Assembly (NCBI RefSeq): GCF_900100385.1
Contig: NZ_FNFC01000006.1
Coordinates: forward strand, 124,001-188,000
Direction: 5' to 3'
Length of the DNA stretch: 64,000 nucleotides
Source: Halovenus aranensis
GTDB taxonomy: Archaea > Halobacteriota > Halobacteria > Halobacteriales > Haloarculaceae
The notes beneath the pieces were generated by a model that was given only the letters and a program-made list of their open reading frames with translations, was not told the origin of the DNA and did not search any database. Shown here piece by piece: positions 1-64,000 of the stretch. A program made the translations under genes and the position numbers. The number at the start of each line of letters is the position of its first letter. Position 1 is the stretch's first letter.

Positions 1-120
1 GGGACTGACACTCCCGAGAGCTCCGACGGCGACGGAGCCGGATTCGGTATTTTCAGTGCACTGACAGGACTCGGCGGTGCGATGTACGCTCTGCGGAGAC
101 GAACCGAGCGAGACGAATAA
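1..120 (+). CDS. C-terminal end of a surface protein with PGF-CTERM-like sorting tail (5' truncated)
   Basis: Frame 1 is open from the left edge to a TAA at 118-120. The visible 39 residues run from a Thr/Ser/Asp/Gly-rich stretch into GFGIFSALTGLGGAMYAL and then RRR. This matches the architecture of archaeosortase (PGF-CTERM) substrates: a low-complexity linker, a short Gly-Phe-Gly motif, one hydrophobic helix and a basic end. The Pro of the canonical PGF is replaced by Ala here, so the signal is PGF-like rather than exact. The protein would be exported, cleaved and lipid-anchored. Its main body lies outside the window and its function is unknown. Confidence 0.6.
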   Translation, partial: GTDTPESSDGDGAGFGIFSALTGLGGAMYALRRRTERDE

Positions 121-129
121 CGCCGCCGT

Positions 130-138
130 AGCTTTTTA
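130..138 (+). promoter_or_regulatory. TATA element of the ridA-like gene
   Basis: The T-rich element gctttttat is centred about 27 nt before the ATG at 162. That is the spacing expected for a leaderless archaeal transcript. It supports 162 as the start. Confidence 0.4.
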
Positions 139-161
139 TCTGGTCGACTGGTGCCTGCTGT

Positions 162-548
162 ATGGACAGACAACGCATCAGTTCAGGAACCGAGTGGGAA
201 CGCGAGGTCGGCTATTCGCGGGCGGTTCGGACCGGTAATACGGTCCACGTCTCAGGAACGACGGCGACCGAAGACGACTCTGTCGTCGGCGAGGGCGACC
301 CGTACCGACAGACGACACGGGCAATCGAGAACATCGCCGATGCACTCGATGAGGCGGGTGCCGACCTCGACGACGTGGTTCGGACCCGTCTCTATGTCGT
401 GGATATCGACGACTGGGACGAAATCGGGCGCGCCCACCGAGAGGCGTTTTCGACTGCCAGGCCCGCGGCAACGATGGTCCAAGTCGAGCGCCTCATCGAC
501 CCGGCGATGCTCGTCGAAATCGAGGCCGAGGCGCGCGTCGAAGACTGA
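162..548 (+). CDS. RidA/YjgF-family enamine/imine deaminase
   Basis: This is a 128-residue protein of the YjgF/YER057c/UK114 family, which hydrolyses reactive 2-aminoacrylate-type enamines/imines formed by PLP enzymes. The family fold is shown by VHVSGTTA near residue 29, a central QTTRAIENI helix, [15 protein letters not shown] around 70-85 and [13 protein letters not shown] near 104-116, followed by a short VEIEAEA strand. The Arg in the VRTRLYV segment fits the usual substrate-carboxylate contact. Length is typical for the family, and the start has a TATA element about 27 nt upstream. The protein should be a cytosolic trimer. Specific substrate is not deducible. Confidence 0.85.
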
Positions 549-598
549 CCGCGACAGAACAGGACGCTTTTTTCATTCCTCGGTCCGGAGTCCGAGCC

Positions 599-1126
599 AT
601 GTCAAACGCCAAGGGCGACCGCCGGGAGCGGGAGCTCGTGAACTTGCTCGACGACGCCGGCTTCGCGGTGATGCGCGCGCCGGCAAGCGGCAGCGCGACG
701 ACCCGAGAGTTACCGGATGTCCTCGCCGGTGACGGGTCGAAGTTCTATGCCATCGAGGCCAAGTCGTCGGCCGGCGACCCCATTTATCTCGACGGTGAGG
801 AGGTGTACGCGCTGGTCTATTTCTCGCGTAACTTCGGTGCTAAACCCCGCATCGGCGTCCGATTCGACCGCGAGGACTGGTATTTCTTTCACCCGGACGA
901 CCTCTACCAGACCGATGGCGGCAACTACCGCGTCAAAAAGGAGAAAGCACTGGCCGAGGGGACCGACTTCGACGAGCTGGCTGGCCACTCGGAGAAACGC
1001 ACCCTGGACGACATCGGCGACGAGGACGAACAAGAGACAGACGAAACGAAAGACGTCCGCCGCGTCCTCGAAGCGGTCGACCGCGGTGACTTGGGTGTCG
1101 AAGACGGTGTCGAGATGCTTCGCTGA
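599..1126 (+). CDS. hjc: Holliday junction resolvase Hjc
   Basis: The protein has 175 residues. The first ~120 match archaeal Hjc, the homodimeric PD-(D/E)XK nuclease that cuts four-way DNA junctions. Visible motifs are [18 protein letters not shown] near residues 5-22, the [16 protein letters not shown] stretch carrying the catalytic Asp, and FYAIEAKSS with the E-x-K pair near 50-56. The [27 protein letters not shown] segment that follows is also typical. An acidic C-terminal extension (from about 125) is longer than in crenarchaeal Hjc and is common in haloarchaea. A T-tract lies about 28 nt before the ATG. The neighbouring primase and PCNA genes fit a replication/repair neighbourhood. Confidence 0.92.
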
Positions 1127-1176
1127 CCCGCCGGATTTCGCCGGACGTTTTTAGCTCTGGCTCGAACGGCAGAACG

Positions 1177-1752
1177 ATGAGCGAGCAGTCAGAGTCCGGC
1201 CTCGACAAGTTGCCTGTCGTCGATAGCTCTGTCCATGGCGTCACAGCCTACGCAGGCGGGTATCTGGCGACGCTGCTGTTGTTCCTCGTCTTCGAGGGCG
1301 AGCGATTCATCGGCGATGTCGTCGAAGGCGCGGGCTGGCTATTCTACAACGCACAGTTTGTCCCGGTCGAACAGCGCGCGTCGCTGGCCGGTCCGGTCGT
1401 CGAAGACCTCGCCTCGATAAACTATCTCACCGGGCAGGGGCTCGATGCGGCGGCTACCTCCTCGGTCGTCGTCCCGGCCGTCGTTTATCACGCGATTCCG
1501 GTCGTCGCGTACGTCGTTGCCGGGGCCGCGCTGGTGCAGTCTGCCGGTGTACAGACGCCGAGAACAGGCGCCAAACTCGGCGCGTCGATGGTGCTCGGGA
1601 CAATCATTCTTGCCGTCGGCGGGACGTTCATCTTCGAGGCGGCGGGCCAGATTGGCCCGAACAGACTCTACGGCGTCCTGCTGGTCGGAGTTGCCTACCC
1701 GGGAATCTGTGGCGCTATCGGTGGCGTCCTGGGCGTCACGGTCGATGCGTAA
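1177..1752 (+). CDS. Four-helix membrane protein, function unknown
   Basis: This 191-residue protein has about four hydrophobic segments: near residues 25-40 (YLATLLLFLVF), 95-120 (SVVVPAVVYHAIPVVAYVVAGAAL), 130-150 (LGASMVLGTIILAVGGTFIF) and 165-188 (YGVLLVGVAYPGICGAIGGVLGV). The N-terminus is polar. No catalytic motif or transporter signature was recognised. It lies 50 bp after hjc and just before another membrane protein on the same strand. Codon use looks native. It is probably a lineage-specific haloarchaeal membrane protein. Confidence 0.7.
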   Translation: MSEQSESGLDKLPVVDSSVHGVTAYAGGYLATLLLFLVFEGERFIGDVVEGAGWLFYNAQFVPVEQRASLAGPVVEDLASINYLTGQGLDAAATSSVVVPAVVYHAIPVVAYVVAGAALVQSAGVQTPRTGAKLGASMVLGTIILAVGGTFIFEAAGQIGPNRLYGVLLVGVAYPGICGAIGGVLGVTVDA

Positions 1753-1800
1753 GGCGAGCGCTTCGAAGCCCTTTTGACCGTTCCTGTGAAATCCGCGAGC

Positions 1801-2325
1801 ATGGACCTCGACCGGAAGACGGTCGTGCAGATTGTCGTTTCAGTCGTCGCTGTGGCGCTGTTCATCACCGGACTGGTGGTGGTGACAGGCGCCTACGGCG
1901 AGACTGAGACAGTCGGCCCCGACGACGAAGAGGGACAGCTCGATGGGCAGCTCTCCGGTGACTTCGACGGCCAGTTCGAGGTAGCTGACGACGGCACCGC
2001 GAGCGGCGGCTTCAGCGGAACATACGACAACAGTATCGAGGCCCCGATTGACGGCCAGGTGAACGGCACCGTCGAGGACGGCGTCTTTACCGGCACCCTC
2101 GACGGCTCGATGAGCGGTGCAATCGACGGCAACGTCACCGGCGAGATGAACGGTACGGTTGACGACGGTTCTTTCGATGGCACGCTCGTCGGAACTGCCG
2201 AGGGCGAAACCCGGACGACACTATCCGGTAACGGTGGCCTTGCCCTCATTACGCTCATCGTTGGGTACATTATCTTTCTCCCGGTGATGGGATACGCTAT
2301 CGAGCGCCACGACTTCGAGGAGTAA
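1801..2325 (+). CDS. Membrane-anchored protein with glycine-rich repeat domain
   Basis: The 174-residue product has a hydrophobic helix near residues 8-31 and another near 143-165, with a long polar region between. The middle (about 40-135) consists of irregular short repeats of the type DGx(V/F)xGx(L/M)DGS, for example LDGQLSGDFDGQF and MSGAIDGNVTGEMNGTV. It is rich in Gly, Asp, Thr and Asn, as in small solenoids or beta-rich surface domains. Several N-x-T/S sequons suggest glycosylation if the loop is outside the cell. The ATG at 1801 is preferred over an upstream TTG at 1774 because it leads directly into the first membrane helix. Function unknown. Confidence 0.7.
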   Translation: MDLDRKTVVQIVVSVVAVALFITGLVVVTGAYGETETVGPDDEEGQLDGQLSGDFDGQFEVADDGTASGGFSGTYDNSIEAPIDGQVNGTVEDGVFTGTLDGSMSGAIDGNVTGEMNGTVDDGSFDGTLVGTAEGETRTTLSGNGGLALITLIVGYIIFLPVMGYAIERHDFEE

Positions 2326-2330
2326 CTGCT

Positions 2331-3398
2331 CTAGGACTCTCCTGCCTGTGCTTCGCGCCAGTCGACGAGTTCGTCTTCGTCGGCATCGTCGAGTTTTGCC
2401 TCGTAGTAGGCCATCGGATGGGCAATCGTCTCACAGAGGTCGTCCATGTTGACACAGTCGCCGTACGACTGCATGGTCGCACACGACGGCGTCGAGTACT
2501 CTGTCGGACTCGTGTCGCCACGGATGTGGTCGACCTGATACCGCGTTGCCTCCTCGCCAAAGCCTGGGTTGACCTGGAATAGGTCGACGATTTCGTCGGT
2601 CGTCATCCCGATACTGGTGAGAAACGAGGCGATAGCGAACCGCGAGTGGTGTTCGAGATGTTCGCCCTTCTGGACATCGTCGAGGAGTGCACGCATACAC
2701 GGTGGAAACAGCTCTGGCACCACCGTATCGATGTCCCGCATCAGGTCGAGGTCTGCGAGCGCCTCGTTGACTCGTCTGACCGCACCGTCGAGTTCGGCGG
2801 CAATTTCGTCGGGAACTGCCAGTGGCAGCCCGGCGTCGATTCGCTGTTTCACTGCCTGTCGAATCAACACGAGCAACTCGGTGGATTCGAGTGTTACCTC
2901 GCCGTCTGACAGCTTCCTGTTGACGAGACGCCACTCGTCACCGCGCTTGTCTGCGGCGAGGTCGAGATAGGTCCCCACGTCGACGGCGTACCCCGCCGGC
3001 GTCTCCCGGACGGCCCCTTCGATATCGAACTCGCTGAGAAGCGTCTCGACTGTGAGTTGCTCGCGCTGCGTGCTCTTTAGCTCGACAGACTGTGTGCGGT
3101 CGTACTCCAGTCGCTCCTGTGCGGTCCTGGCTTCCGCGTTCGCGTATTTTCGTGTCAACGCGTGTTCGTCGACGAGCGAGACGATGACCCTTGCGACCGG
3201 ATACGAGAGTAACTCGACGCGGTCTCGACGGTGGGGTTCGCCCACGACACCCTCATCCAGGGCCGTCTCGATGCGTTCGATTGCCCGCTCGACGACTGTC
3301 TCGTCTGTCTGGACAATCTCGACGATAGCCACGTCCATCGCCTCGACTGCTTCCCGCGCTGATTGCAAAAACGGATAGCGCGCGTGAAGCTGTTTCAT
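2331..3398 (-). CDS. priL: DNA primase large subunit PriL
   Basis: The protein has 355 residues, the length of haloarchaeal PriL, the regulatory [4Fe-4S] subunit of the archaeal primase. The C-terminal third holds the cluster ligands: Cys in FPPCMRALLDDV, then three in STPSCATMQSYGDCVNMDDLC, together with conserved HSRFAIASFLTSIGM and VDHIRG. The N-terminus starts MKQLHARYPFLQSAREAVE, also family-typical. PriL should bind the catalytic PriS and the template. priS is not in this window. The next gene on the minus strand begins 40 bp upstream. Confidence 0.93.
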   Translation of the reverse strand: MKQLHARYPFLQSAREAVEAMDVAIVEIVQTDETVVERAIERIETALDEGVVGEPHRRDRVELLSYPVARVIVSLVDEHALTRKYANAEARTAQERLEYDRTQSVELKSTQREQLTVETLLSEFDIEGAVRETPAGYAVDVGTYLDLAADKRGDEWRLVNRKLSDGEVTLESTELLVLIRQAVKQRIDAGLPLAVPDEIAAELDGAVRRVNEALADLDLMRDIDTVVPELFPPCMRALLDDVQKGEHLEHHSRFAIASFLTSIGMTTDEIVDLFQVNPGFGEEATRYQVDHIRGDTSPTEYSTPSCATMQSYGDCVNMDDLCETIAHPMAYYEAKLDDADEDELVDWREAQAGES

Positions 3399-3437
3399 CG
3401 TCTCCCACTTGCGACCGCCGGTGGAAAAAGTCGACGG

Positions 3438-4007
3438 TCACCGGTCTTCGATTTCCTCGATGAGCTGGTCGGCGGTCCCGCCATCGTTGACGAGACTGTC
3501 GTACTGCTCGTCGGTCACTCTGACAGTCTTGGTCTCTCCTTGTCGGACCACTTCGAGTTTGACCGTCCCCTGCGGATTGTTCCGGAGCCGGAATGTCGCG
3601 ATGGCTCTGAACACGAACCATAGCGCGACCGCACACCCGACGCCGTAAAGCATTGCTGTCTCGAACGCGAGTGGCTCCGCGGTCCGTGTCCAGCGCTCGG
3701 GATACGCGTATCTAAAAAGGAATACGCCGAGACTCGCCGTCACGGTCCCGAGGACGACACCGAGACGCGTCCGGCGACTGGCCGGAAGAACGACGACAAC
3801 GCCGAGCAAGAGGGCAGGGATACCGAGGCCTGCGACGGTGCCGGCAAACCGTTTGGCGTCGATGCCGTCGCCGTTGAACCAGACCACCCCCATCGCGACG
3901 AGAAGCGCGAGGATACCGGTTCCGACGAGCGCGACTCCAACCGCTGTCCGTCGTGGGTCGCGCGCGCCGGACTGCGTGCGGCTGTAGGCCTCGTCGAGGC
4001 TCGTCAT
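3438..4007 (-). CDS. Haloarchaeal membrane protein, function unknown
   Basis: From the ATG at 4007 the product has 189 residues (an upstream in-frame ATG at 4034 is less likely). It has about four to five hydrophobic segments: TAVGVALVGTGILALLVAMGVVWF, FAGTVAGLGIPALLLGVVVVLPA, LGVVLGTVTASLGVFLF and ETAMLYGVGCAVALWFVFRAIA. A cytosolic tail of about 50 residues follows, beginning TFRLRNNPQGTVKLEV and ending in a charged helix. No enzymatic motif is seen. It sits immediately upstream of priL on the same strand. Confidence 0.7.
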   Translation of the reverse strand: MTSLDEAYSRTQSGARDPRRTAVGVALVGTGILALLVAMGVVWFNGDGIDAKRFAGTVAGLGIPALLLGVVVVLPASRRTRLGVVLGTVTASLGVFLFRYAYPERWTRTAEPLAFETAMLYGVGCAVALWFVFRAIATFRLRNNPQGTVKLEVVRQGETKTVRVTDEQYDSLVNDGGTADQLIEEIEDR

Positions 4008-4065
4008 AGCGACAGCTACGATATCCTGCCACAAAACGATACGTCAGACAGGCGCAAGACAGCAG

Positions 4066-5325
4066 TCAGGGGAACAGACCGCGGTGCTCGTGGGCCGTCG
4101 CCTGGCTGTCGAGCGCGATAGTGTAGGCCGCGGTCCGCAGGTCGGGCGTCTCGTACTCGTCGTAGGCTTCCATCATGTTCTCGAAGGCCTCGGTCATACG
4201 GCGTTCCAGGTCGGCGTTGACCTCCTCGAGCGTCCAGCGGTACTCCTGGGTGTTCTGGACCCATTCGAGATACGAGACGATGACACCGCCGGAGTTCGCG
4301 AGGATGTCCGGCACCGTCGGGATGTCACGCTCGGCGAGTACGTCGTCGGCCTCTGGAGTCGTTGGCCCGTTGGCGGCCTCGACGATGATGTCGGCCCGGA
4401 CTTCCTCGGCAACATCGGACGTGATGACGTGACTGACCGCTGCGGGAATCAGCACATCGACATCGAGACGGAGCAGTTCGTCGTTCGTAATCGGGTCCAC
4501 GTCGCCGTCGTAATCGGCTATCTGGCCGCCGGACTCGATGAGTTCCGCGACCTCGCGCGTGTCGATACCCTTGGGATTGTAGATGCCGCCGGTCACGTCG
4601 CTGGTGGCGACGACGTTCGCGCCGCGCTCGGCCAGCAGTCGACCCGCCCAGGAGCCGACGTTGCCGAATCCCTGGATGGCGACCGTCGCGTCCTCGGCGG
4701 AGCGACCGTAGTATTCGAGAATCTGCTCGGTCGTATTCGCGACGCCCCGACCGGTTGCCTCGACACGTCCGGGGGTGCCACCGAGGTCGATTGGTTTACC
4801 AGTGACCGATTCTGGGATAGTGTGGCCCTCGTAAACAGAGTAGGTGTCCATCATCCACGCCATCTCGCGCGGGCCGGTGTTCATATCCGGTGCAGGGATA
4901 TCGACTTTCGGGCCAATCATCCGACGGATTCCCTCTGTGTATCGCCGTGTGACGCGTTTCATCTCGTCCCGGCTGAGGTCCTTGGGGTTACAGACGACGC
5001 CACCCTTGGCACCACCATACGGCAACTGGACGAGCGCGGTCTTCGAGGACATCAACCCCGCGAGCGCGATAACTTCGTCCATCGAGACACTCGGGTGGTA
5101 CCGGACACCGCCTTTGTAGGGGCCGCGCGCGCCGCTAAACTGGCATCGGTATCCCTTGAAAATCTCTTCTTCGCCGTTGTCCCGCAGAACCGGCAGCGAC
5201 ACTTCGAGCGTTCGTTCTGGGTGTTTCAGTCGTTTAAAGACGTTCTCGGTGACATTGGCGTACTCCTGTGCACGCTTCATCTGCGTGCGCATATTTTCGA
5301 GAGTACTCGGACCTTCGTCTGACAT
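4066..5325 (-). CDS. gdhB: Glutamate dehydrogenase (Glu/Leu/Phe/Val family)
   Basis: This 419-residue enzyme catalyses reversible oxidative deamination of glutamate to 2-oxoglutarate and ammonium. Family signatures are GARGPYKGGVRYHP, LPYGGAKGGVVCNP with the catalytic Lys, PAPDMNTGPREMAWMMDTY, the Rossmann motif IQGFGNVGSWAGRLLAERGA, and IIVEAANGPTTPEADDVL. The ATG at 5325 (MSDEGPSTLENMR) is chosen over a start 69 nt upstream because it gives the usual length. Haloarchaea often have several paralogues, so the B designation is tentative. Together with the ammonium channel and glutamate synthase at 32.6-39.1 kb it gives this genome two ammonium-assimilation routes. Confidence 0.93.
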   Translation of the reverse strand: MSDEGPSTLENMRTQMKRAQEYANVTENVFKRLKHPERTLEVSLPVLRDNGEEEIFKGYRCQFSGARGPYKGGVRYHPSVSMDEVIALAGLMSSKTALVQLPYGGAKGGVVCNPKDLSRDEMKRVTRRYTEGIRRMIGPKVDIPAPDMNTGPREMAWMMDTYSVYEGHTIPESVTGKPIDLGGTPGRVEATGRGVANTTEQILEYYGRSAEDATVAIQGFGNVGSWAGRLLAERGANVVATSDVTGGIYNPKGIDTREVAELIESGGQIADYDGDVDPITNDELLRLDVDVLIPAAVSHVITSDVAEEVRADIIVEAANGPTTPEADDVLAERDIPTVPDILANSGGVIVSYLEWVQNTQEYRWTLEEVNADLERRMTEAFENMMEAYDEYETPDLRTAAYTIALDSQATAHEHRGLFP

Positions 5326-5480
5326 GTGCCTCCAAGGTCTGTTCTCGGGGGTCTTATATGCGTGCCCTTTGACTCTGTAATGTGATATAGTCACATACTA
5401 CCTGTTATCGACAGCGCTGGAAAAAACACGGAGACAGCAGCAGTCTGCGGACGTTCGTTGGGAGAGAGGCGACGCGGCCG

Positions 5481-6227
5481 CTAGTTGCTTTGGATACGGG
5501 GCGCGAGCATGTAGGTCACCGCGCCTTCACCCTCTGCGATATCGAAGTGGAGTTTGACGGGGAACTCTTCGCCGAGTTCCATCGTGACCTCTGTATCCTT
5601 CGGGATGGCCTTGTTCATGTTTTTGAGATATTCGAGCGAGAACAGCGAGGAGGCGGGACCACTCACGAGGTCGATGAGGTCGTCGTTGTCGAGTTCGAGG
5701 TGTACGTCGTCGGTGTCGCCCTCTGCGGCGACATAGAAGACATCTTCGGCGTCGTCGAGACCCAGCTCGATGTGGTCGCTGACCATGTCGGCCGCCTTGA
5801 CGGCTCGGTCGATATCTCTGCCTTCGATGACGATGTTCGCCGGTAGGTCGAGGTCCTCGGGTAGGTCGGGTTCTTCACGGATTGATTCCGGGTCGAGCAG
5901 TCCGAGCGTATACTCTAGGCCGTCGATAGAGATATGGAGTTTGCGGGTCTCCTCGTCGAGCTCCAGGTGGACGAGCTGGTCACCGCTTGCCATCCCAGCG
6001 ATATCCTGAAGGCGAACTAGATCGACGCCGATGAGTCCCTCGTCGACGTCGAAGGACTCGAAGGCCTCGGCATCCAGCGAGAGGTCGACCATCCCCACGT
6101 TCGCGGGGTCGACCGCACGGATTTCGAGTCCCGCGTCGTCGAAGTGAATCTTGCACTCGTCGACGAGTACTCCCACGGAGTCGAGCGTCGCCTGTAACGT
6201 ATCTGCACGCACGATGGCGTTGAACAT
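5481..6227 (-). CDS. pcn: DNA polymerase sliding clamp PCNA
   Basis: The 248-residue product is archaeal PCNA, the homotrimeric ring that tethers polymerase, ligase and FEN1 to DNA. Diagnostic segments are [46 protein letters not shown], the domain repeat around the interdomain loop, and a C-terminal [10 protein letters not shown]. The ATG at 6227 is preferred over one at 6254. It begins at the conserved MF(K/N)AIV terminus, and a T-rich TATA-like element at 6254-6260 (minus strand) would direct transcription to about 6230. The upstream ATG would sit inside that element. An alternative 257-residue form cannot be excluded. Confidence 0.95.
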
Positions 6228-6253
6228 CTTGGGCTGGACTACGTCGGCATCCA

Positions 6254-6261
6254 TTAAAAAG
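6254..6261 (-). promoter_or_regulatory. TATA-like element of pcn
   Basis: On the minus strand the sequence reads cttttTAA-like about 27-30 nt before the ATG at 6227. This supports a leaderless pcn transcript and the shorter start. Confidence 0.35.
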
Positions 6262-6328
6262 ACACTCCATTGCAGTTGCCGACGCCCTCGGGGATACGAC
6301 AAAGTACCTCGCCTCAATACCCTTTGCC

Positions 6329-7135
6329 ATGGAACGAGTCACACACGACGGGAGAGAGACTGCATATCGACTGACGCGACCCGACGGGTCCGGGCCGACC
6401 GCGCTCTACGTTCACGGCAGTGGCGCTACTCATCGCCTCTGGGCACGCCAGTACGCCCCCGATGGCCCGACTCATCCCGCCGTTGCACTCGACCTGAGCG
6501 GCCACGGCGAGTCCGAGGATATCGACACAGAGCCCGGCCCGGAGACGCTGGCCGCATATGCGGCCGATGTCGTCGCAGTCGCGCGCGCGACTGAGGCGGA
6601 CATTCTCGTCGGGAACTCTCTCGGCGGGGCGGTGGTTTTTCGGGTGCTTTTGGAGAGTTCGTTCGACCCCGAGGCGGTCGTCTTCGCCGGCTCGGGGGCC
6701 AAACTCGCTGTCGCAGAGGAGCTACGGACGGCCCTGGCCGAGAATTTCGAGGGTGCCGTCGACACGCTCCATCGTCCGTCGATGCTGTTTGCCGGCTCGG
6801 ATTCGGCTCCCCTCGCCAAATCGAGAGACACGATGCAGGATGTCGGTAAACACGTTACGCGGCGGGACTTTCTGACGTGTCACTCCTTCGATGTGCGCGA
6901 CCGACTCACCGAAATCCACGTTCCGGCACTCGCCGTCGTCGGCGACGGGGACGGACTCACACCGCCGGCGTACCACGAGTACTTGGCGAAGAATATGCCC
7001 GACTGCGACCAGCGCACTATCGAGGGTGCGGGACACCTCGCGATGCTCGAACGACCCAGCGGGTTCAACGACGTGCTCGGGGCATTCTTCACGGGAGATG
7101 ACAAAGAGCCACAAGAATCGGATAGTTATAATTAG
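6329..7135 (+). CDS. Alpha/beta-hydrolase fold protein
   Basis: The protein has 268 residues. The nucleophile elbow VGNSLGGAV places Ser at residue 97; [14 protein letters not shown] near residues 25-40 is the oxyanion-hole HG loop. The acid sits in [11 protein letters not shown] and the catalytic His in [11 protein letters not shown]. This is the catalytic triad of the Abhydrolase_1/6 superfamily, which includes esterases, C-C hydrolases and haloperoxidase-like enzymes. Substrate cannot be assigned from sequence. The gene is divergent from pcn with a short shared upstream region. Confidence 0.85.
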
Positions 7136-7156
7136 CTGTATCATCAAAGACGTACT

Positions 7157-7714
7157 GTGACGGAGAGGACGGACCGCCCTCGGATACTGATAGCCGACGA
7201 CGAGGAACGGGTGGCCAAGACCTATGAGCTCAGGCTCAGCCGCGAGTACGACACCGCCGTCGTACTCAGCGGCGAGGAGGCACTACAGGAGATTGACGAC
7301 TCGTTCAACGTCGTTTTGCTCGACCGTCGGATGCCTGACCTGTCGGGGGACAGAGTGCTCGAAGAGATACGGCGGCGCGGTATCGACTGTCGCGTCGTCA
7401 TGGTAACGGCCGTCGACCCGGACTTCGATATTACCGAGATGGACGTCGACGACTACGTCGTCAAGCCCGTCAACAAAGACGAACTCCACGAGGTCGTCGA
7501 GCGCGCGATGACGATTTCGGAGTACAACGCCCAGGTACAGGAACTCAGCGCCCTCAAACTCAAACGGAACGTCCTAGAAGTCGAGATGGCCCGTACCGAA
7601 CTCGAAGACTCGCCGGAGTACCAGACACTCACAGAGCAAATTGACGAATTAGAGTCGAACATCGACGAGTTCGAAGAAACCCTCGACCTCGACCAGGTCG
7701 ACCTCCACCTTTGA
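7157..7714 (+). CDS. HalX-type response regulator
   Basis: This 185-residue protein starts at a GTG 21 bp after the hydrolase. The N-terminal receiver domain has acidic residues in ILIADDEERV, phospho-acceptor Asp56 in NVVLLDRRMPDLSG, a Thr in VVMVTAVD and Lys in DDYVVKPVNKDE. Residues after about 125 form the HalX domain, a coiled-coil helical module found in haloarchaea (EVEMARTELEDSPEYQTLTEQ). There is no DNA-binding domain, so output may be through protein contacts. No histidine kinase gene is adjacent, so the partner is unknown. Confidence 0.88.
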   Translation: MTERTDRPRILIADDEERVAKTYELRLSREYDTAVVLSGEEALQEIDDSFNVVLLDRRMPDLSGDRVLEEIRRRGIDCRVVMVTAVDPDFDITEMDVDDYVVKPVNKDELHEVVERAMTISEYNAQVQELSALKLKRNVLEVEMARTELEDSPEYQTLTEQIDELESNIDEFEETLDLDQVDLHL

Positions 7715-7905
7715 CCCACTCCCGTCTGTCGATACTCTCTGATTACCGGTCGTTTTCAAGCACTGGAATCGGAGCGAATACTTAATACGTCCCGGTATTG
7801 TATAGAACCTATAAGCGCAACGAGATGGGTCTGCTGTCTGTAATAGACACACCGCTTTCTGTCAGGGAACAGGCAGTGCCCGACCGTTGTGCACAGAACT
7901 AAACC

Positions 7906-8469
7906 ATGCAACTGAAGCAACTCTTCAACGAAGACGACGCAGTAAGTCCGGTCATCGGCGTGATTCTGATGGTCGCCATTACGGTCATTCTGGCGGCTGT
8001 CATCGCGACGTTCGTGCTGGGCTTGGGAGAACAGGTCAGCGACACAGCACCGCAGGCGAGCTTTAATTTCGATTATAACGAGACGCAGCCTGAGGCAGGT
8101 GCACAAGACTCATTCAACGTATTTGTTAAAGATACTGGGGGCACTCCCAGCAACCCAGCTGGTAATGTAAGTAAATCCTCAGTAGAGGGCACACTGAACA
8201 TACAACACTCGAATGGCCCCAACATTGATTTAGAACTACTGGGGGCTACTGGTAGCAGTGCACAACTCCTAGACGGCAGTGGTAATGAAGTCGGTAATTT
8301 ACCAGATTACAGCGGCTTCGACAACTCCACGCTCAGCGGTGATACGATAAGCGCCGGCCAGAGTGTCGACATCTTCATCGCGGACGATGACACTATCACG
8401 CTCGTCTGGACGAGCGACGACGGCAGTACCTCTGCAACACTCCAGACGTTCGAAGGCCCGGACGCGTAG
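7906..8469 (+). CDS. Archaeal type IV pilin-like protein
   Basis: This 187-residue product begins with a short basic/acidic leader and then [32 protein letters not shown], written here in two parts ([17 protein letters not shown] and [15 protein letters not shown]). That is the class III signal and hydrophobic core of haloarchaeal pilins and archaellins, normally cut by the prepilin peptidase PibD. The rest is a polar Ser/Thr/Asn/Gly-rich beta domain ending [21 protein letters not shown] for residues ~65-130 (8100-8300) is visibly less GC-rich than the ends, as often seen in variable pilin regions. No other pilus gene is near, so it is an orphan pilin. Confidence 0.88.
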
Positions 8470-8580
8470 ATAGCTGACCTAATTCTTCTCTCTCACTCAT
8501 TCTGCCAGTGACGACGCTCGCGTGAGCGCATCACGCACGTGCGCGGAACATCTATACTTTCGGCTGTCGAACGTACGTCT

Positions 8581-8889
8581 ATGACAGAGACAGCTACTCA
8601 CGTCGTACTCTCGTATCCCGCCGACCTCTCGGACTGGGGCCGAGACATCGTCGAGGATACGCCGTTCAAGACCTACCTCCCGAAAGCACACGACACTGCA
8701 GAGGCAGGCGAGACGTGGGAGGAGTTCGTCGGCGTCGGCTGTTGTGGCAGTGCGCTCGACGTACCAATCCGCGTCGAGTCGGTGGCGGGCGGGTCCCGGC
8801 TTACCGAGGAGACGCGCATCGAGTTCACCGTGCGAGAGGCGTGTGACCTCGACGGCGGCTGGGCCGTCCAGAGCGCCGGGACTCCGTAG
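8581..8889 (+). CDS. Small conserved-looking protein with GCCGS motif, function unknown
   Basis: The ATG at 8581 gives 102 residues, mostly predicted alpha/beta. It has two adjacent cysteines in VGVGCCGSALDVP near residue 58 and a third Cys in VREACDLDGGW. No membrane segment or export signal is seen. The Cys pair could bind metal or be redox active, but nothing in the context tests this. It converges with the next gene, with their stops almost touching at 8889/8890. Confidence 0.6.
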   Translation: MTETATHVVLSYPADLSDWGRDIVEDTPFKTYLPKAHDTAEAGETWEEFVGVGCCGSALDVPIRVESVAGGSRLTEETRIEFTVREACDLDGGWAVQSAGTP

Positions 8890-9108
8890 TCACTCCCGGT
8901 GCTGGGATTCGAGTTCCTCCGCTCGCTCCTCCAGGTCTGTCAGTTCCTGCTCGGCTCTGGCCGTGTCCATCCCGTGTGCCTGCATGACCGAAGCGTCCAT
9001 CTCTGAGGGAACAAATTGGCTTTCCTCGTCTGCCGTCTCTGACCCGCCGTCTTGTTCGGCGTCGCCGAGGAGACGCGATAGCCAGCGGAGCAGCCTCATC
9101 GTCCGCAT
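8890..9108 (-). CDS. Small charged coiled-coil protein
   Basis: From the ATG at 9108 the product has 72 residues. It starts with a basic amphipathic segment (MRTMRLLRWLSRLLGD), continues through an acidic linker, and ends in a predicted coiled coil (TARAEQELTDLEERAEELESQ). An upstream in-frame ATG at 9213 would add 35 unconvincing residues. The N-terminal amphipathic helix suggests membrane-surface binding, which is inference only. Confidence 0.5.
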   Translation of the reverse strand: MRTMRLLRWLSRLLGDAEQDGGSETADEESQFVPSEMDASVMQAHGMDTARAEQELTDLEERAEELESQHRE

Positions 9109-9230
9109 GCTGTGTCCTCCTCGCTCATTAAATTGTGTGCGTACCGATTGGGTGCGCTTGAATTCCTTCATTTGGCCACGGCAGCACATAGAGAGTATGT
9201 GCCACACAGGCACGGAAGATTGGTTCTATG

Positions 9231-9240
9231 GGGTTTTTAA
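9231..9240 (+). promoter_or_regulatory. TATA element of aldehyde dehydrogenase gene
   Basis: gggtttttaa is centred about 28 nt before the ATG at 9265, the expected position for a leaderless message. It argues against the in-frame ATG at 9244, which lies too close to the element. Confidence 0.45.
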
Positions 9241-9264
9241 CTGATGCACGTGATAGAGATAGAT

Positions 9265-10785
9265 ATGTCCGAGCCACACAAACACTACATCGACGGTGAA
9301 TGGGTAGAGGGAGACGGTGACGAGACGTTCAAAAGCTACAGCCCGGCAAACGGCGAGGAACTCGGCGAGTTCCAGCGCGCCACAGAGTCGGATGTCGACC
9401 GCGCGATGGCGGCTGCCGACGAGGCGTTCGAAGAGTGGCGCGAACTGTCGCGCATCGACCGCGCGGAGTACCTCTGGGACGTCTATCACGAACTCAAAGA
9501 CCGCCACGAAGAGCTCGGCGAAGTCGTCACGAAAGAGTGCGGGAAAGAAATTTCTGAGGGGAAAGCCGACGTGACCGAGGCCTGGCACATGGTCGAGTGG
9601 GCCGCCGGCGACGCGCGCCATCCCAAGGGCGACATCGTTCCGAGCGAGGTTCCAGAGAAAGACGCGTACATGCGCCGGAAGCCACGCGGTGTCACCGGCT
9701 GTATCACGCCGTGGAACTTCCCGGTCGCTATCCCGTTTTGGCACATGGCTGTTGCGCTGGTCGAAGGGAACACCGTCGTCTGGAAGCCCGCCGAACAGAC
9801 GCCGCTGTGTGGCCAGATTATCGCCGAGATGATGGTCGACGCCGGCATCCCCGACGGCGTCTTCAACATGGTCCAAGGGTTCGGTGACGCTGGCGGGGCC
9901 ATCGTCGACGACGACCGCGTCGACACCGTCCTCTTCACCGGCTCGGCCGAGGTTGGCCACGAAGTCGCACAGAAGTGCGCCGAAGACCCCGGCAAGCGGG
10001 CCGCCTGTGAGATGGGAGGTAAGAACGGCATCGTCATCACCGAAGAAGCAGACCTCGATATCGCCGTTCACGCCGCCGTCATGAGTTCCTTCAAGACGAC
10101 CGGCCAGCGCTGTGTCTCCAGCGAGCGCCTCATCGTTCACTCTGACGTGTACGACGAATTCAAGGAGCGCTACGTCGAGGTAGCCGAGAATATCGCTGTC
10201 GGTGACCCGCTCGACGAGGACACCTTCATGGGCCCCCTCATCGAGGAAGAGCACTTCGAGAAGGTCAAAAACTACAACGAACTCGCCGAAACCGAGGGCG
10301 TCAACGTGCTCGTCGACCGGACGCACCTCGACGACGAGGAGATTCCGGACGGGCACGAGGACGGCCACTGGGTCGGACCGTTCGTCTACGAAGCTGACCC
10401 CGACGAGGACCTGCGCTGTACTCACGAGGAGGTCTTCGGTCCTCACGTCGCGCTGCTCGAATACGACGGCGACATCGACCGCGCGCTCGAAATCCATAAC
10501 GACACGGACTACGGGCTCGCCGGTGCGGTCATCTCTGAGGACTACCGTCAGGTGAACCGCTACCGCGACCAGGCTGAAGTCGGCCTCGCGTACGGGAACC
10601 TCCCCTGTATCGGTGCCGAGGTCCAGCTGCCCTTCGGCGGTGTCAAAAAATCCGGCAACGGCTACCCCTCGGCCCGCGAGGTCATCGAGGCCGTCACTGA
10701 CCGGAGTGCCTGGACGCTCAACAACTCCAAGGACATCGAGATGGCACAGGGGCTGTCGGCCGACATCAAGACCAAAGACGACTAA
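9265..10785 (+). CDS. NAD(P)-dependent aldehyde dehydrogenase
   Basis: The product is 506 residues, of the aldehyde dehydrogenase superfamily that oxidises aldehydes to carboxylates with NAD(P)+. Landmarks in order are GVTGCITPWNFPVAIPFWH, NTVVWKPAEQTP, FTGSAEVGHEVAQ, the general base Glu in ACEMGGKNGIVI, catalytic Cys in TTGQRCVSSERL, EEVFGPHVALLEYD, and PFGGVKKSGNGYPS. The GGKNGIVITEEADLDIA stretch is reminiscent of semialdehyde dehydrogenases of amino-acid catabolism, but substrate is not assignable. The start is set by the TATA spacing. Confidence 0.92.
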   Translation: MSEPHKHYIDGEWVEGDGDETFKSYSPANGEELGEFQRATESDVDRAMAAADEAFEEWRELSRIDRAEYLWDVYHELKDRHEELGEVVTKECGKEISEGKADVTEAWHMVEWAAGDARHPKGDIVPSEVPEKDAYMRRKPRGVTGCITPWNFPVAIPFWHMAVALVEGNTVVWKPAEQTPLCGQIIAEMMVDAGIPDGVFNMVQGFGDAGGAIVDDDRVDTVLFTGSAEVGHEVAQKCAEDPGKRAACEMGGKNGIVITEEADLDIAVHAAVMSSFKTTGQRCVSSERLIVHSDVYDEFKERYVEVAENIAVGDPLDEDTFMGPLIEEEHFEKVKNYNELAETEGVNVLVDRTHLDDEEIPDGHEDGHWVGPFVYEADPDEDLRCTHEEVFGPHVALLEYDGDIDRALEIHNDTDYGLAGAVISEDYRQVNRYRDQAEVGLAYGNLPCIGAEVQLPFGGVKKSGNGYPSAREVIEAVTDRSAWTLNNSKDIEMAQGLSADIKTKDD

Positions 10786-10838
10786 CCAGACGCCGGCCTG
10801 CGGCATACTTTTTTACAGATGCCAACACAAGCGAAACC

Positions 10839-11117
10839 GTGAGTCACGACTCGCCTCCTGACGTGACGGCGGTGCTCGGGCAGTTGCTCTCTGCGGGCCA
10901 ACAGGCGGCCGAAGACGGTGATACTGAGACGGCGCTGAGTACTGTCGAATCCGCCGAGCGAGTCATCTCGAACAAGGTGCCCAACGAACACGAGCGCAAA
11001 CGCCTCCTGCACGGCTGTCAGCGAGTCAGAGCACATCTCGGACCGGACGGAACTGGGGACGGTGCAGTCGCTGCGGAGTATCTCGCCGCGATGGAGCGAC
11101 AGGTCGGCGAGGAGTAA
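10839..11117 (+). CDS. Small helical protein, function unknown
   Basis: This is a 92-residue protein from a GTG start, with a T-rich TATA-like run (ctttttta) about 30 nt upstream. The sequence is nearly all helical and soluble: TAVLGQLLSAGQQAAEDGD, then ALSTVESAERVISNKV and a HERKRLLHGCQRVRAHLG helix. It looks like two helical hairpins, as in small TPR-like or four-helix proteins. No motif was recognised. It is the last native-looking gene before the putative mobile element. Confidence 0.6.
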   Translation: MSHDSPPDVTAVLGQLLSAGQQAAEDGDTETALSTVESAERVISNKVPNEHERKRLLHGCQRVRAHLGPDGTGDGAVAAEYLAAMERQVGEE

Positions 11118-11199
11118 CTGCTTTCAGGCTCGCAAAGCAACGCCCCGATGGCCGATGACGAAGCACACTGTTCCGAGAGTATCTCGATGACGAACCCTA

Positions 11200-11213
11200 T
11201 GAGTGCCGAGGCC
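11200..11213 (+). repeat. Left copy of 14-bp direct repeat (candidate attL)
   Basis: TGAGTGCCGAGGCC occurs here and again, same orientation, at 14410-14423. The two copies bracket the recombinase gene and the AT-richer cargo gene. The bases on either side differ, so the repeat is exactly 14 bp. It is a candidate integration core. Confidence 0.55.
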
Positions 11214-11219
11214 TTCGAC

Positions 11220-11243
11220 TGTGGGACCGTCATTCGTCCCACA
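11220..11243. repeat. Inverted repeat inside the left end of the element
   Basis: TGTGGGAC and GTCCCACA are perfect 8-bp arms separated by 8 nt, starting 7 bp inside the left direct repeat. They could be a recombinase arm-binding site or an RNA hairpin of the preceding transcription unit. Confidence 0.4.
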
Positions 11244-11400
11244 ACTTCCAGAAATCAACTTAGAGTGGTTCTATATTCCATTCTGTCGATGAATGTTTAG
11301 ACGACCTCGCAAAACTGGTACCACTCTTACGGAACGGCCGCGCTGTTCTTTTGATCTCCCTTACATCTATGAACGTTGCGCTGATACTGCCCGGTAATCA

Positions 11401-12825
11401 ATGAGACGACGTGATTTTCTGCGGACTGGAACCGGCGTTGGCCTCACCATTACGATCGCTGGCTGTAACACATCTTCGGACGACTCACAAGAGAATGACC
11501 CGGACACCTCGACACCTGGTTCAGACGGCACAACTGAAGCAGATACTGATACGACTGGTGAAGACAGCCAAGAAGACGAGCAGCAAACTGAAGCCGACCC
11601 AGAAAACGCAGTAAGATACTTCTTCGAAGACGAAACCGGCGCACTCGGCCACCTGGGAGACGACGAAACACCGGAAAACTACGACCACATCATAACCAAT
11701 TCTACGACAGAATCCGAGTACCAGGAAATGCAGAGAAACGACCGTGCCTACGCCGAAGATGCAGCCTCAAGCCAGACAGCACCAAACGGACAAGGTCTGA
11801 ATATGTCTGTCGACGAAATGATCGCACGGGCAGAAGAAATCTACAACAACCCAGAACAACATATCGATACATTAGGATACGAAGACCTGAACTTTGCCGA
11901 AGAAGACGATGAAATAGTATTCACACGAGCACTAATCAAAGCATCACAAGAAGCAGGTGTGTCTAGTTCAGCAGCCGCAGACTGGATAGTGTCAAATATT
12001 GCTGAAGAGGCTGTAAACCAAATAAACCCGGATTTTTCAGACTTTAAACTATCCAGTATATTTGCATCCGAGCCTGTAAGCCCCAATAGTACAGGAGGTA
12101 TAGGAGGAGCAGAAAGAGAAAACGAATGGGGACAGACCTACATAAACTCTGGTTTTCGGCACATACCTGCACTCCTTCAATATGAGAGAAACGGAGAAGC
12201 AAATGTAAAATATGTAGAACAGACAAACTCCGTAAATGTTGACATCTTCAGAAGAGTAATCAGAGATCCAGAATCCTCACTCTACCGTTCAAGTTTGGAT
12301 CAAGATACAGTAAATGTTTCAAGAGATTCGGAATCAGGTGAGTCGGGGAATATGTTCCCGGAACACTATGTCACCGCTCTAGACTATACTAAAGCACGAG
12401 AACTCGAGTCCGAAGATATCTTGGGGCTAACTGAAAATGATGCAGGTGTAGTTAATGCTGTCGGAGATTGGGTAGGGGTAGCATTATTCCAAATGGTGGA
12501 TGATATGGGTATCACAGGCTATGACAATAACCCTGATCGAGACAACACCAATATTGGCGCAGCACTTGACGGCACTCTAGTTTCAGACAGCTTTGGCCAG
12601 GCACTTGAAGAGTTTGTAACAGATCCAACTCCAGAAAAAAGAGAATATATCAAAAATATCTCTAGAGGACTATATCAAATCCAACAAGAACAAGGATGGG
12701 AAGCAACAGTAGCTTTAGAGGGAACACTAGAAGACCCAGAAATTCTACCTACAAATCAGGCTACTATCAATGCTGTCAGAGGGGATCAAGCCTACGACCA
12801 AGTAAGAGAAAGAGTTGCGGGCTAA
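11401..12825 (+). CDS. Tat-exported putative lipoprotein, AT-rich, function unknown
   Basis: The 474-residue product has a twin-arginine signal (MRRRDFLRTGTGVG) followed by a lipobox-like TIAGC, so Cys21 may be lipid-modified after Tat export. A Ser/Thr/Asp/Glu linker covers residues about 23-65. The remaining ~400 residues form a mixed, mostly helical domain without a recognised motif. Codon use is markedly A/T-rich (runs of aca, aga, ata, gaa) compared with flanking genes, which use GC-ending codons. This is a sign of recent transfer. It is the only cargo-like gene within the direct-repeat boundaries. Confidence 0.75.
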   Translation: MRRRDFLRTGTGVGLTITIAGCNTSSDDSQENDPDTSTPGSDGTTEADTDTTGEDSQEDEQQTEADPENAVRYFFEDETGALGHLGDDETPENYDHIITNSTTESEYQEMQRNDRAYAEDAASSQTAPNGQGLNMSVDEMIARAEEIYNNPEQHIDTLGYEDLNFAEEDDEIVFTRALIKASQEAGVSSSAAADWIVSNIAEEAVNQINPDFSDFKLSSIFASEPVSPNSTGGIGGAERENEWGQTYINSGFRHIPALLQYERNGEANVKYVEQTNSVNVDIFRRVIRDPESSLYRSSLDQDTVNVSRDSESGESGNMFPEHYVTALDYTKARELESEDILGLTENDAGVVNAVGDWVGVALFQMVDDMGITGYDNNPDRDNTNIGAALDGTLVSDSFGQALEEFVTDPTPEKREYIKNISRGLYQIQQEQGWEATVALEGTLEDPEILPTNQATINAVRGDQAYDQVRERVAG

Positions 12826-12906
12826 TTTTGATCGCATCCTCCTAGCTGCCTCTCTTCTCTACAATCACGTGGAAGAAACTGGGAGAAAGACCGCAATCAA
12901 TCCAGA

Positions 12907-13839
12907 TCAGAGTCCAAGCGGTTTGATACAGTCCAGATACTCGTCCCGTGCTTCGTTTCTATCGACCCGAGTGTAGATGTCCATCGTCTCGCTCTCCGCA
13001 TCCCCACGAATGTACTGGAGGACGTGCTGTTTCATCCCCTGATTCCGCATCAGCGTCGTGAACACGGTTCGAAACGTATGCGGCGTGAACTTCTTGTGGA
13101 ACCGATCCTCGCCATTCTCCATGATGCCCTCTTCGACTGCCGCATCACGTACTGCTCGTTGAATCACCGTTTTCGTCAACCGGTCGTCACGGATGCTCAC
13201 GAACAAGTAGTCCAAGTCCGTGTCCCGTCGAATCAGCTTGAACCGCTTGATCGTCCGAATCGTCTCTCGATCAATCGGCACCACCGTCTGCTTCCCTCCC
13301 TTCCGCTCACGCAGTCGGACGAAACCGCCGTCGAGCATCAGGTCGTCCATCTTGATCTCTAATGCTTCTTCCAACCGGCACCCGGTCTTCGCCAGTAGGA
13401 CAGCGACGGCCTTGTTCCGCGGATTCGGAATCGCCTTCACGATCTTCTTCGCGTTCTCCCACGTCGCACAGTCCGGTCGCTCTCGGATCTGCTTCGGTAT
13501 CTCCTCCAAGACGACACCAGCCGGATTGCCTGTAATCTCTTCGAACCGTGGGCGTTTCATCGCGTAGCTGAAAAACGCCGACAGTGATTCGAGGTACCGC
13601 CGTTTTGTGTTCTGACTCACATCGCGGTCGTCCAAGATACGCAGGTACTCCTCGATATGCCGCACCTCCGTCTCCGCAGGCGAAAGGTCGGGGAAGTGCT
13701 CGTGGTAGTACCGCTTCAACACACGGCTGTAGGAGTTCAAGGTTCGTGGACTGCGGCCAGTCGTCTGCTTCTGCTTGATGAAGTCGTTGATCGCGTCGTG
13801 CTTGTTCTCGTAGACCGTCTCGTACCAGTCATCGGCCAT
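12907..13839 (-). CDS. Tyrosine recombinase / integrase (XerC/D-like)
   Basis: The 310-residue protein has an N-terminal SAM-like core-binding domain (RSPRTLNSYSRVLKRYYHEHF near residues 32-52). The C-terminal catalytic domain carries Arg in KTGCRLEEALEIKMDDL, Lys in the following GGKQTVVPI beta-hairpin, H-x-x-R in TPHTFRTVFTTLM, and the nucleophile Tyr in ETMDIYTRVDR. The His/Trp position before the Tyr is less clear. The ATG at 13839 overlaps the stop of the upstream gene as ATGA, so the pair is translationally coupled. A GTG at 13842 is an alternative. It should catalyse site-specific integration/excision. Confidence 0.9.
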   Translation of the reverse strand: MADDWYETVYENKHDAINDFIKQKQTTGRSPRTLNSYSRVLKRYYHEHFPDLSPAETEVRHIEEYLRILDDRDVSQNTKRRYLESLSAFFSYAMKRPRFEEITGNPAGVVLEEIPKQIRERPDCATWENAKKIVKAIPNPRNKAVAVLLAKTGCRLEEALEIKMDDLMLDGGFVRLRERKGGKQTVVPIDRETIRTIKRFKLIRRDTDLDYLFVSIRDDRLTKTVIQRAVRDAAVEEGIMENGEDRFHKKFTPHTFRTVFTTLMRNQGMKQHVLQYIRGDAESETMDIYTRVDRNEARDEYLDCIKPLGL

Positions 13840-14330
13840 CACTCCTCACCTCCAGCAAGTCGCCAGCCGTGACCGTGCTCGAACTCGACCTCCTCACGAG
13901 CAGCCAAGAAATACAGTTCGTCCTCGATTGGCTCTCGCAGTAGTTCGTCGACCGTGTCACTCTCGACGACCTTCTGTAAGACCTCGTCGAACGTCTGGTA
14001 CTCCTCAGTGAGGAACTGTTTCAGGAACGCCGAATCGTCAATCGTCACCGAGTCACGATTCTGTTGCTTTGCCTGCGCCAAACGGTCCTCCAACTCCTCG
14101 ATTTTCTTCTTGAGTCGCTGGACTTCTTGATCGCTGCCTTGGGGCGCGAGGAACCCTTCGTCCCTGATCGCCCGGGCTTCCTGGATAAGTTCGTGCAGGT
14201 ACTTACTAGTACTCTTATAATTTTTCTCGTCCGCTTCTTCCTGCCACCTTTCCTTGTGGCTCATCGGTGCATAGATTTTCACCAGTCCGGTGTCTTGCGA
14301 CATACCCATATTCTCTTTCCAGCCAGTCAT
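13839..14330 (-). CDS. Integrase-coupled coiled-coil protein (possible recombination partner or regulator)
   Basis: The product has 163 residues; the ATG used is at 14330, with in-frame alternatives 21 and 27 nt downstream. After a short N-terminus, KIYAPMSHKERWQEEADE and KSTSKYLHELIQEARAI resemble the strand-helix-helix arrangement of small ribbon-helix-helix DNA-binding proteins. A strong coiled coil follows (VQRLKKKIEELEDRLAQAKQ) and a C-terminal helical domain. Its stop overlaps the recombinase start by ATGA. The arrangement suggests a directionality factor, accessory protein or autoregulator of the recombinase. That role is inferred from position and weak similarity. Confidence 0.7.
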   Translation of the reverse strand: MTGWKENMGMSQDTGLVKIYAPMSHKERWQEEADEKNYKSTSKYLHELIQEARAIRDEGFLAPQGSDQEVQRLKKKIEELEDRLAQAKQQNRDSVTIDDSAFLKQFLTEEYQTFDEVLQKVVESDTVDELLREPIEDELYFLAAREEVEFEHGHGWRLAGGEE

Positions 14331-14409
14331 CTAACGATACCTCCGTTGCTCTGTGCATCATAGCCATAACACTCAAATTTTATATAATTAGTACTAACCG
14401 GAGCTTCCG

Positions 14410-14423
14410 TGAGTGCCGAGGCC
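14410..14423 (+). repeat. Right copy of 14-bp direct repeat (candidate attR)
   Basis: This is an identical copy of TGAGTGCCGAGGCC found at 11200-11213, 80 bp beyond the start of the integrase-coupled gene. Confidence 0.55.
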
Positions 14424-14425
14424 AC

Positions 14426-14443
14426 CGGTTTACCGGTAAACCG
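14426..14443. repeat. Perfect 18-bp palindrome beside the right repeat
   Basis: CGGTTTACCGGTAAACCG is identical to its own reverse complement over all 18 bases and begins 3 bp after the right direct repeat. It lies upstream of the integrase pair and of the CPBP gene. It could be an operator for a dimeric regulator or part of the recombination site. Confidence 0.55.
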
Positions 14444-14552
14444 CTATTGTGAACAATTACACACGTCACTGCTGCCGTTTCGACGTATCCAAGCACCGGG
14501 TCTAGCAGCCACCCTATATTTATATCCTACAACTATATGGTAAAATATATAC

Positions 14553-15308
14553 ATGGGATTTCTCCAGAGACTCGTAGACAATCAGACCATCATCCACGAG
14601 ACGATGGCGGTTTCACTCCGGCGAAGCCGGGCAGCCGGACCCAGGTCGAATCTCGCTGGAATCGCAGGGCTCGGAGCCGCGTGGTACGTACTCCCGGGCG
14701 TATTGATGCTCCCGTTCATGCTCGTCTGGGGAATGGAGAGGTGGCAGTACGACACGGTGGTGACGTGGGCCCATCTCGTCTCGACGGTCATTCTCATCGC
14801 CTGGTATCTTCGCATTACTGATGCAGCGCTTCGAGAGTTTCTCCCGAAGCAAATACAGTGGGCAGAGGTAGCGAGCGGTGTCGTCACGGGAACGGCGCTT
14901 GCTGCTCTTTCCGGGTTGCTGTGGGGGGTGCGTCTCGGCGACGGCGTGACAATCATCGCGTTACGATTCGACCCCGCCGTGGATATCGCTGTGATTGCAC
15001 TCTTCGTCGGAGCAGTGGTACTGACACCACTTGTTCAGGAGGCGTTTTTTCGTGGTGTCTTGCAGGACCACGCCGAAAACGCGCTGTCACCGGAGAGGGC
15101 GATTCTCGTTTCCGGGACAGCGTTTGCTTTGCTGTATAGCCTCTTGTTTTATATTGGGAACGCTGCGTCGATGGCCGTGACGGTGGTATTTCTGCTCCCA
15201 CAGGGGTGTCTGCTCGGTTATCTCTACCAGCACCACGGCACGATAGTAGCACCGGCAATCGCACAGACGATGGTCAATCTGTACGCCTTTCGCTATCCGC
15301 TGGTGTGA
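14553..15308 (+). CDS. CPBP/ABI-type membrane protein with non-canonical active-site motifs
   Basis: This 251-residue polytopic protein has about six hydrophobic helices. LVQEAFFRGVLQDH near residue 165 matches motif 1 of CPBP intramembrane metalloproteases, normally EExxxR, but the first Glu is Gln here. The second motif, usually FxxxH, reads FALLYSLLF with no His. The third, usually HxxxN, reads AQTMVNL with Gln in place of His. The fold assignment is fair, but the metal ligands look lost. A non-proteolytic scaffold role is therefore plausible. A tandem TATA-like AT-rich stretch (14515-14550) precedes the ATG. Confidence 0.75.
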   Translation: MGFLQRLVDNQTIIHETMAVSLRRSRAAGPRSNLAGIAGLGAAWYVLPGVLMLPFMLVWGMERWQYDTVVTWAHLVSTVILIAWYLRITDAALREFLPKQIQWAEVASGVVTGTALAALSGLLWGVRLGDGVTIIALRFDPAVDIAVIALFVGAVVLTPLVQEAFFRGVLQDHAENALSPERAILVSGTAFALLYSLLFYIGNAASMAVTVVFLLPQGCLLGYLYQHHGTIVAPAIAQTMVNLYAFRYPLV

Positions 15309-15425
15309 GTGAATCGACGGAGACAGCCACTTCGCCTTGTCTTGTGCGGAATTTTCAACCACTGGGAGTGCACAGCGGGTATAATAACACCGGGGTCGGT
15401 ACCTGTGGCTACGACGTTTAGAATC

Positions 15426-17039
15426 ATGAAGAAACCACTGCTCGTCACGGATTTTCTGGACCGGGCCAGGGACCACTACGCTGACAACGAAGCGGTTGTT
15501 GCAACGACAGGAGAACGGTTTACCTACGAACAACTGGGGGAACGGGCCGACCGGTTCTCGGCTGCGCTGGCGGCTCGCGGAATCGAGAAAGGCGACCGCG
15601 TCGCGGTCCTCGACCCGAACACGCATTATCACCTCGAAGCCGCATACGGGACGATGCAACTCGGGGCGATTCACACGCCGCTGAACTATCGGCTCACGCC
15701 CGATGACTTCTCGTACATCCTCGACGACGCCGGCGTCGATGCGGTGTATGCCGACTACGAGTACGCGGAGAAAATCGAGGCGATTCGCGACGACGTGCCG
15801 GCGGAGACGTTCATGACGAACGACCCCGACGTGGTCGCGGGCGACTGGGAGGGATTCGAGGCGGTACTCGAGGCCGCCCCGGATACCTACGAGCGCCCGG
15901 AGATGAGCGAAGACGAGGTCATCACCATCAACTACACCTCTGGGACGACGGGCGACCCGAAGGGCGTCTGTCGGACCCACCGGACAGAGACGATTCACGC
16001 GTACCTGATATCGGTTCACCAGCGCCTCTCCGACGACGACATCTACCTCTGGACGCTCCCGATGTTCCACGTCAACGGCTGGGGACACATCTTCGCGGTC
16101 ACGGGCATCGGCGCAAAGCACGTCTGTACCCGCGGCGTCGATGCCGGCGACATCTTCGAGGCCGTGCAATCTGAAAACGTCTCGTATCTCTGTGGCGCAC
16201 CGACGGTGTTGAACATGCTGGTCGATTACTACGACGAGCACGACCCAGAACCGACCGGCGAGAACGACGTGCGGATAGCAACGGCGGGCAGCGCGCCGCC
16301 GGAGGCGACGATTCGCACCGTCGAAGACGAGTTCGGCTGGTATCTCAAACACGTCTACGGCGCGACCGAGACGGGACCGCTGATTACGACCTCCGACGCA
16401 CGCCGGCACTTCGACGACGACAGCAGCGACCGGTTTGTAATCAAGAAGCGACAGGGCCTCGAGTTCCTTGGAACAGAGGTCCGCGTCGTCGACGAGGACG
16501 GCAACGACGTTCCGCGTGACGACCAGACACTCGGCGAAGTCGTCGTCAGCGGGAATCAGGTGATGGACCGATACTGGAACAAACCCGAGGCCACCGAGGA
16601 GGCGTTCAACGACAGAATCGAGGGATACTACCACATGGGCGACCTGGCGACGGTCGACGAGAACGGCATGATATCGATTCAGGACAGAAAGAAAGACATC
16701 ATCATCTCGGGCGGAGAGAACATCTCCAGTATCGAACTGGAGGACACGCTCTTCGAACACGAGGCCGTCGGCGATGTCGCAGTCATCCCGGCCCCGAGCG
16801 ACCGGTGGGGAGAAACGCCCAAAGCCTTCGTCGTCCCGGCAAACGGCGACCCAGAGGACCCGCCGGTCAGTGCCGACGAGCTGACCGCGTTCACGCGGGA
16901 TAACCTCGCCGACTACAAGATCGTCCGCGAAGTCGAATACGTCGAGGCACTGCCTACGACCGCGACGGGGAAGGTACAGAAATACGAACTCCGCAAACGG
17001 GAGTGGGAAGACGAAGACCAGATGATCGGCCAGGGGTAA
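15426..17039 (+). CDS. AMP-forming acyl-CoA synthetase
   Basis: The 537-residue enzyme activates a carboxylic acid to acyl-AMP and then acyl-CoA. Motifs of the ANL superfamily are present: the P-loop-like INYTSGTTGDPKGVCRTHR near residue 170, PMFHVNGWG, the YGATETGP motif, GYYHMGDLATVDENGMISI, RKKDIIISGGENISS and the C-terminal catalytic Lys in PTTATGKVQKYEL. The ATG at 15426 (MKKPLLVTDFLDRA) is chosen; upstream in-frame sequence from 15309 is not family-like. Length and motifs fit medium/long-chain fatty-acid ligases, but chain preference is unknown. Confidence 0.93.
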   Translation: MKKPLLVTDFLDRARDHYADNEAVVATTGERFTYEQLGERADRFSAALAARGIEKGDRVAVLDPNTHYHLEAAYGTMQLGAIHTPLNYRLTPDDFSYILDDAGVDAVYADYEYAEKIEAIRDDVPAETFMTNDPDVVAGDWEGFEAVLEAAPDTYERPEMSEDEVITINYTSGTTGDPKGVCRTHRTETIHAYLISVHQRLSDDDIYLWTLPMFHVNGWGHIFAVTGIGAKHVCTRGVDAGDIFEAVQSENVSYLCGAPTVLNMLVDYYDEHDPEPTGENDVRIATAGSAPPEATIRTVEDEFGWYLKHVYGATETGPLITTSDARRHFDDDSSDRFVIKKRQGLEFLGTEVRVVDEDGNDVPRDDQTLGEVVVSGNQVMDRYWNKPEATEEAFNDRIEGYYHMGDLATVDENGMISIQDRKKDIIISGGENISSIELEDTLFEHEAVGDVAVIPAPSDRWGETPKAFVVPANGDPEDPPVSADELTAFTRDNLADYKIVREVEYVEALPTTATGKVQKYELRKREWEDEDQMIGQG

Positions 17040-17144
17040 TTCCCCCGGGACTCGTTACGGCCAGCGGGTGAACGCATTTGTCCGAAGATGGCAACCCTGT
17101 GAATAAATCGTGATATATTCTTGGTCTTTGAGAACGACCGATTG

Positions 17145-17153
17145 GATATTTAC
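17145..17153 (+). promoter_or_regulatory. TATA element of hemAT
   Basis: ggatattta is centred about 28 nt before the ATG at 17177, giving a leaderless transcript. Confidence 0.4.
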
Positions 17154-17176
17154 GCTTTATCGAAAATTCTTCTGAC

Positions 17177-18748
17177 ATGAAAGCTCCTGAGGAAGCGTTC
17201 GGGAAGGGACAACTCAACGAGAGAGTCGACGCCGGCGAGCTGATTGCCGACATCGGTCTCGATGCCGAGGAAATCGCATGGCGAAAGGAGTTCATCGGGT
17301 TCACACAGGAAGACGCCGAGCGGCTCGAAGCGTACCAGGATGCGTTCGCAGGCCAGGCTGAGCAGGTCGCGGCAGATTTCTACGAGAACATCACCGAGCA
17401 CGACGAGACCATCGAGGTGATGAGCCGGTCCGAGAAGGGGGTCGACCAGCTCAAACGGACGCAGGCAGCCTATCTACAGACGCTGGTCCAGGGTGAGTAC
17501 GGCGTGGCGTACTTCCGTGAGCGGGCGCGAATCGGGAAGCTCCACGATATGCTCGACATGCCGATGAAACAGTACCTCGGGCAGTACGGCGTTTATTATG
17601 ACCTGATTCTCCCGATTGTCTGTGACCGTCTCAAGGAGTCACTCATCGAGGAGCTTCACCACAGGGCCGATGACAGCCGCCTCGGCGGTGAGGGTGTCGA
17701 CACAACCGACGACGAGCCAGAGGCGACCGTCGAAACGGTCGTCCAGAGGGAGGTAGACGAGGCGACGGAGGATTTGCTGGCTATCTTACGTCTCATCAAC
17801 CTCGACATGCAGGTGGCGACTGATACCTACATTCACTCCTACAGCCAGAATCTCACCCGCGAGCTACAGCGACAACAAGAGGTCAGCAACACCGTCCAAG
17901 ACGCCTGCGAACAACTGCAGACTGCCGCCGACGATATCGCGGTCAGTAGCGAGGAGATCAGCGACCTCGCGCGAACACAGGCCAGCGCAATGGAGGAGGC
18001 CTCTGGCGAGGTCGGCGAGATGTCGGCAACAGTCCAGGAGATTGCATCGACTGCCCAGCAGGTCGCGGCGACGAGCCAGCGCGCGGAAACCCTCGCAGAC
18101 GAGGGGAGAGAGGCAGCGACCGAGGCAATCGACGTGATGCATCGAATCGACGGCTCGGTCCAGGGAGTCGCCGCCGACGTCGACAGCCTACAGGAGCGCA
18201 TCGACGAAATCGACGCTATCGTCGATATCATCAACGACATCGCCGACCAGACGAACATGCTCGCGTTGAACGCCTCTATCGAGGCGGCACGGGCCGGAGA
18301 CGCAGGTGAGGGGTTTGCAGTCGTCGCCGACGAGGTAAAATCGTTAGCCGAGCAGTCACAGCAACACGCGGGTGAGGTCGAGCGGTTGGTCGACGGCATC
18401 AAAGAGGACGCTGCAGAGACCGTTGCGAGCCTCGAAGAGACCACACGACAGGTCGAGGAGGGACTTGAACAGGTGACAACGGCCATGGATACCCTCCAGG
18501 AAATTGCGGAAAACATCCAGGAGGTCTCGGAGGGCGTTCAGGAGGTTTCCGACGCGACGGACGACCAGGCCGCCGGTGCCGAAGAGCTCGCCTCGATGGT
18601 CGACGAACTCGTCGATCAGTCCGCACAGGTCGCTGACGAAATCGAGGACATCGCGGCTGCCAACCAGGAGCAGGCGACACAGGTTCACGAGATCACCAAG
18701 ACCGTCGACCGACTGGCCGACGACTCGGCCCAATCCGACAGACGGTAG
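17177..18748 (+). CDS. hemAT: Globin-coupled aerotaxis transducer HemAT
   Basis: The 523-residue protein is a soluble chemoreceptor. Residues about 25-175 form a sensor globin with proximal His123 in [12 protein letters not shown], followed by [17 protein letters not shown]. There is no transmembrane segment. After a helical linker the signalling domain (about 230-515) carries the conserved hairpin [21 protein letters not shown] and [15 protein letters not shown]. By homology, heme binds O2 and the signal goes to CheA/CheW to drive aerophobic or aerophilic taxis. The gene directly precedes the hydrogenase operon on the same strand, separated by 385 bp. Confidence 0.95.
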
Positions 18749-18980
18749 TCCTCGTCGACCCCGGCTCCGGTGTGGGTTCCCCGCTTTGTGGTTTCTCTCG
18801 TGTTCTCTGCTAGTGTGAGTCTGTACCGCCATGTCACTGTCATAGCTCCGTTACAATCCGTGACACGACAGTATCGGTCACTGGCTCACCAAAATAACCG
18901 CAATAATCACTGTGGCCCTCTGGAGATGCGACGTGGCGTGGCAACTGACTAGCCCGCTCGCCCGGTCACCAGGAGCACTT

Positions 18981-19000
18981 GTTAAAATACCCTGTATATA
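18981..19000 (+). promoter_or_regulatory. Promoter region of the hydrogenase operon
   Basis: gttaaaata (18981-18989) and tgtatata (18993-19000) are the only TATA-like elements in the region. Transcription would start near 19022-19028. This leaves a leader of about 105-110 nt before the ATG at 19134, in contrast to the leaderless genes around it. Confidence 0.45.
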
Positions 19001-19039
19001 TTGGCCTTTCATCATTGTTTATCCAGCCGTCATCAACCA

Positions 19040-19054
19040 GTACAGTAACTGTAC
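19040..19054. promoter_or_regulatory. Inverted repeat in the hydrogenase leader (candidate operator)
   Basis: GTACAGTAACTGTAC is a perfect 7-bp inverted repeat around a single central A. It lies about 15-30 nt downstream of the expected transcription start, where a bound dimeric repressor would block transcription. The binding protein is unknown. Confidence 0.5.
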
Positions 19055-19133
19055 CGCCACCCACCGATATCGAGAACCCGACCGTCGCTGGGTTCGGTGG
19101 GACAACTGCTCGCTTCCACGGAGAGAAACCAAT

Positions 19134-20315
19134 ATGACCACTGCTGACACTGAGACGAAGACAGGAACCGAGGCGACAACGACACGACGAAACTTCCTCA
19201 AGCTCGTCGGCGGAGTCAGCGCCGGGACGGTAATCACCCAGTACAGTTCGGAGGTTGCCACCGCGCTGGAACAGGCAAGCAACGGCAGCAAAGAGGTCGT
19301 CTGGCTCCAGGGTCAGACCTGCTCTGCCTGCACCATGTCGACGCTGCAGGGAACGTCGCCGAGCCTCGAGGAGGCCATCTCGCAGTTCAAACTCGACGTG
19401 ACCTTCCACCCCGAAATCATGGCCGAGACCGGGGAGGCGGCGACCGAGGCGATGAGTTCCTCGCCTGATATCCTGATGGTCGAGGGAGCGATTCCGACGA
19501 AGATTCCCTCGGCCGCGACGTTCGGCCGGACCGAAGACGGCCACCACAAGCCGGTCGTCGACTGGCTGCTCGAACTGGCTCCCGAGGCCGAGTACGTCAT
19601 GGGCATCGGCACTTGTGCCTGCTATGGCGGCTGGCAGTCGGCCAACAACGGCGCGCCCGCTGTCGAGGACTTCGACGAAGAAGGACCGTGGATGGACGCG
19701 AACGTCACCGGCGCGAAGGGGCTCCAGTACACCCACCGAGAGGACGACGCTGGCGTCCTCGGGCCGGATTTCACCGCCAACTCCGGCCTTCCCGTTATCA
19801 ACGTCCCGGGCTGTATGACACACCCCGATTACGTCCTGTTGACGGTCGCGACCCTGTTGAACGGCCACGAGCCCGACCTCGACGAGTTCAACCGACCGAA
19901 GGCGTTCTACGGCCCGCTGGTCCACGACCAGTGCTCTCGCCGCGGCTACTTCGACCGCGGCGAGTTCGTCGAGCACGTCGGCGACGGCTCCGGCAAGTGC
20001 CTGTACAACGTCGGCTGCAAGGGGCCGTACTGCCACTGTGACGACTCGGTCCGGCTCTGGAACGACGGCACGAGCGTCTGTCGCAACGTCGGCGCGCCGT
20101 GTATCGGCTGTATGGAGCCGGGATTCTGGGACCGCATGACGCCGTTTTACGACCCAATCGAGGAGCAAGGCGTCGCGCTGACCGACGTCGAGACCGCCGG
20201 GAAGGTCGCCGTCGGCGCGACTGCGGCCGGCCTCGGCGCACACGCGGCCCGGAAGGCGATGGGCTACGGCGACGCCGAGCCAGACGAACAAGACGAGACC
20301 GAATCCACGGAGTGA
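19134..20315 (+). CDS. [NiFe] hydrogenase small subunit (Tat-exported)
   Basis: This 393-residue protein has a Tat signal (TRRNFLK at 17-23 and a hydrophobic stretch). Fe-S ligands follow: C63 and C66 in QTCSACTMS, then GTCACYGG and PGCMTHPDY for the proximal cluster; HDQCSRRG with C289 and C295 for the distal one; and CHC (300-302), C316, C323, C326 for the medial region. C316 aligns with the Pro that keeps the medial cluster [3Fe-4S] in standard enzymes, so a [4Fe-4S] is likely. The two extra Cys that make the O2-tolerant proximal cluster are absent. A hydrophobic C-terminal segment (about 345-368) may anchor it to the membrane. The ATG at 19134 places the Tat motif correctly. Confidence 0.93.
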   Translation: MTTADTETKTGTEATTTRRNFLKLVGGVSAGTVITQYSSEVATALEQASNGSKEVVWLQGQTCSACTMSTLQGTSPSLEEAISQFKLDVTFHPEIMAETGEAATEAMSSSPDILMVEGAIPTKIPSAATFGRTEDGHHKPVVDWLLELAPEAEYVMGIGTCACYGGWQSANNGAPAVEDFDEEGPWMDANVTGAKGLQYTHREDDAGVLGPDFTANSGLPVINVPGCMTHPDYVLLTVATLLNGHEPDLDEFNRPKAFYGPLVHDQCSRRGYFDRGEFVEHVGDGSGKCLYNVGCKGPYCHCDDSVRLWNDGTSVCRNVGAPCIGCMEPGFWDRMTPFYDPIEEQGVALTDVETAGKVAVGATAAGLGAHAARKAMGYGDAEPDEQDETESTE

Positions 20316-20321
20316 CCACCG

Positions 20322-21884
20322 ATGCCAGAAATCGAAATCGACCCGACGACACGAATCGAAGGCCATCATAGCACGACACTACAGGTAGAGGACGGCCACG
20401 TCACCGAGGCCAAAAGCCACATAGACATGTTTCGGGGGATGGAGATGGTCGTCCTGGACCGCCCGCCGTCGGACGCCCCGGTGTTCACCCAGCGGGTCTG
20501 TGGTGTCTGTTTCACCGTCCACCGGATGAGTTCGCTGCTCGCTATCGAGAATGCCGCAAAACGTGCGGGCGTCTTCGGCGGCGTTCCCGAAACCGCCCGC
20601 CAGATGCGCAACCTCCTCGAACGAATCGCGACACTGTGGAACCACGCGGTCCACATGTTCGCGCTGGTCGGCCCGGACTACAGCGACGCCGTGGCCGGGA
20701 CCGGACTGGACCGCCTCGACCCCATGGAAGGCGAGGGATACAAGCGCGCGCTGGAAGCACAGCGCGAACTGCTCCAGGGGTTTGCCGAGTTCGGCGGGAA
20801 AGCACCCCACCCGCTCACCTACGCGCCCGGCGGGATGTCCGCGACGCCGACCGCGGGCAAACTCCAGAACATCCGCGACCAGGTCGAGTTCGTCAGCGAC
20901 TGGCTCGGCCCGACTGACGCCATCCCGGAGATTATCGAGAACGTCCGCAACGGCGAGTTCGACGCCGACCTCGGCGAAGGACTCCACGACATCGTCTCGC
21001 TTCTGTTCGCCGCCAAGGAGGCCGGTGCTGACGACTTCGGCGTCGGCCCCGGTCGGTACTACTGTAACGGTATCTACCCCGACGGCGACGGTGGACGCGA
21101 GATTCCGGCCGGCATCTACGTCGACGGCGAACTCACACACCCCGAGAAAGACGACATCACGTCGGCGATACACGAGAGCACTGCCCGGTCGTGGTACACC
21201 GACGACTCCGGCGGCCACCCGATGGAGGAGTCGCCGCCGAAACCCGACCCCGAGAAGGAAGACGCGTACTCCTGGGGGAAGGCCCCGCGATACGACGGGA
21301 TGAACATGGAGACGGGGTCGCTGGCCCGCCTCATCGTCACCGAGCGAGACCCCTTCGATTTGCGGGCCACTCTCGGCGGGGACCCGACCAAAAGCAGTAC
21401 GCTAAACCGCCTGATTGCTCGCGCCCAGGAGTCGGTGCTCTTGCGGGACCAGATTCTCGACGTGCTCGACGACATCGAGCCGGATTCGACGGTCAACCGC
21501 GGCTGGACCGACGACTTCAGCGGCGAGGGGGTCGGCCTCTGGGAGGCCTCCCGGGGCGCACTCTCACACTGGGTGAAAATCGAGGACGGGACCATCACCA
21601 ACTACCAGATTATCACACCGACGCTGTGGAACCTCGGCCCCCGCGACGAGAACGGCACGCCGAGCATCTTCGAGCAGTCCGTCGAGGGGATGGCCGTCGA
21701 GGACTACGAGAACCCCATCAACGTGATGCGAACCGTCCGCTCGTTCGACCCGTGTCTGGCCTGTTCGGTCCACGTCGAGAGTCCCGCAGGCACCTACTCC
21801 GAGGAAGTCACGCCCGCGTCGCCGGCAGGCGTCGCGACCGGGGGTGACAGACCGTACGCCGGTCAGGAGGTGGACGAACAGTGA
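20322..21884 (+). CDS. [NiFe] hydrogenase large (catalytic) subunit
   Basis: The 520-residue protein carries both Ni-Fe ligand motifs. L1 is RVCGVCFTVH at residues 58-67 (C60, C63) and L2 is DPCLACSVH at 476-484 (C478, C481). Glu13 in TTRIEGH is the usual proton-path residue. A 36-residue tail follows L2 and should be removed by the operon's endopeptidase once the metal centre is inserted. This is longer than the roughly 15-residue tails of many enzymes. It has no signal of its own and should be co-exported with the small subunit, 6 bp upstream. It catalyses reversible H2 oxidation; with a cytochrome b partner, uptake is the likely direction. Confidence 0.95.
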   Translation: MPEIEIDPTTRIEGHHSTTLQVEDGHVTEAKSHIDMFRGMEMVVLDRPPSDAPVFTQRVCGVCFTVHRMSSLLAIENAAKRAGVFGGVPETARQMRNLLERIATLWNHAVHMFALVGPDYSDAVAGTGLDRLDPMEGEGYKRALEAQRELLQGFAEFGGKAPHPLTYAPGGMSATPTAGKLQNIRDQVEFVSDWLGPTDAIPEIIENVRNGEFDADLGEGLHDIVSLLFAAKEAGADDFGVGPGRYYCNGIYPDGDGGREIPAGIYVDGELTHPEKDDITSAIHESTARSWYTDDSGGHPMEESPPKPDPEKEDAYSWGKAPRYDGMNMETGSLARLIVTERDPFDLRATLGGDPTKSSTLNRLIARAQESVLLRDQILDVLDDIEPDSTVNRGWTDDFSGEGVGLWEASRGALSHWVKIEDGTITNYQIITPTLWNLGPRDENGTPSIFEQSVEGMAVEDYENPINVMRTVRSFDPCLACSVHVESPAGTYSEEVTPASPAGVATGGDRPYAGQEVDEQ

Positions 21885-22687
21885 GCACCGACTCGGACAC
21901 CGGCCTCCGAGAGCGTCTTCGCGAGTTCGCCGTCGCACTCCGGCACCCCTCCGAAGGGCTCGACGACCGCTTCGAGCGCCTCCGAGAGGTCGAGGAGCGC
22001 GAGACCGTCGAGCGCCACAGCCTCGGCGCACGCATCACCCACTGGACGCAGGCGTTTCTGATGTTCGTGTTGCTGGGGACGGGATACGCCATCTGGACGA
22101 AGAACTACGGTCCCCTGAACGTCGCGCCGTGGGACGGCTACTTCATCTCCTTTGGGCTGCACATGTGGGCCGGGACGCTGTTGATGGCCGTCTTGTTCGT
22201 GCTCTTTCCCCTCTATCACGTCTTCGTCGACGGCCACCGTCAGCTCGCCGAGCCCGACGACGTGCGGGTGACCGTCCGGGTCGCCCAGGCCTTCGTCGGC
22301 CTGAAATCGTACATTCCCGGCTATCACCGCGCCCGCGAGACCTACGACGAAAAGGAGGGCGATTGGGTGGCCTACCACCCGATGCAGAAGACGTTCTTCT
22401 GGTGGGTGTCGATTTTCTTCGGCGTGCTCGCGGTGACCGGCTTCAGCATGTACGCCGAGATGCTCGGGGACCCTGTCTGGTGGGTCGAGGTTCTCGGCTT
22501 CCTCTCGCCGTGGCTGGCCTTCGAACACCTCCTGCAGCTTCACCTGCTCGTGGCGTTTATCGTCCTCGCGATGGTGCTCGGACACGTCTACTTCGCGGTC
22601 TTGCCGAGCAACCACGCGGCGTTGAAGTCGATGGTGTTCGGGGACATCGACGCCTACGTCGTCAGGGAGGACGATGACGACGAGTAG
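21881..22687 (+). CDS. Cytochrome b subunit of the hydrogenase (HyaC/FdnI-like)
   Basis: The 268-residue protein starts at a GTG overlapping the large-subunit stop (GTGA). About four membrane helices are seen, with candidate heme-b histidines in LGARITHWTQAFLMF, SFGLHMWAG, FEHLLQLHLLVAF and VLGHVYFAVLP. The loop YHPMQKTFFWW resembles the gamma subunit of formate dehydrogenase, so it belongs to the di-heme cytochrome b561/FdnI-type family. It would anchor the extracytoplasmic hydrogenase and pass electrons to the quinone pool. Its last codons overlap the next gene by 14 bp. Confidence 0.88.
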   Translation: MSTDSDTGLRERLREFAVALRHPSEGLDDRFERLREVEERETVERHSLGARITHWTQAFLMFVLLGTGYAIWTKNYGPLNVAPWDGYFISFGLHMWAGTLLMAVLFVLFPLYHVFVDGHRQLAEPDDVRVTVRVAQAFVGLKSYIPGYHRARETYDEKEGDWVAYHPMQKTFFWWVSIFFGVLAVTGFSMYAEMLGDPVWWVEVLGFLSPWLAFEHLLQLHLLVAFIVLAMVLGHVYFAVLPSNHAALKSMVFGDIDAYVVREDDDDE

Positions 22688-23177
22688 CGACGCGGCCGGC
22701 CGGCCCGCCGGCGAGGAGCGGACCCAGGCGGTCGTCGGCGTCGGCAGCATGGTGATGGGCGACGACGGCGTCGGCTACCACGCTATCGAGGCCCTGGAGG
22801 ACCGGTCGCTGCCCGACGGGACGAGTCTGACCCACGCCGGGACGACGGCGTTTCTCGCTCTGGAGGCGATGAGCGGTGCCGACCGGGCACTGGTGGTCGA
22901 CGCACTCGCACTCGACGAGCCGCCGGGGACGATACGGGAGTTCCGACTCGACCGCCCCGAGGTCGACGCTCCGGAGGTGACGATGCACGACTACAGTTTT
23001 ACCGACGCCCTCGCCGTCGGCGACGTTGCCTACGACGTGCCCGAGCGGGTCCGGCTGCTCGGTGTCGTCCCCGCCGAACTCGACCCCGCACTGGAGCTGT
23101 CTGACCCCGTGTCGGCGGCACTACCGGAGCTTGTATCGCGCATCGAACAGCGACTTACCGAGGAGGCTCAGGACTGA
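22674..23177 (+). CDS. Hydrogenase maturation endopeptidase (HyaD/HybD family)
   Basis: This 167-residue member of peptidase family M52/A31 opens with VGVGSMVMGDDGVGYHAIEAL, the conserved GxGN-like loop where Asp usually binds Ni. A second acidic residue lies in RALVVDALAL and a His in VTMHDYSFTDAL. These match the three Ni-recognition ligands of HybD. It should cut the 36-residue tail from the large subunit after Ni insertion. It overlaps the cytochrome gene at its start and the next small gene at its stop (TGATG), showing tight translational coupling. Confidence 0.9.
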   Translation: MTTSSDAAGRPAGEERTQAVVGVGSMVMGDDGVGYHAIEALEDRSLPDGTSLTHAGTTAFLALEAMSGADRALVVDALALDEPPGTIREFRLDRPEVDAPEVTMHDYSFTDALAVGDVAYDVPERVRLLGVVPAELDPALELSDPVSAALPELVSRIEQRLTEEAQD

Positions 23178-23353
23178 TGAACGGACACTGGTACTGCACT
23201 GACTGTGGCGAACGCATCGAGCAGGAAGCAATCGACGAACACGAGAGCGAGGGCCACCACGTCAAAGGCCGGTTCCGGCCGGACCGACTCCTGGCGGGCG
23301 ACCCCGAGATGATTGGCTCACAAATTGACGACGGCGACGGGGGTGGTGTCTGA
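23177..23353 (+). CDS. 58-residue C2H2-like zinc-binding protein of the hydrogenase operon
   Basis: The start shares bases with the previous stop (TGATG) and its own stop shares bases with hypC (TGATG), so it sits in frame-linked coupling between endopeptidase and HypC. The product begins MNGHWYCTDCGERIEQEAID and continues EHESEGHHVKGRF. Cys7 and Cys10 with His22, His27 and His28 form a plausible C2H2 zinc-finger-like site. The rest is short and acidic, ending in a Gly run. It matches no canonical Hyp or Hya protein I know. Position suggests a maturation accessory or small regulatory role, but that is inference. Confidence 0.72.
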   Translation: MNGHWYCTDCGERIEQEAIDEHESEGHHVKGRFRPDRLLAGDPEMIGSQIDDGDGGGV

Positions 23354-23697
23354 TGTGTCTCGGTGTCCCCGGCGAGATTCAGGAAATCGACGGCCACGAG
23401 GCGGTCGCCGACTTCTGGGGCGTCGAGCGCCGTGTCCGACTCGATATCGTCGGCGACGCCGTCGAGGAAGGCGACTACATCCTCAACCACGTCGGCTACG
23501 CAATCAGAAAGATTCCCGAATCCGAAGTCGAGCAGACCATGGAGCTGTTCGAGACGATGCTCGATGCCGACCCCGAGGACATGCTGACCGACGACGTGAT
23601 GGAGGAACTCGAAGCGAACAGCGGCGCTCCCGCGGCCGGAGCACAGGAGGAAGGAGACGACGACGACCTGCTAGAGGAGTTGGGTATCGATGTCTGA
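23353..23697 (+). CDS. hypC: HypC hydrogenase maturation chaperone
   Basis: The N-terminus MCLGVPGEIQEIDG contains the essential Cys2 used to bind HypD and the Fe(CN)2CO unit and to hold the large-subunit precursor. DFWGVERRVRLDIVG and YILNHVGYAIRKI complete the OB-like domain (about 1-70). Typical HypC is 75-95 residues, but this one has 114. The extra C-terminal tail is acidic with an Ala/Gly linker (EEGDDDDLLEELGIDV). The ATG overlaps the preceding stop and the end overlaps hypD by 8 bp. Confidence 0.93.
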   Translation: MCLGVPGEIQEIDGHEAVADFWGVERRVRLDIVGDAVEEGDYILNHVGYAIRKIPESEVEQTMELFETMLDADPEDMLTDDVMEELEANSGAPAAGAQEEGDDDDLLEELGIDV

Positions 23698-24856
23698 GGG
23701 CGACCCGACACGCGCCGGTCCGACCGGCTCGATTCCCGGCGGTGACGGTGACGACGAACTCCAGTTCCGGGACCCAGAGAAGGCGGAGGCGCTGGCGGAC
23801 AAGATTGCCGAAATCGGGGACGACCTGCCGGACCCGCCGGCGACGGTGATGCACGTCTGTGGCAGCCACGAGCAGTCGATTGCGAAATTCGGCCTGCGGA
23901 GCCTGCTCCCCGACAGCGTGCGCCTCGTGATGGGGCCGGGCTGTCCGGTCTGTGTGACGAACATGCCCGAGGTAGACGAGGCGGTCGCGCTGGCCGAAGA
24001 CGGCGTGACAGTGGCGACCTACGGCGACATGCTGAAGGTGTCGGGCACGGCAAAATCACTCGACGACGCCCGCTCGGAGGGGGCCGACGTTCGGGTCGTC
24101 TACGGCGCACAGGACGCCGTCGAACTCGCCGAGGACCTCGACCGCGAGGTCGTCTTCTTTGCGACGGGATTCGAGACGACCGCCGCGCCGACGGCCGCCG
24201 CAATCAAGGCCGACCCGCCCGAGAACTTCTCGATTCTGTCGGCACACAAGTACATTCCGCCGGCGATGGACATCGTCGCCGAGATGCCAGACACCGAAAT
24301 CGACGGCTACCTCGCGGCCGGTAACGCCGCAATCATCACGGGTCACGGTATCTTCGACGACATCGTCGACCGCCACGGCCTGCCCGTGGTCGTCGGCGGC
24401 TTCGAACCGCTGGACATTCTCGCCGGACTGGTCAAGCTCCTCGAACACATCCGCGACGGCGAGGAAACCGTCGAGAACGCATATCCCCGATGTGTCACCG
24501 AGGCGGGCAACCGCGTCGCCAAGGAACAGCTCTGGGACGTGTTCGAGGCCGTCGACGGCGAGTGGCGCGGCATCGCACACATTCCCGATGCGAACCTCGA
24601 ACTCCGCGAGGAGTACGCCGCCCACGACGCCCGCGAGCGGTTCGACATCGACCCCTCGGCGCTCCGGGAGGCCTCGGCCTCCCAACACCTACAAGAGTGT
24701 ATCTGTGGGGACATCATGGCCGGGACCGCCGACCCGACGGACTGCCCGCTGTTCGGCGAGGAGTGTACGCCTGCCGAGCCGGTGGGCGCGTGTATGGTCA
24801 GTAGCGAGGGCACCTGCAAGATATGGCAGGAGTACGGGGGGCGACCCGAGCTATGA
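23690..24856 (+). CDS. hypD: HypD Fe-(CN)2CO assembly scaffold
   Basis: The 388-residue protein has the HypD signatures: MHVCGSHEQSIAKFGLRSLL, GPGCPVCVTNMPE with the CPVC pair, FATGFETTAAPTAAAI, and GGFEPLDIL. The C-terminal [4Fe-4S] site follows (CICGDIMAGTADP, then four further Cys before the C-terminus). HypD with HypC assembles the iron with its diatomic ligands. About 35 N-terminal residues before the core are acidic and haloarchaeal-looking. It overlaps hypC at the start and ends within a few bases of hypE (the ATG at 24853 overlaps the stop). Confidence 0.95.
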   Translation: MSEGDPTRAGPTGSIPGGDGDDELQFRDPEKAEALADKIAEIGDDLPDPPATVMHVCGSHEQSIAKFGLRSLLPDSVRLVMGPGCPVCVTNMPEVDEAVALAEDGVTVATYGDMLKVSGTAKSLDDARSEGADVRVVYGAQDAVELAEDLDREVVFFATGFETTAAPTAAAIKADPPENFSILSAHKYIPPAMDIVAEMPDTEIDGYLAAGNAAIITGHGIFDDIVDRHGLPVVVGGFEPLDILAGLVKLLEHIRDGEETVENAYPRCVTEAGNRVAKEQLWDVFEAVDGEWRGIAHIPDANLELREEYAAHDARERFDIDPSALREASASQHLQECICGDIMAGTADPTDCPLFGEECTPAEPVGACMVSSEGTCKIWQEYGGRPEL

Positions 24857-25893
24857 ACGACACAGCATCCGACGAGGAAGAGCGCATTACCCTCACTCAC
24901 GGGACCGGCGGACAGGCGACGCGCGATTTGGTCTCGGAGACGCTCACGGCCGGCTTCGAGGACGCCGGCGACGCGCTGGTCGGACTGGCCGACTTCGACG
25001 ACGGGGCGGTCCTCCCGGTCGGCGACAAGAAGCTCGTGGTGACGACGGATACCCACGTCGTCCAACCCCCGTTTTTCCCGGGCGGTGACATCGGCCGGCT
25101 CGCGGTCTCCGGGACCGTCAACGACCTGGCGGTCATGGGCGCGACCGAGGTTCGCGGCCTCACGAGCGGCGTGGTCGTCGAGGCGAACTACCCTCGCGAG
25201 AAGCTCGAACGCATTGCCGACTCGATGGCCGAGGCCTGTCGCGAGGCAGACGCCCCGGTCGTCTCCGGGGATACGAAGGTGATGGGCAACGGCGAGCTCG
25301 ACGGCATCACCATCAACACCGCCGGCGTCGGCGTCGCCGAACACGTCACCCCGGACTCGGATCTCTCACCGCAGGATGTCATCATCGTCACCGACACAAT
25401 CGGCGAACACGGCATCGCACTGCTCGCCGAACGGGAGGGTATCGACTTCGAGGCCGACCTCGAATCGGACGTACAGCCGGTGAACGACCTGCTCGCGGCC
25501 GTCCTGGAGGTCGGCGGCGAGGCCGTGACGGCGATGAAAGACCCGACCCGGACGGGGCTGGCCGGCGCGCTCAACGAGATGGCCAGAAAGAGCGAGGTGG
25601 GCATCGAGGTCACCGACGAGCGGGTGCCGGTGACCGGCGACGTGACCGGTGCCGGCGAGTTGCTCGGCCTCGACCCCTATCAAATAGCGAACGAGGGCGT
25701 GGCGATTCTCGGCGTCGAACCGACCGCGGCCGAGCCGGTGCTCGCGGCGCTCCGTGACCATCCGAAAGGCGAGAACGCCGCCGCAATCGGCAAAGCCATC
25801 GACGACCATCACGGTCGGGTCGTACTCGACACCGGCATCGGTAACCGCTACATGCGCGAACCGAGCAAGGAAGCCGTTCCGCGAATCTGCTGA
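24853..25893 (+). CDS. hypE: HypE carbamoyl dehydratase
   Basis: The 346-residue product converts the carbamoyl group supplied by HypF on its C-terminal Cys into thiocyanate, the cyanide donor. The PurM-like ATP-binding fold is seen in LTHGTGGQATRDLV, GDKKLVVTTDTHVV, FPGGDIGRLAVSGTVNDLAVMG and VSGDTKVMG. The chain ends in the obligatory PRIC tail with C346 last. The ATG at 24853 is used; an in-frame ATG at 24823 lies within hypD and adds nothing family-like. Confidence 0.95.
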   Translation: MNDTASDEEERITLTHGTGGQATRDLVSETLTAGFEDAGDALVGLADFDDGAVLPVGDKKLVVTTDTHVVQPPFFPGGDIGRLAVSGTVNDLAVMGATEVRGLTSGVVVEANYPREKLERIADSMAEACREADAPVVSGDTKVMGNGELDGITINTAGVGVAEHVTPDSDLSPQDVIIVTDTIGEHGIALLAEREGIDFEADLESDVQPVNDLLAAVLEVGGEAVTAMKDPTRTGLAGALNEMARKSEVGIEVTDERVPVTGDVTGAGELLGLDPYQIANEGVAILGVEPTAAEPVLAALRDHPKGENAAAIGKAIDDHHGRVVLDTGIGNRYMREPSKEAVPRIC

Positions 25894-25942
25894 GAATGCT
25901 CATTCACACTGTCCCGCCAGACCGGACGGAGGTGCTCTGACC

Positions 25943-26320
25943 GTGCACGAACTCTCGATTGCCCGGTCGCTCGTTGAACAGGCCGTCGATGCCGCCGCCG
26001 ACCACGGTGCCGAGCGAATCGACCGACTCGAACTGGAAATCGGCGAGGCGACACACCTCAACCCCGACCAGTTGACCTTCTGTGTCGAGACCGTCGCCGC
26101 CGAGACGCCTGCGGCCGAGGCCGATATCGCCGTGACCAGCGTCTCGCCGGAGGGGGTCTGTGACTGTGGCTGGTCGGGCCGGCCGGCAGAGATTCAGGAC
26201 CTCCCGATGGCGGTTCCAGACCTCCGGTGTCCGGAGTGTGACTCGCGGCTCGAACTCACCGCCGGTACCGAGTGTCGACTCGCCCGCATCTCCGTTCCAG
26301 AGACAGACGACACAACCTAA
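25943..26320 (+). CDS. hypA: HypA nickel-delivery metallochaperone
   Basis: The protein has 125 residues from a GTG start. The start is fixed by the conserved N-terminus (M)HELSIARSLVEQ, where His2 is the Ni ligand. The C-terminal zinc site has two CxxC-type pairs: CDCGW near residue 74 and CPEC near residue 98, with spacing typical of HypA. HypA cooperates with HypB to insert Ni in the large subunit. A longer in-frame reading from 25754 runs through hypE and is not used. The gap to hypE is 49 bp, the largest in the hyp run. Confidence 0.93.
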   Translation: MHELSIARSLVEQAVDAAADHGAERIDRLELEIGEATHLNPDQLTFCVETVAAETPAAEADIAVTSVSPEGVCDCGWSGRPAEIQDLPMAVPDLRCPECDSRLELTAGTECRLARISVPETDDTT

Positions 26321-26322
26321 CT

Positions 26323-27081
26323 ATGCATATGCACACACACCGACTCGAACGCTCGATGGACCGACTCGTGACCGACCTGCTGGGACCGCTCTCGCTGCAC
26401 CGCTTTGGCCACAGCCACGACGACGGGGCAGCCGACGAGGACGACGTTCTCGAACAGTTCCGAAAGCAGGCCAGGAACGTCCACGAGGAGGTCGTCCACG
26501 ACCACGACGTCTCCTGTGTGGAGTTTCTCGGCAGCACCGGCAGCGGGAAGACCACACTCGTCGAGCGCCTCGTCGAGCGCGCGCCACCGGAGGAGACAAT
26601 CGGCGCAATCGTCGGCGACGTGGCCGGTGACGACGACGCCAGCCGCCTCGAAGCCCACGGCGTCGAGGTCGTCAACGTCAACACGGGCAAGGAGTGTCAC
26701 CTCGACGGCTCGCTTGTCGCCGACGCGGTGGCTGAGTTCGACCTCGATTCCCTCGACCGGCTCTACGTCGAAAACGTCGGAAACATGGTCTGTCCGGCCG
26801 ATTTCCCGCTGGGTGCACAGGCACGCGTGCTGGTGGTGAGTACGACCGAAGGCGACGACGTGGTCCGCAAACACCCGCTGCTCTTTCAGGCCTGTGACGC
26901 CGCCGTCGTGAACAAAGCGGACATCGCCGACGCCGTCGGGGCTGATACCGACAGCATGCGCGACGATATCGACGAAATCGCTCCGGAGATGCCGGTCTTC
27001 GAGACTAACGCACGCGATGGTGTCGGTATCGACGCGCTGTCGTCGTCCCTCCCAGATACTCCCCACGCTCACACTCACTGA
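26323..27081 (+). CDS. hypB: HypB nickel-insertion GTPase
   Basis: The 252-residue SIMIBI GTPase has the P-loop LGSTGSGKTTLVERL near residues 70-84, a switch region in GDVAGDDDAS, the metal site GKECHLDGSLV at the dimer interface, ENVGNMVCPADF and the guanine-specifying VVNKADIADA. The N-terminus is His-containing (MHMHTHR and HRFGHSHDD) and the C-terminus ends PHAHTH. These give a modest nickel-binding capacity. It starts 2 bp after hypA and stops 2 bp before hypF. Confidence 0.95.
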   Translation: MHMHTHRLERSMDRLVTDLLGPLSLHRFGHSHDDGAADEDDVLEQFRKQARNVHEEVVHDHDVSCVEFLGSTGSGKTTLVERLVERAPPEETIGAIVGDVAGDDDASRLEAHGVEVVNVNTGKECHLDGSLVADAVAEFDLDSLDRLYVENVGNMVCPADFPLGAQARVLVVSTTEGDDVVRKHPLLFQACDAAVVNKADIADAVGADTDSMRDDIDEIAPEMPVFETNARDGVGIDALSSSLPDTPHAHTH

Positions 27082-27083
27082 CG

Positions 27084-29369
27084 ATGAGCGAACGCGTCCG
27101 TGCCTCGGTGCGGGTCGACGGCGTCGTCCAGGGTGTCGGATTCCGCCCGTTTGTCTACCGGACGGCGACCGCAGCCGGGGTCGGTGGATACGTCCGCAAC
27201 GCGGGCGGTTACATCGATGCTGCATTCGAGGGCGACCGGGACGCCGTCGAGGACGTCATCGAGACGATTCGCTCCGAGGCTCCGCCGCTGTCCCGTGTCA
27301 GAGCGGTCGACGTGTCCTGGGAGCGACCGGCCGGCGTCGAGGCCTTCGAGATTCGGGACTCAGGGGCGGACGAAGCCGGAGACGGCGGCGTCTCTGTCCC
27401 GCCGGACACCGGCATCTGTGAGCGCTGTCTGGCTGACGTTCGGGACCCGACGTCGCGCTATCACGGCTACTGGGCGACGAGCTGTGTCGACTGCGGGCCG
27501 CGGTACACTGTCGTCCGGGACGTTCCCTACGACCGCGCCAGCACATCGATGGACGAGTTCCAGATGTGTCCGGACTGTCGAGACAGCTACGAGACCCCGA
27601 GTGACCGCCGCTATCACGCACAGACTGTCGCCTGTCCGGCCTGTGGGCCAGAACTGCGCTACGAGACCGACGGCGGAGTGGATACCGACACGCCGCTCGA
27701 CAGCGCCACACAGGCGCTCGCCGACGGAGAGATACTCGCTGTCAAAGGCACCGGCGGCACACATCTGGTCTGTGATGCCACTGCGGTCGCGACGGTCCAG
27801 CGACTTCGTCAGCGGACGGGCCGCCCAACCAAACCCTTCGCGCTGATGGTCCCGGACGTGTCGGCGGTCGAATCGTTTGCGGCCGTCGGAGAGGGCGAGC
27901 GAGAGACGCTGACTGACCTGCGTCGGCCGATTACGCTCCTCGAAGCCGAGGGAGACATGCCCTGGTTAGCGGCCGTCGCACCGGGATTACACACCGTGGG
28001 GGTGATGTTGCCATACGCTGGCCTGCATCACCTGCTGTTCGACCGAGTGGAGGGACCACTCGTGATGACAAGCGCGAATCGGCCGGGCGAGCCGATGGTC
28101 ACGGCCGCGACAGCCCTCTGGGAGACGCTCGGGGAGGTCATCGACGGCGCGCTCTTACACGACAGAGAAATCGTCGCGCGGTGTGACGACAGCGTCGTCC
28201 GGGTCGTCGATGGAGCGCCTCACTTCCTGCGTCGCTCCCGAGGCTGGACACCCGCGAGGCTCCCGAATCCACCCGGTGACGACACGTCGCCGGCGGTCCT
28301 CGCGGTTGGCGGCTCGCGGGACGTGACTATCGCGCTCGCCGACGGCGGCGGCGTCGTCCTCTCCCAGCATATCGGCGGGGTTGACGGCCCGGCCGGGACT
28401 GCGTTCCACCGGGAGACCATCGACCGGCTGACCGACCTCGCGGGCATCAGCCCCGCACTGGTCGCCTGTGACCGGCATCCGGAGTACATCACGACCGCCG
28501 AAGCGCGCCGCCACGCCCGGGACGGGCTCGTTGGGCCCGTACAGGTCGACCATCACCACGCCCACGCGGCGGCGCTCTGTGGCGAACACGAGATTGAGCG
28601 TGCCGTCATCGTGACCGCCGACGGAACGGGCTACGGCCGGGACGGCACAATCTGGGGCGGCGAAGTCCTCGATACGCGATACGAGACTGCCGACCGCGTC
28701 GGCGGCCTGGCCCCGTTCTCGCTGCCAGGTGGGGAAAAAGCGGTCCGACATCCCGCCCGGATTCTTGCCGGACTCCTCGACGATGACGACGCCGTCGATG
28801 ACCGCCTGGTCGAGACCGGGGCAGTCGAGACAGCTGCGGAGGCGGCGGTCGTCCGACGGCAGGCCGAAACCGGAACGAACGCGCCGGCGACGACCAGCGC
28901 CGGCCGGTATCTCGATGCCATCAGCGCACTGCTGGGCGTCTGTAGCAGGCGAGACTACCAGGGAGAGCCTGCCCTCCGTCTCGAAGCACACGCGAGCGAG
29001 GGCGCTGTCCGCGACATCGAACTGCCATTTACGACTGACGACGGTCGCCGCGTACTCGATACTGCGACGTTGGTCTCGCGTCTCGCCGCCCTCAGAAAGC
29101 GTGAGTCGACCGCCGACGTGGCCGCGACCGCACAGGACGCACTCGCCCGGGGACTCGGGACGATTGCGGCCGACTACGCCCGCGACAACGGGATTACGGC
29201 CGTCGGATTCACGGGCGGTGTGGCCTACAACGAAGCAATTTACGCGGTGCTCCGACAGACCGTCTCCGACGCGGGTATCGCTTTCGTCGGCCCGGAACGG
29301 GTCCCGCCCGGCGACGGCGGAATCGCATACGGTCAGGCACTCGTCGCAACGGCCCGGGACGCGTCGTGA
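27084..29369 (+). CDS. hypF: HypF carbamoyltransferase
   Basis: The 761-residue protein has all HypF domains in order. An acylphosphatase domain (GVVQGVGFRPFVYR) spans about 1-95. Two zinc-finger repeats follow (CERCLADV, then SCVDCGPRYT; CPDCRDSYE, then CPACGPEL). A YrdC-like domain contains AVKGTGGTHLVCDA, and the Kae1-like domain contains VDHHHAHAAALCGEH and TADGTGYGRDGTIWGG. It uses carbamoyl phosphate and ATP to carbamoylate HypE. It is the last hyp gene of the run, and no frameshift is seen. Confidence 0.96.
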   Translation: MSERVRASVRVDGVVQGVGFRPFVYRTATAAGVGGYVRNAGGYIDAAFEGDRDAVEDVIETIRSEAPPLSRVRAVDVSWERPAGVEAFEIRDSGADEAGDGGVSVPPDTGICERCLADVRDPTSRYHGYWATSCVDCGPRYTVVRDVPYDRASTSMDEFQMCPDCRDSYETPSDRRYHAQTVACPACGPELRYETDGGVDTDTPLDSATQALADGEILAVKGTGGTHLVCDATAVATVQRLRQRTGRPTKPFALMVPDVSAVESFAAVGEGERETLTDLRRPITLLEAEGDMPWLAAVAPGLHTVGVMLPYAGLHHLLFDRVEGPLVMTSANRPGEPMVTAATALWETLGEVIDGALLHDREIVARCDDSVVRVVDGAPHFLRRSRGWTPARLPNPPGDDTSPAVLAVGGSRDVTIALADGGGVVLSQHIGGVDGPAGTAFHRETIDRLTDLAGISPALVACDRHPEYITTAEARRHARDGLVGPVQVDHHHAHAAALCGEHEIERAVIVTADGTGYGRDGTIWGGEVLDTRYETADRVGGLAPFSLPGGEKAVRHPARILAGLLDDDDAVDDRLVETGAVETAAEAAVVRRQAETGTNAPATTSAGRYLDAISALLGVCSRRDYQGEPALRLEAHASEGAVRDIELPFTTDDGRRVLDTATLVSRLAALRKRESTADVAATAQDALARGLGTIAADYARDNGITAVGFTGGVAYNEAIYAVLRQTVSDAGIAFVGPERVPPGDGGIAYGQALVATARDAS

Positions 29370-29387
29370 CCTGCGGCGTCGCGACAG

Positions 29388-29396
29388 CTTTTTTCG
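29388..29396 (+). promoter_or_regulatory. T-rich TATA-like element before the small zinc-ribbon gene
   Basis: gcttttttc lies about 28 nt before the ATG at 29419. The gene could therefore have its own leaderless promoter rather than depend on the hydrogenase operon. The same T-run could serve as a hypF terminator. Confidence 0.35.
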
Positions 29397-29418
29397 GCTG
29401 CTGTGTCATCTCGCGGAT

Positions 29419-29622
29419 ATGGAACATCGCTGTCCCGACTGTGGTGTCACGATGGAGACCGTCGAGTTCAGTATGGGCGACGCCTGGAATCCACACATTC
29501 GGACCGGCGAAAAACGGACCGGGCTGCTCGGCAAGCTCGGCGTGAGTGAGACGAAAGACCTTGAGACGGTGATGTGTCCGGAGTGTGGGTTGGTTCGACA
29601 CTACGCTGAGTTTGCGGAGTGA
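29419..29622 (+). CDS. Small zinc-ribbon protein
   Basis: The protein has 67 residues with two CxxC knuckles, HRCPDCGVTME near residue 4 and VMCPECGLVRHYAEF near residue 52, forming a rubredoxin-like or zinc-ribbon fold. The middle part (GEKRTGLLGKLGVSETKD) is basic. It is on the same strand as hypF, 50 bp downstream. It is a family of small haloarchaeal zinc proteins without assigned function. A hydrogenase role is not supported. Confidence 0.72.
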   Translation: MEHRCPDCGVTMETVEFSMGDAWNPHIRTGEKRTGLLGKLGVSETKDLETVMCPECGLVRHYAEFAE

Positions 29623-29640
29623 CCCTCTCCCGTCGCGTCG

Positions 29641-32196
29641 TTACATCTGCTGGCCGCCGTCGGTTGTCGCCGCCGAGGCGGTTGTCTCGGTTCCGAGGCT
29701 CGTGGCCGTATGCGAGTCTGTTTCGAACGTGTCGAGCAGCGACTGGAGCTGTTCGGCCTGTTCGGCCAGTGACTCGACGTTTGCGGTGATTTGGGTCATC
29801 GACGAGGCCTGCTCTTCTGCCGCTGCCGAGACGTTTGCCGACTCGTCGGCTGTCGTCTGACTGATATCTGCCACGTCGTCTGCCATCGACACCGCTTCTT
29901 CGGCGCTCGTCGCCTGGGCGTCCATCGCTCGACTGATTTCCTGTACGCCCGCGTTCGTCTCGTTGACGTTTTCGGTGACCGTTGCAAAGGCCTCGACCGC
30001 GTCGTCTGCGGCCGCAGTCGCCTCGTCGACCTGCTGTTGTGTTTCCCGTATCTCTCGGACGGTCGTCTCGGTTTGGGCCTGTACCTCGTCGATGAGCTGT
30101 GCGATGTCTCCGGCCGAGTGCTGTGTCTCCTCGGCCAGTTGCTTGACCTCGTCTGCGACGACGGCGAAGCCGTCCGAACCGCCTGCTTCCCCGGCGCGCG
30201 CGGCCTCGATATTGGCGTTCAGTGCGAGCATGTTCGTCTGCTCGGCGATGTCGCCGATGACGTCGACAATTTCGCCGATTTCGGCCATTCGCGTGTCCAG
30301 TTCCTCGACGTTCGTGACGGCCGACTCCATTTTGGTCTGGATTGTTTCGATTTCGTCGATTGCCTGTTCGGCCGTCTCCTCGCCGTGTTTGGCGACCGTC
30401 GCAGTCTCGTCAGATAACTCGGCGACCGTCTGTGCCGACGAGGCGGCCTCCTCGATGGCCGCAGAGAGGTTGTTCATCTCACCGGACACCTGGTCGAGTT
30501 TCTCGCGTTGCTGCTGTGCGCCGGTGGCTATCTGCTGTATCGATTCGCTGACGCTCTCGCTCGTTTGTTTGACCTCGTCTGCGCTGGCACTGGCCTGTTC
30601 TGTTTCGGTGGCGACCTCCGTCGCGAACGACTGAATCTCGCTCATCGTCGTCTCGATGTCCGCTATCATCTCGTTGAACGCATCGGCAATCTCTGCCATC
30701 GCCTCGGCGTCGCCCTCGCGCGCCAGACGCTGGGTGAGGTCACCGTCTGCGGCACGCTCCATCGCATCACTGAACTCGATGGCCTTCTGTTCGAGAGCAG
30801 TCGCGAGTGCTTCTGCCTCCTCCTGTGACTGCTCGGCGTCGGCTTTCGCCTGCTCGATGTCTGTTACCAGAGTTTCGATGTCTCGGCGCATCGTCGAGAG
30901 AGCCTGTCCGAACTCGCCGGGAACGTCCTCGTCGAGCACTGGGTCGTCGAACTCTTGATCCGCGAGTGCCTGTGCCTGCTGGGCGACGGTCGTCAGATAG
31001 GCCTCCATCTCTCTCGTGGCGTGGGCGAGCCGGACGACTTCGTCTCGCGCGTCGGTTCCGTCGCCGTCGATATCCTGCATTCTGCCGGTGAACTCGATAT
31101 CCAGCGAGCCAGATGCAATCGTGTCGGCGACGTCGGTGAGTTCGGCTATCGGCTTGCCGATGAGTCGGCGAGCGACGACCAACCCGCCGACGAAAATCAC
31201 GGTGTTGAGCGCGAACAGTCCGATAAGCAGATTCTGCATGAACGCCGTCTGGTTCTCAGAAGCCGTCCCGAAGGCCTCTACTGTCGCAGCACTGGCGGCG
31301 AACAGCTTCTCTGACTCTCCGCGAATTTGGTCGATGCCGTCGACGAACTTCTGGTTGAACTTGACCGACGACGAGACGGTCACCGCCTCAGAGCTGAACG
31401 GGTCCCACACCTCTCGGACCTCCGCAATCTCGGTCTGCACCGACTCGGGCGCCGCCTGGAGTTCGACACCCCTGTGCGTTCCGCCGTCTGCCATCGCGTC
31501 CAGCGCGCTGCCGAACTCATCGACCAGCGCCGCGAGGTCCTCTTTTGCCGCAGCTACCGCTGGCGTCGTCTCGCCCGGCTGTTCGTTGTTCGCGACGAAC
31601 AGCGTCTTCTGTGTGATGCGCTGGCTCAGCATCCGCTGGCGACCAGCCACGTTTATCTCGTCACTGAATTGGTCGCTGTTGGGGTGTTCCACGTACGCGG
31701 TGACGACATCGTCAGACAGTGTGAGTAACTCGTCGTTGTTCGACGCGATATAAGAGACTGCCTCCTGATACTGTGGATTCTGTGGCTGTGTCCTCAGCAG
31801 CGTCTCGACGTACTGACTGTACTGGTCCCACGTCTCCCGCTGTGTCGCCAGTTCGTCGGTCGCCTCTGTGGGTGCCGGGTCGAGTTGCTCGCCGTCTACT
31901 GTTCCTCCGTTTCGGAGCCTCTGTAAGTTCGCTTCGTACCCTTCGAGTGACTGCTCTAGTCGGTCGTACGTCTGTTCGTCTGCGTCGCCAGCAGCAATCT
32001 CGTTAGAGAGGGCGAGCATCCGCTCGGTCAACATGCGCTGTTCTCCTGCCGTGTCAATCGAGTTATCGAGCGTTGCCGTCTGTGATTCGAAGTAGTAGAC
32101 AGCTCCGACGCTTATTCCGGCAACGAGTAACATCGCAAAGAGAAGTGCCCCGATTTTTTGTCCGACGCTGAAGCGTTCAACTACGGCATTAGCCAT
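29641..32196 (-). CDS. Membrane chemotaxis transducer with PilJ-type sensor domain
   Basis: This is an 851-residue Htr protein. A first helix (IGALLFAMLLVAGISVGAVYYF) is near residues 15-36 and a second (LLIGLFALNTVIFVGGLVVA) near 320-340. The extracellular part between them has two copies of the PilJ/NarX-like P-box: AGEQRMLTERM near 50 and AGRQRMLSQRI near 184. Two HAMP modules follow (RRLIGKPIAELTDVADTI and ERAADGDLTQRL). The MCP domain carries [21 protein letters not shown]. The ligand is unknown; the P-box family includes nitrate/nitrite sensors, but the residues alone do not prove that. Confidence 0.9.
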   Translation of the reverse strand: MANAVVERFSVGQKIGALLFAMLLVAGISVGAVYYFESQTATLDNSIDTAGEQRMLTERMLALSNEIAAGDADEQTYDRLEQSLEGYEANLQRLRNGGTVDGEQLDPAPTEATDELATQRETWDQYSQYVETLLRTQPQNPQYQEAVSYIASNNDELLTLSDDVVTAYVEHPNSDQFSDEINVAGRQRMLSQRITQKTLFVANNEQPGETTPAVAAAKEDLAALVDEFGSALDAMADGGTHRGVELQAAPESVQTEIAEVREVWDPFSSEAVTVSSSVKFNQKFVDGIDQIRGESEKLFAASAATVEAFGTASENQTAFMQNLLIGLFALNTVIFVGGLVVARRLIGKPIAELTDVADTIASGSLDIEFTGRMQDIDGDGTDARDEVVRLAHATREMEAYLTTVAQQAQALADQEFDDPVLDEDVPGEFGQALSTMRRDIETLVTDIEQAKADAEQSQEEAEALATALEQKAIEFSDAMERAADGDLTQRLAREGDAEAMAEIADAFNEMIADIETTMSEIQSFATEVATETEQASASADEVKQTSESVSESIQQIATGAQQQREKLDQVSGEMNNLSAAIEEAASSAQTVAELSDETATVAKHGEETAEQAIDEIETIQTKMESAVTNVEELDTRMAEIGEIVDVIGDIAEQTNMLALNANIEAARAGEAGGSDGFAVVADEVKQLAEETQHSAGDIAQLIDEVQAQTETTVREIRETQQQVDEATAAADDAVEAFATVTENVNETNAGVQEISRAMDAQATSAEEAVSMADDVADISQTTADESANVSAAAEEQASSMTQITANVESLAEQAEQLQSLLDTFETDSHTATSLGTETTASAATTDGGQQM

Positions 32197-32652
32197 AAAA
32201 CAAGACAGGGCGTTGTGTTGACTATTATTGCTGCCTAATTACGTTGGGTCTGTTTCTGTGTCCACTACCTAACGAACGTCCCTGCTGTCCTCGGGTAGTT
32301 CCCTGTCCCGACTGGGCGGCTATTAGTGCCCGAGAAAACCAACGAAAGTATCAGTGCGAGTAACAGAAAAACACGTCACAGCCCGCATCAGCTCTCAGTT
32401 CGGTCGACGACTGTCAAAAAATAGTTGCTAATACGTCGTCAAATTGGACGATAAATAGCCTTATATTGTTGATATTGTGCCATATATTGTCTGTTTGTTG
32501 TATTATATAATGCATATCTTGAAATTGTGATGCATAATTTTATGTGAGGCACTTCCGGAATATCGGCCGTGACTAGGTTGATAATCACACACAATCGAAC
32601 CGCATCGAGGGTCAATCACGCTGTTTCGACGCCACCGGGGGGTCGCTGACAG
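32197..32652. other. 456-bp divergent intergenic region between the transducer and the ammonium channel
   Basis: No gene is seen. The part from 32460 to 32550 is strongly A/T-rich with several TATA-like words and two ATGCAT palindromes 20 bp apart. It is likely the control region of the amt gene. The transducer promoter should lie near 32200-32240. Confidence 0.5.
32500..32545. promoter_or_regulatory. Promoter/operator-like region upstream of amt with paired ATGCAT sites
   Basis: ATGCAT occurs at 32510-32515 and 32530-32535, exactly 20 bp apart (about two helical turns), next to attatataa and ttttatg TATA-like words. Such spacing fits two dimers on one DNA face. Binding by a nitrogen regulator is conjecture. 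Confidence 0.35.
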
Positions 32653-34335
32653 ATGTACGAGGCATCTGTCTTGCAGGTGAGCGGGGCCGTCTTCGAGACG
32701 GCGATAAACGACATGTGGATTCTCCTCGTGTCGTTTCTCATCTTCTTCATGCACGCTGGGTTCGCGATGTTGGAAGCGGGGCAGGTTCGGTCGAAAAACG
32801 TCGCTAACCAGCTGACGAAGAACCTGTTGACCTGGAGCGTTGGGGTCACAGTATTCTTCCTGCTCGGTGTCGGCATCGAGGGGGTCGTTGCCGGTGATGG
32901 GTTCGCCGTACCCTACGATGCAAACGGCTTCGTCGACACGATAGACGCCGGCGAGGGGTATATCGACTGGCTCTACGGCGCGGTGTTCGCGATGACTGCC
33001 GCGACTATCGTCTCTGGGGCGGTCGCGGGCCGGGCGAAGCTTCGAGCGTACGTCGCTTACACGTTCCTGCTGGCCGCAGTCATCTACCCCGTCGTGACTG
33101 GAGTCACGTGGGCCGGAGAGTACTTCGGCGAGGTCGCTGGTACCGGGTTCCAGGACTTCGCCGGCGGGATGATTGTCCATGGTGTCGGCGGTATCGCCGG
33201 ACTGACTGCGGCCTGGATGCTGGGACCACGTATGGACAAATACGACGAGAACGGGCGTGTCAACGTCCTTCCCGGCCATTCGATGACGTTTGCGGTCCTC
33301 GGAACGCTCATCCTCGCCTTCGGCTGGTATGGCTTCAACGTCGGGACCGCGGCTGTGATGGACAACGGCACCTACCTTGGCAACGAACTCGGGCGCGTCG
33401 CTATGACGACGACGCTGTCGATGGCAATGGGCGCGGTCGGTGCCGGCGGAGTTGCACTGCTGCGAAACGGCAAGGTAGACACGCTGTATGTCGCCAACGG
33501 CCTGCTCGCCGGACTCGTCGGTATCACCGCGATTCCGAACAAGGCCGCCTGGTGGGGCGCACTCGTCGTGGGTCTGCTCGCTGGCGCACAGCTTCCGCTC
33601 GTCTTCGAGTTCGTCGAGAACCGTCTCAAAATCGACGATGTCTGTGCGGTATTCCCAGTCCACGGTAGTGCAGGAGTGCTCGGGACGCTGTTGTTCCCGT
33701 TCGTCGCTGCGCCGGGTGTCGTCGACTCGATTCCAGAGGCGTTTCTGGTTCAGGTGGCTGGTGTCACACTCATCACGGTCTGGACTGTCGGGGCGACCGG
33801 AGCGGTGTGGGGGGCATTCAGAGCCGTCGGCCAGGCACGGGTCAACCCGGAACACGAGCGCGACGGACTGGACATCTCCGAACACGGTGTCGAGACGTAT
33901 CCGGAGTTCGGGCAGACCAATATCTCGACCGACAGTGGCGTCGCCACCGACGGCGGCGTGACGGCCTACGACCTCCGAACCGACGGCGGGTCCGGCATCG
34001 AGATGGTGACCGCCGTTATCCGGCCGGACAGACTCGGTGACGTGAAACACGCCCTCGCCGAGGCCGATGCGCCATCGCTCACGGTGACGAACGTCTCGGG
34101 CCGTGGCTCACAGGAGGCGATGACGGGCCAGTGGCGCGGCGAAGAGTACGTCATCGACCTCCACCAGAAGGTGAAAATCGAGTGTGTCGTCGCCGATACC
34201 CCGACTGAAGATGTTGTCGACGCGATTCAGACGGCCGCCTCGACCGGTGAACCCGGCGACGGGAAGATATTCATCACGCAGATAGACGACGCTGTGGCGA
34301 TTCAGTCGGGCACTCGTGGACCTGCTGCCATCTGA
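32653..34335 (+). CDS. amt: Ammonium channel (Amt) fused to a P-II signalling domain
   Basis: The protein has 560 residues. Residues about 1-405 are an Amt/Mep/Rh channel: [39 protein letters not shown], a [18 protein letters not shown] segment with the pore His, and [16 protein letters not shown] with the second. A Gly/Asp/Thr linker (about 405-448) joins a complete P-II (GlnB/GlnK) domain from residue 449: [18 protein letters not shown], a T-loop ending [12 protein letters not shown], and [14 protein letters not shown]. The T-loop Tyr51, the uridylylation site, is Trp494 here. The fused P-II probably gates the channel by 2-oxoglutarate/ATP binding. Confidence 0.93.
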
Positions 34336-34466
34336 GGGTTGGCCTGCGAGTTCCCCGTACCCGCTTTCTTAGGTCCTGGCCCGCCGCTGACGGCCAGGTG
34401 CGTCGAGACAATCGCCTTATATTTCTTAATGTGTATTGGGTACCGCCACAGAGTATCAGGGTTAAG

Positions 34467-34475
34467 CGTATAACG
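34467..34475 (+). promoter_or_regulatory. TATA-like element of the glutamate synthase gene
   Basis: gcgtataac is centred about 27 nt before the ATG at 34497, consistent with a leaderless transcript. A second AT-rich word lies at 34416-34430. Confidence 0.35.
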
Positions 34476-34496
34476 GGTAAGTTGTCATGCTTTACC

Positions 34497-37400
34497 ATGA
34501 CTACCCCACAGGACAGGCCGGGTAAACACGGGGCTGGCGACAGACAACAGGCGGGGCTTGCCTCGCCGGATGACGAACGCTCGAACTGCGGTGTCGGCTG
34601 TATCGTCGACCTCGATTGCGACCCGTCTCACGAGACTGTTACTGACGCGATAACCCTTCTCGAAAATCTCGAACACCGCGGTACTACCGGTGCAGAGCCA
34701 GACACCGGGAACGGGGCCGGGCTTATGGTCGGCCGACCAGACGAGTTCTTCCGGGCAGTGCTCGACGTGAACCTACCCGAGGAGTTCGCCGTCGGGACTA
34801 TCTTCATGCCGACCGACGACCAGCGGCAGGCAGAACTCGAAGGCATCGTGACCGACGCCCTCGACGAGTACGGTCTCGATGTCCTGTGTTGGCGCTCAGT
34901 GCCGACCAACAACGACGGACTCGGGAAGACCGCACTGGAGTCGGAACCGGCTGTCGTACAGGTGTTCGTTGCACCGTCCGAGCATGCTGACCTCGCCGAA
35001 CGGTTCGCCGACAGCAGCGAAACTGACCGGGCGTGTCGTGGGTTCGACCGGGCGCTGTATGTCGCCCGCCGTGCAATCGAGAACCGCACGGGACGGCCGG
35101 ACTGCGACGACCCGTTCTATATCCTCTCGCTGGACCGGCGTCGGGTGGTCTACAAGGGACTGCTGAAGGGGTCCCAGCTTGCGGATTACTTTCCGGACCT
35201 CCGCGACCCACGGTTCCAGAGCCACGTCGCGCTCGTCCACGCCCGGTTCTCGACGAACACACTGGGGCGGTGGCACCTCGCACACCCGTTTCGGAACATC
35301 GTCCACAACGGGGAATTCAACACGATACAGGGCAACATCAACTGGATGCGTGCAAGGGAGAACGACCTGGCTCACGCCGGATTCGGCGCGGACATCGAGA
35401 CAGTCACGCCGATTATCGACGACCCGGGGCAATCTGACACCGCGAGCGTCGACAACGCACTCGAACTCCTCGTCCAGGGCGGGCGAGAGCTACCCCACGC
35501 TCTCCGGATGCTCGTTCCAGAGGCCTTCCGCGAGGACGAGCGCATGGACGAGGCCAGACGGGCGTTCTACGACTACCACGCGTCACTCCTCGAACCGTGG
35601 GACGGTCCGGCGCTCGTCATCGGGTTCGACGGCGACCAGGTGGCGGCAGTCTTGGACCGGAACGGTCTCCGTCCGTGCCGGTACGAGGTCACGGCTGACA
35701 ACCGACTGCTCTTGGGAAGCGAGGCAGGCGCACTCCCGACCAAGCCCGCACAGGTCGAGAGCCGCAACCGTCTCCAACCGGGAGAGTTGTTCGTTGCGGA
35801 CATCGAGAGCGGTCAAATCGTCTCTGACGATGCCGTCTTTGACGAGCTAACCGACGAGCAGTACGGCCAGTGGGTCGAGACAGAACAACAGTCCCTGAAG
35901 ACGCTCGTAAACGAGTGTGACGCTGTCGATGGGGACAGCACTGACCCCTCGCCAAACTCACACCGGGACACCGACGCGCCAATCCGTGCCTTCCAGGCGG
36001 CCTTTGGCTATACCACGGACTCGCTGAATCACCTCCTACAGCCGATGGCCGAAGACGGTACAGACCCGGTCGGGTCGATGGGTGACGATACGCCGCTGTC
36101 GGTCCTCGCCGAGGTGGAGCGGCCGCTGTTTTCGTACTTCAAACAGCTGTTTGCGCAGGTATCGAATCCGCCGATTGATTACATCCGCGAGGAACTGGTC
36201 ACGTCACTGGAGAGTCGGCTCGGGCCACAGCGCAACCTCCTCGCCGAGACGCCCGCACACGCCAGGCAAATCGTCGCCGACTCGCCGGTCATCACGGACG
36301 AGCAGGCACGCACACTGAGAGGGCTCGACGCCACAACGGCCCACTCCTCTGTTGTCCTCGACGCGACGTTCGGCGCTGACACGTCGCTGGAATCGGCACT
36401 CGAACGGCTCCGGGACGAGGCCGCGGCCGCTATCGACCAGGGGGCCGATGTCGTCGTCCTCTCGAATCGCCAGGTCGGCCGAGAGTGGCGTCCGATTCCG
36501 AGTCTGCTGGCGACGGGTGCGGTCCACCACCATCTCGTCAGGCAGGGACTCAGGAGCCGCGCCGGCCTCGTTGTCGAGGCGGGCGACGTTCACGAGGTCC
36601 ACCATCTCGCGGCGGTCGTCGGGTACGGCGCCGGTGCCGTCTACCCGTATCTCGCATACGATTCTATCGTCGATACGGTGGCTGGCCCCGACGGTGCCGA
36701 CGAAGAGGACGCTCTCGCCGCGTACAGACACGCACTCGAAGACGGGCTCTTGAAGACGATGGCGAAGATGGGTATCTCGACCGTCGAGTCCTACCAGGGG
36801 GCACAGATTTTCGAGGCTGTCGGACTCGACTCCACACTCGTCGAGGAGTACTTCACTGGCACCGAGATACGAACCGAGGGAATCGGGCTGGATATACTTG
36901 AGGACCGAATCCATGCGCGCCACACGATGGCGTTCGGTGGTGACCCGGAATTAGAGACTATCGGCGAGTACGAGAACCGGTCGTCCGGGCTGCGCCACGG
37001 CTGGAATCCGAAGACAGTCGGGACCCTCCAGCAAGCAGTACGTCACGATGACTACGAGACGTACGGTGAGTTTACAGCCAGAGCCAACGCCACTGGTGAA
37101 GACGCAGAGACGCTTCGCGGACTGCTCGCCTTTGACTCGCCGCGTGAGCCGATTCCGGTCGAGGAAGTCGAGTCGGTCGAATCTATCGTCGAACGGTTCT
37201 CGACGGCCGCGATGAGCCTGGGGAGTCTCTCGCCAGAGGCTCACGAGAACAACTCGGTCGCTATGAGCCGGTTGGGTGGGAAATCCAACACCGGTGAAGG
37301 TGGCGAACCACCCGAACGGTTCGGGACGGAACGCGAGTGCTCGGTCAAACAGGTCGCGTCCGGCCGGTTCGGGGTCACGGCGGCGTATCTGGCGTCGGCA

Positions 37401-39119
37401 GACGAACTCCAGATAAAGATGGCCCAGGGGTCAAAGCCCGGTGAAGGCGGTCATCTCCCCGGAGAGAAGGTAAACGAAATGATTGCTGACGTGCGGTGTT
37501 CCACCCCCGGCGTGGGACTCATCTCGCCGCCGCCACAGCACGACATCTACTCGATTGAAGACCTGAAACAGCTCATCTTCGACCTGAAGGCGGCAAATCC
37601 AGACGCCGATGTCAACGTCAAACTGGTCTCAGAGGCAGGCATCGGAACGATTGCTGCCGGTGTCGCCAAGGCGAACGCTGATGTAGTCCACATCTCCGGT
37701 CACTCCGGCGGGACCGGTGCCTCCCCGAAGACTTCGATAAAGAACGCGGGTCTCCCCTGGGAGCTCGGACTTGCTGAGGCAAACCAGCTGCTGTCCGCGA
37801 CTGGACTCCGGGACAGAATCAGGATAAGCGTCGATGGTGGACTCAAAACGGGCCGGGACGTTGCGGTGGCAGCCGCTCTCGGTGCCGAGGAGTACGTCTT
37901 CGGGACGGCTTCGCTGGTCACCTCCGGCTGTGTGATGGCCCGCCAATGCCACGAAAACACCTGTCCTGTCGGTGTTGCGACCCAGCGGGAGGACCTCCGC
38001 GAGCGGTTCCCCGGCGAGCCCGAGCACGTCATCAACTACATGACGTTCATCGCGCGGGAACTTCGAGAGATTCTGGCAGCCCTCGGCGTCCGGACCGTCG
38101 ACGACCTCGTCGGCCGGCCAGAGTTTCTCACTCAGCGAGACGTGGACCACGAGACTGCACAGCACCTCGACCTCTCGGGACTGCTTGCCGAACCTGACGG
38201 TGACAGTCGCCGGAAGGTCCGCGAACAGGCCCACGAGGAAATCGACGACCTGCTCGACTGGGACCTGCTCAACGCTGCCCAGCGGGCAATCGAGACCGGC
38301 CGACCGACCACCATCGAGGCGGCGATTTCGAACCGCGACCGGGCAGTCGGTGCCATGCTCTCGAACCGCGTCGTCTCCGAGCACGGCGGTGACGGTCTCC
38401 CCGAGGGGACGATTACCTGCCAGTTCGAGGGCGTTGCTGGCCAGAGTTTCGGTGCCTTCCTCGCTTCCGGCGTGGCGCTCGAACTCGACGGCGTCGCGAA
38501 TGACTACGTCGGGAAAGGGCTCTCCGGCGGCCGGATTGTCATCGACACGCCGGATGCGGCCGGATACGACCCCGCCGAAAACGTCGTCGCCGGCAACGTC
38601 TGTCTCTACGGCGCGACCGACGGCGAACTCTACGTCAACGGCGTCGCCGGCGAACGCTTTGCGGTCCGCAACTCCGGCGTGACGGCCGTCGTTGAGGGCG
38701 TCGGCGACCACGGCTGTGAGTACATGACTGGCGGCGTCGTGGCCGTTCTCGGCGAGACGGGACGCAACTTCGCCGCCGGCATGTCTGGCGGTATCGCGTA
38801 CGTCTACGACCCCAACGACGAGTTCGAAGAGCGAGTCAACGGCGAGATGGTCAGCGTCGACAAGACCCTCGATTACGGCGACCGGGCGCTGCTCCGGCGT
38901 CTCGTCGAGAATCACCACGAGTACACCGACAGCGAGCGCGCGGCGGCGGTTCTCGACGACTGGACGGCAGCGCTCGATGACTTCGTTCGTGTCCTTCCTG
39001 ACGCCTACGCCGAGGTCATTGACAGCGGTCGGGGAACCGATGTCCGCGACGACCCGCCCTCGCCGGCAAAGCGCGTCTATTCCGAAGGGTCTGGCCGAGC
39101 AGTGTCGAGCGACGACTGA
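34497..39119 (+). CDS. gltB: Glutamate synthase large subunit
   Basis: This 1540-residue enzyme transfers the amide of glutamine to 2-oxoglutarate. The Ntn-glutaminase nucleophile is Cys31 in ERSNCGVGC, implying removal of 30 residues. Further signatures are FSTNTLGRWHLAHPFRNI and NGEFNTIQGNINWM. The FMN/Fe-S synthase domain has GGKSNTGEGGEPPERF, MAQGSKPGEGGHLPG, ISGHSGGTGASPKTSIKNAG and CVMARQCHENTCPVGVATQ for the [3Fe-4S] cluster. A C-terminal GXGXG domain follows (EGVGDHGCEYMTGG). No gltD small subunit is adjacent, so ferredoxin may be the electron donor. It lies just after the Amt-P-II gene. Confidence 0.95.
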   Translation: MTTPQDRPGKHGAGDRQQAGLASPDDERSNCGVGCIVDLDCDPSHETVTDAITLLENLEHRGTTGAEPDTGNGAGLMVGRPDEFFRAVLDVNLPEEFAVGTIFMPTDDQRQAELEGIVTDALDEYGLDVLCWRSVPTNNDGLGKTALESEPAVVQVFVAPSEHADLAERFADSSETDRACRGFDRALYVARRAIENRTGRPDCDDPFYILSLDRRRVVYKGLLKGSQLADYFPDLRDPRFQSHVALVHARFSTNTLGRWHLAHPFRNIVHNGEFNTIQGNINWMRARENDLAHAGFGADIETVTPIIDDPGQSDTASVDNALELLVQGGRELPHALRMLVPEAFREDERMDEARRAFYDYHASLLEPWDGPALVIGFDGDQVAAVLDRNGLRPCRYEVTADNRLLLGSEAGALPTKPAQVESRNRLQPGELFVADIESGQIVSDDAVFDELTDEQYGQWVETEQQSLKTLVNECDAVDGDSTDPSPNSHRDTDAPIRAFQAAFGYTTDSLNHLLQPMAEDGTDPVGSMGDDTPLSVLAEVERPLFSYFKQLFAQVSNPPIDYIREELVTSLESRLGPQRNLLAETPAHARQIVADSPVITDEQARTLRGLDATTAHSSVVLDATFGADTSLESALERLRDEAAAAIDQGADVVVLSNRQVGREWRPIPSLLATGAVHHHLVRQGLRSRAGLVVEAGDVHEVHHLAAVVGYGAGAVYPYLAYDSIVDTVAGPDGADEEDALAAYRHALEDGLLKTMAKMGISTVESYQGAQIFEAVGLDSTLVEEYFTGTEIRTEGIGLDILEDRIHARHTMAFGGDPELETIGEYENRSSGLRHGWNPKTVGTLQQAVRHDDYETYGEFTARANATGEDAETLRGLLAFDSPREPIPVEEVESVESIVERFSTAAMSLGSLSPEAHENNSVAMSRLGGKSNTGEGGEPPERFGTERECSVKQVASGRFGVTAAYLASADELQIKMAQGSKPGEGGHLPGEKVNEMIADVRCSTPGVGLISPPPQHDIYSIEDLKQLIFDLKAANPDADVNVKLVSEAGIGTIAAGVAKANADVVHISGHSGGTGASPKTSIKNAGLPWELGLAEANQLLSATGLRDRIRISVDGGLKTGRDVAVAAALGAEEYVFGTASLVTSGCVMARQCHENTCPVGVATQREDLRERFPGEPEHVINYMTFIARELREILAALGVRTVDDLVGRPEFLTQRDVDHETAQHLDLSGLLAEPDGDSRRKVREQAHEEIDDLLDWDLLNAAQRAIETGRPTTIEAAISNRDRAVGAMLSNRVVSEHGGDGLPEGTITCQFEGVAGQSFGAFLASGVALELDGVANDYVGKGLSGGRIVIDTPDAAGYDPAENVVAGNVCLYGATDGELYVNGVAGERFAVRNSGVTAVVEGVGDHGCEYMTGGVVAVLGETGRNFAAGMSGGIAYVYDPNDEFEERVNGEMVSVDKTLDYGDRALLRRLVENHHEYTDSERAAAVLDDWTAALDDFVRVLPDAYAEVIDSGRGTDVRDDPPSPAKRVYSEGSGRAVSSDD

Positions 39120-39173
39120 GCACCGATAGGGGGCGGTCTCACTGCACCGACCAGCGGCTTCTGGAGAGGCCGG

Positions 39174-39959
39174 CTAGATGTCCCGTTGTCTGAACAGGAC
39201 GAGACACACGGCGAGCAAACACAGAAACGCACCTAACAGCACGCCGCTTCCCGTGATTCCGTAGCTCCCGTCGACGAGAATCTCGGTCGGCTGGTAGTAG
39301 TTCGTCGGACTCAGATACCGGAGCACCCCGAAGTCGGTACTGGTTCCGACGACCGACTCGACGAGAAAGAGGACGAACACGACGCCGACAGCCGCCCGCT
39401 CGGCGACTGCGGCCCGGTCGACAGCGACCGACAACGCGACGCCGATTGCCGCACAGACGAGCAGATACGGCACCGAGAACAGATGGACGAAAAAGAGGTC
39501 AGTCGCGTCGACGGATTCGCCGATAGCTGTGACGAGCGCGTAGAGTACGCCCGCGGTGACGACATTGACCACGACAATCGGCAGCAAAAGCGAGGCGAAC
39601 TTCTCGACCAGCAGCCGCGACCGAGAGAGGGGAAACGAGAGCAACAACTCCATCCGCTCGCTCTCGATATCGCCGGCAATCAGGCCGCCGCCCGTGTACG
39701 CGAAATACAGCCCCAGTCCGAGCAGCCACACGAAGTTGAAAATCTGTGCGCTCAGGAACCCTTCGACTGTCGAGAGTGCCTCGATTCCGAACGCGTCTCT
39801 GAGCGCGGCCGGTGCTTCGCTGACGAGTTCCTCGTATTCGACGCCGTCGAGTGCCGAAAAATACCAGACGACAAACGCACTGTAGAGCGAGATAGCGACC
39901 GTCAACACTGCTGTTTCCCTCCGCCGTCGTGCCGTCTCGTACCGGGCGGTCTCAAGCAT
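39174..39959 (-). CDS. ABC-2 type transporter permease
   Basis: The 261-residue protein has about six membrane helices: ETAVLTVAISLYSAFVVWYF, FNFVWLLGLGLYFAYTGGG, LLLPIVVVNVVTAGVLYALV, SVPYLLVCAAIGVALSVAV, AAVGVVFVLFLVESVVG and SGVLLGAFLCLLAVCLVLF. The cytosolic loop SERMELLLSFPLSRSRLLVEKF is typical of NosY/ABC-2 permeases. Its start overlaps the stop of the ATPase gene by 8 bp, so they form one unit. Substrate is not determinable; such pairs often export hydrophobic compounds or ions. Confidence 0.87.
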   Translation of the reverse strand: MLETARYETARRRRETAVLTVAISLYSAFVVWYFSALDGVEYEELVSEAPAALRDAFGIEALSTVEGFLSAQIFNFVWLLGLGLYFAYTGGGLIAGDIESERMELLLSFPLSRSRLLVEKFASLLLPIVVVNVVTAGVLYALVTAIGESVDATDLFFVHLFSVPYLLVCAAIGVALSVAVDRAAVAERAAVGVVFVLFLVESVVGTSTDFGVLRYLSPTNYYQPTEILVDGSYGITGSGVLLGAFLCLLAVCLVLFRQRDI

Positions 39960-40857
39960 GCATCTCGCCCTCCCCGGTCGCGCCTGACCCGTAGTAATGG
40001 AGGAAGATGTCCTCTAGCGGCGGCTCGCTGATGTCTATATCGCGAATGTCTGCGGACGCGAGTTCGTCGAGCAGTCTATCGTACTCGCCAGTATAGACGA
40101 ACTGAATACCGTCTGGCAGGTGTGTAACGTCGACGACTCCGTCGAGGTCTGCCAGGGCAGTGGTCTGGTCCGAGTCCATCTGTACCCGGACGCGCTTGCC
40201 GCCGCGACGCAGGAGCGTCTCTACGTCTTCGAGCGCGACGAGTTCGCCATCCCGGAGAATCCCGACTCGGTCACAAACACGTCTGACTTCGCTCAGGACG
40301 TGTGAAGAGAAGAAAACCGTCGTTCCCCGCTCGCGCTCTTGGCGGACGAACTCGTTGAACTCCTCCTGTTTGAGCGGGTCGAGCCCCGAGGTTGGCTCGT
40401 CCAGTATCACGAGGTCAGGGTCGTGCATGAACGCCTGGATGATGCCCAGCATGCGCTCGTTTCCGCTCGAATACTCGCGTACCGGGCGTTCGAGGGGCGG
40501 CGTAAATATCTCACAGAGCCTGTCACGCCGTTCGCCGCCTTTTATTGACTCGTGGTAGTCGAGCACCGTTTCGCCGGTCACACCCGGGTCGAACCCGAGC
40601 GTCGCCGGCAGATAGCCGATACGCGCTTTGGCATCCACGAGTGCCTGCTCGTCTTCGACATCTGCGCCGAGAACTGCCGCGGTCCCCGCTGTCGGCGTCA
40701 GCAATCCGAGTAACGTCCTGATGGTGGTGGTCTTTCCGGCACCGTTCGGCCCCAGAAAGCCGAAGACTTCACCCGGCCCGACCTCGAAGCTGACAGCGTC
40801 GAGAGCACGGACCGCTCCGAATTCTTTTGTGACCTCCTCTACCTCGATAACTGACAT
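39952..40857 (-). CDS. ABC transporter ATP-binding protein
   Basis: The product has 301 residues from the ATG at 40857 (MSVIEVEEVTKEFG). It shows Walker A GPNGAGKTTTIRTLLGL, a Q-loop area, the signature YSSGNERMLGIIQAF (a variant of LSGGQ), Walker B DLVILDEPTSGLDPL and the switch His in VFFSSHVLSEV. A C-terminal domain of about 85 residues follows, with GGKRVRVQMDSDQTTALADL. This is the CcmA/DrrA group that pairs with ABC-2 permeases. Upstream in-frame codons to 40971 are not family-like. Confidence 0.92.
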   Translation of the reverse strand: MSVIEVEEVTKEFGAVRALDAVSFEVGPGEVFGFLGPNGAGKTTTIRTLLGLLTPTAGTAAVLGADVEDEQALVDAKARIGYLPATLGFDPGVTGETVLDYHESIKGGERRDRLCEIFTPPLERPVREYSSGNERMLGIIQAFMHDPDLVILDEPTSGLDPLKQEEFNEFVRQERERGTTVFFSSHVLSEVRRVCDRVGILRDGELVALEDVETLLRRGGKRVRVQMDSDQTTALADLDGVVDVTHLPDGIQFVYTGEYDRLLDELASADIRDIDISEPPLEDIFLHYYGSGATGEGEMHA

Positions 40858-41150
40858 GCCTTCTACGTCTCTCGGCGGACTAATAGTCTCTCCGGCCACC
40901 CTCGGACCGACACACCACTCGGCTCGAAATTTATCCCCCTGTGCCTCTCCTCTGGACGACCGTACCCACACACTGCAGCGCGACAGTTCGTGATATCCCT
41001 CCGCGCAGGCCAGCTATCTCAACCCTCTCTGGACGGTAAGACGGCTGTTCGGTCGGCAGTCGGGGAAAATAGTGGGCTTTTACGTGTTGAGCAAGTAACA
41101 CACTCAAGCGATGCCAAGGCGACGCCATTTTGCGAGGCGGAGGGTAGCGC

Positions 41151-43808
41151 ATGAGTAACATTCCGACGCGGCTTGCAGACGCGTTGACGACGTACAGCAA
41201 GACAGTCATCCTCGTCGTCTTCGTGCTAACTGTCGCGATTGGCGCGGGGATGGGACAGGTAGAACAGCAGTCAGACACAGAGCAGTTCGAGAGTGACTCT
41301 CCTGCGGCAGACGCACAGGCCTACATCGAGGGGAACTTCACGTCTGACGACGGTAACGACGAAGCGCTCGTCCAAGTCATCCAGCGTGGGGACAACGTTC
41401 TCACGAAGGAGTCGATACTGGAGTCGCTGTCGTTCCAACAAGAGATACAGGAAAGGGAGACGATTCGTCGGACGTTCACCGCGGAGCGGCCGGTCTTTGG
41501 CTACGCGAACGTCGTCGCGACTGCGGCGTTGCGCGCAGACCAGTCCGACGGTGACGGGGGCGACGGACGGCCGACGCTTGCCGAGCAGCGCGCGGCGATA
41601 GAGGCACTCGAGGAGGAAGAACTCGAAGCTATCGTCACTGACGTGTTCGGCCCGGACGGAAACCCGCGGTATCTGAGCTTCATGCCGGCGTCTTACGAGC
41701 CTGGGTCGACGACTTCCCAGGCCGGGAGTACTCTCGTCAGGCAGGCTATCAACGTCGAGGTCCAGAACCCGAACTCGTTCCCCGAGCCCCTCACGGAGGC
41801 ACAACTCGAAATCAGAGAGATTGCCCAAGACCGGAGTACGCAGTACTCTATCTTTGGCTTCGGCATCCTGAACGAGGAAATTAGCCAGTCTCTCGGTGAC
41901 AGCGGGGCGCTCGTCGGTCCGCTGGCGCTGTTGTTCGTCGTCGTCGCACTGACAGTTGCCTACCGCGACCTGCTAGATATCATTCTCGGCGTCGTCGGGA
42001 TTATCGGTGTGCTGGTGTGGACGTTTGGCTTCATGGGGTGGGCGAACATCTCGTTCAACCAGCTTCTGTTATCCGTCCCGGTTCTCCTTATCGGACTCTC
42101 GATTGACTACGCGATTCACGTGTTCATGCGCTACCGGGAGCAGCGTGCAGCGGGCGAGGACGATATCGGGATTCGACGCTCGATGTCGCTCGCGCTCGCC
42201 GGTGTCGGCGCGGCCCTAGTGTGGGTGACGGTGACCGCCGCAATCGGCTTCCTCGCGAACCTGACCAGCCCAATCGGACCGCTACAGGACTTCGGTATCG
42301 TGAGTTCTGTCGGCGTCGTCGCCGCGCTCGTCATCTTCGGCGCGCTGATGCCGGCAGTCAAAATCGAACTCGACGGGTTCCTCGAAGCCCGTGGAATCGA
42401 CCGACAGAAACGTGCCTTCGGCACGGGTGGGTCCGCGTTTGGCCGCGTGCTGAGTGGCGGCGTTGCGGCGGCTCGCCGGTTCCCGGTCGCAGTCGTCGTG
42501 TTCGCACTGTTGCTCTCGCTTGCCGGCGCTTACGGCGCGACACAGGTCGATACGAGCTTCGACGAGACCGATTTCCTCGCTGACAGCCCGCCGGAGTGGA
42601 CCCAGAATCTGCCCGGTCCGATGGCCCCTGGCACCTACCAGATTAACGAGGACCTCGAGTTCATCGGCGAGAACTACCAGCAAGAAGACAACGAGGCGGA
42701 GGTACTGATACGTGGCGACGTGACGAACGAGCAGACCCTCCGATGGCTCGCACAGGCCAGTGAGCAGGCCGGCGGCCTCGATACGGTCTTTGTGGGGCCG
42801 AACGGGGCTGACATCACATCGCCGCTCTCGTTGATGCAACGAACGGCCGCGCGCGGCACAGAGGCCGCAGCTATTCCCGCCGCCGAGCGGACCGACCAGC
42901 AGACTGCCCTGGCCGAGTTCGCACAGGCCTACGACCAGGCGGCCGGTGAAGACGGCGTCCCCGAGGGCAACGTCGAACGGCTGTACGACCTCTTGCTCAC
43001 GGCGAACCCGCAGGCGTCACAGTTCGTCTACAACGCTGACGGTGAGTATCAGGCGATTCGGCTTCAGTTCGGCGTCACCGGTAACGCCAGAATCGGCGAG
43101 ATAGCTGACGACAACAAAGACGTTGCGACGACCGTCGAATCGGCGAGTGGCGGTACCCTCACGGCGACGCCCGCAGGTGACCAGGTTGTCTTCGATAAGG
43201 TCCAGCAAGACCTGCTCGATACGGTTATCCAAGGGTTGTTGATTACGCTCGTCGCCGTCTTCATCTTCCTCTCGCTTGCTTACCGGCTGACGGGCAATCC
43301 GGCATCGCTCGGATTCGTGACGCTCGTTCCCGTGGCGCTTGCGGTAACGTGGATTCTCGGCTCGATGTGGCTTCTGGAGATTCCGTTTAACACGCTCACC
43401 GGGACGATTACCTCACTGACCGTCGGTCTCGGTATCGCCTACAGCATCCACATCAGCTCGCGGTACGAACTCGAACTCCGCAGGCGCGGTGACGTGTGGG
43501 ACGCGATGGAGACAACTGTGACCGGCACCGGCGGTGCGTTGCTCGGCAGCGCCGCGACGACCGTCGGCGGATTCGGGACGCTCGCCGTCGCAATTCTGCC
43601 GATTCTCCAGCAGTTCGGCATCATCACCGGCCTCACGATTATCTACGCGTTCCTCGCGAGCGTCTTCGTGTTGCCGTCGATGCTCGTCCTCTGGACGCGG
43701 TATTTCGGTCCCTCGGGCTATTTCCCCGGTGACGACAACCCTCCGGGCGAGAGTCACGCCGAGAGTGACGAACAGCCGGCCGTCGACGCAGAAGGCGACG
43801 CGTCGTAA
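41151..43808 (+). CDS. RND-superfamily (MMPL-type) membrane exporter
   Basis: The 885-residue protein is a tandem duplication: each half has one helix, a large extracellular loop and a group of helices. The first half has TVILVVFVLTVAIGAGMG then LLFVVVALTVAYRDLLD, PVLLIGLSIDYAIHVFMRYRE with the conserved GLSIDY Asp, and SMSLALAGVGAALVWVTVTAAIG. The second repeats this with GLLITLVAVFIFLSLAY, LTVGLGIAYSIHISSRYELE and GGALLGSAATTVGGFG. In the second half the usual Asp of the G-x-x-x-D motif is Ala. Substrate is unknown; archaeal relatives are proposed to move lipids or hydrophobic compounds. Confidence 0.9.
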   Translation: MSNIPTRLADALTTYSKTVILVVFVLTVAIGAGMGQVEQQSDTEQFESDSPAADAQAYIEGNFTSDDGNDEALVQVIQRGDNVLTKESILESLSFQQEIQERETIRRTFTAERPVFGYANVVATAALRADQSDGDGGDGRPTLAEQRAAIEALEEEELEAIVTDVFGPDGNPRYLSFMPASYEPGSTTSQAGSTLVRQAINVEVQNPNSFPEPLTEAQLEIREIAQDRSTQYSIFGFGILNEEISQSLGDSGALVGPLALLFVVVALTVAYRDLLDIILGVVGIIGVLVWTFGFMGWANISFNQLLLSVPVLLIGLSIDYAIHVFMRYREQRAAGEDDIGIRRSMSLALAGVGAALVWVTVTAAIGFLANLTSPIGPLQDFGIVSSVGVVAALVIFGALMPAVKIELDGFLEARGIDRQKRAFGTGGSAFGRVLSGGVAAARRFPVAVVVFALLLSLAGAYGATQVDTSFDETDFLADSPPEWTQNLPGPMAPGTYQINEDLEFIGENYQQEDNEAEVLIRGDVTNEQTLRWLAQASEQAGGLDTVFVGPNGADITSPLSLMQRTAARGTEAAAIPAAERTDQQTALAEFAQAYDQAAGEDGVPEGNVERLYDLLLTANPQASQFVYNADGEYQAIRLQFGVTGNARIGEIADDNKDVATTVESASGGTLTATPAGDQVVFDKVQQDLLDTVIQGLLITLVAVFIFLSLAYRLTGNPASLGFVTLVPVALAVTWILGSMWLLEIPFNTLTGTITSLTVGLGIAYSIHISSRYELELRRRGDVWDAMETTVTGTGGALLGSAATTVGGFGTLAVAILPILQQFGIITGLTIIYAFLASVFVLPSMLVLWTRYFGPSGYFPGDDNPPGESHAESDEQPAVDAEGDAS

Positions 43809-43918
43809 ACGCACGGTCCGGCGGTAGGTTTCTGTTGCTGTGGCTACTAGAAGAAAACGATGACCGGTAGTGAAACGAATCGAGCGACAGGCACTCTGAC
43901 AGTGCGGGATAACAACTG

Positions 43919-44590
43919 ATGGCAGTCCAACTCGACGACGACGGCGCAGTATGGGCGCTCGACCTCGGGATGGTGAACGCCTATCTGGTCGACGACGGCA
44001 CAGTGACTCTCGTCGATGCCGGCACTCCCGGAGCCGAGACACTCGAACGAGAACTCGGGGAGGCAGGCTACAACACAGACGAACTCGACCGAATACTCGT
44101 CACGCACTATGATTTCGACCACGTCGGTGGCCTCGCCGCCCTCGGCTCGACCGCACCAATCTACGCGATGGAGCCCGACGCGAGCTTGCTGGACGGTACA
44201 GACCGACCTACCGTCCTCAGCAAAAAAGGCGCGTTCCAGCGTGTCGCCGCCGTCTTCCAGCGTCCGCCCGGAACCGGCGTCAGTCGAATCGAGGACGGCG
44301 AGACGGTCGGCGGATTCACAGCCTACCACACCCCGGGACATACGCCAGGACACACTGCCTTTCACCATGGACACCTCGGGGTGGCGATGCTCGGTGACCT
44401 GGTGACCGGTGACGGCAACACGCTGGGGACGCCACCGTGGCCGCTTGCCGCGAGTAACAGGCAAAACGACGGGAGCATTCAGGCGCTGGCGAGTCGAGAC
44501 CTGTCGTTCGATATCGCGTGTATGGGCCACGGTGACCCAGTTACAGACCGCGGCGACGACGAACTCGACGCGCTCGCCGCCAGTCTATAG
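43919..44590 (+). CDS. Metallo-beta-lactamase-fold hydrolase
   Basis: The 223-residue protein has the MBL metal motif in modified form: THYDFDHVGGLAAL (H-x-x-x-D-H with Tyr at the usual second His), then the His of YHTPGHTPGHTAFHHGH, the Asp of MLGDLVTGDG and a C-terminal His in CMGHGDPV. One or two metals should bind. It starts just 110 bp after the exporter gene. Family members include glyoxalase II-like, lactonase and unknown hydrolases, so the substrate is unassigned. Confidence 0.87.
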   Translation: MAVQLDDDGAVWALDLGMVNAYLVDDGTVTLVDAGTPGAETLERELGEAGYNTDELDRILVTHYDFDHVGGLAALGSTAPIYAMEPDASLLDGTDRPTVLSKKGAFQRVAAVFQRPPGTGVSRIEDGETVGGFTAYHTPGHTPGHTAFHHGHLGVAMLGDLVTGDGNTLGTPPWPLAASNRQNDGSIQALASRDLSFDIACMGHGDPVTDRGDDELDALAASL

Positions 44591-44613
44591 ACGGGACTCG
44601 TCGGGCAGACGCT

Positions 44614-45840
44614 CTACTCTATCTGTGAGCGGAGCCGCTCGATTCGGTCCGCTGTCCGGGGGTGCGTGCCGAGTATGCGACGGTAGAGAAACCGCGTCGA
44701 ACGGTCGAAAAACTTCCGTTCCTCCCAGGGCGGCGCGACGACGCCGAACGCCGCAGTCGACCACGTGACTCGGAGGTCAGTCGAGGAGCGAACCGCGTAC
44801 TCCCGGTCGAGTGTCGAGAGTGCGCTCGCCATCGCCGCCGGATTCCCGGTCACTTCGGCGGCGGCCCGGTCTGCCACGTACTCTCGGTACCGGGCGACTG
44901 TCGGCACCGCGAGACGGTTCACGACATAGAGCGGTGTGGCGACGACGAACAGCGGTATGAGAAGGATGTCTGCATCCGAGGAGTCCCAGCGGTACATCAG
45001 GTCGACTAACCCCTGTACCTTCGAGCGGGGAAACGAGAGTGCGGTCAACACCGCCGCGTCGCGATTGAGCAGATGGGCGAGTTCGTGAGCGAGTACCGCG
45101 TCCAGCTCTTCGTCGTCGAGTGACTCGATGAGGCCCTGTGACACCAGGATAATCGAGTTCTCCGGGCGGTAGCCGACAGTCGCCGCCTGCGGGAGCCGTG
45201 AGGCACCGATTTCGACCTCCGGAACTGGGCAGCCTGCCTGGGCCGCCAGCCGCTGGACGCGGCGACTGAGTGTCTGCTCTTGCTCTGAGTCTGCAACGAG
45301 GTCGTACTCGTCTTCGAGCTGTGTTCGGACGCTCCCGGCCGCACGTAACTCGTCGTAGACGAGCCAACCGGTGTAACAGACGACGATGATTGCCCCAAAG
45401 GCTATCCCGAAACGTATCGGGTCGAGACCGAGGACAACGAATCCGAGCTGATAACAGAGGATGAGGCCGACTCCGGGACCGGCGAGGAGACCGATACCAC
45501 GACCTATCGTTCGGAGCGACGGTGGCTCCCAGACGACCTGTCCGGCTCGCTGTACTGCCTTCCTCACGGGGTCGCTGTCGATACGCCGCGCGAGGATGCC
45601 AGGAGCTGTCATTCGTCTGAGTCCGGCGACGATAGCCACCCACGAGAGCAAGCAGACGGCGACAACGCCAGCGAGACCGAGCAACGCGACGCCAAAGGTC
45701 TGCATCAGGAATGCTCCAAAAATCGAGACGACAACCGCGAGCGCGAACTCGGCGGCGAGCAGTATTCCAACAGAGACGACTGTCAAAACGAGGGCAACGG
45801 CCATCCGAACCCACAAGCCGAGTTTCAGCCGGAGGCTCAT
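44614..45840 (-). CDS. M48-family membrane zinc metalloprotease (HtpX/Ste24-like)
   Basis: The 408-residue protein has the zinc motif AVLAHELAHLLNRD (HExxH) near residue 240 and a third ligand region in ARYREYVADRAAAE. Four hydrophobic helices lie before the active site (AVALVLTVVSVGILLAAEF, TFGVALLGLAGVVAVCLLSW and two around residues 105-150), and a further one follows (ILLIPLFVVATPLYVVN). The substrate-cleft motif GYRPENSIILVSQGLIE is also typical. The ATG at 45840 is preferred; an earlier one at 45864 adds 8 residues. It probably helps membrane-protein quality control. Confidence 0.9.
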   Translation of the reverse strand: MSLRLKLGLWVRMAVALVLTVVSVGILLAAEFALAVVVSIFGAFLMQTFGVALLGLAGVVAVCLLSWVAIVAGLRRMTAPGILARRIDSDPVRKAVQRAGQVVWEPPSLRTIGRGIGLLAGPGVGLILCYQLGFVVLGLDPIRFGIAFGAIIVVCYTGWLVYDELRAAGSVRTQLEDEYDLVADSEQEQTLSRRVQRLAAQAGCPVPEVEIGASRLPQAATVGYRPENSIILVSQGLIESLDDEELDAVLAHELAHLLNRDAAVLTALSFPRSKVQGLVDLMYRWDSSDADILLIPLFVVATPLYVVNRLAVPTVARYREYVADRAAAEVTGNPAAMASALSTLDREYAVRSSTDLRVTWSTAAFGVVAPPWEERKFFDRSTRFLYRRILGTHPRTADRIERLRSQIE

Positions 45841-45896
45841 AGCTGGTCGTACTGAATGTGACACACCTAAACCCCGTGTCTTGTTTCTCGGTGTGG

Positions 45897-47207
45897 TCAG
45901 GTCGCGTCGACGAGCTTGTAGGCACCGCCGTCGGTATCGCCGTCTTCAGGGTCGGGGGCGCGTTCGGCGTAGTAGATAGCGCCGTCCCGGACGAGTGGCG
46001 TGCTCGTCACGACGCCGTTGTTTTCGACTTCCCAGACTTTCTCGCCGGTCTCGGTTTCGACCGCGTACAGCGAGTTGTCCTTCGAGCCGAAGACGACCCG
46101 ATGCTCACAGACGGTCGGACAACCGGTCAACGGCCCCTGTGTCTCGAACTGCCACTCTATGTCGCCAGTCTGTGCGTCGAGTGCATAGAGGTTGTCGTCG
46201 TGACTCCCGCCGAACACCAGGTCACGCGTCGGGTCGACGCCTGGCCCCATCATCGAGAGCCAGCCTGTCTCGACCGACCAGTCCTCTGTGCCGGTTTCGA
46301 GGTCGACGCGGTAGATGTTCCGGTCCCAGGAGCCAAAGAAAGCCGCGCCGTCGTAGGTCGTGACTGGGCCCTTGATTTCGCCGTCGGTGTCGTTTGTCGG
46401 GTTCGTCTCGAAGGTCCAGTCGAACTCCAGTGACGGGTACTTCCAGCCATAGAGCATGCCGTCATTAGAGCCAACCACCATGTAGCCCGCATCGGGGTCG
46501 ATTGCCGGCGTCGAATGTGGGTGGTCGGTCGGCCGGCTTTTCGGGTCCTCCCAGAGTACGTCGCCAGTCTCCGGGTCGACCGCGAACATACTCCCTTCTG
46601 GGTCGGAGTACTCGACGGCCATGTAGAGGACCTTCCCGTCGTATTTTGGACTCGACCCGATTGAGCCGCCGAGTTTCGTCGACCACTCCTCGCGTCCCGT
46701 CTCTGCGTCGAAGGCGTACAGCACGCCGTCGTATGCCCCGATGAAGACACGACCGTCTGCGACGACGGGAGTCCCGTGGATACCCCGGCCGGCGAGGTCG
46801 GTCTCTCCCTGCCACTGAATCTCCCCGTCGGCGGAGATAACAGAGAGGAGCCCCGTATCGCCCGGAAACGCGATTTCGTCGTCTGACAGTCCGACGGCGC
46901 TGGCTTTCGCTGCACTGTGCTCGCCGGTGTTGTGTTCGGGGATGCGCCACTCCTGTTCGACGGCGTCAGGGACCGTCTCGTCGGGGCGATACCCCCAGTT
47001 CTCCAGCGAGTGTCGGAACTGACCGACGCCGTCGAGAACTGTGTGGTCGAACGACGCTTCGACGCTGTCGAACGCCTCGGCCCCGCCGGTGAAGGTGACG
47101 CCCTCAGCACGGAATCCGGATTCGGGAGCCTGACACCCGGCGGTGGCTGCTGTGATGCCCGCTACACCGGCTTTCAGAATGCCACGACGCGAGAATCTCT
47201 CTGACAT
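45897..47207 (-). CDS. Tat-exported PQQ-like beta-propeller lipoprotein
   Basis: From the ATG at 47207 the product has 436 residues. A Tat/lipobox leader (SRRGILKAG to TAATAGC) is followed by a short linker and then repeated propeller blades with the PQQ/outer-membrane YxxG pattern: GRVFIGAYDGVLYAFDAETG, YDGKVLYMAVEYSD, MVVGSNDGMLYGWKY, DNLYALDAQTGDIEWQFE and KDNSLYAVETETGEKVWEVE. These bind no visible cofactor by sequence and are probably a scaffold on the cell surface. The upstream in-frame extension to 47555 lacks family features. Confidence 0.88.
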   Translation of the reverse strand: MSERFSRRGILKAGVAGITAATAGCQAPESGFRAEGVTFTGGAEAFDSVEASFDHTVLDGVGQFRHSLENWGYRPDETVPDAVEQEWRIPEHNTGEHSAAKASAVGLSDDEIAFPGDTGLLSVISADGEIQWQGETDLAGRGIHGTPVVADGRVFIGAYDGVLYAFDAETGREEWSTKLGGSIGSSPKYDGKVLYMAVEYSDPEGSMFAVDPETGDVLWEDPKSRPTDHPHSTPAIDPDAGYMVVGSNDGMLYGWKYPSLEFDWTFETNPTNDTDGEIKGPVTTYDGAAFFGSWDRNIYRVDLETGTEDWSVETGWLSMMGPGVDPTRDLVFGGSHDDNLYALDAQTGDIEWQFETQGPLTGCPTVCEHRVVFGSKDNSLYAVETETGEKVWEVENNGVVTSTPLVRDGAIYYAERAPDPEDGDTDGGAYKLVDAT

Positions 47208-47613
47208 GGCTACTGTCCCTCCAGTTGTTGTCTGACGGTATCGTGGCAGAGACCGGTGCCAGTTGCCGTCCTCTGGCCAGGCGAGTGTGGATGGTTTGAC
47301 CCTGAATGATAACCGCAGCGAAACTGTCGGCGTGTCCCTGTCTTGTCCATAGCCACACCGACTTTCGGGAACAAAATGTAGGTTCTGGTCTCTGTCGACC
47401 TGTTCACACACTGTTTGGTTTCCGATGTTGTCCTGTGACTGTGGCGTGGGGACGGCACGAGGGTCTCGGCGGTCCGTATCGACGCCGCTGAGGAGACGCG
47501 CTCTGACAGCGAGTAGTATCCGCCCCGGCGGTCGTCGAGTCGTCCACTCATCCACCGATGTCAGTGTGTCAGTTCACACACGGATTTAAGACGGTGTAGC
47601 CCTACAATGCAGT
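47208..47613. other. 406-bp intergenic region
   Basis: No gene is supported here; the short frames present look like codon-bias shadows. A TATA-like gatttaag at 47583-47590 serves the plus-strand gene at 47614 (spacing about 28 nt). The promoter of the minus-strand lipoprotein is not obvious. Confidence 0.45.
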
Positions 47614-47874
47614 ATGGCAATTGGCCCACCAACGGCGCTTGCTGACTTTGGCACTCGCTCGGTACTGACCCACGCGATAATGGCGTTTGGCTTCCTCGGG
47701 GCGGCCACCTCTGCGCTGCTCGTCGAGGGACAAATCGGGCTGGTGTCGTTTGTTGCCTTTGTCAACTTCACCGCAGGAATGTGGATTTGCCAGTCGATTC
47801 ACTCGCTCGGGAGCACGGCCGCGGGCGTCGAATACGACGGTGTCCTCGACGAGGTATTAAATTATGTCCGTTAG
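47614..47874 (+). CDS. Small membrane protein
   Basis: The 86-residue protein has two hydrophobic segments, THAIMAFGFLGAATSALLVEG near residues 19-39 and GLVSFVAFVNFTAGMWIC near 42-59. A polar C-terminus follows with YDGVLDEVLNYVR. It overlaps the next small gene by 11 bp in another frame, suggesting coupled expression. The start has a TATA word at the leaderless distance. Function is unknown. Confidence 0.65.
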   Translation: MAIGPPTALADFGTRSVLTHAIMAFGFLGAATSALLVEGQIGLVSFVAFVNFTAGMWICQSIHSLGSTAAGVEYDGVLDEVLNYVR

Positions 47875-48079
47875 CGGCGTCGATGTCGGGCGACTCGCCC
47901 GAACGGCGTTGCTCATTACCTTCGTTACCGCAGTGTTTGTCCTGCTCGCCGCCGAACAGCTCTCCGGAAACGTGTTGCGCGTCGGCATCGGCGCTATCGG
48001 AGCCGTCGCGTTCGTGACCGCGATAACGTCGTTTCTCATCGCCGCTGGACAGTACTACGACGAGAGTGCGACCTCGTAA
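47864..48079 (+). CDS. Small membrane protein, second of an overlapping pair
   Basis: The protein has 71 residues with two helices, TALLITFVTAVFVLLAAEQL and VGIGAIGAVAFVTAITSFLIAAG. It has a short N-terminus and an acidic tail. It overlaps the previous gene by 11 bp and ends 53 bp before the converging SRP54 gene. No motif was recognised. Confidence 0.6.
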   Translation: MSVSGVDVGRLARTALLITFVTAVFVLLAAEQLSGNVLRVGIGAIGAVAFVTAITSFLIAAGQYYDESATS

Positions 48080-48132
48080 GCTGACAGCGTAGCCTTTCCG
48101 CCGTCACAGACGAGACCTCGACGAAAGTGTCG

Positions 48133-49539
48133 TTAATTGAACGGATTGCCGCCGCCACCGCCACCCATGCCACCCATACCGCCAGGTCCGCCGCCTTGCT
48201 GTTGCATCTGTTGCATCATGCGCTCCATGTCGGCGTCGCCCATCCCCTGGAACTGCTGAAGGGTCTGGTCCATCATCTTGTGTTGCTGGAGGAGTTCGCG
48301 GATTCGTTCTTCGGGTTTGCCGGAGCCGCGAGCGATGCGTTTCGTCCGGCTCGCGCCGATGATGCGGGGGTTCTCCAGTTCCTCCTCTGTCATCGAGTCC
48401 ATGACGACCTCGAAATCCCGCATCCGTTCTTCGGTCATGTCCATCGCGTCGTCGGGTAGCTGGTCCATCATGCCCCCGCCCATGCCCGGAATCATGTCCA
48501 TCACCTGGTCGAGTGGGCCCATCCGGTTCATCGCGTCCATCTGCTTTTTCATATCTCGGAGGGTGAACTTCCCTTCGAGCATATCTTCGGGGTCCCAGTC
48601 CTCGTCTTCTTCTTGGGCTTCCTCCATCGCGCGCTCGACGCGCTCGGCCAACTGGTCGATATCACCCATGCCGAGCAGCCGAGAGACGAAACTGGAGGAC
48701 TCGAAGCGCTCGATGTCTTTGACGGTCTCTCCGGTACCCAGGAAGGCAATCGTCGAATCGGTCTCGTTGACTGCAGCGAGTGCGCCACCGCCTTTCGCCG
48801 TACCGTCGAGTTTCGTGATGGCGACGCCGTCGATACCGATTGCGCGCTCGAACTCCTGGGCCTGGTCTTTCGCGCTCTGGCCCATCGCCGCGTCGAGTAC
48901 CAGCAGGTTCCGGTCCGGGTCGACGGCTGTCTCGATGCGCTCTATCTGGTCGATGAGGTCCTCGTTCAGACCGTCTCGGCCGGCCGTGTCGACGATACGA
49001 ACGTCGGCGTCGGCCGTCTCTTCGAGGCCCTCCATCGCGATTTTGACCGGGTCGTTCTCGTCGGGGTCACCGTAGAAGTCCACCTCTGCGTTGTCGGCCA
49101 TCTGCTTGGCCTGGTCGTATGCGCCGGGACGGTCGGTGTCAGTCTGGATAACCGCGGGACGGAGCCCCTTCTTCGAGAACCACCAGGCCATCTTCGCGGC
49201 GGTGGTCGTCTTCCCCGACCCGTACAGGCCAGCCAGGAGAATCGTCTGATTTTCAAGCGGAAGGTCCGTCGACTCACCGAGCAGCTCTACCAGTTCTTCG
49301 TAGACGATACGTAGTACCCAGTCACGTGCCGAGGTGCCAGCGGGCGGTTCTTCGTCGAGTGCTCGGCCCTCGATGCTGTCAGAAAGGTCCTGGACCAGCG
49401 CGATATCCACGTCGGCTTGGATAAGCGAACGCTGTATCTCCTTGACGACACCCTCCACGTCCTCCTCGGAGATACGGGATTTTCCCCGGAGGTCGTTGAG
49501 TGTGCCCCGGAGCGAACTGCCGAGATTATCGAGTACCAT
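48133..49539 (-). CDS. srp54: Signal recognition particle protein SRP54
   Basis: The 468-residue GTPase binds signal sequences and SRP RNA. The N domain begins [20 protein letters not shown]. The G domain has [51 protein letters not shown] and [16 protein letters not shown]. The M domain is Met-rich ([28 protein letters not shown] and the SRP-RNA-binding [22 protein letters not shown]). It ends in a Gly-rich tail ([13 protein letters not shown]). The start at 49539 gives the normal length; in-frame sequence upstream to 50073 opposes trm56 and is rejected. Confidence 0.96.
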
Positions 49540-49610
49540 TTGCCTGCGGGTACGAGGCCGGGTCGGTAAAGCCTTTTTCTCGCCGCCCGCGGTCGGCGGG
49601 CGAACCGGGC

Positions 49611-49619
49611 CGTTATAAG
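49611..49619 (+). promoter_or_regulatory. TATA element of trm56
   Basis: cgttataag lies about 30 nt before the ATG at 49645, giving a leaderless or nearly leaderless transcript. Confidence 0.4.
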
Positions 49620-49644
49620 ACTCCGAACCGAGGATGCACGCACG

Positions 49645-50205
49645 ATGGAGGAAACGCCGGAGGTTGCGGTACTCAGACTCGGCCACCGGCCGGGCCGAGA
49701 CGAACGGACGACAACACACGTCGGACTCACGGCGCGCGCACTCGGGGCCGACAGTGTCATCCTCGCCGGGTCCGCTGGCGGCCGCCGCGAGACAATTGAG
49801 GATATCACCGACCGGTTCGGCGGCCCATTCGCCGTCGAGACGACCGACGAACCGATAGCGACTGTCGAAAACTGGGAGGGAACGGTCGTTCACCTGACGA
49901 TGTACGGCCTCCCGATTCAGGAGGTCGAGTCGGAGATTCGAAACGTCGCGGGCATCGACACGGACGCCGACGACGACTTCGGGCGCTTGCTCGTGGTGGT
50001 CGGCGCAGAAAAGGTCCCCTTTGATATCTACGAGGCGGCCGCGTTCAACGTCGCCGTCACCAATCAACCCCACTCCGAGATTGCCTCGCTCGCGGTGTTT
50101 CTCGACCGACTCTTCGACGGCTGCGAACTCGACCGAGAATGGGTCGACGCCGACCAGACGGTCGTCCCACAGGCCGAAGGGAAACAGGTGACCGAGCCTG
50201 AGTGA
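49645..50205 (+). CDS. trm56: tRNA (cytidine(56)-2'-O)-methyltransferase
   Basis: The 186-residue SPOUT methyltransferase modifies C56 in the T-loop of archaeal tRNAs. Family signatures are [26 protein letters not shown] at the N-terminus, split by conserved basic residues, [11 protein letters not shown] in the middle, and the knot region [18 protein letters not shown] and [23 protein letters not shown]. It is divergent from srp54 with about 105 bp between starts. Length is typical. Confidence 0.93.
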
Positions 50206-50289
50206 GGTACGTGGACAACTGCGATACCCTCGTGACTCGCGGGAGACGAGATTTTATATACGCAGATACCAACATAGTTAGTATCAGAG

Positions 50290-53127
50290 ATGAGTCTGGA
50301 CAGCGGGATACCCCAGCGGGTCGCGCCTGAACTGTTCGAACACGTCTCGGAAGGTGTGGTGATTGTCGACGATGAGCATCACGTGGTGTTCGTCGACGAA
50401 ACCGCCGGCGACTTCCTCGCCGCTGACCCGGACGAGGTGAGTGGCAGTTCCGTCGACGGGCTTTTCGGCGATACGGCGGTGTCCGATGCGGTCCGGTCTG
50501 GTGAGTCTGCAACCGCTCTGTCGGTCGATACCACGGGGCCGGTCGAGCTACGTGCGACAGTCCAACCGTTCGAGTCCGGCGTCGCTGTGGTACTCGACCG
50601 TGAGCGAAACCGACAGGAGGCTATTCTCGGCCAACTTCACGATGTAGCGTCGGGCCTTGAGTTGAGCCGCGAGGAGAAGATTCGCCGGCTACTGGAAATC
50701 GTCGCTGACCACCTCGGCGTGCAGTACGGGTTCGTGACGCGCATCGCGGACGACACGCAGCGGATACTCCACAGCGTCGGAGACCATCCGGAGCTGGCAG
50801 TAGGCGAGTCGGCTCCGCTCACGGAGACGTACTGCAGGTATACCATCGAAGACGGAGAGACAAAGGCTGTCGATGCCGCGAGTGAGGAGGGTTGGGAAGA
50901 CGACCCGGCCTACGAACGGTTCGAACTCGAGTGCTATCTGGGGGTTGTTCTCTCGGTCGAGGGCGAACAGTACGGAACCGTCTGTTTCGCCGACAAGAGT
51001 GCCCACGAGAGCGGGTTCGACCAGTACGACCAGTCCGTTGTCGAGGCACTCGCCGACTGGCTGACGCTGATGCTCGAACGCCAGGCGTTCGAGCAGGAGC
51101 TCGAACACCAGCAGGCGTTCGTCGAGAGCTTGCTCGATAGCCTCCCGGACCCGGTGTATGCCTTCGACCGGGAGGGAACACTCGTTCAGTGGAACAAACG
51201 CCTGGAAGACGTGACCGGCTACGGAGCCGCCGACATCGCCGACATCGAGCCGATGGATATTATTGCGGCCGAGGACAGCGAGGAGGTGACGGCGATGTTC
51301 GACTCGGTACTGTCGGGTGACCAACTCTCGACAGAGGCGATGCTCGAAACGAAAGACGGCACACACGTTCCCTACGAGTTCTCGGTAGCGCCGCTGTACG
51401 ACGAATCCGGCGAGATTACGGGCGTCACCGGTGTCGGCCGCGACGTGACCGAGCGAAACATGCATCGCGAACAGCTCTCGGGGATACTGGAGACGACCCG
51501 TTCGCTGATGCAGGCCCGAGACAGACAGCACGTCGGCGAACTCGCCGCAAACGCCGCCGCGGAACTCGTCGACGAGAACGTCGCTCTCTTTCGCCTGTAC
51601 GACGGCGATGCTCGGACACTCGAGCCGATTGCGTCCACACCGGCGGCCAAAGAGACGCTTGGTGACCGGCCCACCTACGGCATCGACGAAGGATACCCTG
51701 GCACCGTCTTTGCGACGGGTGAGCCGACGATTGTCGACGACTTTGCAGTCATCGACAACGAGTTCGAATACGGCGACGTGCGCTCGGCGATGTACTACCC
51801 GGTCGGCGTCCACGGGACGATAACGGTTGCCTCGACGGAGCCAAACGCTTTCGACGAAACCGACCAGAGCATCCTGGGGCTCCTTGCAACGAGTGCGGCC
51901 GCCGCCTGCATGCGTGCGAAACGGACCCAGGAGATTCGAGAGGCCCGCGAGCAGTCTGACAGGCTACTCGACCGAGTCAACGGACTCGTCCAGAACACGG
52001 TCGAGGTTCTCGTTCAGGCCCGGACGCGTGACGAACTGGAGCGCAACGTCGTCGCGGAGCTGGCGGCGACCGACCCGTACTCCTTCGCCTGGGTCGGGCA
52101 ACCCGACGTGACGACCGAGGAGCTGTCGCCGACTGCCTGGGAGGGTGAGACAAAGCTGCCGGTTGAGGGACAGTCGTTCGACCTCACACGCGAGAACGAG
52201 CCCGTCGCACGCGCCTATCACGAGGGAACGACACAGGTACTCACCGATATGACAGAGGTGTACGGACCGCTGTCGGATATCGTCGCCGACAGCGACGTTG
52301 GTGCCGTCGTCATCATCCCGCTGGTGTACAAAGACGCGACTTACGGGACCCTTACCGTGTGTGCCCAAGACAGTGACGTGTTCGACGAGCGAGAGCGGGT
52401 CATCCTCGACGCACTCGGTCGTGCGGTGGCAAACGCAATCAACGCCGTCGAGCGCGGCCGAATCCTCGATGCCACCGAAATCATCGAACTGGAGTTCGCT
52501 GTGGGCAGTTCCGAGCTGTTGTTCAACCGCCTCTCGGGCGCCGCCGAGGGGACGCTCGAAGCCGTCGGCATCGACTACCGGTCTGACGGTGCCGTCCGCC
52601 TCTATCTCTCGGCCGAGGGGGTCGATACCGGGGCGTTCATCGAGCGTGCTCGCTCTGACGACGTGGTGATGGAGCTGACCACTATCGTCGACCACGAAGA
52701 CGAGTGTCTCGTCGAGTTGGTCGTCGAGGAGTCGCTGTTGGCGGTTCTCGCCGAATACGGCGCGGTCACCAAGGAAGTCGTCGCCGAGGGCGGGTCGGCC
52801 AGATTCACTGTCGAACTCCCCGCCGAAGCCGAGGCCAGGGAGCTATTCGAACTTGTCGAGTCTCGCTACCCGGGGACGGACCTGCTGGGGTATCACGAGC
52901 GCGAGCGTGCCGTCGAGACCAGACAGGACTTCAAGGCCGCGCTCAGCGACCGCCTGACCGACAGACAGGAGACTGCCCTCAAGACCGCCTATCTCGGGGG
53001 CTTTTTCGATTGGCCGCGTGACATCGACGGGAACGAACTCGCCGAAGCGATGGACATCGCCCGACCGACATACCACCAGCATCTCCGGGCCGCACAGGCG
53101 AAAGTCTTCGAGGAGCTGTTCGAGTAA
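50290..53127 (+). CDS. PAS/GAF sensor regulator with Bat-type HTH domain
   Basis: This 945-residue soluble protein is of the bacterio-opsin-activator class. It begins with a PAS-like domain (SEGVVIVDDEHHVVFVDETAGDFL, about 10-115). A GAF domain follows (about 120-270), then a PAS domain with LPDPVYAFDREGTLVQWNKRLEDVTGY (275-390) and two further GAF regions (395-545 and 555-720). The end has the Bat/HTH_10 pair, with a C-terminal helix-turn-helix (LTDRQETALKTAYLGGFFDWPR and AEAMDIARPTYHQHLRAAQ). No histidine-kinase motifs are present, so it should regulate transcription directly. The signal is unknown. Confidence 0.9.
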   Translation: MSLDSGIPQRVAPELFEHVSEGVVIVDDEHHVVFVDETAGDFLAADPDEVSGSSVDGLFGDTAVSDAVRSGESATALSVDTTGPVELRATVQPFESGVAVVLDRERNRQEAILGQLHDVASGLELSREEKIRRLLEIVADHLGVQYGFVTRIADDTQRILHSVGDHPELAVGESAPLTETYCRYTIEDGETKAVDAASEEGWEDDPAYERFELECYLGVVLSVEGEQYGTVCFADKSAHESGFDQYDQSVVEALADWLTLMLERQAFEQELEHQQAFVESLLDSLPDPVYAFDREGTLVQWNKRLEDVTGYGAADIADIEPMDIIAAEDSEEVTAMFDSVLSGDQLSTEAMLETKDGTHVPYEFSVAPLYDESGEITGVTGVGRDVTERNMHREQLSGILETTRSLMQARDRQHVGELAANAAAELVDENVALFRLYDGDARTLEPIASTPAAKETLGDRPTYGIDEGYPGTVFATGEPTIVDDFAVIDNEFEYGDVRSAMYYPVGVHGTITVASTEPNAFDETDQSILGLLATSAAAACMRAKRTQEIREAREQSDRLLDRVNGLVQNTVEVLVQARTRDELERNVVAELAATDPYSFAWVGQPDVTTEELSPTAWEGETKLPVEGQSFDLTRENEPVARAYHEGTTQVLTDMTEVYGPLSDIVADSDVGAVVIIPLVYKDATYGTLTVCAQDSDVFDERERVILDALGRAVANAINAVERGRILDATEIIELEFAVGSSELLFNRLSGAAEGTLEAVGIDYRSDGAVRLYLSAEGVDTGAFIERARSDDVVMELTTIVDHEDECLVELVVEESLLAVLAEYGAVTKEVVAEGGSARFTVELPAEAEARELFELVESRYPGTDLLGYHERERAVETRQDFKAALSDRLTDRQETALKTAYLGGFFDWPRDIDGNELAEAMDIARPTYHQHLRAAQAKVFEELFE

Positions 53128-53171
53128 GGCCACCCCCGACGCTTTTGATGCCGGTGGCCGAACAATCGGGT

Positions 53172-53489
53172 ATGTCCTACGACACAGCCACCTACGACGA
53201 GGTCGAACCGCGCGCGCCAGGGATGTACTTCCTCCGGAACGAACTCGACTGTGAGAACCTCGGGTTTACCGTTCTCGACGCCACCGAAGGGTGGGACGGT
53301 ATGGAACACGACCACGCGGAGGACGGGCAAGAAGAGGTGTACCTCCTCGTCGATGGTTCGGGCGTCCTGACAGTCGATGGCGACGAACTCCAGCTCGACC
53401 CCGGGGAGGCGGTCCGTGTCGACGCCGACGCGTCGCGACACCTGTCGTTCGACGAGGAGAGTACGATGGTCATCGCGGGCGCTCCCTGA
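53172..53489 (+). CDS. Cupin-domain protein
   Basis: The product has 105 residues. The cupin motif 1 appears as HDHAEDGQEEVYLLVDGSGV and motif 2 as PGEAVRVDADASRHLSF. His-rich metal ligands are present in the first (H-x-H) and the second ends in RHL. The single-domain fold is compact. The ATG at 53172 gives MSYDTATYDEVEP; an earlier in-frame start at 53145 is less likely. Activity is unknown. Confidence 0.8.
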   Translation: MSYDTATYDEVEPRAPGMYFLRNELDCENLGFTVLDATEGWDGMEHDHAEDGQEEVYLLVDGSGVLTVDGDELQLDPGEAVRVDADASRHLSFDEESTMVIAGAP

Positions 53490-53564
53490 GCGCTCACGTA
53501 GCCGTTTTCACAGCGTTGTAGCCCTGCACGCAGCGTCGGGTTTCGGGGTTGATATGTTCCGGTT

Positions 53565-53573
53565 GATATATAC
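53565..53573 (+). promoter_or_regulatory. TATA element of the salactin gene
   Basis: gatatatac lies about 30 nt before the ATG at 53599, supporting this start rather than an in-frame one at 53377 that lies inside the cupin gene. Confidence 0.45.
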
Positions 53574-53598
53574 CCGGCGCGTGAGAACGCCTCCACGT

Positions 53599-54684
53599 AT
53601 GAGTTCGCACGTGGACGCCGAAATCGAGGAGTTGTCGGCGGATATCGAGGTTGACGACGACGAACCCGTTCCAGTCGGGGTGAAGCTGGGCAGTACACGA
53701 ACAGTCATCGTTCTCCCCACCGAGGACGGCGACCTCAAGACGATTCGGACACTGACCTGTCTCGCACGTTATGAAGACGCACTGACAGGTGAGGAACAGT
53801 TCCTGTACGGCAACGAAGCCGCCCGCGAGTACCCAGACCGCGTCGAGTTCATGCTCCGGTCTGGGCTACCCGAGGACGAGGACCGTGCCGAACTGACCGA
53901 GCAGTTCTTCGAGGCGATTATCGATTCCTACGACATCCCCGAGGAGAGCGCGGTCGTCTACGCAATCCCGACCATCGACAACCCCGCAGGACTCGACAAC
54001 CTCAGCGAGGTTATCGAGAACAGTTCTATCGGTGAGGCGCTCATCGAGAGCTATCCTGAATCGCTGTGTGGTTCGATTCCGGCCTTCGGCGACGACCTCC
54101 AGGCTATCGAAGAGATATTTATCGCCATCAACATGGGGTCGACGAACCTCGAAGCGTCTGCGTACCGCCGCGGCGAGCAGATTTCGCCGTTTACCACCGG
54201 CGCTGTGACCGGCAACGAAGTCGACCGCATCATCGCAAACTACGTCGAAGAGGAGACTCAGGGCCGTGTCAACGTCGATGTCACGCAAGCCCGCGAATAC
54301 AAGGAGAACCACGCAGATTTCGATAGCTTCGAGCCCTTTACGGACATTATCCAACAGCCTGGCGGCGGGAGCCACGAGTTCACCATCGAACGCTCTGTGA
54401 TGGACGCCGCAAACGAGTATCTCGACGAAGCCGTCGAGAAGTTCTCGAACACGTTCCTCTCACAGCTCGCCAACGACCACATGAAAATCTACCAGCTCGC
54501 ACTCGACCAGCCAATCGTTCTTACAGGCGGGATGGCCTGTGTTCCGGGCATCGTCGATGCCTTCGAAGAACGCGTCGGGGAGGAACTCGGCCGCGATGTC
54601 GATGCAATTACCGCAGACAGGCCAGACCTCGCCGCGACGGTCGGTGCCCAGCGAATCGCCGCACGCCTCGCCGAAATCGAGTGA
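53599..54684 (+). CDS. Salactin-type actin homologue
   Basis: The 361-residue protein shows an actin/Hsp70-type ATPase layout: phosphate-1 loop PVGVKLGSTRTVIVLP near residue 34, a connecting segment VVYAIPTIDNPAG, phosphate-2 loop FIAINMGSTNLEASAYRRGEQ near 178-198, and the adenosine motif PIVLTGGMACVPGIVDAFEE near 308-327. This matches salactin, the haloarchaeal actin described in Halobacterium salinarum as forming dynamically unstable filaments. The role there relates to chromosome/cell growth under low phosphate. It sits 9 bp before a phosphohexomutase gene. Confidence 0.85.
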   Translation: MSSHVDAEIEELSADIEVDDDEPVPVGVKLGSTRTVIVLPTEDGDLKTIRTLTCLARYEDALTGEEQFLYGNEAAREYPDRVEFMLRSGLPEDEDRAELTEQFFEAIIDSYDIPEESAVVYAIPTIDNPAGLDNLSEVIENSSIGEALIESYPESLCGSIPAFGDDLQAIEEIFIAINMGSTNLEASAYRRGEQISPFTTGAVTGNEVDRIIANYVEEETQGRVNVDVTQAREYKENHADFDSFEPFTDIIQQPGGGSHEFTIERSVMDAANEYLDEAVEKFSNTFLSQLANDHMKIYQLALDQPIVLTGGMACVPGIVDAFEERVGEELGRDVDAITADRPDLAATVGAQRIAARLAEIE

Positions 54685-54693
54685 TACCGGCTT

Positions 54694-56001
54694 ATGTTCG
54701 GAACGAGCGGTATCCGTGGCCTGGTCGGTACGGAGGTGACGGCCTCGCTCGCGCTTGCCGTTGGCCGTGCGCTTGGCGTCGACACCGAGCGAGTCGTCGT
54801 GGGACGAGACCCCAGAGAGAGCGGCAAAGCCCTCGTCGATGCGCTCGCCGCAGGCCTGTGCGAGTCGGGTGTCGACGTGGTCGATTTGGGCGTCGCGGCG
54901 ACGCCGACAATCGGGCGAGCGGTCGCCTGGGAGGGAGCCGACGCCGGTGTCGCGGTGACGGCCTCTCACAACCCGCCACAGGACAACGGCATCAAGCTGT
55001 GGCAGCCGTCGGGCCAGGCCTTCGGCGCAGACCTCCGGCAGACGATTACGGAGCGCATCGAGGGCGACAAGGCGGCACTCACACGCTGGGACGAGTTCGG
55101 CACGCGGACCAGACGAGACCACACAGAAACCCACCGCGACCGACTTGTCGAGGCCGTTCGTATTGAGGACCCCCTCTCAGTTGTTGTCGACGTAGGCAAC
55201 GGCGCTGGTGGCGTCACGGTCGACGCGCTGGACGCGCTCGGCTGTGAGGTGACGACATTGAACGCACAGCCTGACGGTGCGTTCCCGGGTCGACCGAGCG
55301 AACCGACCGAAGAGAACTGCGAGTCGCTGGTAACTCTCGTGACACACAGCGACGCGGACCTGGGAATCGCACACGACGGCGATGCTGACCGGATGCGTGC
55401 CGTCACAGAAACCGGCGAGTTCGTTGGCGGTGACGTGTTGCTCGCGATTCTGGCCCGTGACGCGGCCACACCCGGCGATTCGGTCGCTGTCCCTGTCGAT
55501 ACGAGTCTCGCCGTCGCGGACCACCTCCGTGACGCCGATATAGAAACCACGCGAACACCGGTCGGGGACGTCTACGTCGCGGAGAAAGCCAGCGAGGAGT
55601 CAGTCGGATTCGGGGGTGAGCCCAGCGGGGCGTGGATATGGCCGGAGGCGACGCTGTGTCCCGACGGCCCACTCGCCGCGTGTAAACTCGCGGCGCTTTC
55701 AGCCGAGCGAGCGCTCTCGGCGCGTGTAGACGGGGTCGAGGCGTATCCGATTCGTCGGGACTCGACAGAGGTGACTGACAAAGAACGTGTGATGGCAGAC
55801 GTCAGAGAGCACGTTATCGCGTCCTTCGAGAACGTCTCGACGATGGACGGCGTTCGGGTCGACCTCGACGGCGGTTGGTTCCTGTTACGAGCAAGTGGCA
55901 CACAGCCGCTCGTTCGCCTCACGGCACAGGCGCGCGAGCGCGACCGCGCCGACGATATTTTCGAGCAGGCTCAGCGCATTCTCTCGTCGACGCTCGATTA
56001 G
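54694..56001 (+). CDS. glmM: Phosphohexomutase (phosphoglucosamine mutase-like)
   Basis: The 435-residue alpha-D-phosphohexomutase starts MFGTSGIRGLVGTEVTASL. The active-site serine loop is VAVTASHNPPQDNGIKLW near residues 86-103. The metal loop reads AHDGDADRMRAVTE near 227-240, the sugar-binding loop GGEPSGAWIWPE near 306-317, and the phosphate loop LLRASGTQPLVRLTAQ near 397-412. Family length fits. GlmM versus phosphomannomutase cannot be told with certainty. It starts 9 bp after salactin and is likely co-transcribed. Confidence 0.87.
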   Translation: MFGTSGIRGLVGTEVTASLALAVGRALGVDTERVVVGRDPRESGKALVDALAAGLCESGVDVVDLGVAATPTIGRAVAWEGADAGVAVTASHNPPQDNGIKLWQPSGQAFGADLRQTITERIEGDKAALTRWDEFGTRTRRDHTETHRDRLVEAVRIEDPLSVVVDVGNGAGGVTVDALDALGCEVTTLNAQPDGAFPGRPSEPTEENCESLVTLVTHSDADLGIAHDGDADRMRAVTETGEFVGGDVLLAILARDAATPGDSVAVPVDTSLAVADHLRDADIETTRTPVGDVYVAEKASEESVGFGGEPSGAWIWPEATLCPDGPLAACKLAALSAERALSARVDGVEAYPIRRDSTEVTDKERVMADVREHVIASFENVSTMDGVRVDLDGGWFLLRASGTQPLVRLTAQARERDRADDIFEQAQRILSSTLD

Positions 56002-56037
56002 TCGGTATTTGCCCGGGCCAAGAAAACAGAACGAAAC

Positions 56038-56196
56038 TTATCCTCGTCGTGTCGAGCGTGCCTGTCTCACATCTGCGCCGTCACGTATCTTGTCTTCACA
56101 CTGGGGGCAGACTCTGGGCTCGTCGACGCCGTTTGGTGTGAATACGCGTGCATAGTCCGCCGTTACGAAGGCACCGCAGTTCTGGCATTCCGGCAT
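56038..56196 (-). CDS. Small zinc-finger protein
   Basis: The ATG at 56196 gives 52 residues: MPECQNCGAFVTADYARVFT, then VCPQCEDKIRDG. Two CxxC pairs form a treble-clef or zinc-ribbon site. The tail is basic (VRQARSTRRG), suggesting nucleic-acid contact. A start 27 nt upstream is also in frame. Such short zinc proteins are common in haloarchaea. Confidence 0.68.
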   Translation of the reverse strand: MPECQNCGAFVTADYARVFTPNGVDEPRVCPQCEDKIRDGADVRQARSTRRG

Positions 56197-56282
56197 ACGT
56201 ATACCCTTACGAAACTCAGCCATCTTAACTATTGGTGGTATGGTACTGGTACACGCCCGAAAACACGTGGCGCTGGGAGGTG

Positions 56283-56867
56283 TTACGGCGGGAAGTCTGC
56301 GACGGCATCGCCCTGTTCGTCCAATTCGATGACACGCTCGAACATCGTCCGATACTCGTCGAGAATGGGCTCATCGTGGACGCCGCGTGCGAGATGGAAG
56401 AGTCCGACAGCGTCGTGACTCTCCAGTAACCCCAACAGAGCGTGGACGGCTTCGAGTGTCTGCTCTTCGCCCGCATAATAAATCATCTCGGTTATCGAGT
56501 CGACGCTCACGCGTCGTTTTCCTTCGGTGGTTTCGAGGAAGCGCTCGGTCTCTTCGACGATGCTGTCGAGGTCTTCCGGGGTCGAGATATACCGGATGTG
56601 TTCGTTCTGTCGTCGCGTGTAGCCTCGGTCTGCCGACAGGGTGTCGAGAATCGTCGCCTTCGACTCGTCAATCTCGTAGTGTTCGAGTTTCTGCTCGACC
56701 TCTCGGGCGGTCGTCCGCGTGGAGACGACGAGTAACCCGTCCGTGTCCGTCTTCAGAAAGTCCGTATCGATACGGTCTGTCTCGCCCGTACTCGGGTGGA
56801 CGAGCAAGATACTACTTCCTGCTGGAATCGACTCAGGCGTGTCCGCTATCTCCAGTGCATACTCCAT
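56283..56867 (-). CDS. RecA-fold-like signalling protein lacking a P-loop
   Basis: This 194-residue protein has alternating strands and helices: GSSILLVHPSTGETDRIDTDFL near residues 17-38, GLLVVSTRTTAREVEQKLEHYE, the Thr/Asp-rich KATILDTLSADRGYTR and HIRYISTPEDLDSIVEETERF. A SITEMIYYAGEEQTLEAVHALLG core follows. This resembles the KaiC/RecA-derived DUF-type proteins seen beside haloarchaeal taxis genes, but no Walker A is visible. An ATPase function is therefore unlikely. It may be a regulatory module. Function unknown. Confidence 0.6.
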   Translation of the reverse strand: MEYALEIADTPESIPAGSSILLVHPSTGETDRIDTDFLKTDTDGLLVVSTRTTAREVEQKLEHYEIDESKATILDTLSADRGYTRRQNEHIRYISTPEDLDSIVEETERFLETTEGKRRVSVDSITEMIYYAGEEQTLEAVHALLGLLESHDAVGLFHLARGVHDEPILDEYRTMFERVIELDEQGDAVADFPP

Positions 56868-56916
56868 GTCGTGAACAACTGGATGGAACGGTCTTAAGTA
56901 TTTGTGAGTGACAGCG

Positions 56917-59043
56917 CTACGCCAGCGAGCGGACCTCGTCTGCGAGCGCCTCGAACCGGAGCAACTGGCACAACTCTGTCGTTTCGACGACGGTAATCGG
57001 CTCGTCTGTGAGCGCAGATTCCGCTTCGGGGGTCACCGTCGCCGTGGTTACTATCGTCGCGGCATCGGCCCCGTTGCTCGCCTCGAGCGCGTCTTTACAG
57101 GTGGCTAGTTCTTCTGTGTCGACGTGTCCGTCGGGGTCGTGTAGCGTCCAGATGCCCAGTCGCTCCTCTTCGGGCTGGTCACGCATTGCCAGAACGTCGA
57201 ACGCTGACCGAGACTGTACTGACAGCGACATCGTCGTCCACCCCTGTGACTCCCAGAGGTCGTCGACGACTGCGTCGAACTGGTCGTCTGTCAGCGAGAC
57301 TAACTGGTCTGTAAGCGTCCCCGACTGGTCGTCTGTGTGGCTGTTGGGTCGCTCTGTCGACTCACTGTCGTCTGCCGCTTCGGTCGCCTCCGGAGATGGG
57401 CTGTCACCGTCTTCGGCAGGCGCCGATTGCATCTGCTCTAGCATCGACGGCTCTTTGCCAGTCTGCTGGTCGGTCGGTGCATCGGTCCGCTCGGAATGCG
57501 TTTGGCCCGAGTCTGCCGGTGGATGCTCCCGAGCGGTCTCCTCCTGGCGGTCCGGGGTGGTGACTCCGTCTGTCTGGTTCTCGGCAACACCCTCAGACTG
57601 CTGTGGCTGTCTGGAGGCTACGGTGTCCTCTGTCGCTGGCTGTGTCTCGTTGGTATCTGTCACCAGTCCGTCGTCTGGGTCGACGTGAAAGCCCGTTATT
57701 TCGACGGTCTGTGACGCCGACGACCGGACTGGTTCGTCCGGTGTCCCCTCCGACAAGCGGGTCTCGACCAGTTCCTGTTTCGATTGAATCTCGTCGAGCT
57801 TGACAGGGCGGACCTCACTTGCAATCTCTTCTGCCTCCTCGAACTGCTCGCGTGCGCGCTCGTAGACGCGGTCGGCCTGCTCTTCGTGTCCGGTGCGGGC
57901 CAGACGGTCGGCCGCGTGAATCCACTGTTGGCCAGCGCGAATGTGGGTTCCAATCGCCTCGTCGGCAATCTCGACGGTCTCCTCCCGGATATCCTCTCTA
58001 TCGTGGACGAACGCCCTGGTCTCTTTCGCCCAGTCGAGACTGAGCAGTTCGCGGTACCCATCCAGTGCACGCACCCACCAGACGGCGGCTTCCTCTGGGT
58101 CCTCTCGCGCGATTGCGCGGCGTCTGTCCGTGTCAGCGTCGACGAGCGGGCCGACACGAAGCAGTTCTCGCTCCTTGACAGCACCCCGAAGCCGCCGTTC
58201 GAGCGCGTCCTGTGTCGGTTCCAGGCCGTCAGTCGAGAGCGCCCGTTCGTAGCTGTCGATTGCTCGCTCGTAGCCCGTTGCCGCAGCTTCGTATTCTCGC
58301 TGCTCCCAGGCAGTCTGTGCGCGGTTGTGGGCGCGTGCGCCTTCTGCTGCAGTCAGTTTCCGTTCGAGCGTCACCAGCCGCCGCGAGAGCGACGCGGCTC
58401 GGCGGTACACCTTGTCGGCCGCCGCTGGTCCGACTTCGGCTATCCTGTCGCGCGCCCGTCCGATTTTGCCCTCAGCGTCACCTAACTCGTCGCGTGCCCT
58501 GTCGATGGCTGACTCCGACAGCGCGTCCTCCGCGCTCGACACCTGCATCTCTGCCTCGTCGAGGAGGCGCTGGGCGTGTGTCCATAGCTGTGCGAGTTCG
58601 TCTGCTGCTTCTGCGAACGGTTCGGTGTCGTCCGTACACTGGAACAGCCAGCACTCGTCGGCGATAGTGTGGATCTTGAGCTCACTCGTCCGGAAATCCT
58701 CGAACTCGGACTTCACTTCGACGATTCGGTCGAGCGGAATTTCGACTCTGTGGTCGCCAGCAGCCTGTCCGACGACGAAAAGTACCCGCAGGTCAGTGAG
58801 CAACGCGAGCGCCTGGTGGTCGTCGCCCGGTTCGATGCAGTCCGTCCCTGCCGGGCGTTCGATTTCCAGACCAGCCTTGGTGTTTCTGGCGGCGTAGACA
58901 GGCGACTCCTGGTCCTCGAGATAGGTCTCCAGTGGCGCCGTCGATAGCATCGTCCCACCGCCGAGCAGGCCGCCAGTCAGCGCTGTACTTGTCAGTATCT
59001 CGGGCCGTTCCTCGAACTCGGTAAGGTCGATAACTTTCCCCAT
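56917..59043 (-). CDS. Multidomain protein: PH-like, TPR-like and degenerate Mrr-like domains
   Basis: The 708-residue product starts at the ATG at 59043. Residues about 30-135 look like a PH-like/GRAM-type beta domain (ALALLTDLRVLFVVGQAAGDH, VEIPLDRIVEVKSEFED). A long helical segment (about 140-430) has TPR-like repeats (AATGYERAIDSYERALSTD, ADRVYERAREQFEEAEEI). An acidic Thr/Ser/Gln linker spans about 440-575. The last ~110 residues match a type IV restriction-like endonuclease fold (FDAVVDDLWESQGWTTMSL, SRSAFDVLAMR, ATIVTTATVTPEAESAL), but the usual catalytic Q-x-K is missing. A non-nucleolytic role is likely. Confidence 0.7.
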   Translation of the reverse strand: MGKVIDLTEFEERPEILTSTALTGGLLGGGTMLSTAPLETYLEDQESPVYAARNTKAGLEIERPAGTDCIEPGDDHQALALLTDLRVLFVVGQAAGDHRVEIPLDRIVEVKSEFEDFRTSELKIHTIADECWLFQCTDDTEPFAEAADELAQLWTHAQRLLDEAEMQVSSAEDALSESAIDRARDELGDAEGKIGRARDRIAEVGPAAADKVYRRAASLSRRLVTLERKLTAAEGARAHNRAQTAWEQREYEAAATGYERAIDSYERALSTDGLEPTQDALERRLRGAVKERELLRVGPLVDADTDRRRAIAREDPEEAAVWWVRALDGYRELLSLDWAKETRAFVHDREDIREETVEIADEAIGTHIRAGQQWIHAADRLARTGHEEQADRVYERAREQFEEAEEIASEVRPVKLDEIQSKQELVETRLSEGTPDEPVRSSASQTVEITGFHVDPDDGLVTDTNETQPATEDTVASRQPQQSEGVAENQTDGVTTPDRQEETAREHPPADSGQTHSERTDAPTDQQTGKEPSMLEQMQSAPAEDGDSPSPEATEAADDSESTERPNSHTDDQSGTLTDQLVSLTDDQFDAVVDDLWESQGWTTMSLSVQSRSAFDVLAMRDQPEEERLGIWTLHDPDGHVDTEELATCKDALEASNGADAATIVTTATVTPEAESALTDEPITVVETTELCQLLRFEALADEVRSLA

Positions 59044-59144
59044 TCCCCTTCTTCCCAATTACGTTGCCAGGCCCAGACACTAAAAGTTCGGCACGAGAGA
59101 GCCAGACGGTAACCTATTTTGCCGCCCTGGCACAACTACCGTGT

Positions 59145-59345
59145 ATGACTGATACTGTGACGCCACAGCGAGAGTTGAAGGGTAAAGGCGGAATGGGAGT
59201 ATTCGGCTGGCTGATTTTCGCAGGCATGGCTATCGTCCTCGCTCCGCTGCTTCCGATATACGCTCTCCTCAAACTATACGAATTTCTCGCTGAGGACGAC
59301 TCTGACGACGGCAACCCAGAGACGCCCGAGCAGTCGCCAAGATAG
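59145..59345 (+). CDS. Small membrane protein
   Basis: The product has 66 residues from the ATG at 59145. A short basic Gly-rich start (KGKGGMGVFG) leads into one hydrophobic helix (WLIFAGMAIVLAPLLPIYALLKLYEF) and an acidic tail. A TATA-like acctatttt lies about 28 nt upstream. It is divergent from the multidomain protein. Function unknown. Confidence 0.65.
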   Translation: MTDTVTPQRELKGKGGMGVFGWLIFAGMAIVLAPLLPIYALLKLYEFLAEDDSDDGNPETPEQSPR

Positions 59346-59468
59346 CTGACACCGTCCCCTCGTTTTTGTACTAGCACGAACGCAGACACGCCGTGTCCAT
59401 CCGTTGTGAGACCACGCCAGATGCGTGTCTGAAAAACGAGACGTTCGGCCACCGAGGGGTGTCGATGC

Positions 59469-59954
59469 ATGGGTGAACGCGCAGTCGCCCGTATCACAGG
59501 CCCCGACGTGTCGTACTGGTATCGCTCCCGGTGGGGGGCCCGTGATGCGGTTCTCGATGCCGTCTTCGCTGCGGACAGTCCGGCCAAGCGACTGGCTACC
59601 GTCGACTGGCGTCCAGTGACCGCCACCAGAGGACGACAACCCGACGCACAGACAACCGAAATCGTCTATCACATCGGCCGTGACGGTGTCGCTATCTTCG
59701 TCCCTCTCTGGTTCGGCACGGGCCTGTTCGAGCCTCCGAGTGGGTCGACAGATGGTGTGTTGGTTCCAGCTACGTCGTTGAGCGAGGTACGGCGTATCCG
59801 CCGGCACCATCGACAGCTGAAAGAACAGGTGGTCGATGCAGTAGCTGCGGGATTTACTCCCGAGAGCGCACGCCGACTCTCACGGCGTATCGCTGTACTC
59901 GTCGAGACAGTCGCCGTCCAGTTCCGCCGTGCGGCAAGCTTTTATATAGGATGA
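59469..59954 (+). CDS. Protein of unknown function
   Basis: The 161-residue protein has a basic C-terminus (VRRIRRHHRQLKEQVVDAVAAG, then ESARRLSRRIAVLVETVAVQFRR). The N-terminal half has aromatic residues (VSYWYRSRWGARDAVLDAVF) and a hydrophobic GVAIFVPLWFGTGLFEPP. No motif was recognised. It follows a gap of 123 bp after the small membrane protein. The 144 bp that follow to the nucS start hold a possible hairpin with GTGTCA and TGACAC arms (about 59990-60015). Confidence 0.5.
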   Translation: MGERAVARITGPDVSYWYRSRWGARDAVLDAVFAADSPAKRLATVDWRPVTATRGRQPDAQTTEIVYHIGRDGVAIFVPLWFGTGLFEPPSGSTDGVLVPATSLSEVRRIRRHHRQLKEQVVDAVAAGFTPESARRLSRRIAVLVETVAVQFRRAASFYIG

Positions 59955-60066
59955 CGGAACCACAGCCGGCATGCGCTGAGAGTTGCCGCGGCGTGTCAGC
60001 CTGCGTGTGACACACCACGTCGCGGTGCCGTCGTGTCACCTGTTCGCCACTGTTCGGACAACAGCG

Positions 60067-60075
60067 TACTTTAGT
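60067..60075 (+). promoter_or_regulatory. TATA-like element of nucS
   Basis: tactttagt lies about 28 nt before the GTG at 60099, giving a leaderless transcript. Confidence 0.35.
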
Positions 60076-60098
60076 AGGGTCGTAGGATAGAATGCCGT

Positions 60099-60827
60099 GT
60101 GAGCGCGAGGGAGACACTCACCGCGACGCTGCCGAGCCACGGGCGCGCCCAAGAAGTCGTCGAGGCGGGACTCGACGAGGGGTTGCTGGTCACCGTTTTC
60201 GGGCGGTGCCGAGTCGAGTACGAGGGACGGGCATCCAGTACCCTCGAAGCCGGTGACAGGTTGGTCGTTCTCAAGCCCGACGGAACGGTCCTTGTCCACA
60301 CCGAAGAGGGCCAGCAGCCGGTCAACTGGCAGCCGCCCGGCTGTACGCAGGACGCAGTAGTCGACGACGGGCTTGTGATACACAGCCACCGCGAGAGCCC
60401 CGACGAAGAACTCACCGTCGAGTTCGATTCCGTCAGGCACGTCGTCGCCTACAACGTGACCGACGAGCAGGACCTCTCACTCCAAGGCACAGAGTCCGAC
60501 ATGCGCGAGCGTATTCTCTCGGACCCATCGCTGGTCGAAGACGGATTCGAGCCGCGCGCGACCGAGCGCGAGACGTCCGCAGGAGCCGTCGACATATACG
60601 GTGTCGATGACACCGGCGACGCGGTCGTTGTCGAACTCAAGCGTCGCCGTGTTGGCCCCGATGCAGTGAGTCAACTCAACCGGTACGTCGACGCGTTGAA
60701 ACGCGACCTGCACGCCGAGATGCACGTTCGGGGTATTCTCGTCGCGCCGTCGCTCACGGATAGCGCACACCATCTCCTCGACAGACACGGTCTGGACTTC
60801 GTCTCACTGTCGCCTGCTCCCCAGTAG
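60099..60827 (+). CDS. nucS: Mismatch/branched-DNA endonuclease NucS (EndoMS)
   Basis: The 242-residue product begins at a GTG. The N-terminal half is the dimerisation/DNA-binding domain: VVEAGLDEGLLVTVFGRCRVEY, and GDRLVVLKPDGTVLVHTEEGQQPVNWQPPG. The C-terminal nuclease is RecB-like, with AVDIYGVDDTGDAVVVELKRRRVGPDA (catalytic D and ExK, in separate strands) and AVSQLNRYVDALK. NucS cleaves both strands at mismatches or flap structures with PCNA help; pcn is also in this window. It converges with the next gene, their stops separated by 0 bp. Confidence 0.93.
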   Translation: MSARETLTATLPSHGRAQEVVEAGLDEGLLVTVFGRCRVEYEGRASSTLEAGDRLVVLKPDGTVLVHTEEGQQPVNWQPPGCTQDAVVDDGLVIHSHRESPDEELTVEFDSVRHVVAYNVTDEQDLSLQGTESDMRERILSDPSLVEDGFEPRATERETSAGAVDIYGVDDTGDAVVVELKRRRVGPDAVSQLNRYVDALKRDLHAEMHVRGILVAPSLTDSAHHLLDRHGLDFVSLSPAPQ

Positions 60828-61499
60828 CTACGCCGTTTGTCCCACTTCCTCGACACGTGTTGCGACGACGACGATTGCTTCAGCTATCGTCTCCAGTTCC
60901 TCAGCTGCCAGTGCGGTGAACGGGACCTCGTACGTCACAGCGTCGCCGGTCACAGTACAGGTCCCGGGCGTCTCGATAGAGAGCAGCGCAGACTCTACTT
61001 CGGTTGTGAGAATCTGGTCGACGTTCCCGCTGGTGCCCCGGACGACGAAGTTGTCGTCGAGTGTCTCGTTGCTGGTGGGAACCCCCCGGCTGGTCTGCTC
61101 GCCTGCGGAACGCTCGAACTCGACGGTAAACGACGCATCGACGCCGTTGACGCTCGTCTCGAACTCGGTGTGTGTCTGAGAGAGTACTCCCTGGACGGCC
61201 GTCGAGACGGTCACGGAACGTCCCTCGACGATATTCTCCAAGTCGGCGGTGTGGGGACCAATCTGGCGCGTGAACGAGGACGCTTCGACCATGTTGTTCC
61301 ACTGAGAGCGCTCCCGGAGCCCCAACGCCCCGAGTCCGACAAACCAGACGACAGAGAGGACTAGGGCCACCACGAGCGGGGAAAGCGGAAGGCCGACTCC
61401 GGCACCGAGTGCCACCGTCAGGCCGATTGCCACGAAGATACCAAGCGACCAGGCTATCTGGAGTCGTTGCGTGCCGGTGTACTGTCGTCGCTCGGCCAT
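60828..61499 (-). CDS. Membrane protein of unknown function
   Basis: From the ATG at 61499 the product has 223 residues. Two hydrophobic helices (LQIAWSLGIFVAIGLTVALGAGV and PLVVALVLSVVWFVGLGALGL) form an N-terminal hairpin. A mostly beta-stranded cytosolic domain follows (HTADLENIVEGRSVTVSTAV, DASFTVEFERSAGEQ). No motif was recognised. It separates nucS from mutS. Confidence 0.6.
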   Translation of the reverse strand: MAERRQYTGTQRLQIAWSLGIFVAIGLTVALGAGVGLPLSPLVVALVLSVVWFVGLGALGLRERSQWNNMVEASSFTRQIGPHTADLENIVEGRSVTVSTAVQGVLSQTHTEFETSVNGVDASFTVEFERSAGEQTSRGVPTSNETLDDNFVVRGTSGNVDQILTTEVESALLSIETPGTCTVTGDAVTYEVPFTALAAEELETIAEAIVVVATRVEEVGQTA

Positions 61500-61552
61500 C
61501 GTGGTGTACATTTCGCTGTAACATCAAAAACCCAGGGACACCCGCCGCGAGA

Positions 61553-64000
<2,448 letters not shown>

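Follow-up and report, generated by a model that had tools for sequence, protein, structure and literature searches.

The hydrogenase operon

The window, a 64,000-nucleotide (64-kb) stretch of Halovenus aranensis DNA, carries at 19134-29369 an operon of 11 intact, co-directional + strand genes, hydA-hydB-hydC-hydD-zf58-hypC-D-E-A-B-F. Reading frames and family matches identify the products as a Tat-exported [NiFe] hydrogenase, a cytochrome b, an endopeptidase and all Hyp factors. The genes and flanking features are as follows.

17177..18748, + strand: protoglobin-MCP (HemAT-like) transducer, a neighbour outside the enzyme (PF11563, PF00015)
18983..19055, + strand: promoter block with TATA-like element and inverted repeat (conserved with Halovenus salina)
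19134..20315, + strand: hydA, small subunit with RRNFLKL Tat signal and three Fe-S cluster sites (PF14720 5.3e-30, PF01058 1.5e-23, TIGR00391 above cut-off, ligand columns)
20322..21884, + strand: hydB, Ni-Fe large subunit (PF00374 1.4e-87; invariant columns in 22 haloarchaeal sequences)
21881..22687, + strand: hydC, cytochrome b, predicted quinone-facing membrane subunit (PF01292 1.4e-16; conserved His in the hydC alignment)
22674..23177, + strand: hydD, maturation endopeptidase (PF01750 1e-15, TIGR00072 6e-34)
23177..23353, + strand: zf58, 58-aa CxxC-x11-HE-x3-H zinc-finger-like protein (invariant residues, co-occurrence, beta-beta-alpha model)
23353..23697, + strand: hypC (PF01455 1.7e-22; TIGR00074 above cut-off)
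23690..24856, + strand: hypD (PF01924 4.4e-130; TIGR00075 above cut-off)
24853..25893, + strand: hypE (TIGR02124 1.4e-107, above cut-off; ATGA overlap with hypD)
25943..26320, + strand: hypA, GTG start (PF01155 1.9e-21; NCBIfam HypA match from residue 64 of a long ORF)
26323..27081, + strand: hypB (TIGR00073 3.8e-67, above cut-off)
27084..29369, + strand: hypF (TIGR00143 4.3e-230, above cut-off)
29363..29395, + strand: terminator-like stem-loop and T-run after hypF (first-listed of 12 terminator-like sites)

Conserved starts were used for hypE, hypA and hypB; the automatic ORF starts lie too far upstream. The original prediction of a complete, consecutive hydrogenase and maturation cluster was borne out: every gene that it named is present and intact in the predicted order and strand, and each protein matches its family. 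The frames read through the whole cluster and no frameshift was found. From hydA to hypF the junctions measure +6, -4, -14, -1, -1, -8, -4, +49, +2 and +2 bp. Nine of the ten therefore overlap or span less than 10 bp, as had been claimed for most of them, and the exception is hypE-hypA (+49 bp). The same gene order recurs in about 20 other haloarchaeal loci and is thus not due to chance.

Putative promoter and terminator, and surroundings

The promoter block contains the TATA-like element TATATATT within 18993-19004 and, at 19040-19054, the perfect inverted repeat GTACAGTAACTGTAC, in which the arms GTACAGT and ACTGTAC flank a single A. This block is common to H. aranensis and H. salina; the rest of the intergenic region has diverged. 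Allowing ≤1 mismatch, the 3.29-Mb genome has a single copy of the repeat; with ≤2 mismatches, its chance expectation in the 64-kb window is 0.05. It is likely an operator. Downstream of hypF, the T-run belongs to a set of 12 terminator-like sites in the region, compared with 4.9 expected by shuffling. The promoter footprint at 18983-19055 and the terminator-like T-run at 29363-29395 make plausible the single transcription unit that had been proposed.

The protoglobin-MCP gene lies directly upstream of hydA in both Halovenus species. A phage-type integrase is found at 12907-13842, about 5 kb before the operon, and local G+C falls to 50% around it (12001-14400). A recent mobile element was considered and rejected here, because the H. 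salina cluster has the same surroundings, with the protoglobin-MCP upstream and an MCP and amt downstream.

Active-site and iron-sulfur ligands

In HydB, the nickel ligands C60/C63 (L1) and C478/C481 (L2) and the histidine H484 are invariant across 22 haloarchaeal sequences, and the C-terminal extension to be cleaved comprises 36 residues. Alignment with solved enzymes, together with general knowledge, assigns HydA cysteines 63, 66, 161 and 227 to the proximal cluster, 267, 289 and 295 plus the VHD histidine to the distal cluster, and 302, 316, 323 and 326 to the medial cluster. C316 aligns with a proline of the Desulfovibrio enzymes, where it goes with a [3Fe-4S] medial cluster; NiFeSe enzymes have cysteine at this position. 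Because C316 replaces that proline, the medial cluster is likely [4Fe-4S], though C302 sits two residues off the usual first ligand.

The L1 CxxC and L2 DPCxxC motifs, the three Fe-S sites and the Tat signal place the enzyme in group 1 of the [NiFe] hydrogenases, and the adjacency of hydABC, hydD and hypA-F makes the locus a haloarchaeal hydABCD-hyp operon. Its best NCBIfam and PDB relatives are of NiFeSe type but score below the equivalog cut-offs. The L2 motif of HydB, DPCLAC, is read with no in-frame stop and holds no selenocysteine, so the enzyme is not [NiFeSe]. HydA reads CSAC and CACYGG around its proximal cluster and does not carry the two extra cysteines that group 1d enzymes have there. 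C163 was considered as a mark of oxygen tolerance and dismissed; it occupies another position than the 1d cysteines and is also present in 1e3d. The match to the group 1h enzyme HofKG is weak.

The complete maturation set, the Tat signal and the cytochrome b support the outward-facing uptake enzyme of the original prediction. Since Ni-Fe enzymes can in principle run both ways, the hydrogenase might instead act as a redox valve and get rid of electrons as H2. Its export by Tat and its cytochrome b would, however, put it outside the cell and on the quinone pool, and menaquinol is an unfavourable donor for H2 evolution. We regard such a valve as very improbable.

A small protein that accompanies the hydrogenase

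Between hydD and hypC lies zf58, with invariant C7, C10, H22, H27, P35, R37, L38, L39 and P43; its alignment also keeps E23 and a tail of the form RP-RLL--DP. Among 391 haloarchaeal genomes, strong profile matches (E ≤1.7e-18) occur in 25 of the 27 hydrogenase-positive genomes and in none of the other 364. Ten other genomes have weak partial matches (E 3.5e-9 and above). The two hydrogenase-positive genomes with no strong match, G089 and G318, also have no hyp genes nearby. The protein was not found in the 39%-identical hydrogenase cluster of genome G129 or in those related loci that were sampled outside the class, short ones among them.

The structural model shows a beta-beta-alpha finger over residues 4-32, with block pLDDT of 76-87 to residue 30 and a mean of 67. 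No credible structural relative was found by sequence or fold, and the main text of PMC6176080 makes no mention of zinc. By its distribution, zf58 is a dedicated partner of haloarchaeal hydrogenase operons. Its operon position and co-occurrence are the two grounds for assigning a role, which is most likely that of a factor specific to the hydrogenase, in either maturation or control.

Distribution and clades

HydB at ≥55% identity is present in 27 of the 391 genomes, so the description of hydrogenases as sparse among haloarchaea is fair for this type. Trees of HydA plus HydB resolve three clades. Clade A (UFBoot 100, separate from clade C) consists of the window, H. salina, Natronomonas LN261, Halobiforma haloterrestris, Haloplanus ruber, Halorussus halobius, Halonotius aquaticus, Halohasta salina and two Salinibaculum. 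Clade C comprises the sulfur reducers (UFBoot 98), and clade B has UFBoot 100. The HydB of the window is 74-95% identical to those of clade A members, the highest value being that of H. salina JCM 30072 (95%), versus 55-61% for clade C. The nearest HydB beyond the class Halobacteria is 48% identical.

Members of clade A come from several families, with 83-89% identity to the window. Within Halovenus the clade is patchy: one of the six genomes in the class sample has the clade A enzyme (this one), another two carry hydrogenases of 58% identity and the other three lack any. Together these patterns suggest that clade A spread by gene transfer. The same patchiness would fit an acquired operon that is silent in H. 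aranensis. All frames are intact, though, every catalytic residue is kept and the promoter is conserved with H. salina, which leaves silence a slender prospect.

RRxFL is found in every clade A and clade C HydA with a readable N-terminus and in no clade B HydA. The Tat motif and hydC thus go together, as clade B (ten loci, from Halapricum, Halorientalis, H. carboxidivorans and others) has neither hydC nor the twin arginine. Most clade B HydA proteins gain a C-terminal transmembrane stretch. The clade B enzyme is probably this same hydrogenase in a tail-anchored version that faces inward. Both this version and the Tat/hydC type occur in Halapricum hydrolyticum.

Several further variations were noted. 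In the two Halovenus and Natronomonas LN261, HypD-F are about 46-69% identical to those of other clade A members, whereas HydAB are mostly 74-89% identical. The hypD-F genes of these three (23690-29369 in the window) lie on a long branch (0.33), although their hydAB do not stand apart from the other clade A sequences. A mosaic operon with a swapped hyp cassette was rejected: the hypDEF tree still splits all of A from B+C, so that a long branch suffices and no swap has to be assumed. Clade A HydA proteins mostly end in a cysteine-rich tail, for example GCGCGSGCDCK (loci L054-L061), which both Halovenus do not have. HydA of genome G346 reads QSCSGDSVS, with Asp for the second proximal Cys as in group 1h HofK (CDGDS), and otherwise belongs to the haloarchaeal family. 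In G318, the C-terminal Fe-S ligands of HydA appear to be gone. Neither G089 nor G318 has hyp genes or zf58 nearby, HydB is still an open frame in both, and their hydrogenase may be decaying or have changed role.

Respiratory inventory of the host

Haloarchaea are regarded as aerobic heterotrophs. The genome of H. aranensis is 99.7% complete and has an aa3-type fused oxidase and a ba3-like oxidase. It contains no match to PF00384, the molybdopterin oxidoreductase family, no xanthine-oxidase-type molybdenum enzyme and no cytochrome bd. Two companion traits were set aside. CO dehydrogenase is not found in the genome. RuBisCO is encoded, but it is of type III and occurs in the Haloferax volcanii control as well, so it is no sign of autotrophy.

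A third heme-copper protein has HGSQQ instead of the active-site tyrosine motif HPxVY. Together with a CuA-type partner subunit it lies near NirK, and it is hence called NOR-like. NirK, a copper P-type ATPase and both of these subunits lie together on one contig (G000:C28, L118:1657-9384), likely a partial denitrification locus in a genome with no PF00384 nitrate reductase.

PF00384 is also absent from H. salina, the two Salinibaculum, Halorussus halobius and Halonotius aquaticus. It is missing in 6 of the 10 clade A genomes, compared with 8 of the 112 sampled haloarchaea outside the clade (Fisher p = 1.2e-4, a test that ignores kinship) and with none of the eight clade C-type genomes (p = 0.013). 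The count outside the clade comes from a survey in which 10 of 116 sampled haloarchaea had no PF00384, two of them clade A. The remaining four clade A genomes have 4-6 PF00384 proteins each.

In hosts with no PF00384, the hydrogenase cannot serve the sulfur, DMSO and nitrate reductases of that family. The shared operon layout and family (PMC5437934, PMC6176080) would suggest an uptake hydrogenase coupled to sulfur or DMSO, just as in Halodesulfurarchaeum and Natrarchaeobaculum. The absence of PF00384 from the host and five further clade A genomes speaks against it, as does the separation of clade A from the sulfur-reducer clade, and we consider it improbable. O2 is the simplest acceptor for the electrons of H2, and a likely one, with nitrite/NO as its main rival. 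Fumarate, nitrite/NO and N2O, none of which requires a molybdopterin enzyme, are also conceivable.

Proposed function

We propose, at a probability of roughly 60%, that the operon encodes an outward-facing H2:quinone oxidoreductase that feeds mainly the heme-copper oxidases of an aerobic heterotroph. HypA-F and HydD would assemble and trim the Ni-Fe site, with zf58 contributing to maturation or control, and Tat would export the folded HydAB. Electrons would pass through the three Fe-S clusters of HydA to the cytochrome b HydC, which we infer reduces menaquinone. The heme-copper oxidases would be the main route of quinol reoxidation, so that H2 supplies extra energy; reduction of nitrite and NO by NirK and the NOR-like enzyme is a possible second sink.

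Two points run counter to the aerobic reading. HydA has only the standard proximal-cluster cysteines and no known oxygen-tolerance signature, and a clade C relative did not use H2 aerobically (PMC6176080). Both would suit an oxygen-sensitive uptake hydrogenase that works in anoxic or microoxic periods only and passes electrons to nitrite/NO, through NirK and the neighbouring HGSQQ and CuA-type subunits, or to fumarate. The host, however, possesses two genuine O2 reductases, and it has no nitrate reductase of the PF00384 family that could provide nitrite. We judge the oxygen-sensitive alternative unlikely, yet the weightiest of those considered. As clade A hosts often have no PF00384 sulfur/nitrate-type reductase at all, the clade A enzyme probably feeds oxygen respiration.

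A broader picture is more tentative, and we lean somewhat against its holding in full. On this view, the clade A uptake hydrogenase of aerobic haloarchaea would tolerate oxygen and might even act on H2 as a trace gas; gene transfer would have carried it from family to family, its tolerance would come by means other than the known cysteine signature, and it would depend on zf58 as a haloarchaea-specific maturation factor.

If clade A does feed oxygen respiration, H2 would serve common salt-lake aerobes as an additional fuel, as CO already does, and a route to oxygen tolerance other than that of group 1d would be open to study. In zf58, haloarchaea would have a hydrogenase accessory protein of their own.

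Comparison with known systems

A complete haloarchaeal hydrogenase cluster is not new in itself. Operons of the form hydABC-hydD-hypA-F have been described in sulfur-respiring haloarchaea and assigned to group 1a (PMC5437934, PMC6176080); the assignment in PMC6176080 concerns those other enzymes, not that of the window. Haloarchaea have been shown to use H2 under anaerobic conditions, with sulfur compounds or DMSO; the AArc strains gave a negative result for aerobic use (PMC6176080, PMC5437934). The original interpretation was thus right in outline, and H2 as electron donor is supported, but it was incomplete: the operon layout and H2-dependent growth had already been published (PMC5437934, PMC6176080). 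In the open-access literature, subscription journals being mostly outside this coverage, we found nothing on haloarchaea that oxidise H2 aerobically. As far as that literature shows, the separate clade in hosts with no molybdopterin reductases and the association with zf58 are new.

The HydABC-HydD-HypA-F systems of the Natrarchaeobaculum/Halalkaliarchaeum AArc strains (PMC6176080) share the family, layout, Tat signal and cytochrome b. In contrast, their HydB is about 58% identical to that of the window and falls in a different clade, and their hosts respire sulfur (and DMSO) through PF00384 enzymes and were negative when aerobic H2 use was tested. Halodesulfurarchaeum formicicum, whose strain HTSR1 grows on H2, likewise has a group 1 [NiFe] hydrogenase with HydA, HydB and HydC (PMC5437934), but it is a strict anaerobe with many PF00384 enzymes and belongs to clade C.

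By sequence, the best structural relatives of HydB are the group 1a/[NiFeSe] and Desulfovibrio periplasmic hydrogenases (5jsu, 1e3d). In the alignment, a HydA cysteine of the window falls in the column of the fourth ligand of the NiFeSe-type medial cluster. The window enzyme differs in having no selenocysteine and a first medial Cys displaced by two residues. It also has a membrane cytochrome b instead of cytochrome c3, the partner of the Desulfovibrio periplasmic enzymes. Group 1d (E. coli Hyd-1, C. necator HoxKG) is alike in Tat export, cytochrome b and quinone reduction, if the window enzyme is aerobic, but its extra [4Fe-3S]-cluster cysteines are missing here and its sequence scores are lower.

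A second, different hydrogenase occurs in seven of the 391 haloarchaeal genomes (G240, G220, G118, G264, G281, G290, G298), a different set from those with the window-type enzyme. The subunits in G240 (L142:5593-11461; L143 in G220) score 465 and 346 bits against HofG/HofK of C. necator (5aa5), a group 1h enzyme of the atmospheric-H2 type, and ≤183 and 150 bits against other solved structures. No Tat motif was seen by eye in the G240 enzyme, and a CooC/MinD-like ATPase and a HycI-type protease adjoin it. For the window enzyme, aerobic H2 oxidation is the role it is proposed to share with group 1h HofKG, although the sequence match is weak, at 111 bits for the large and 112 bits for the small subunit.
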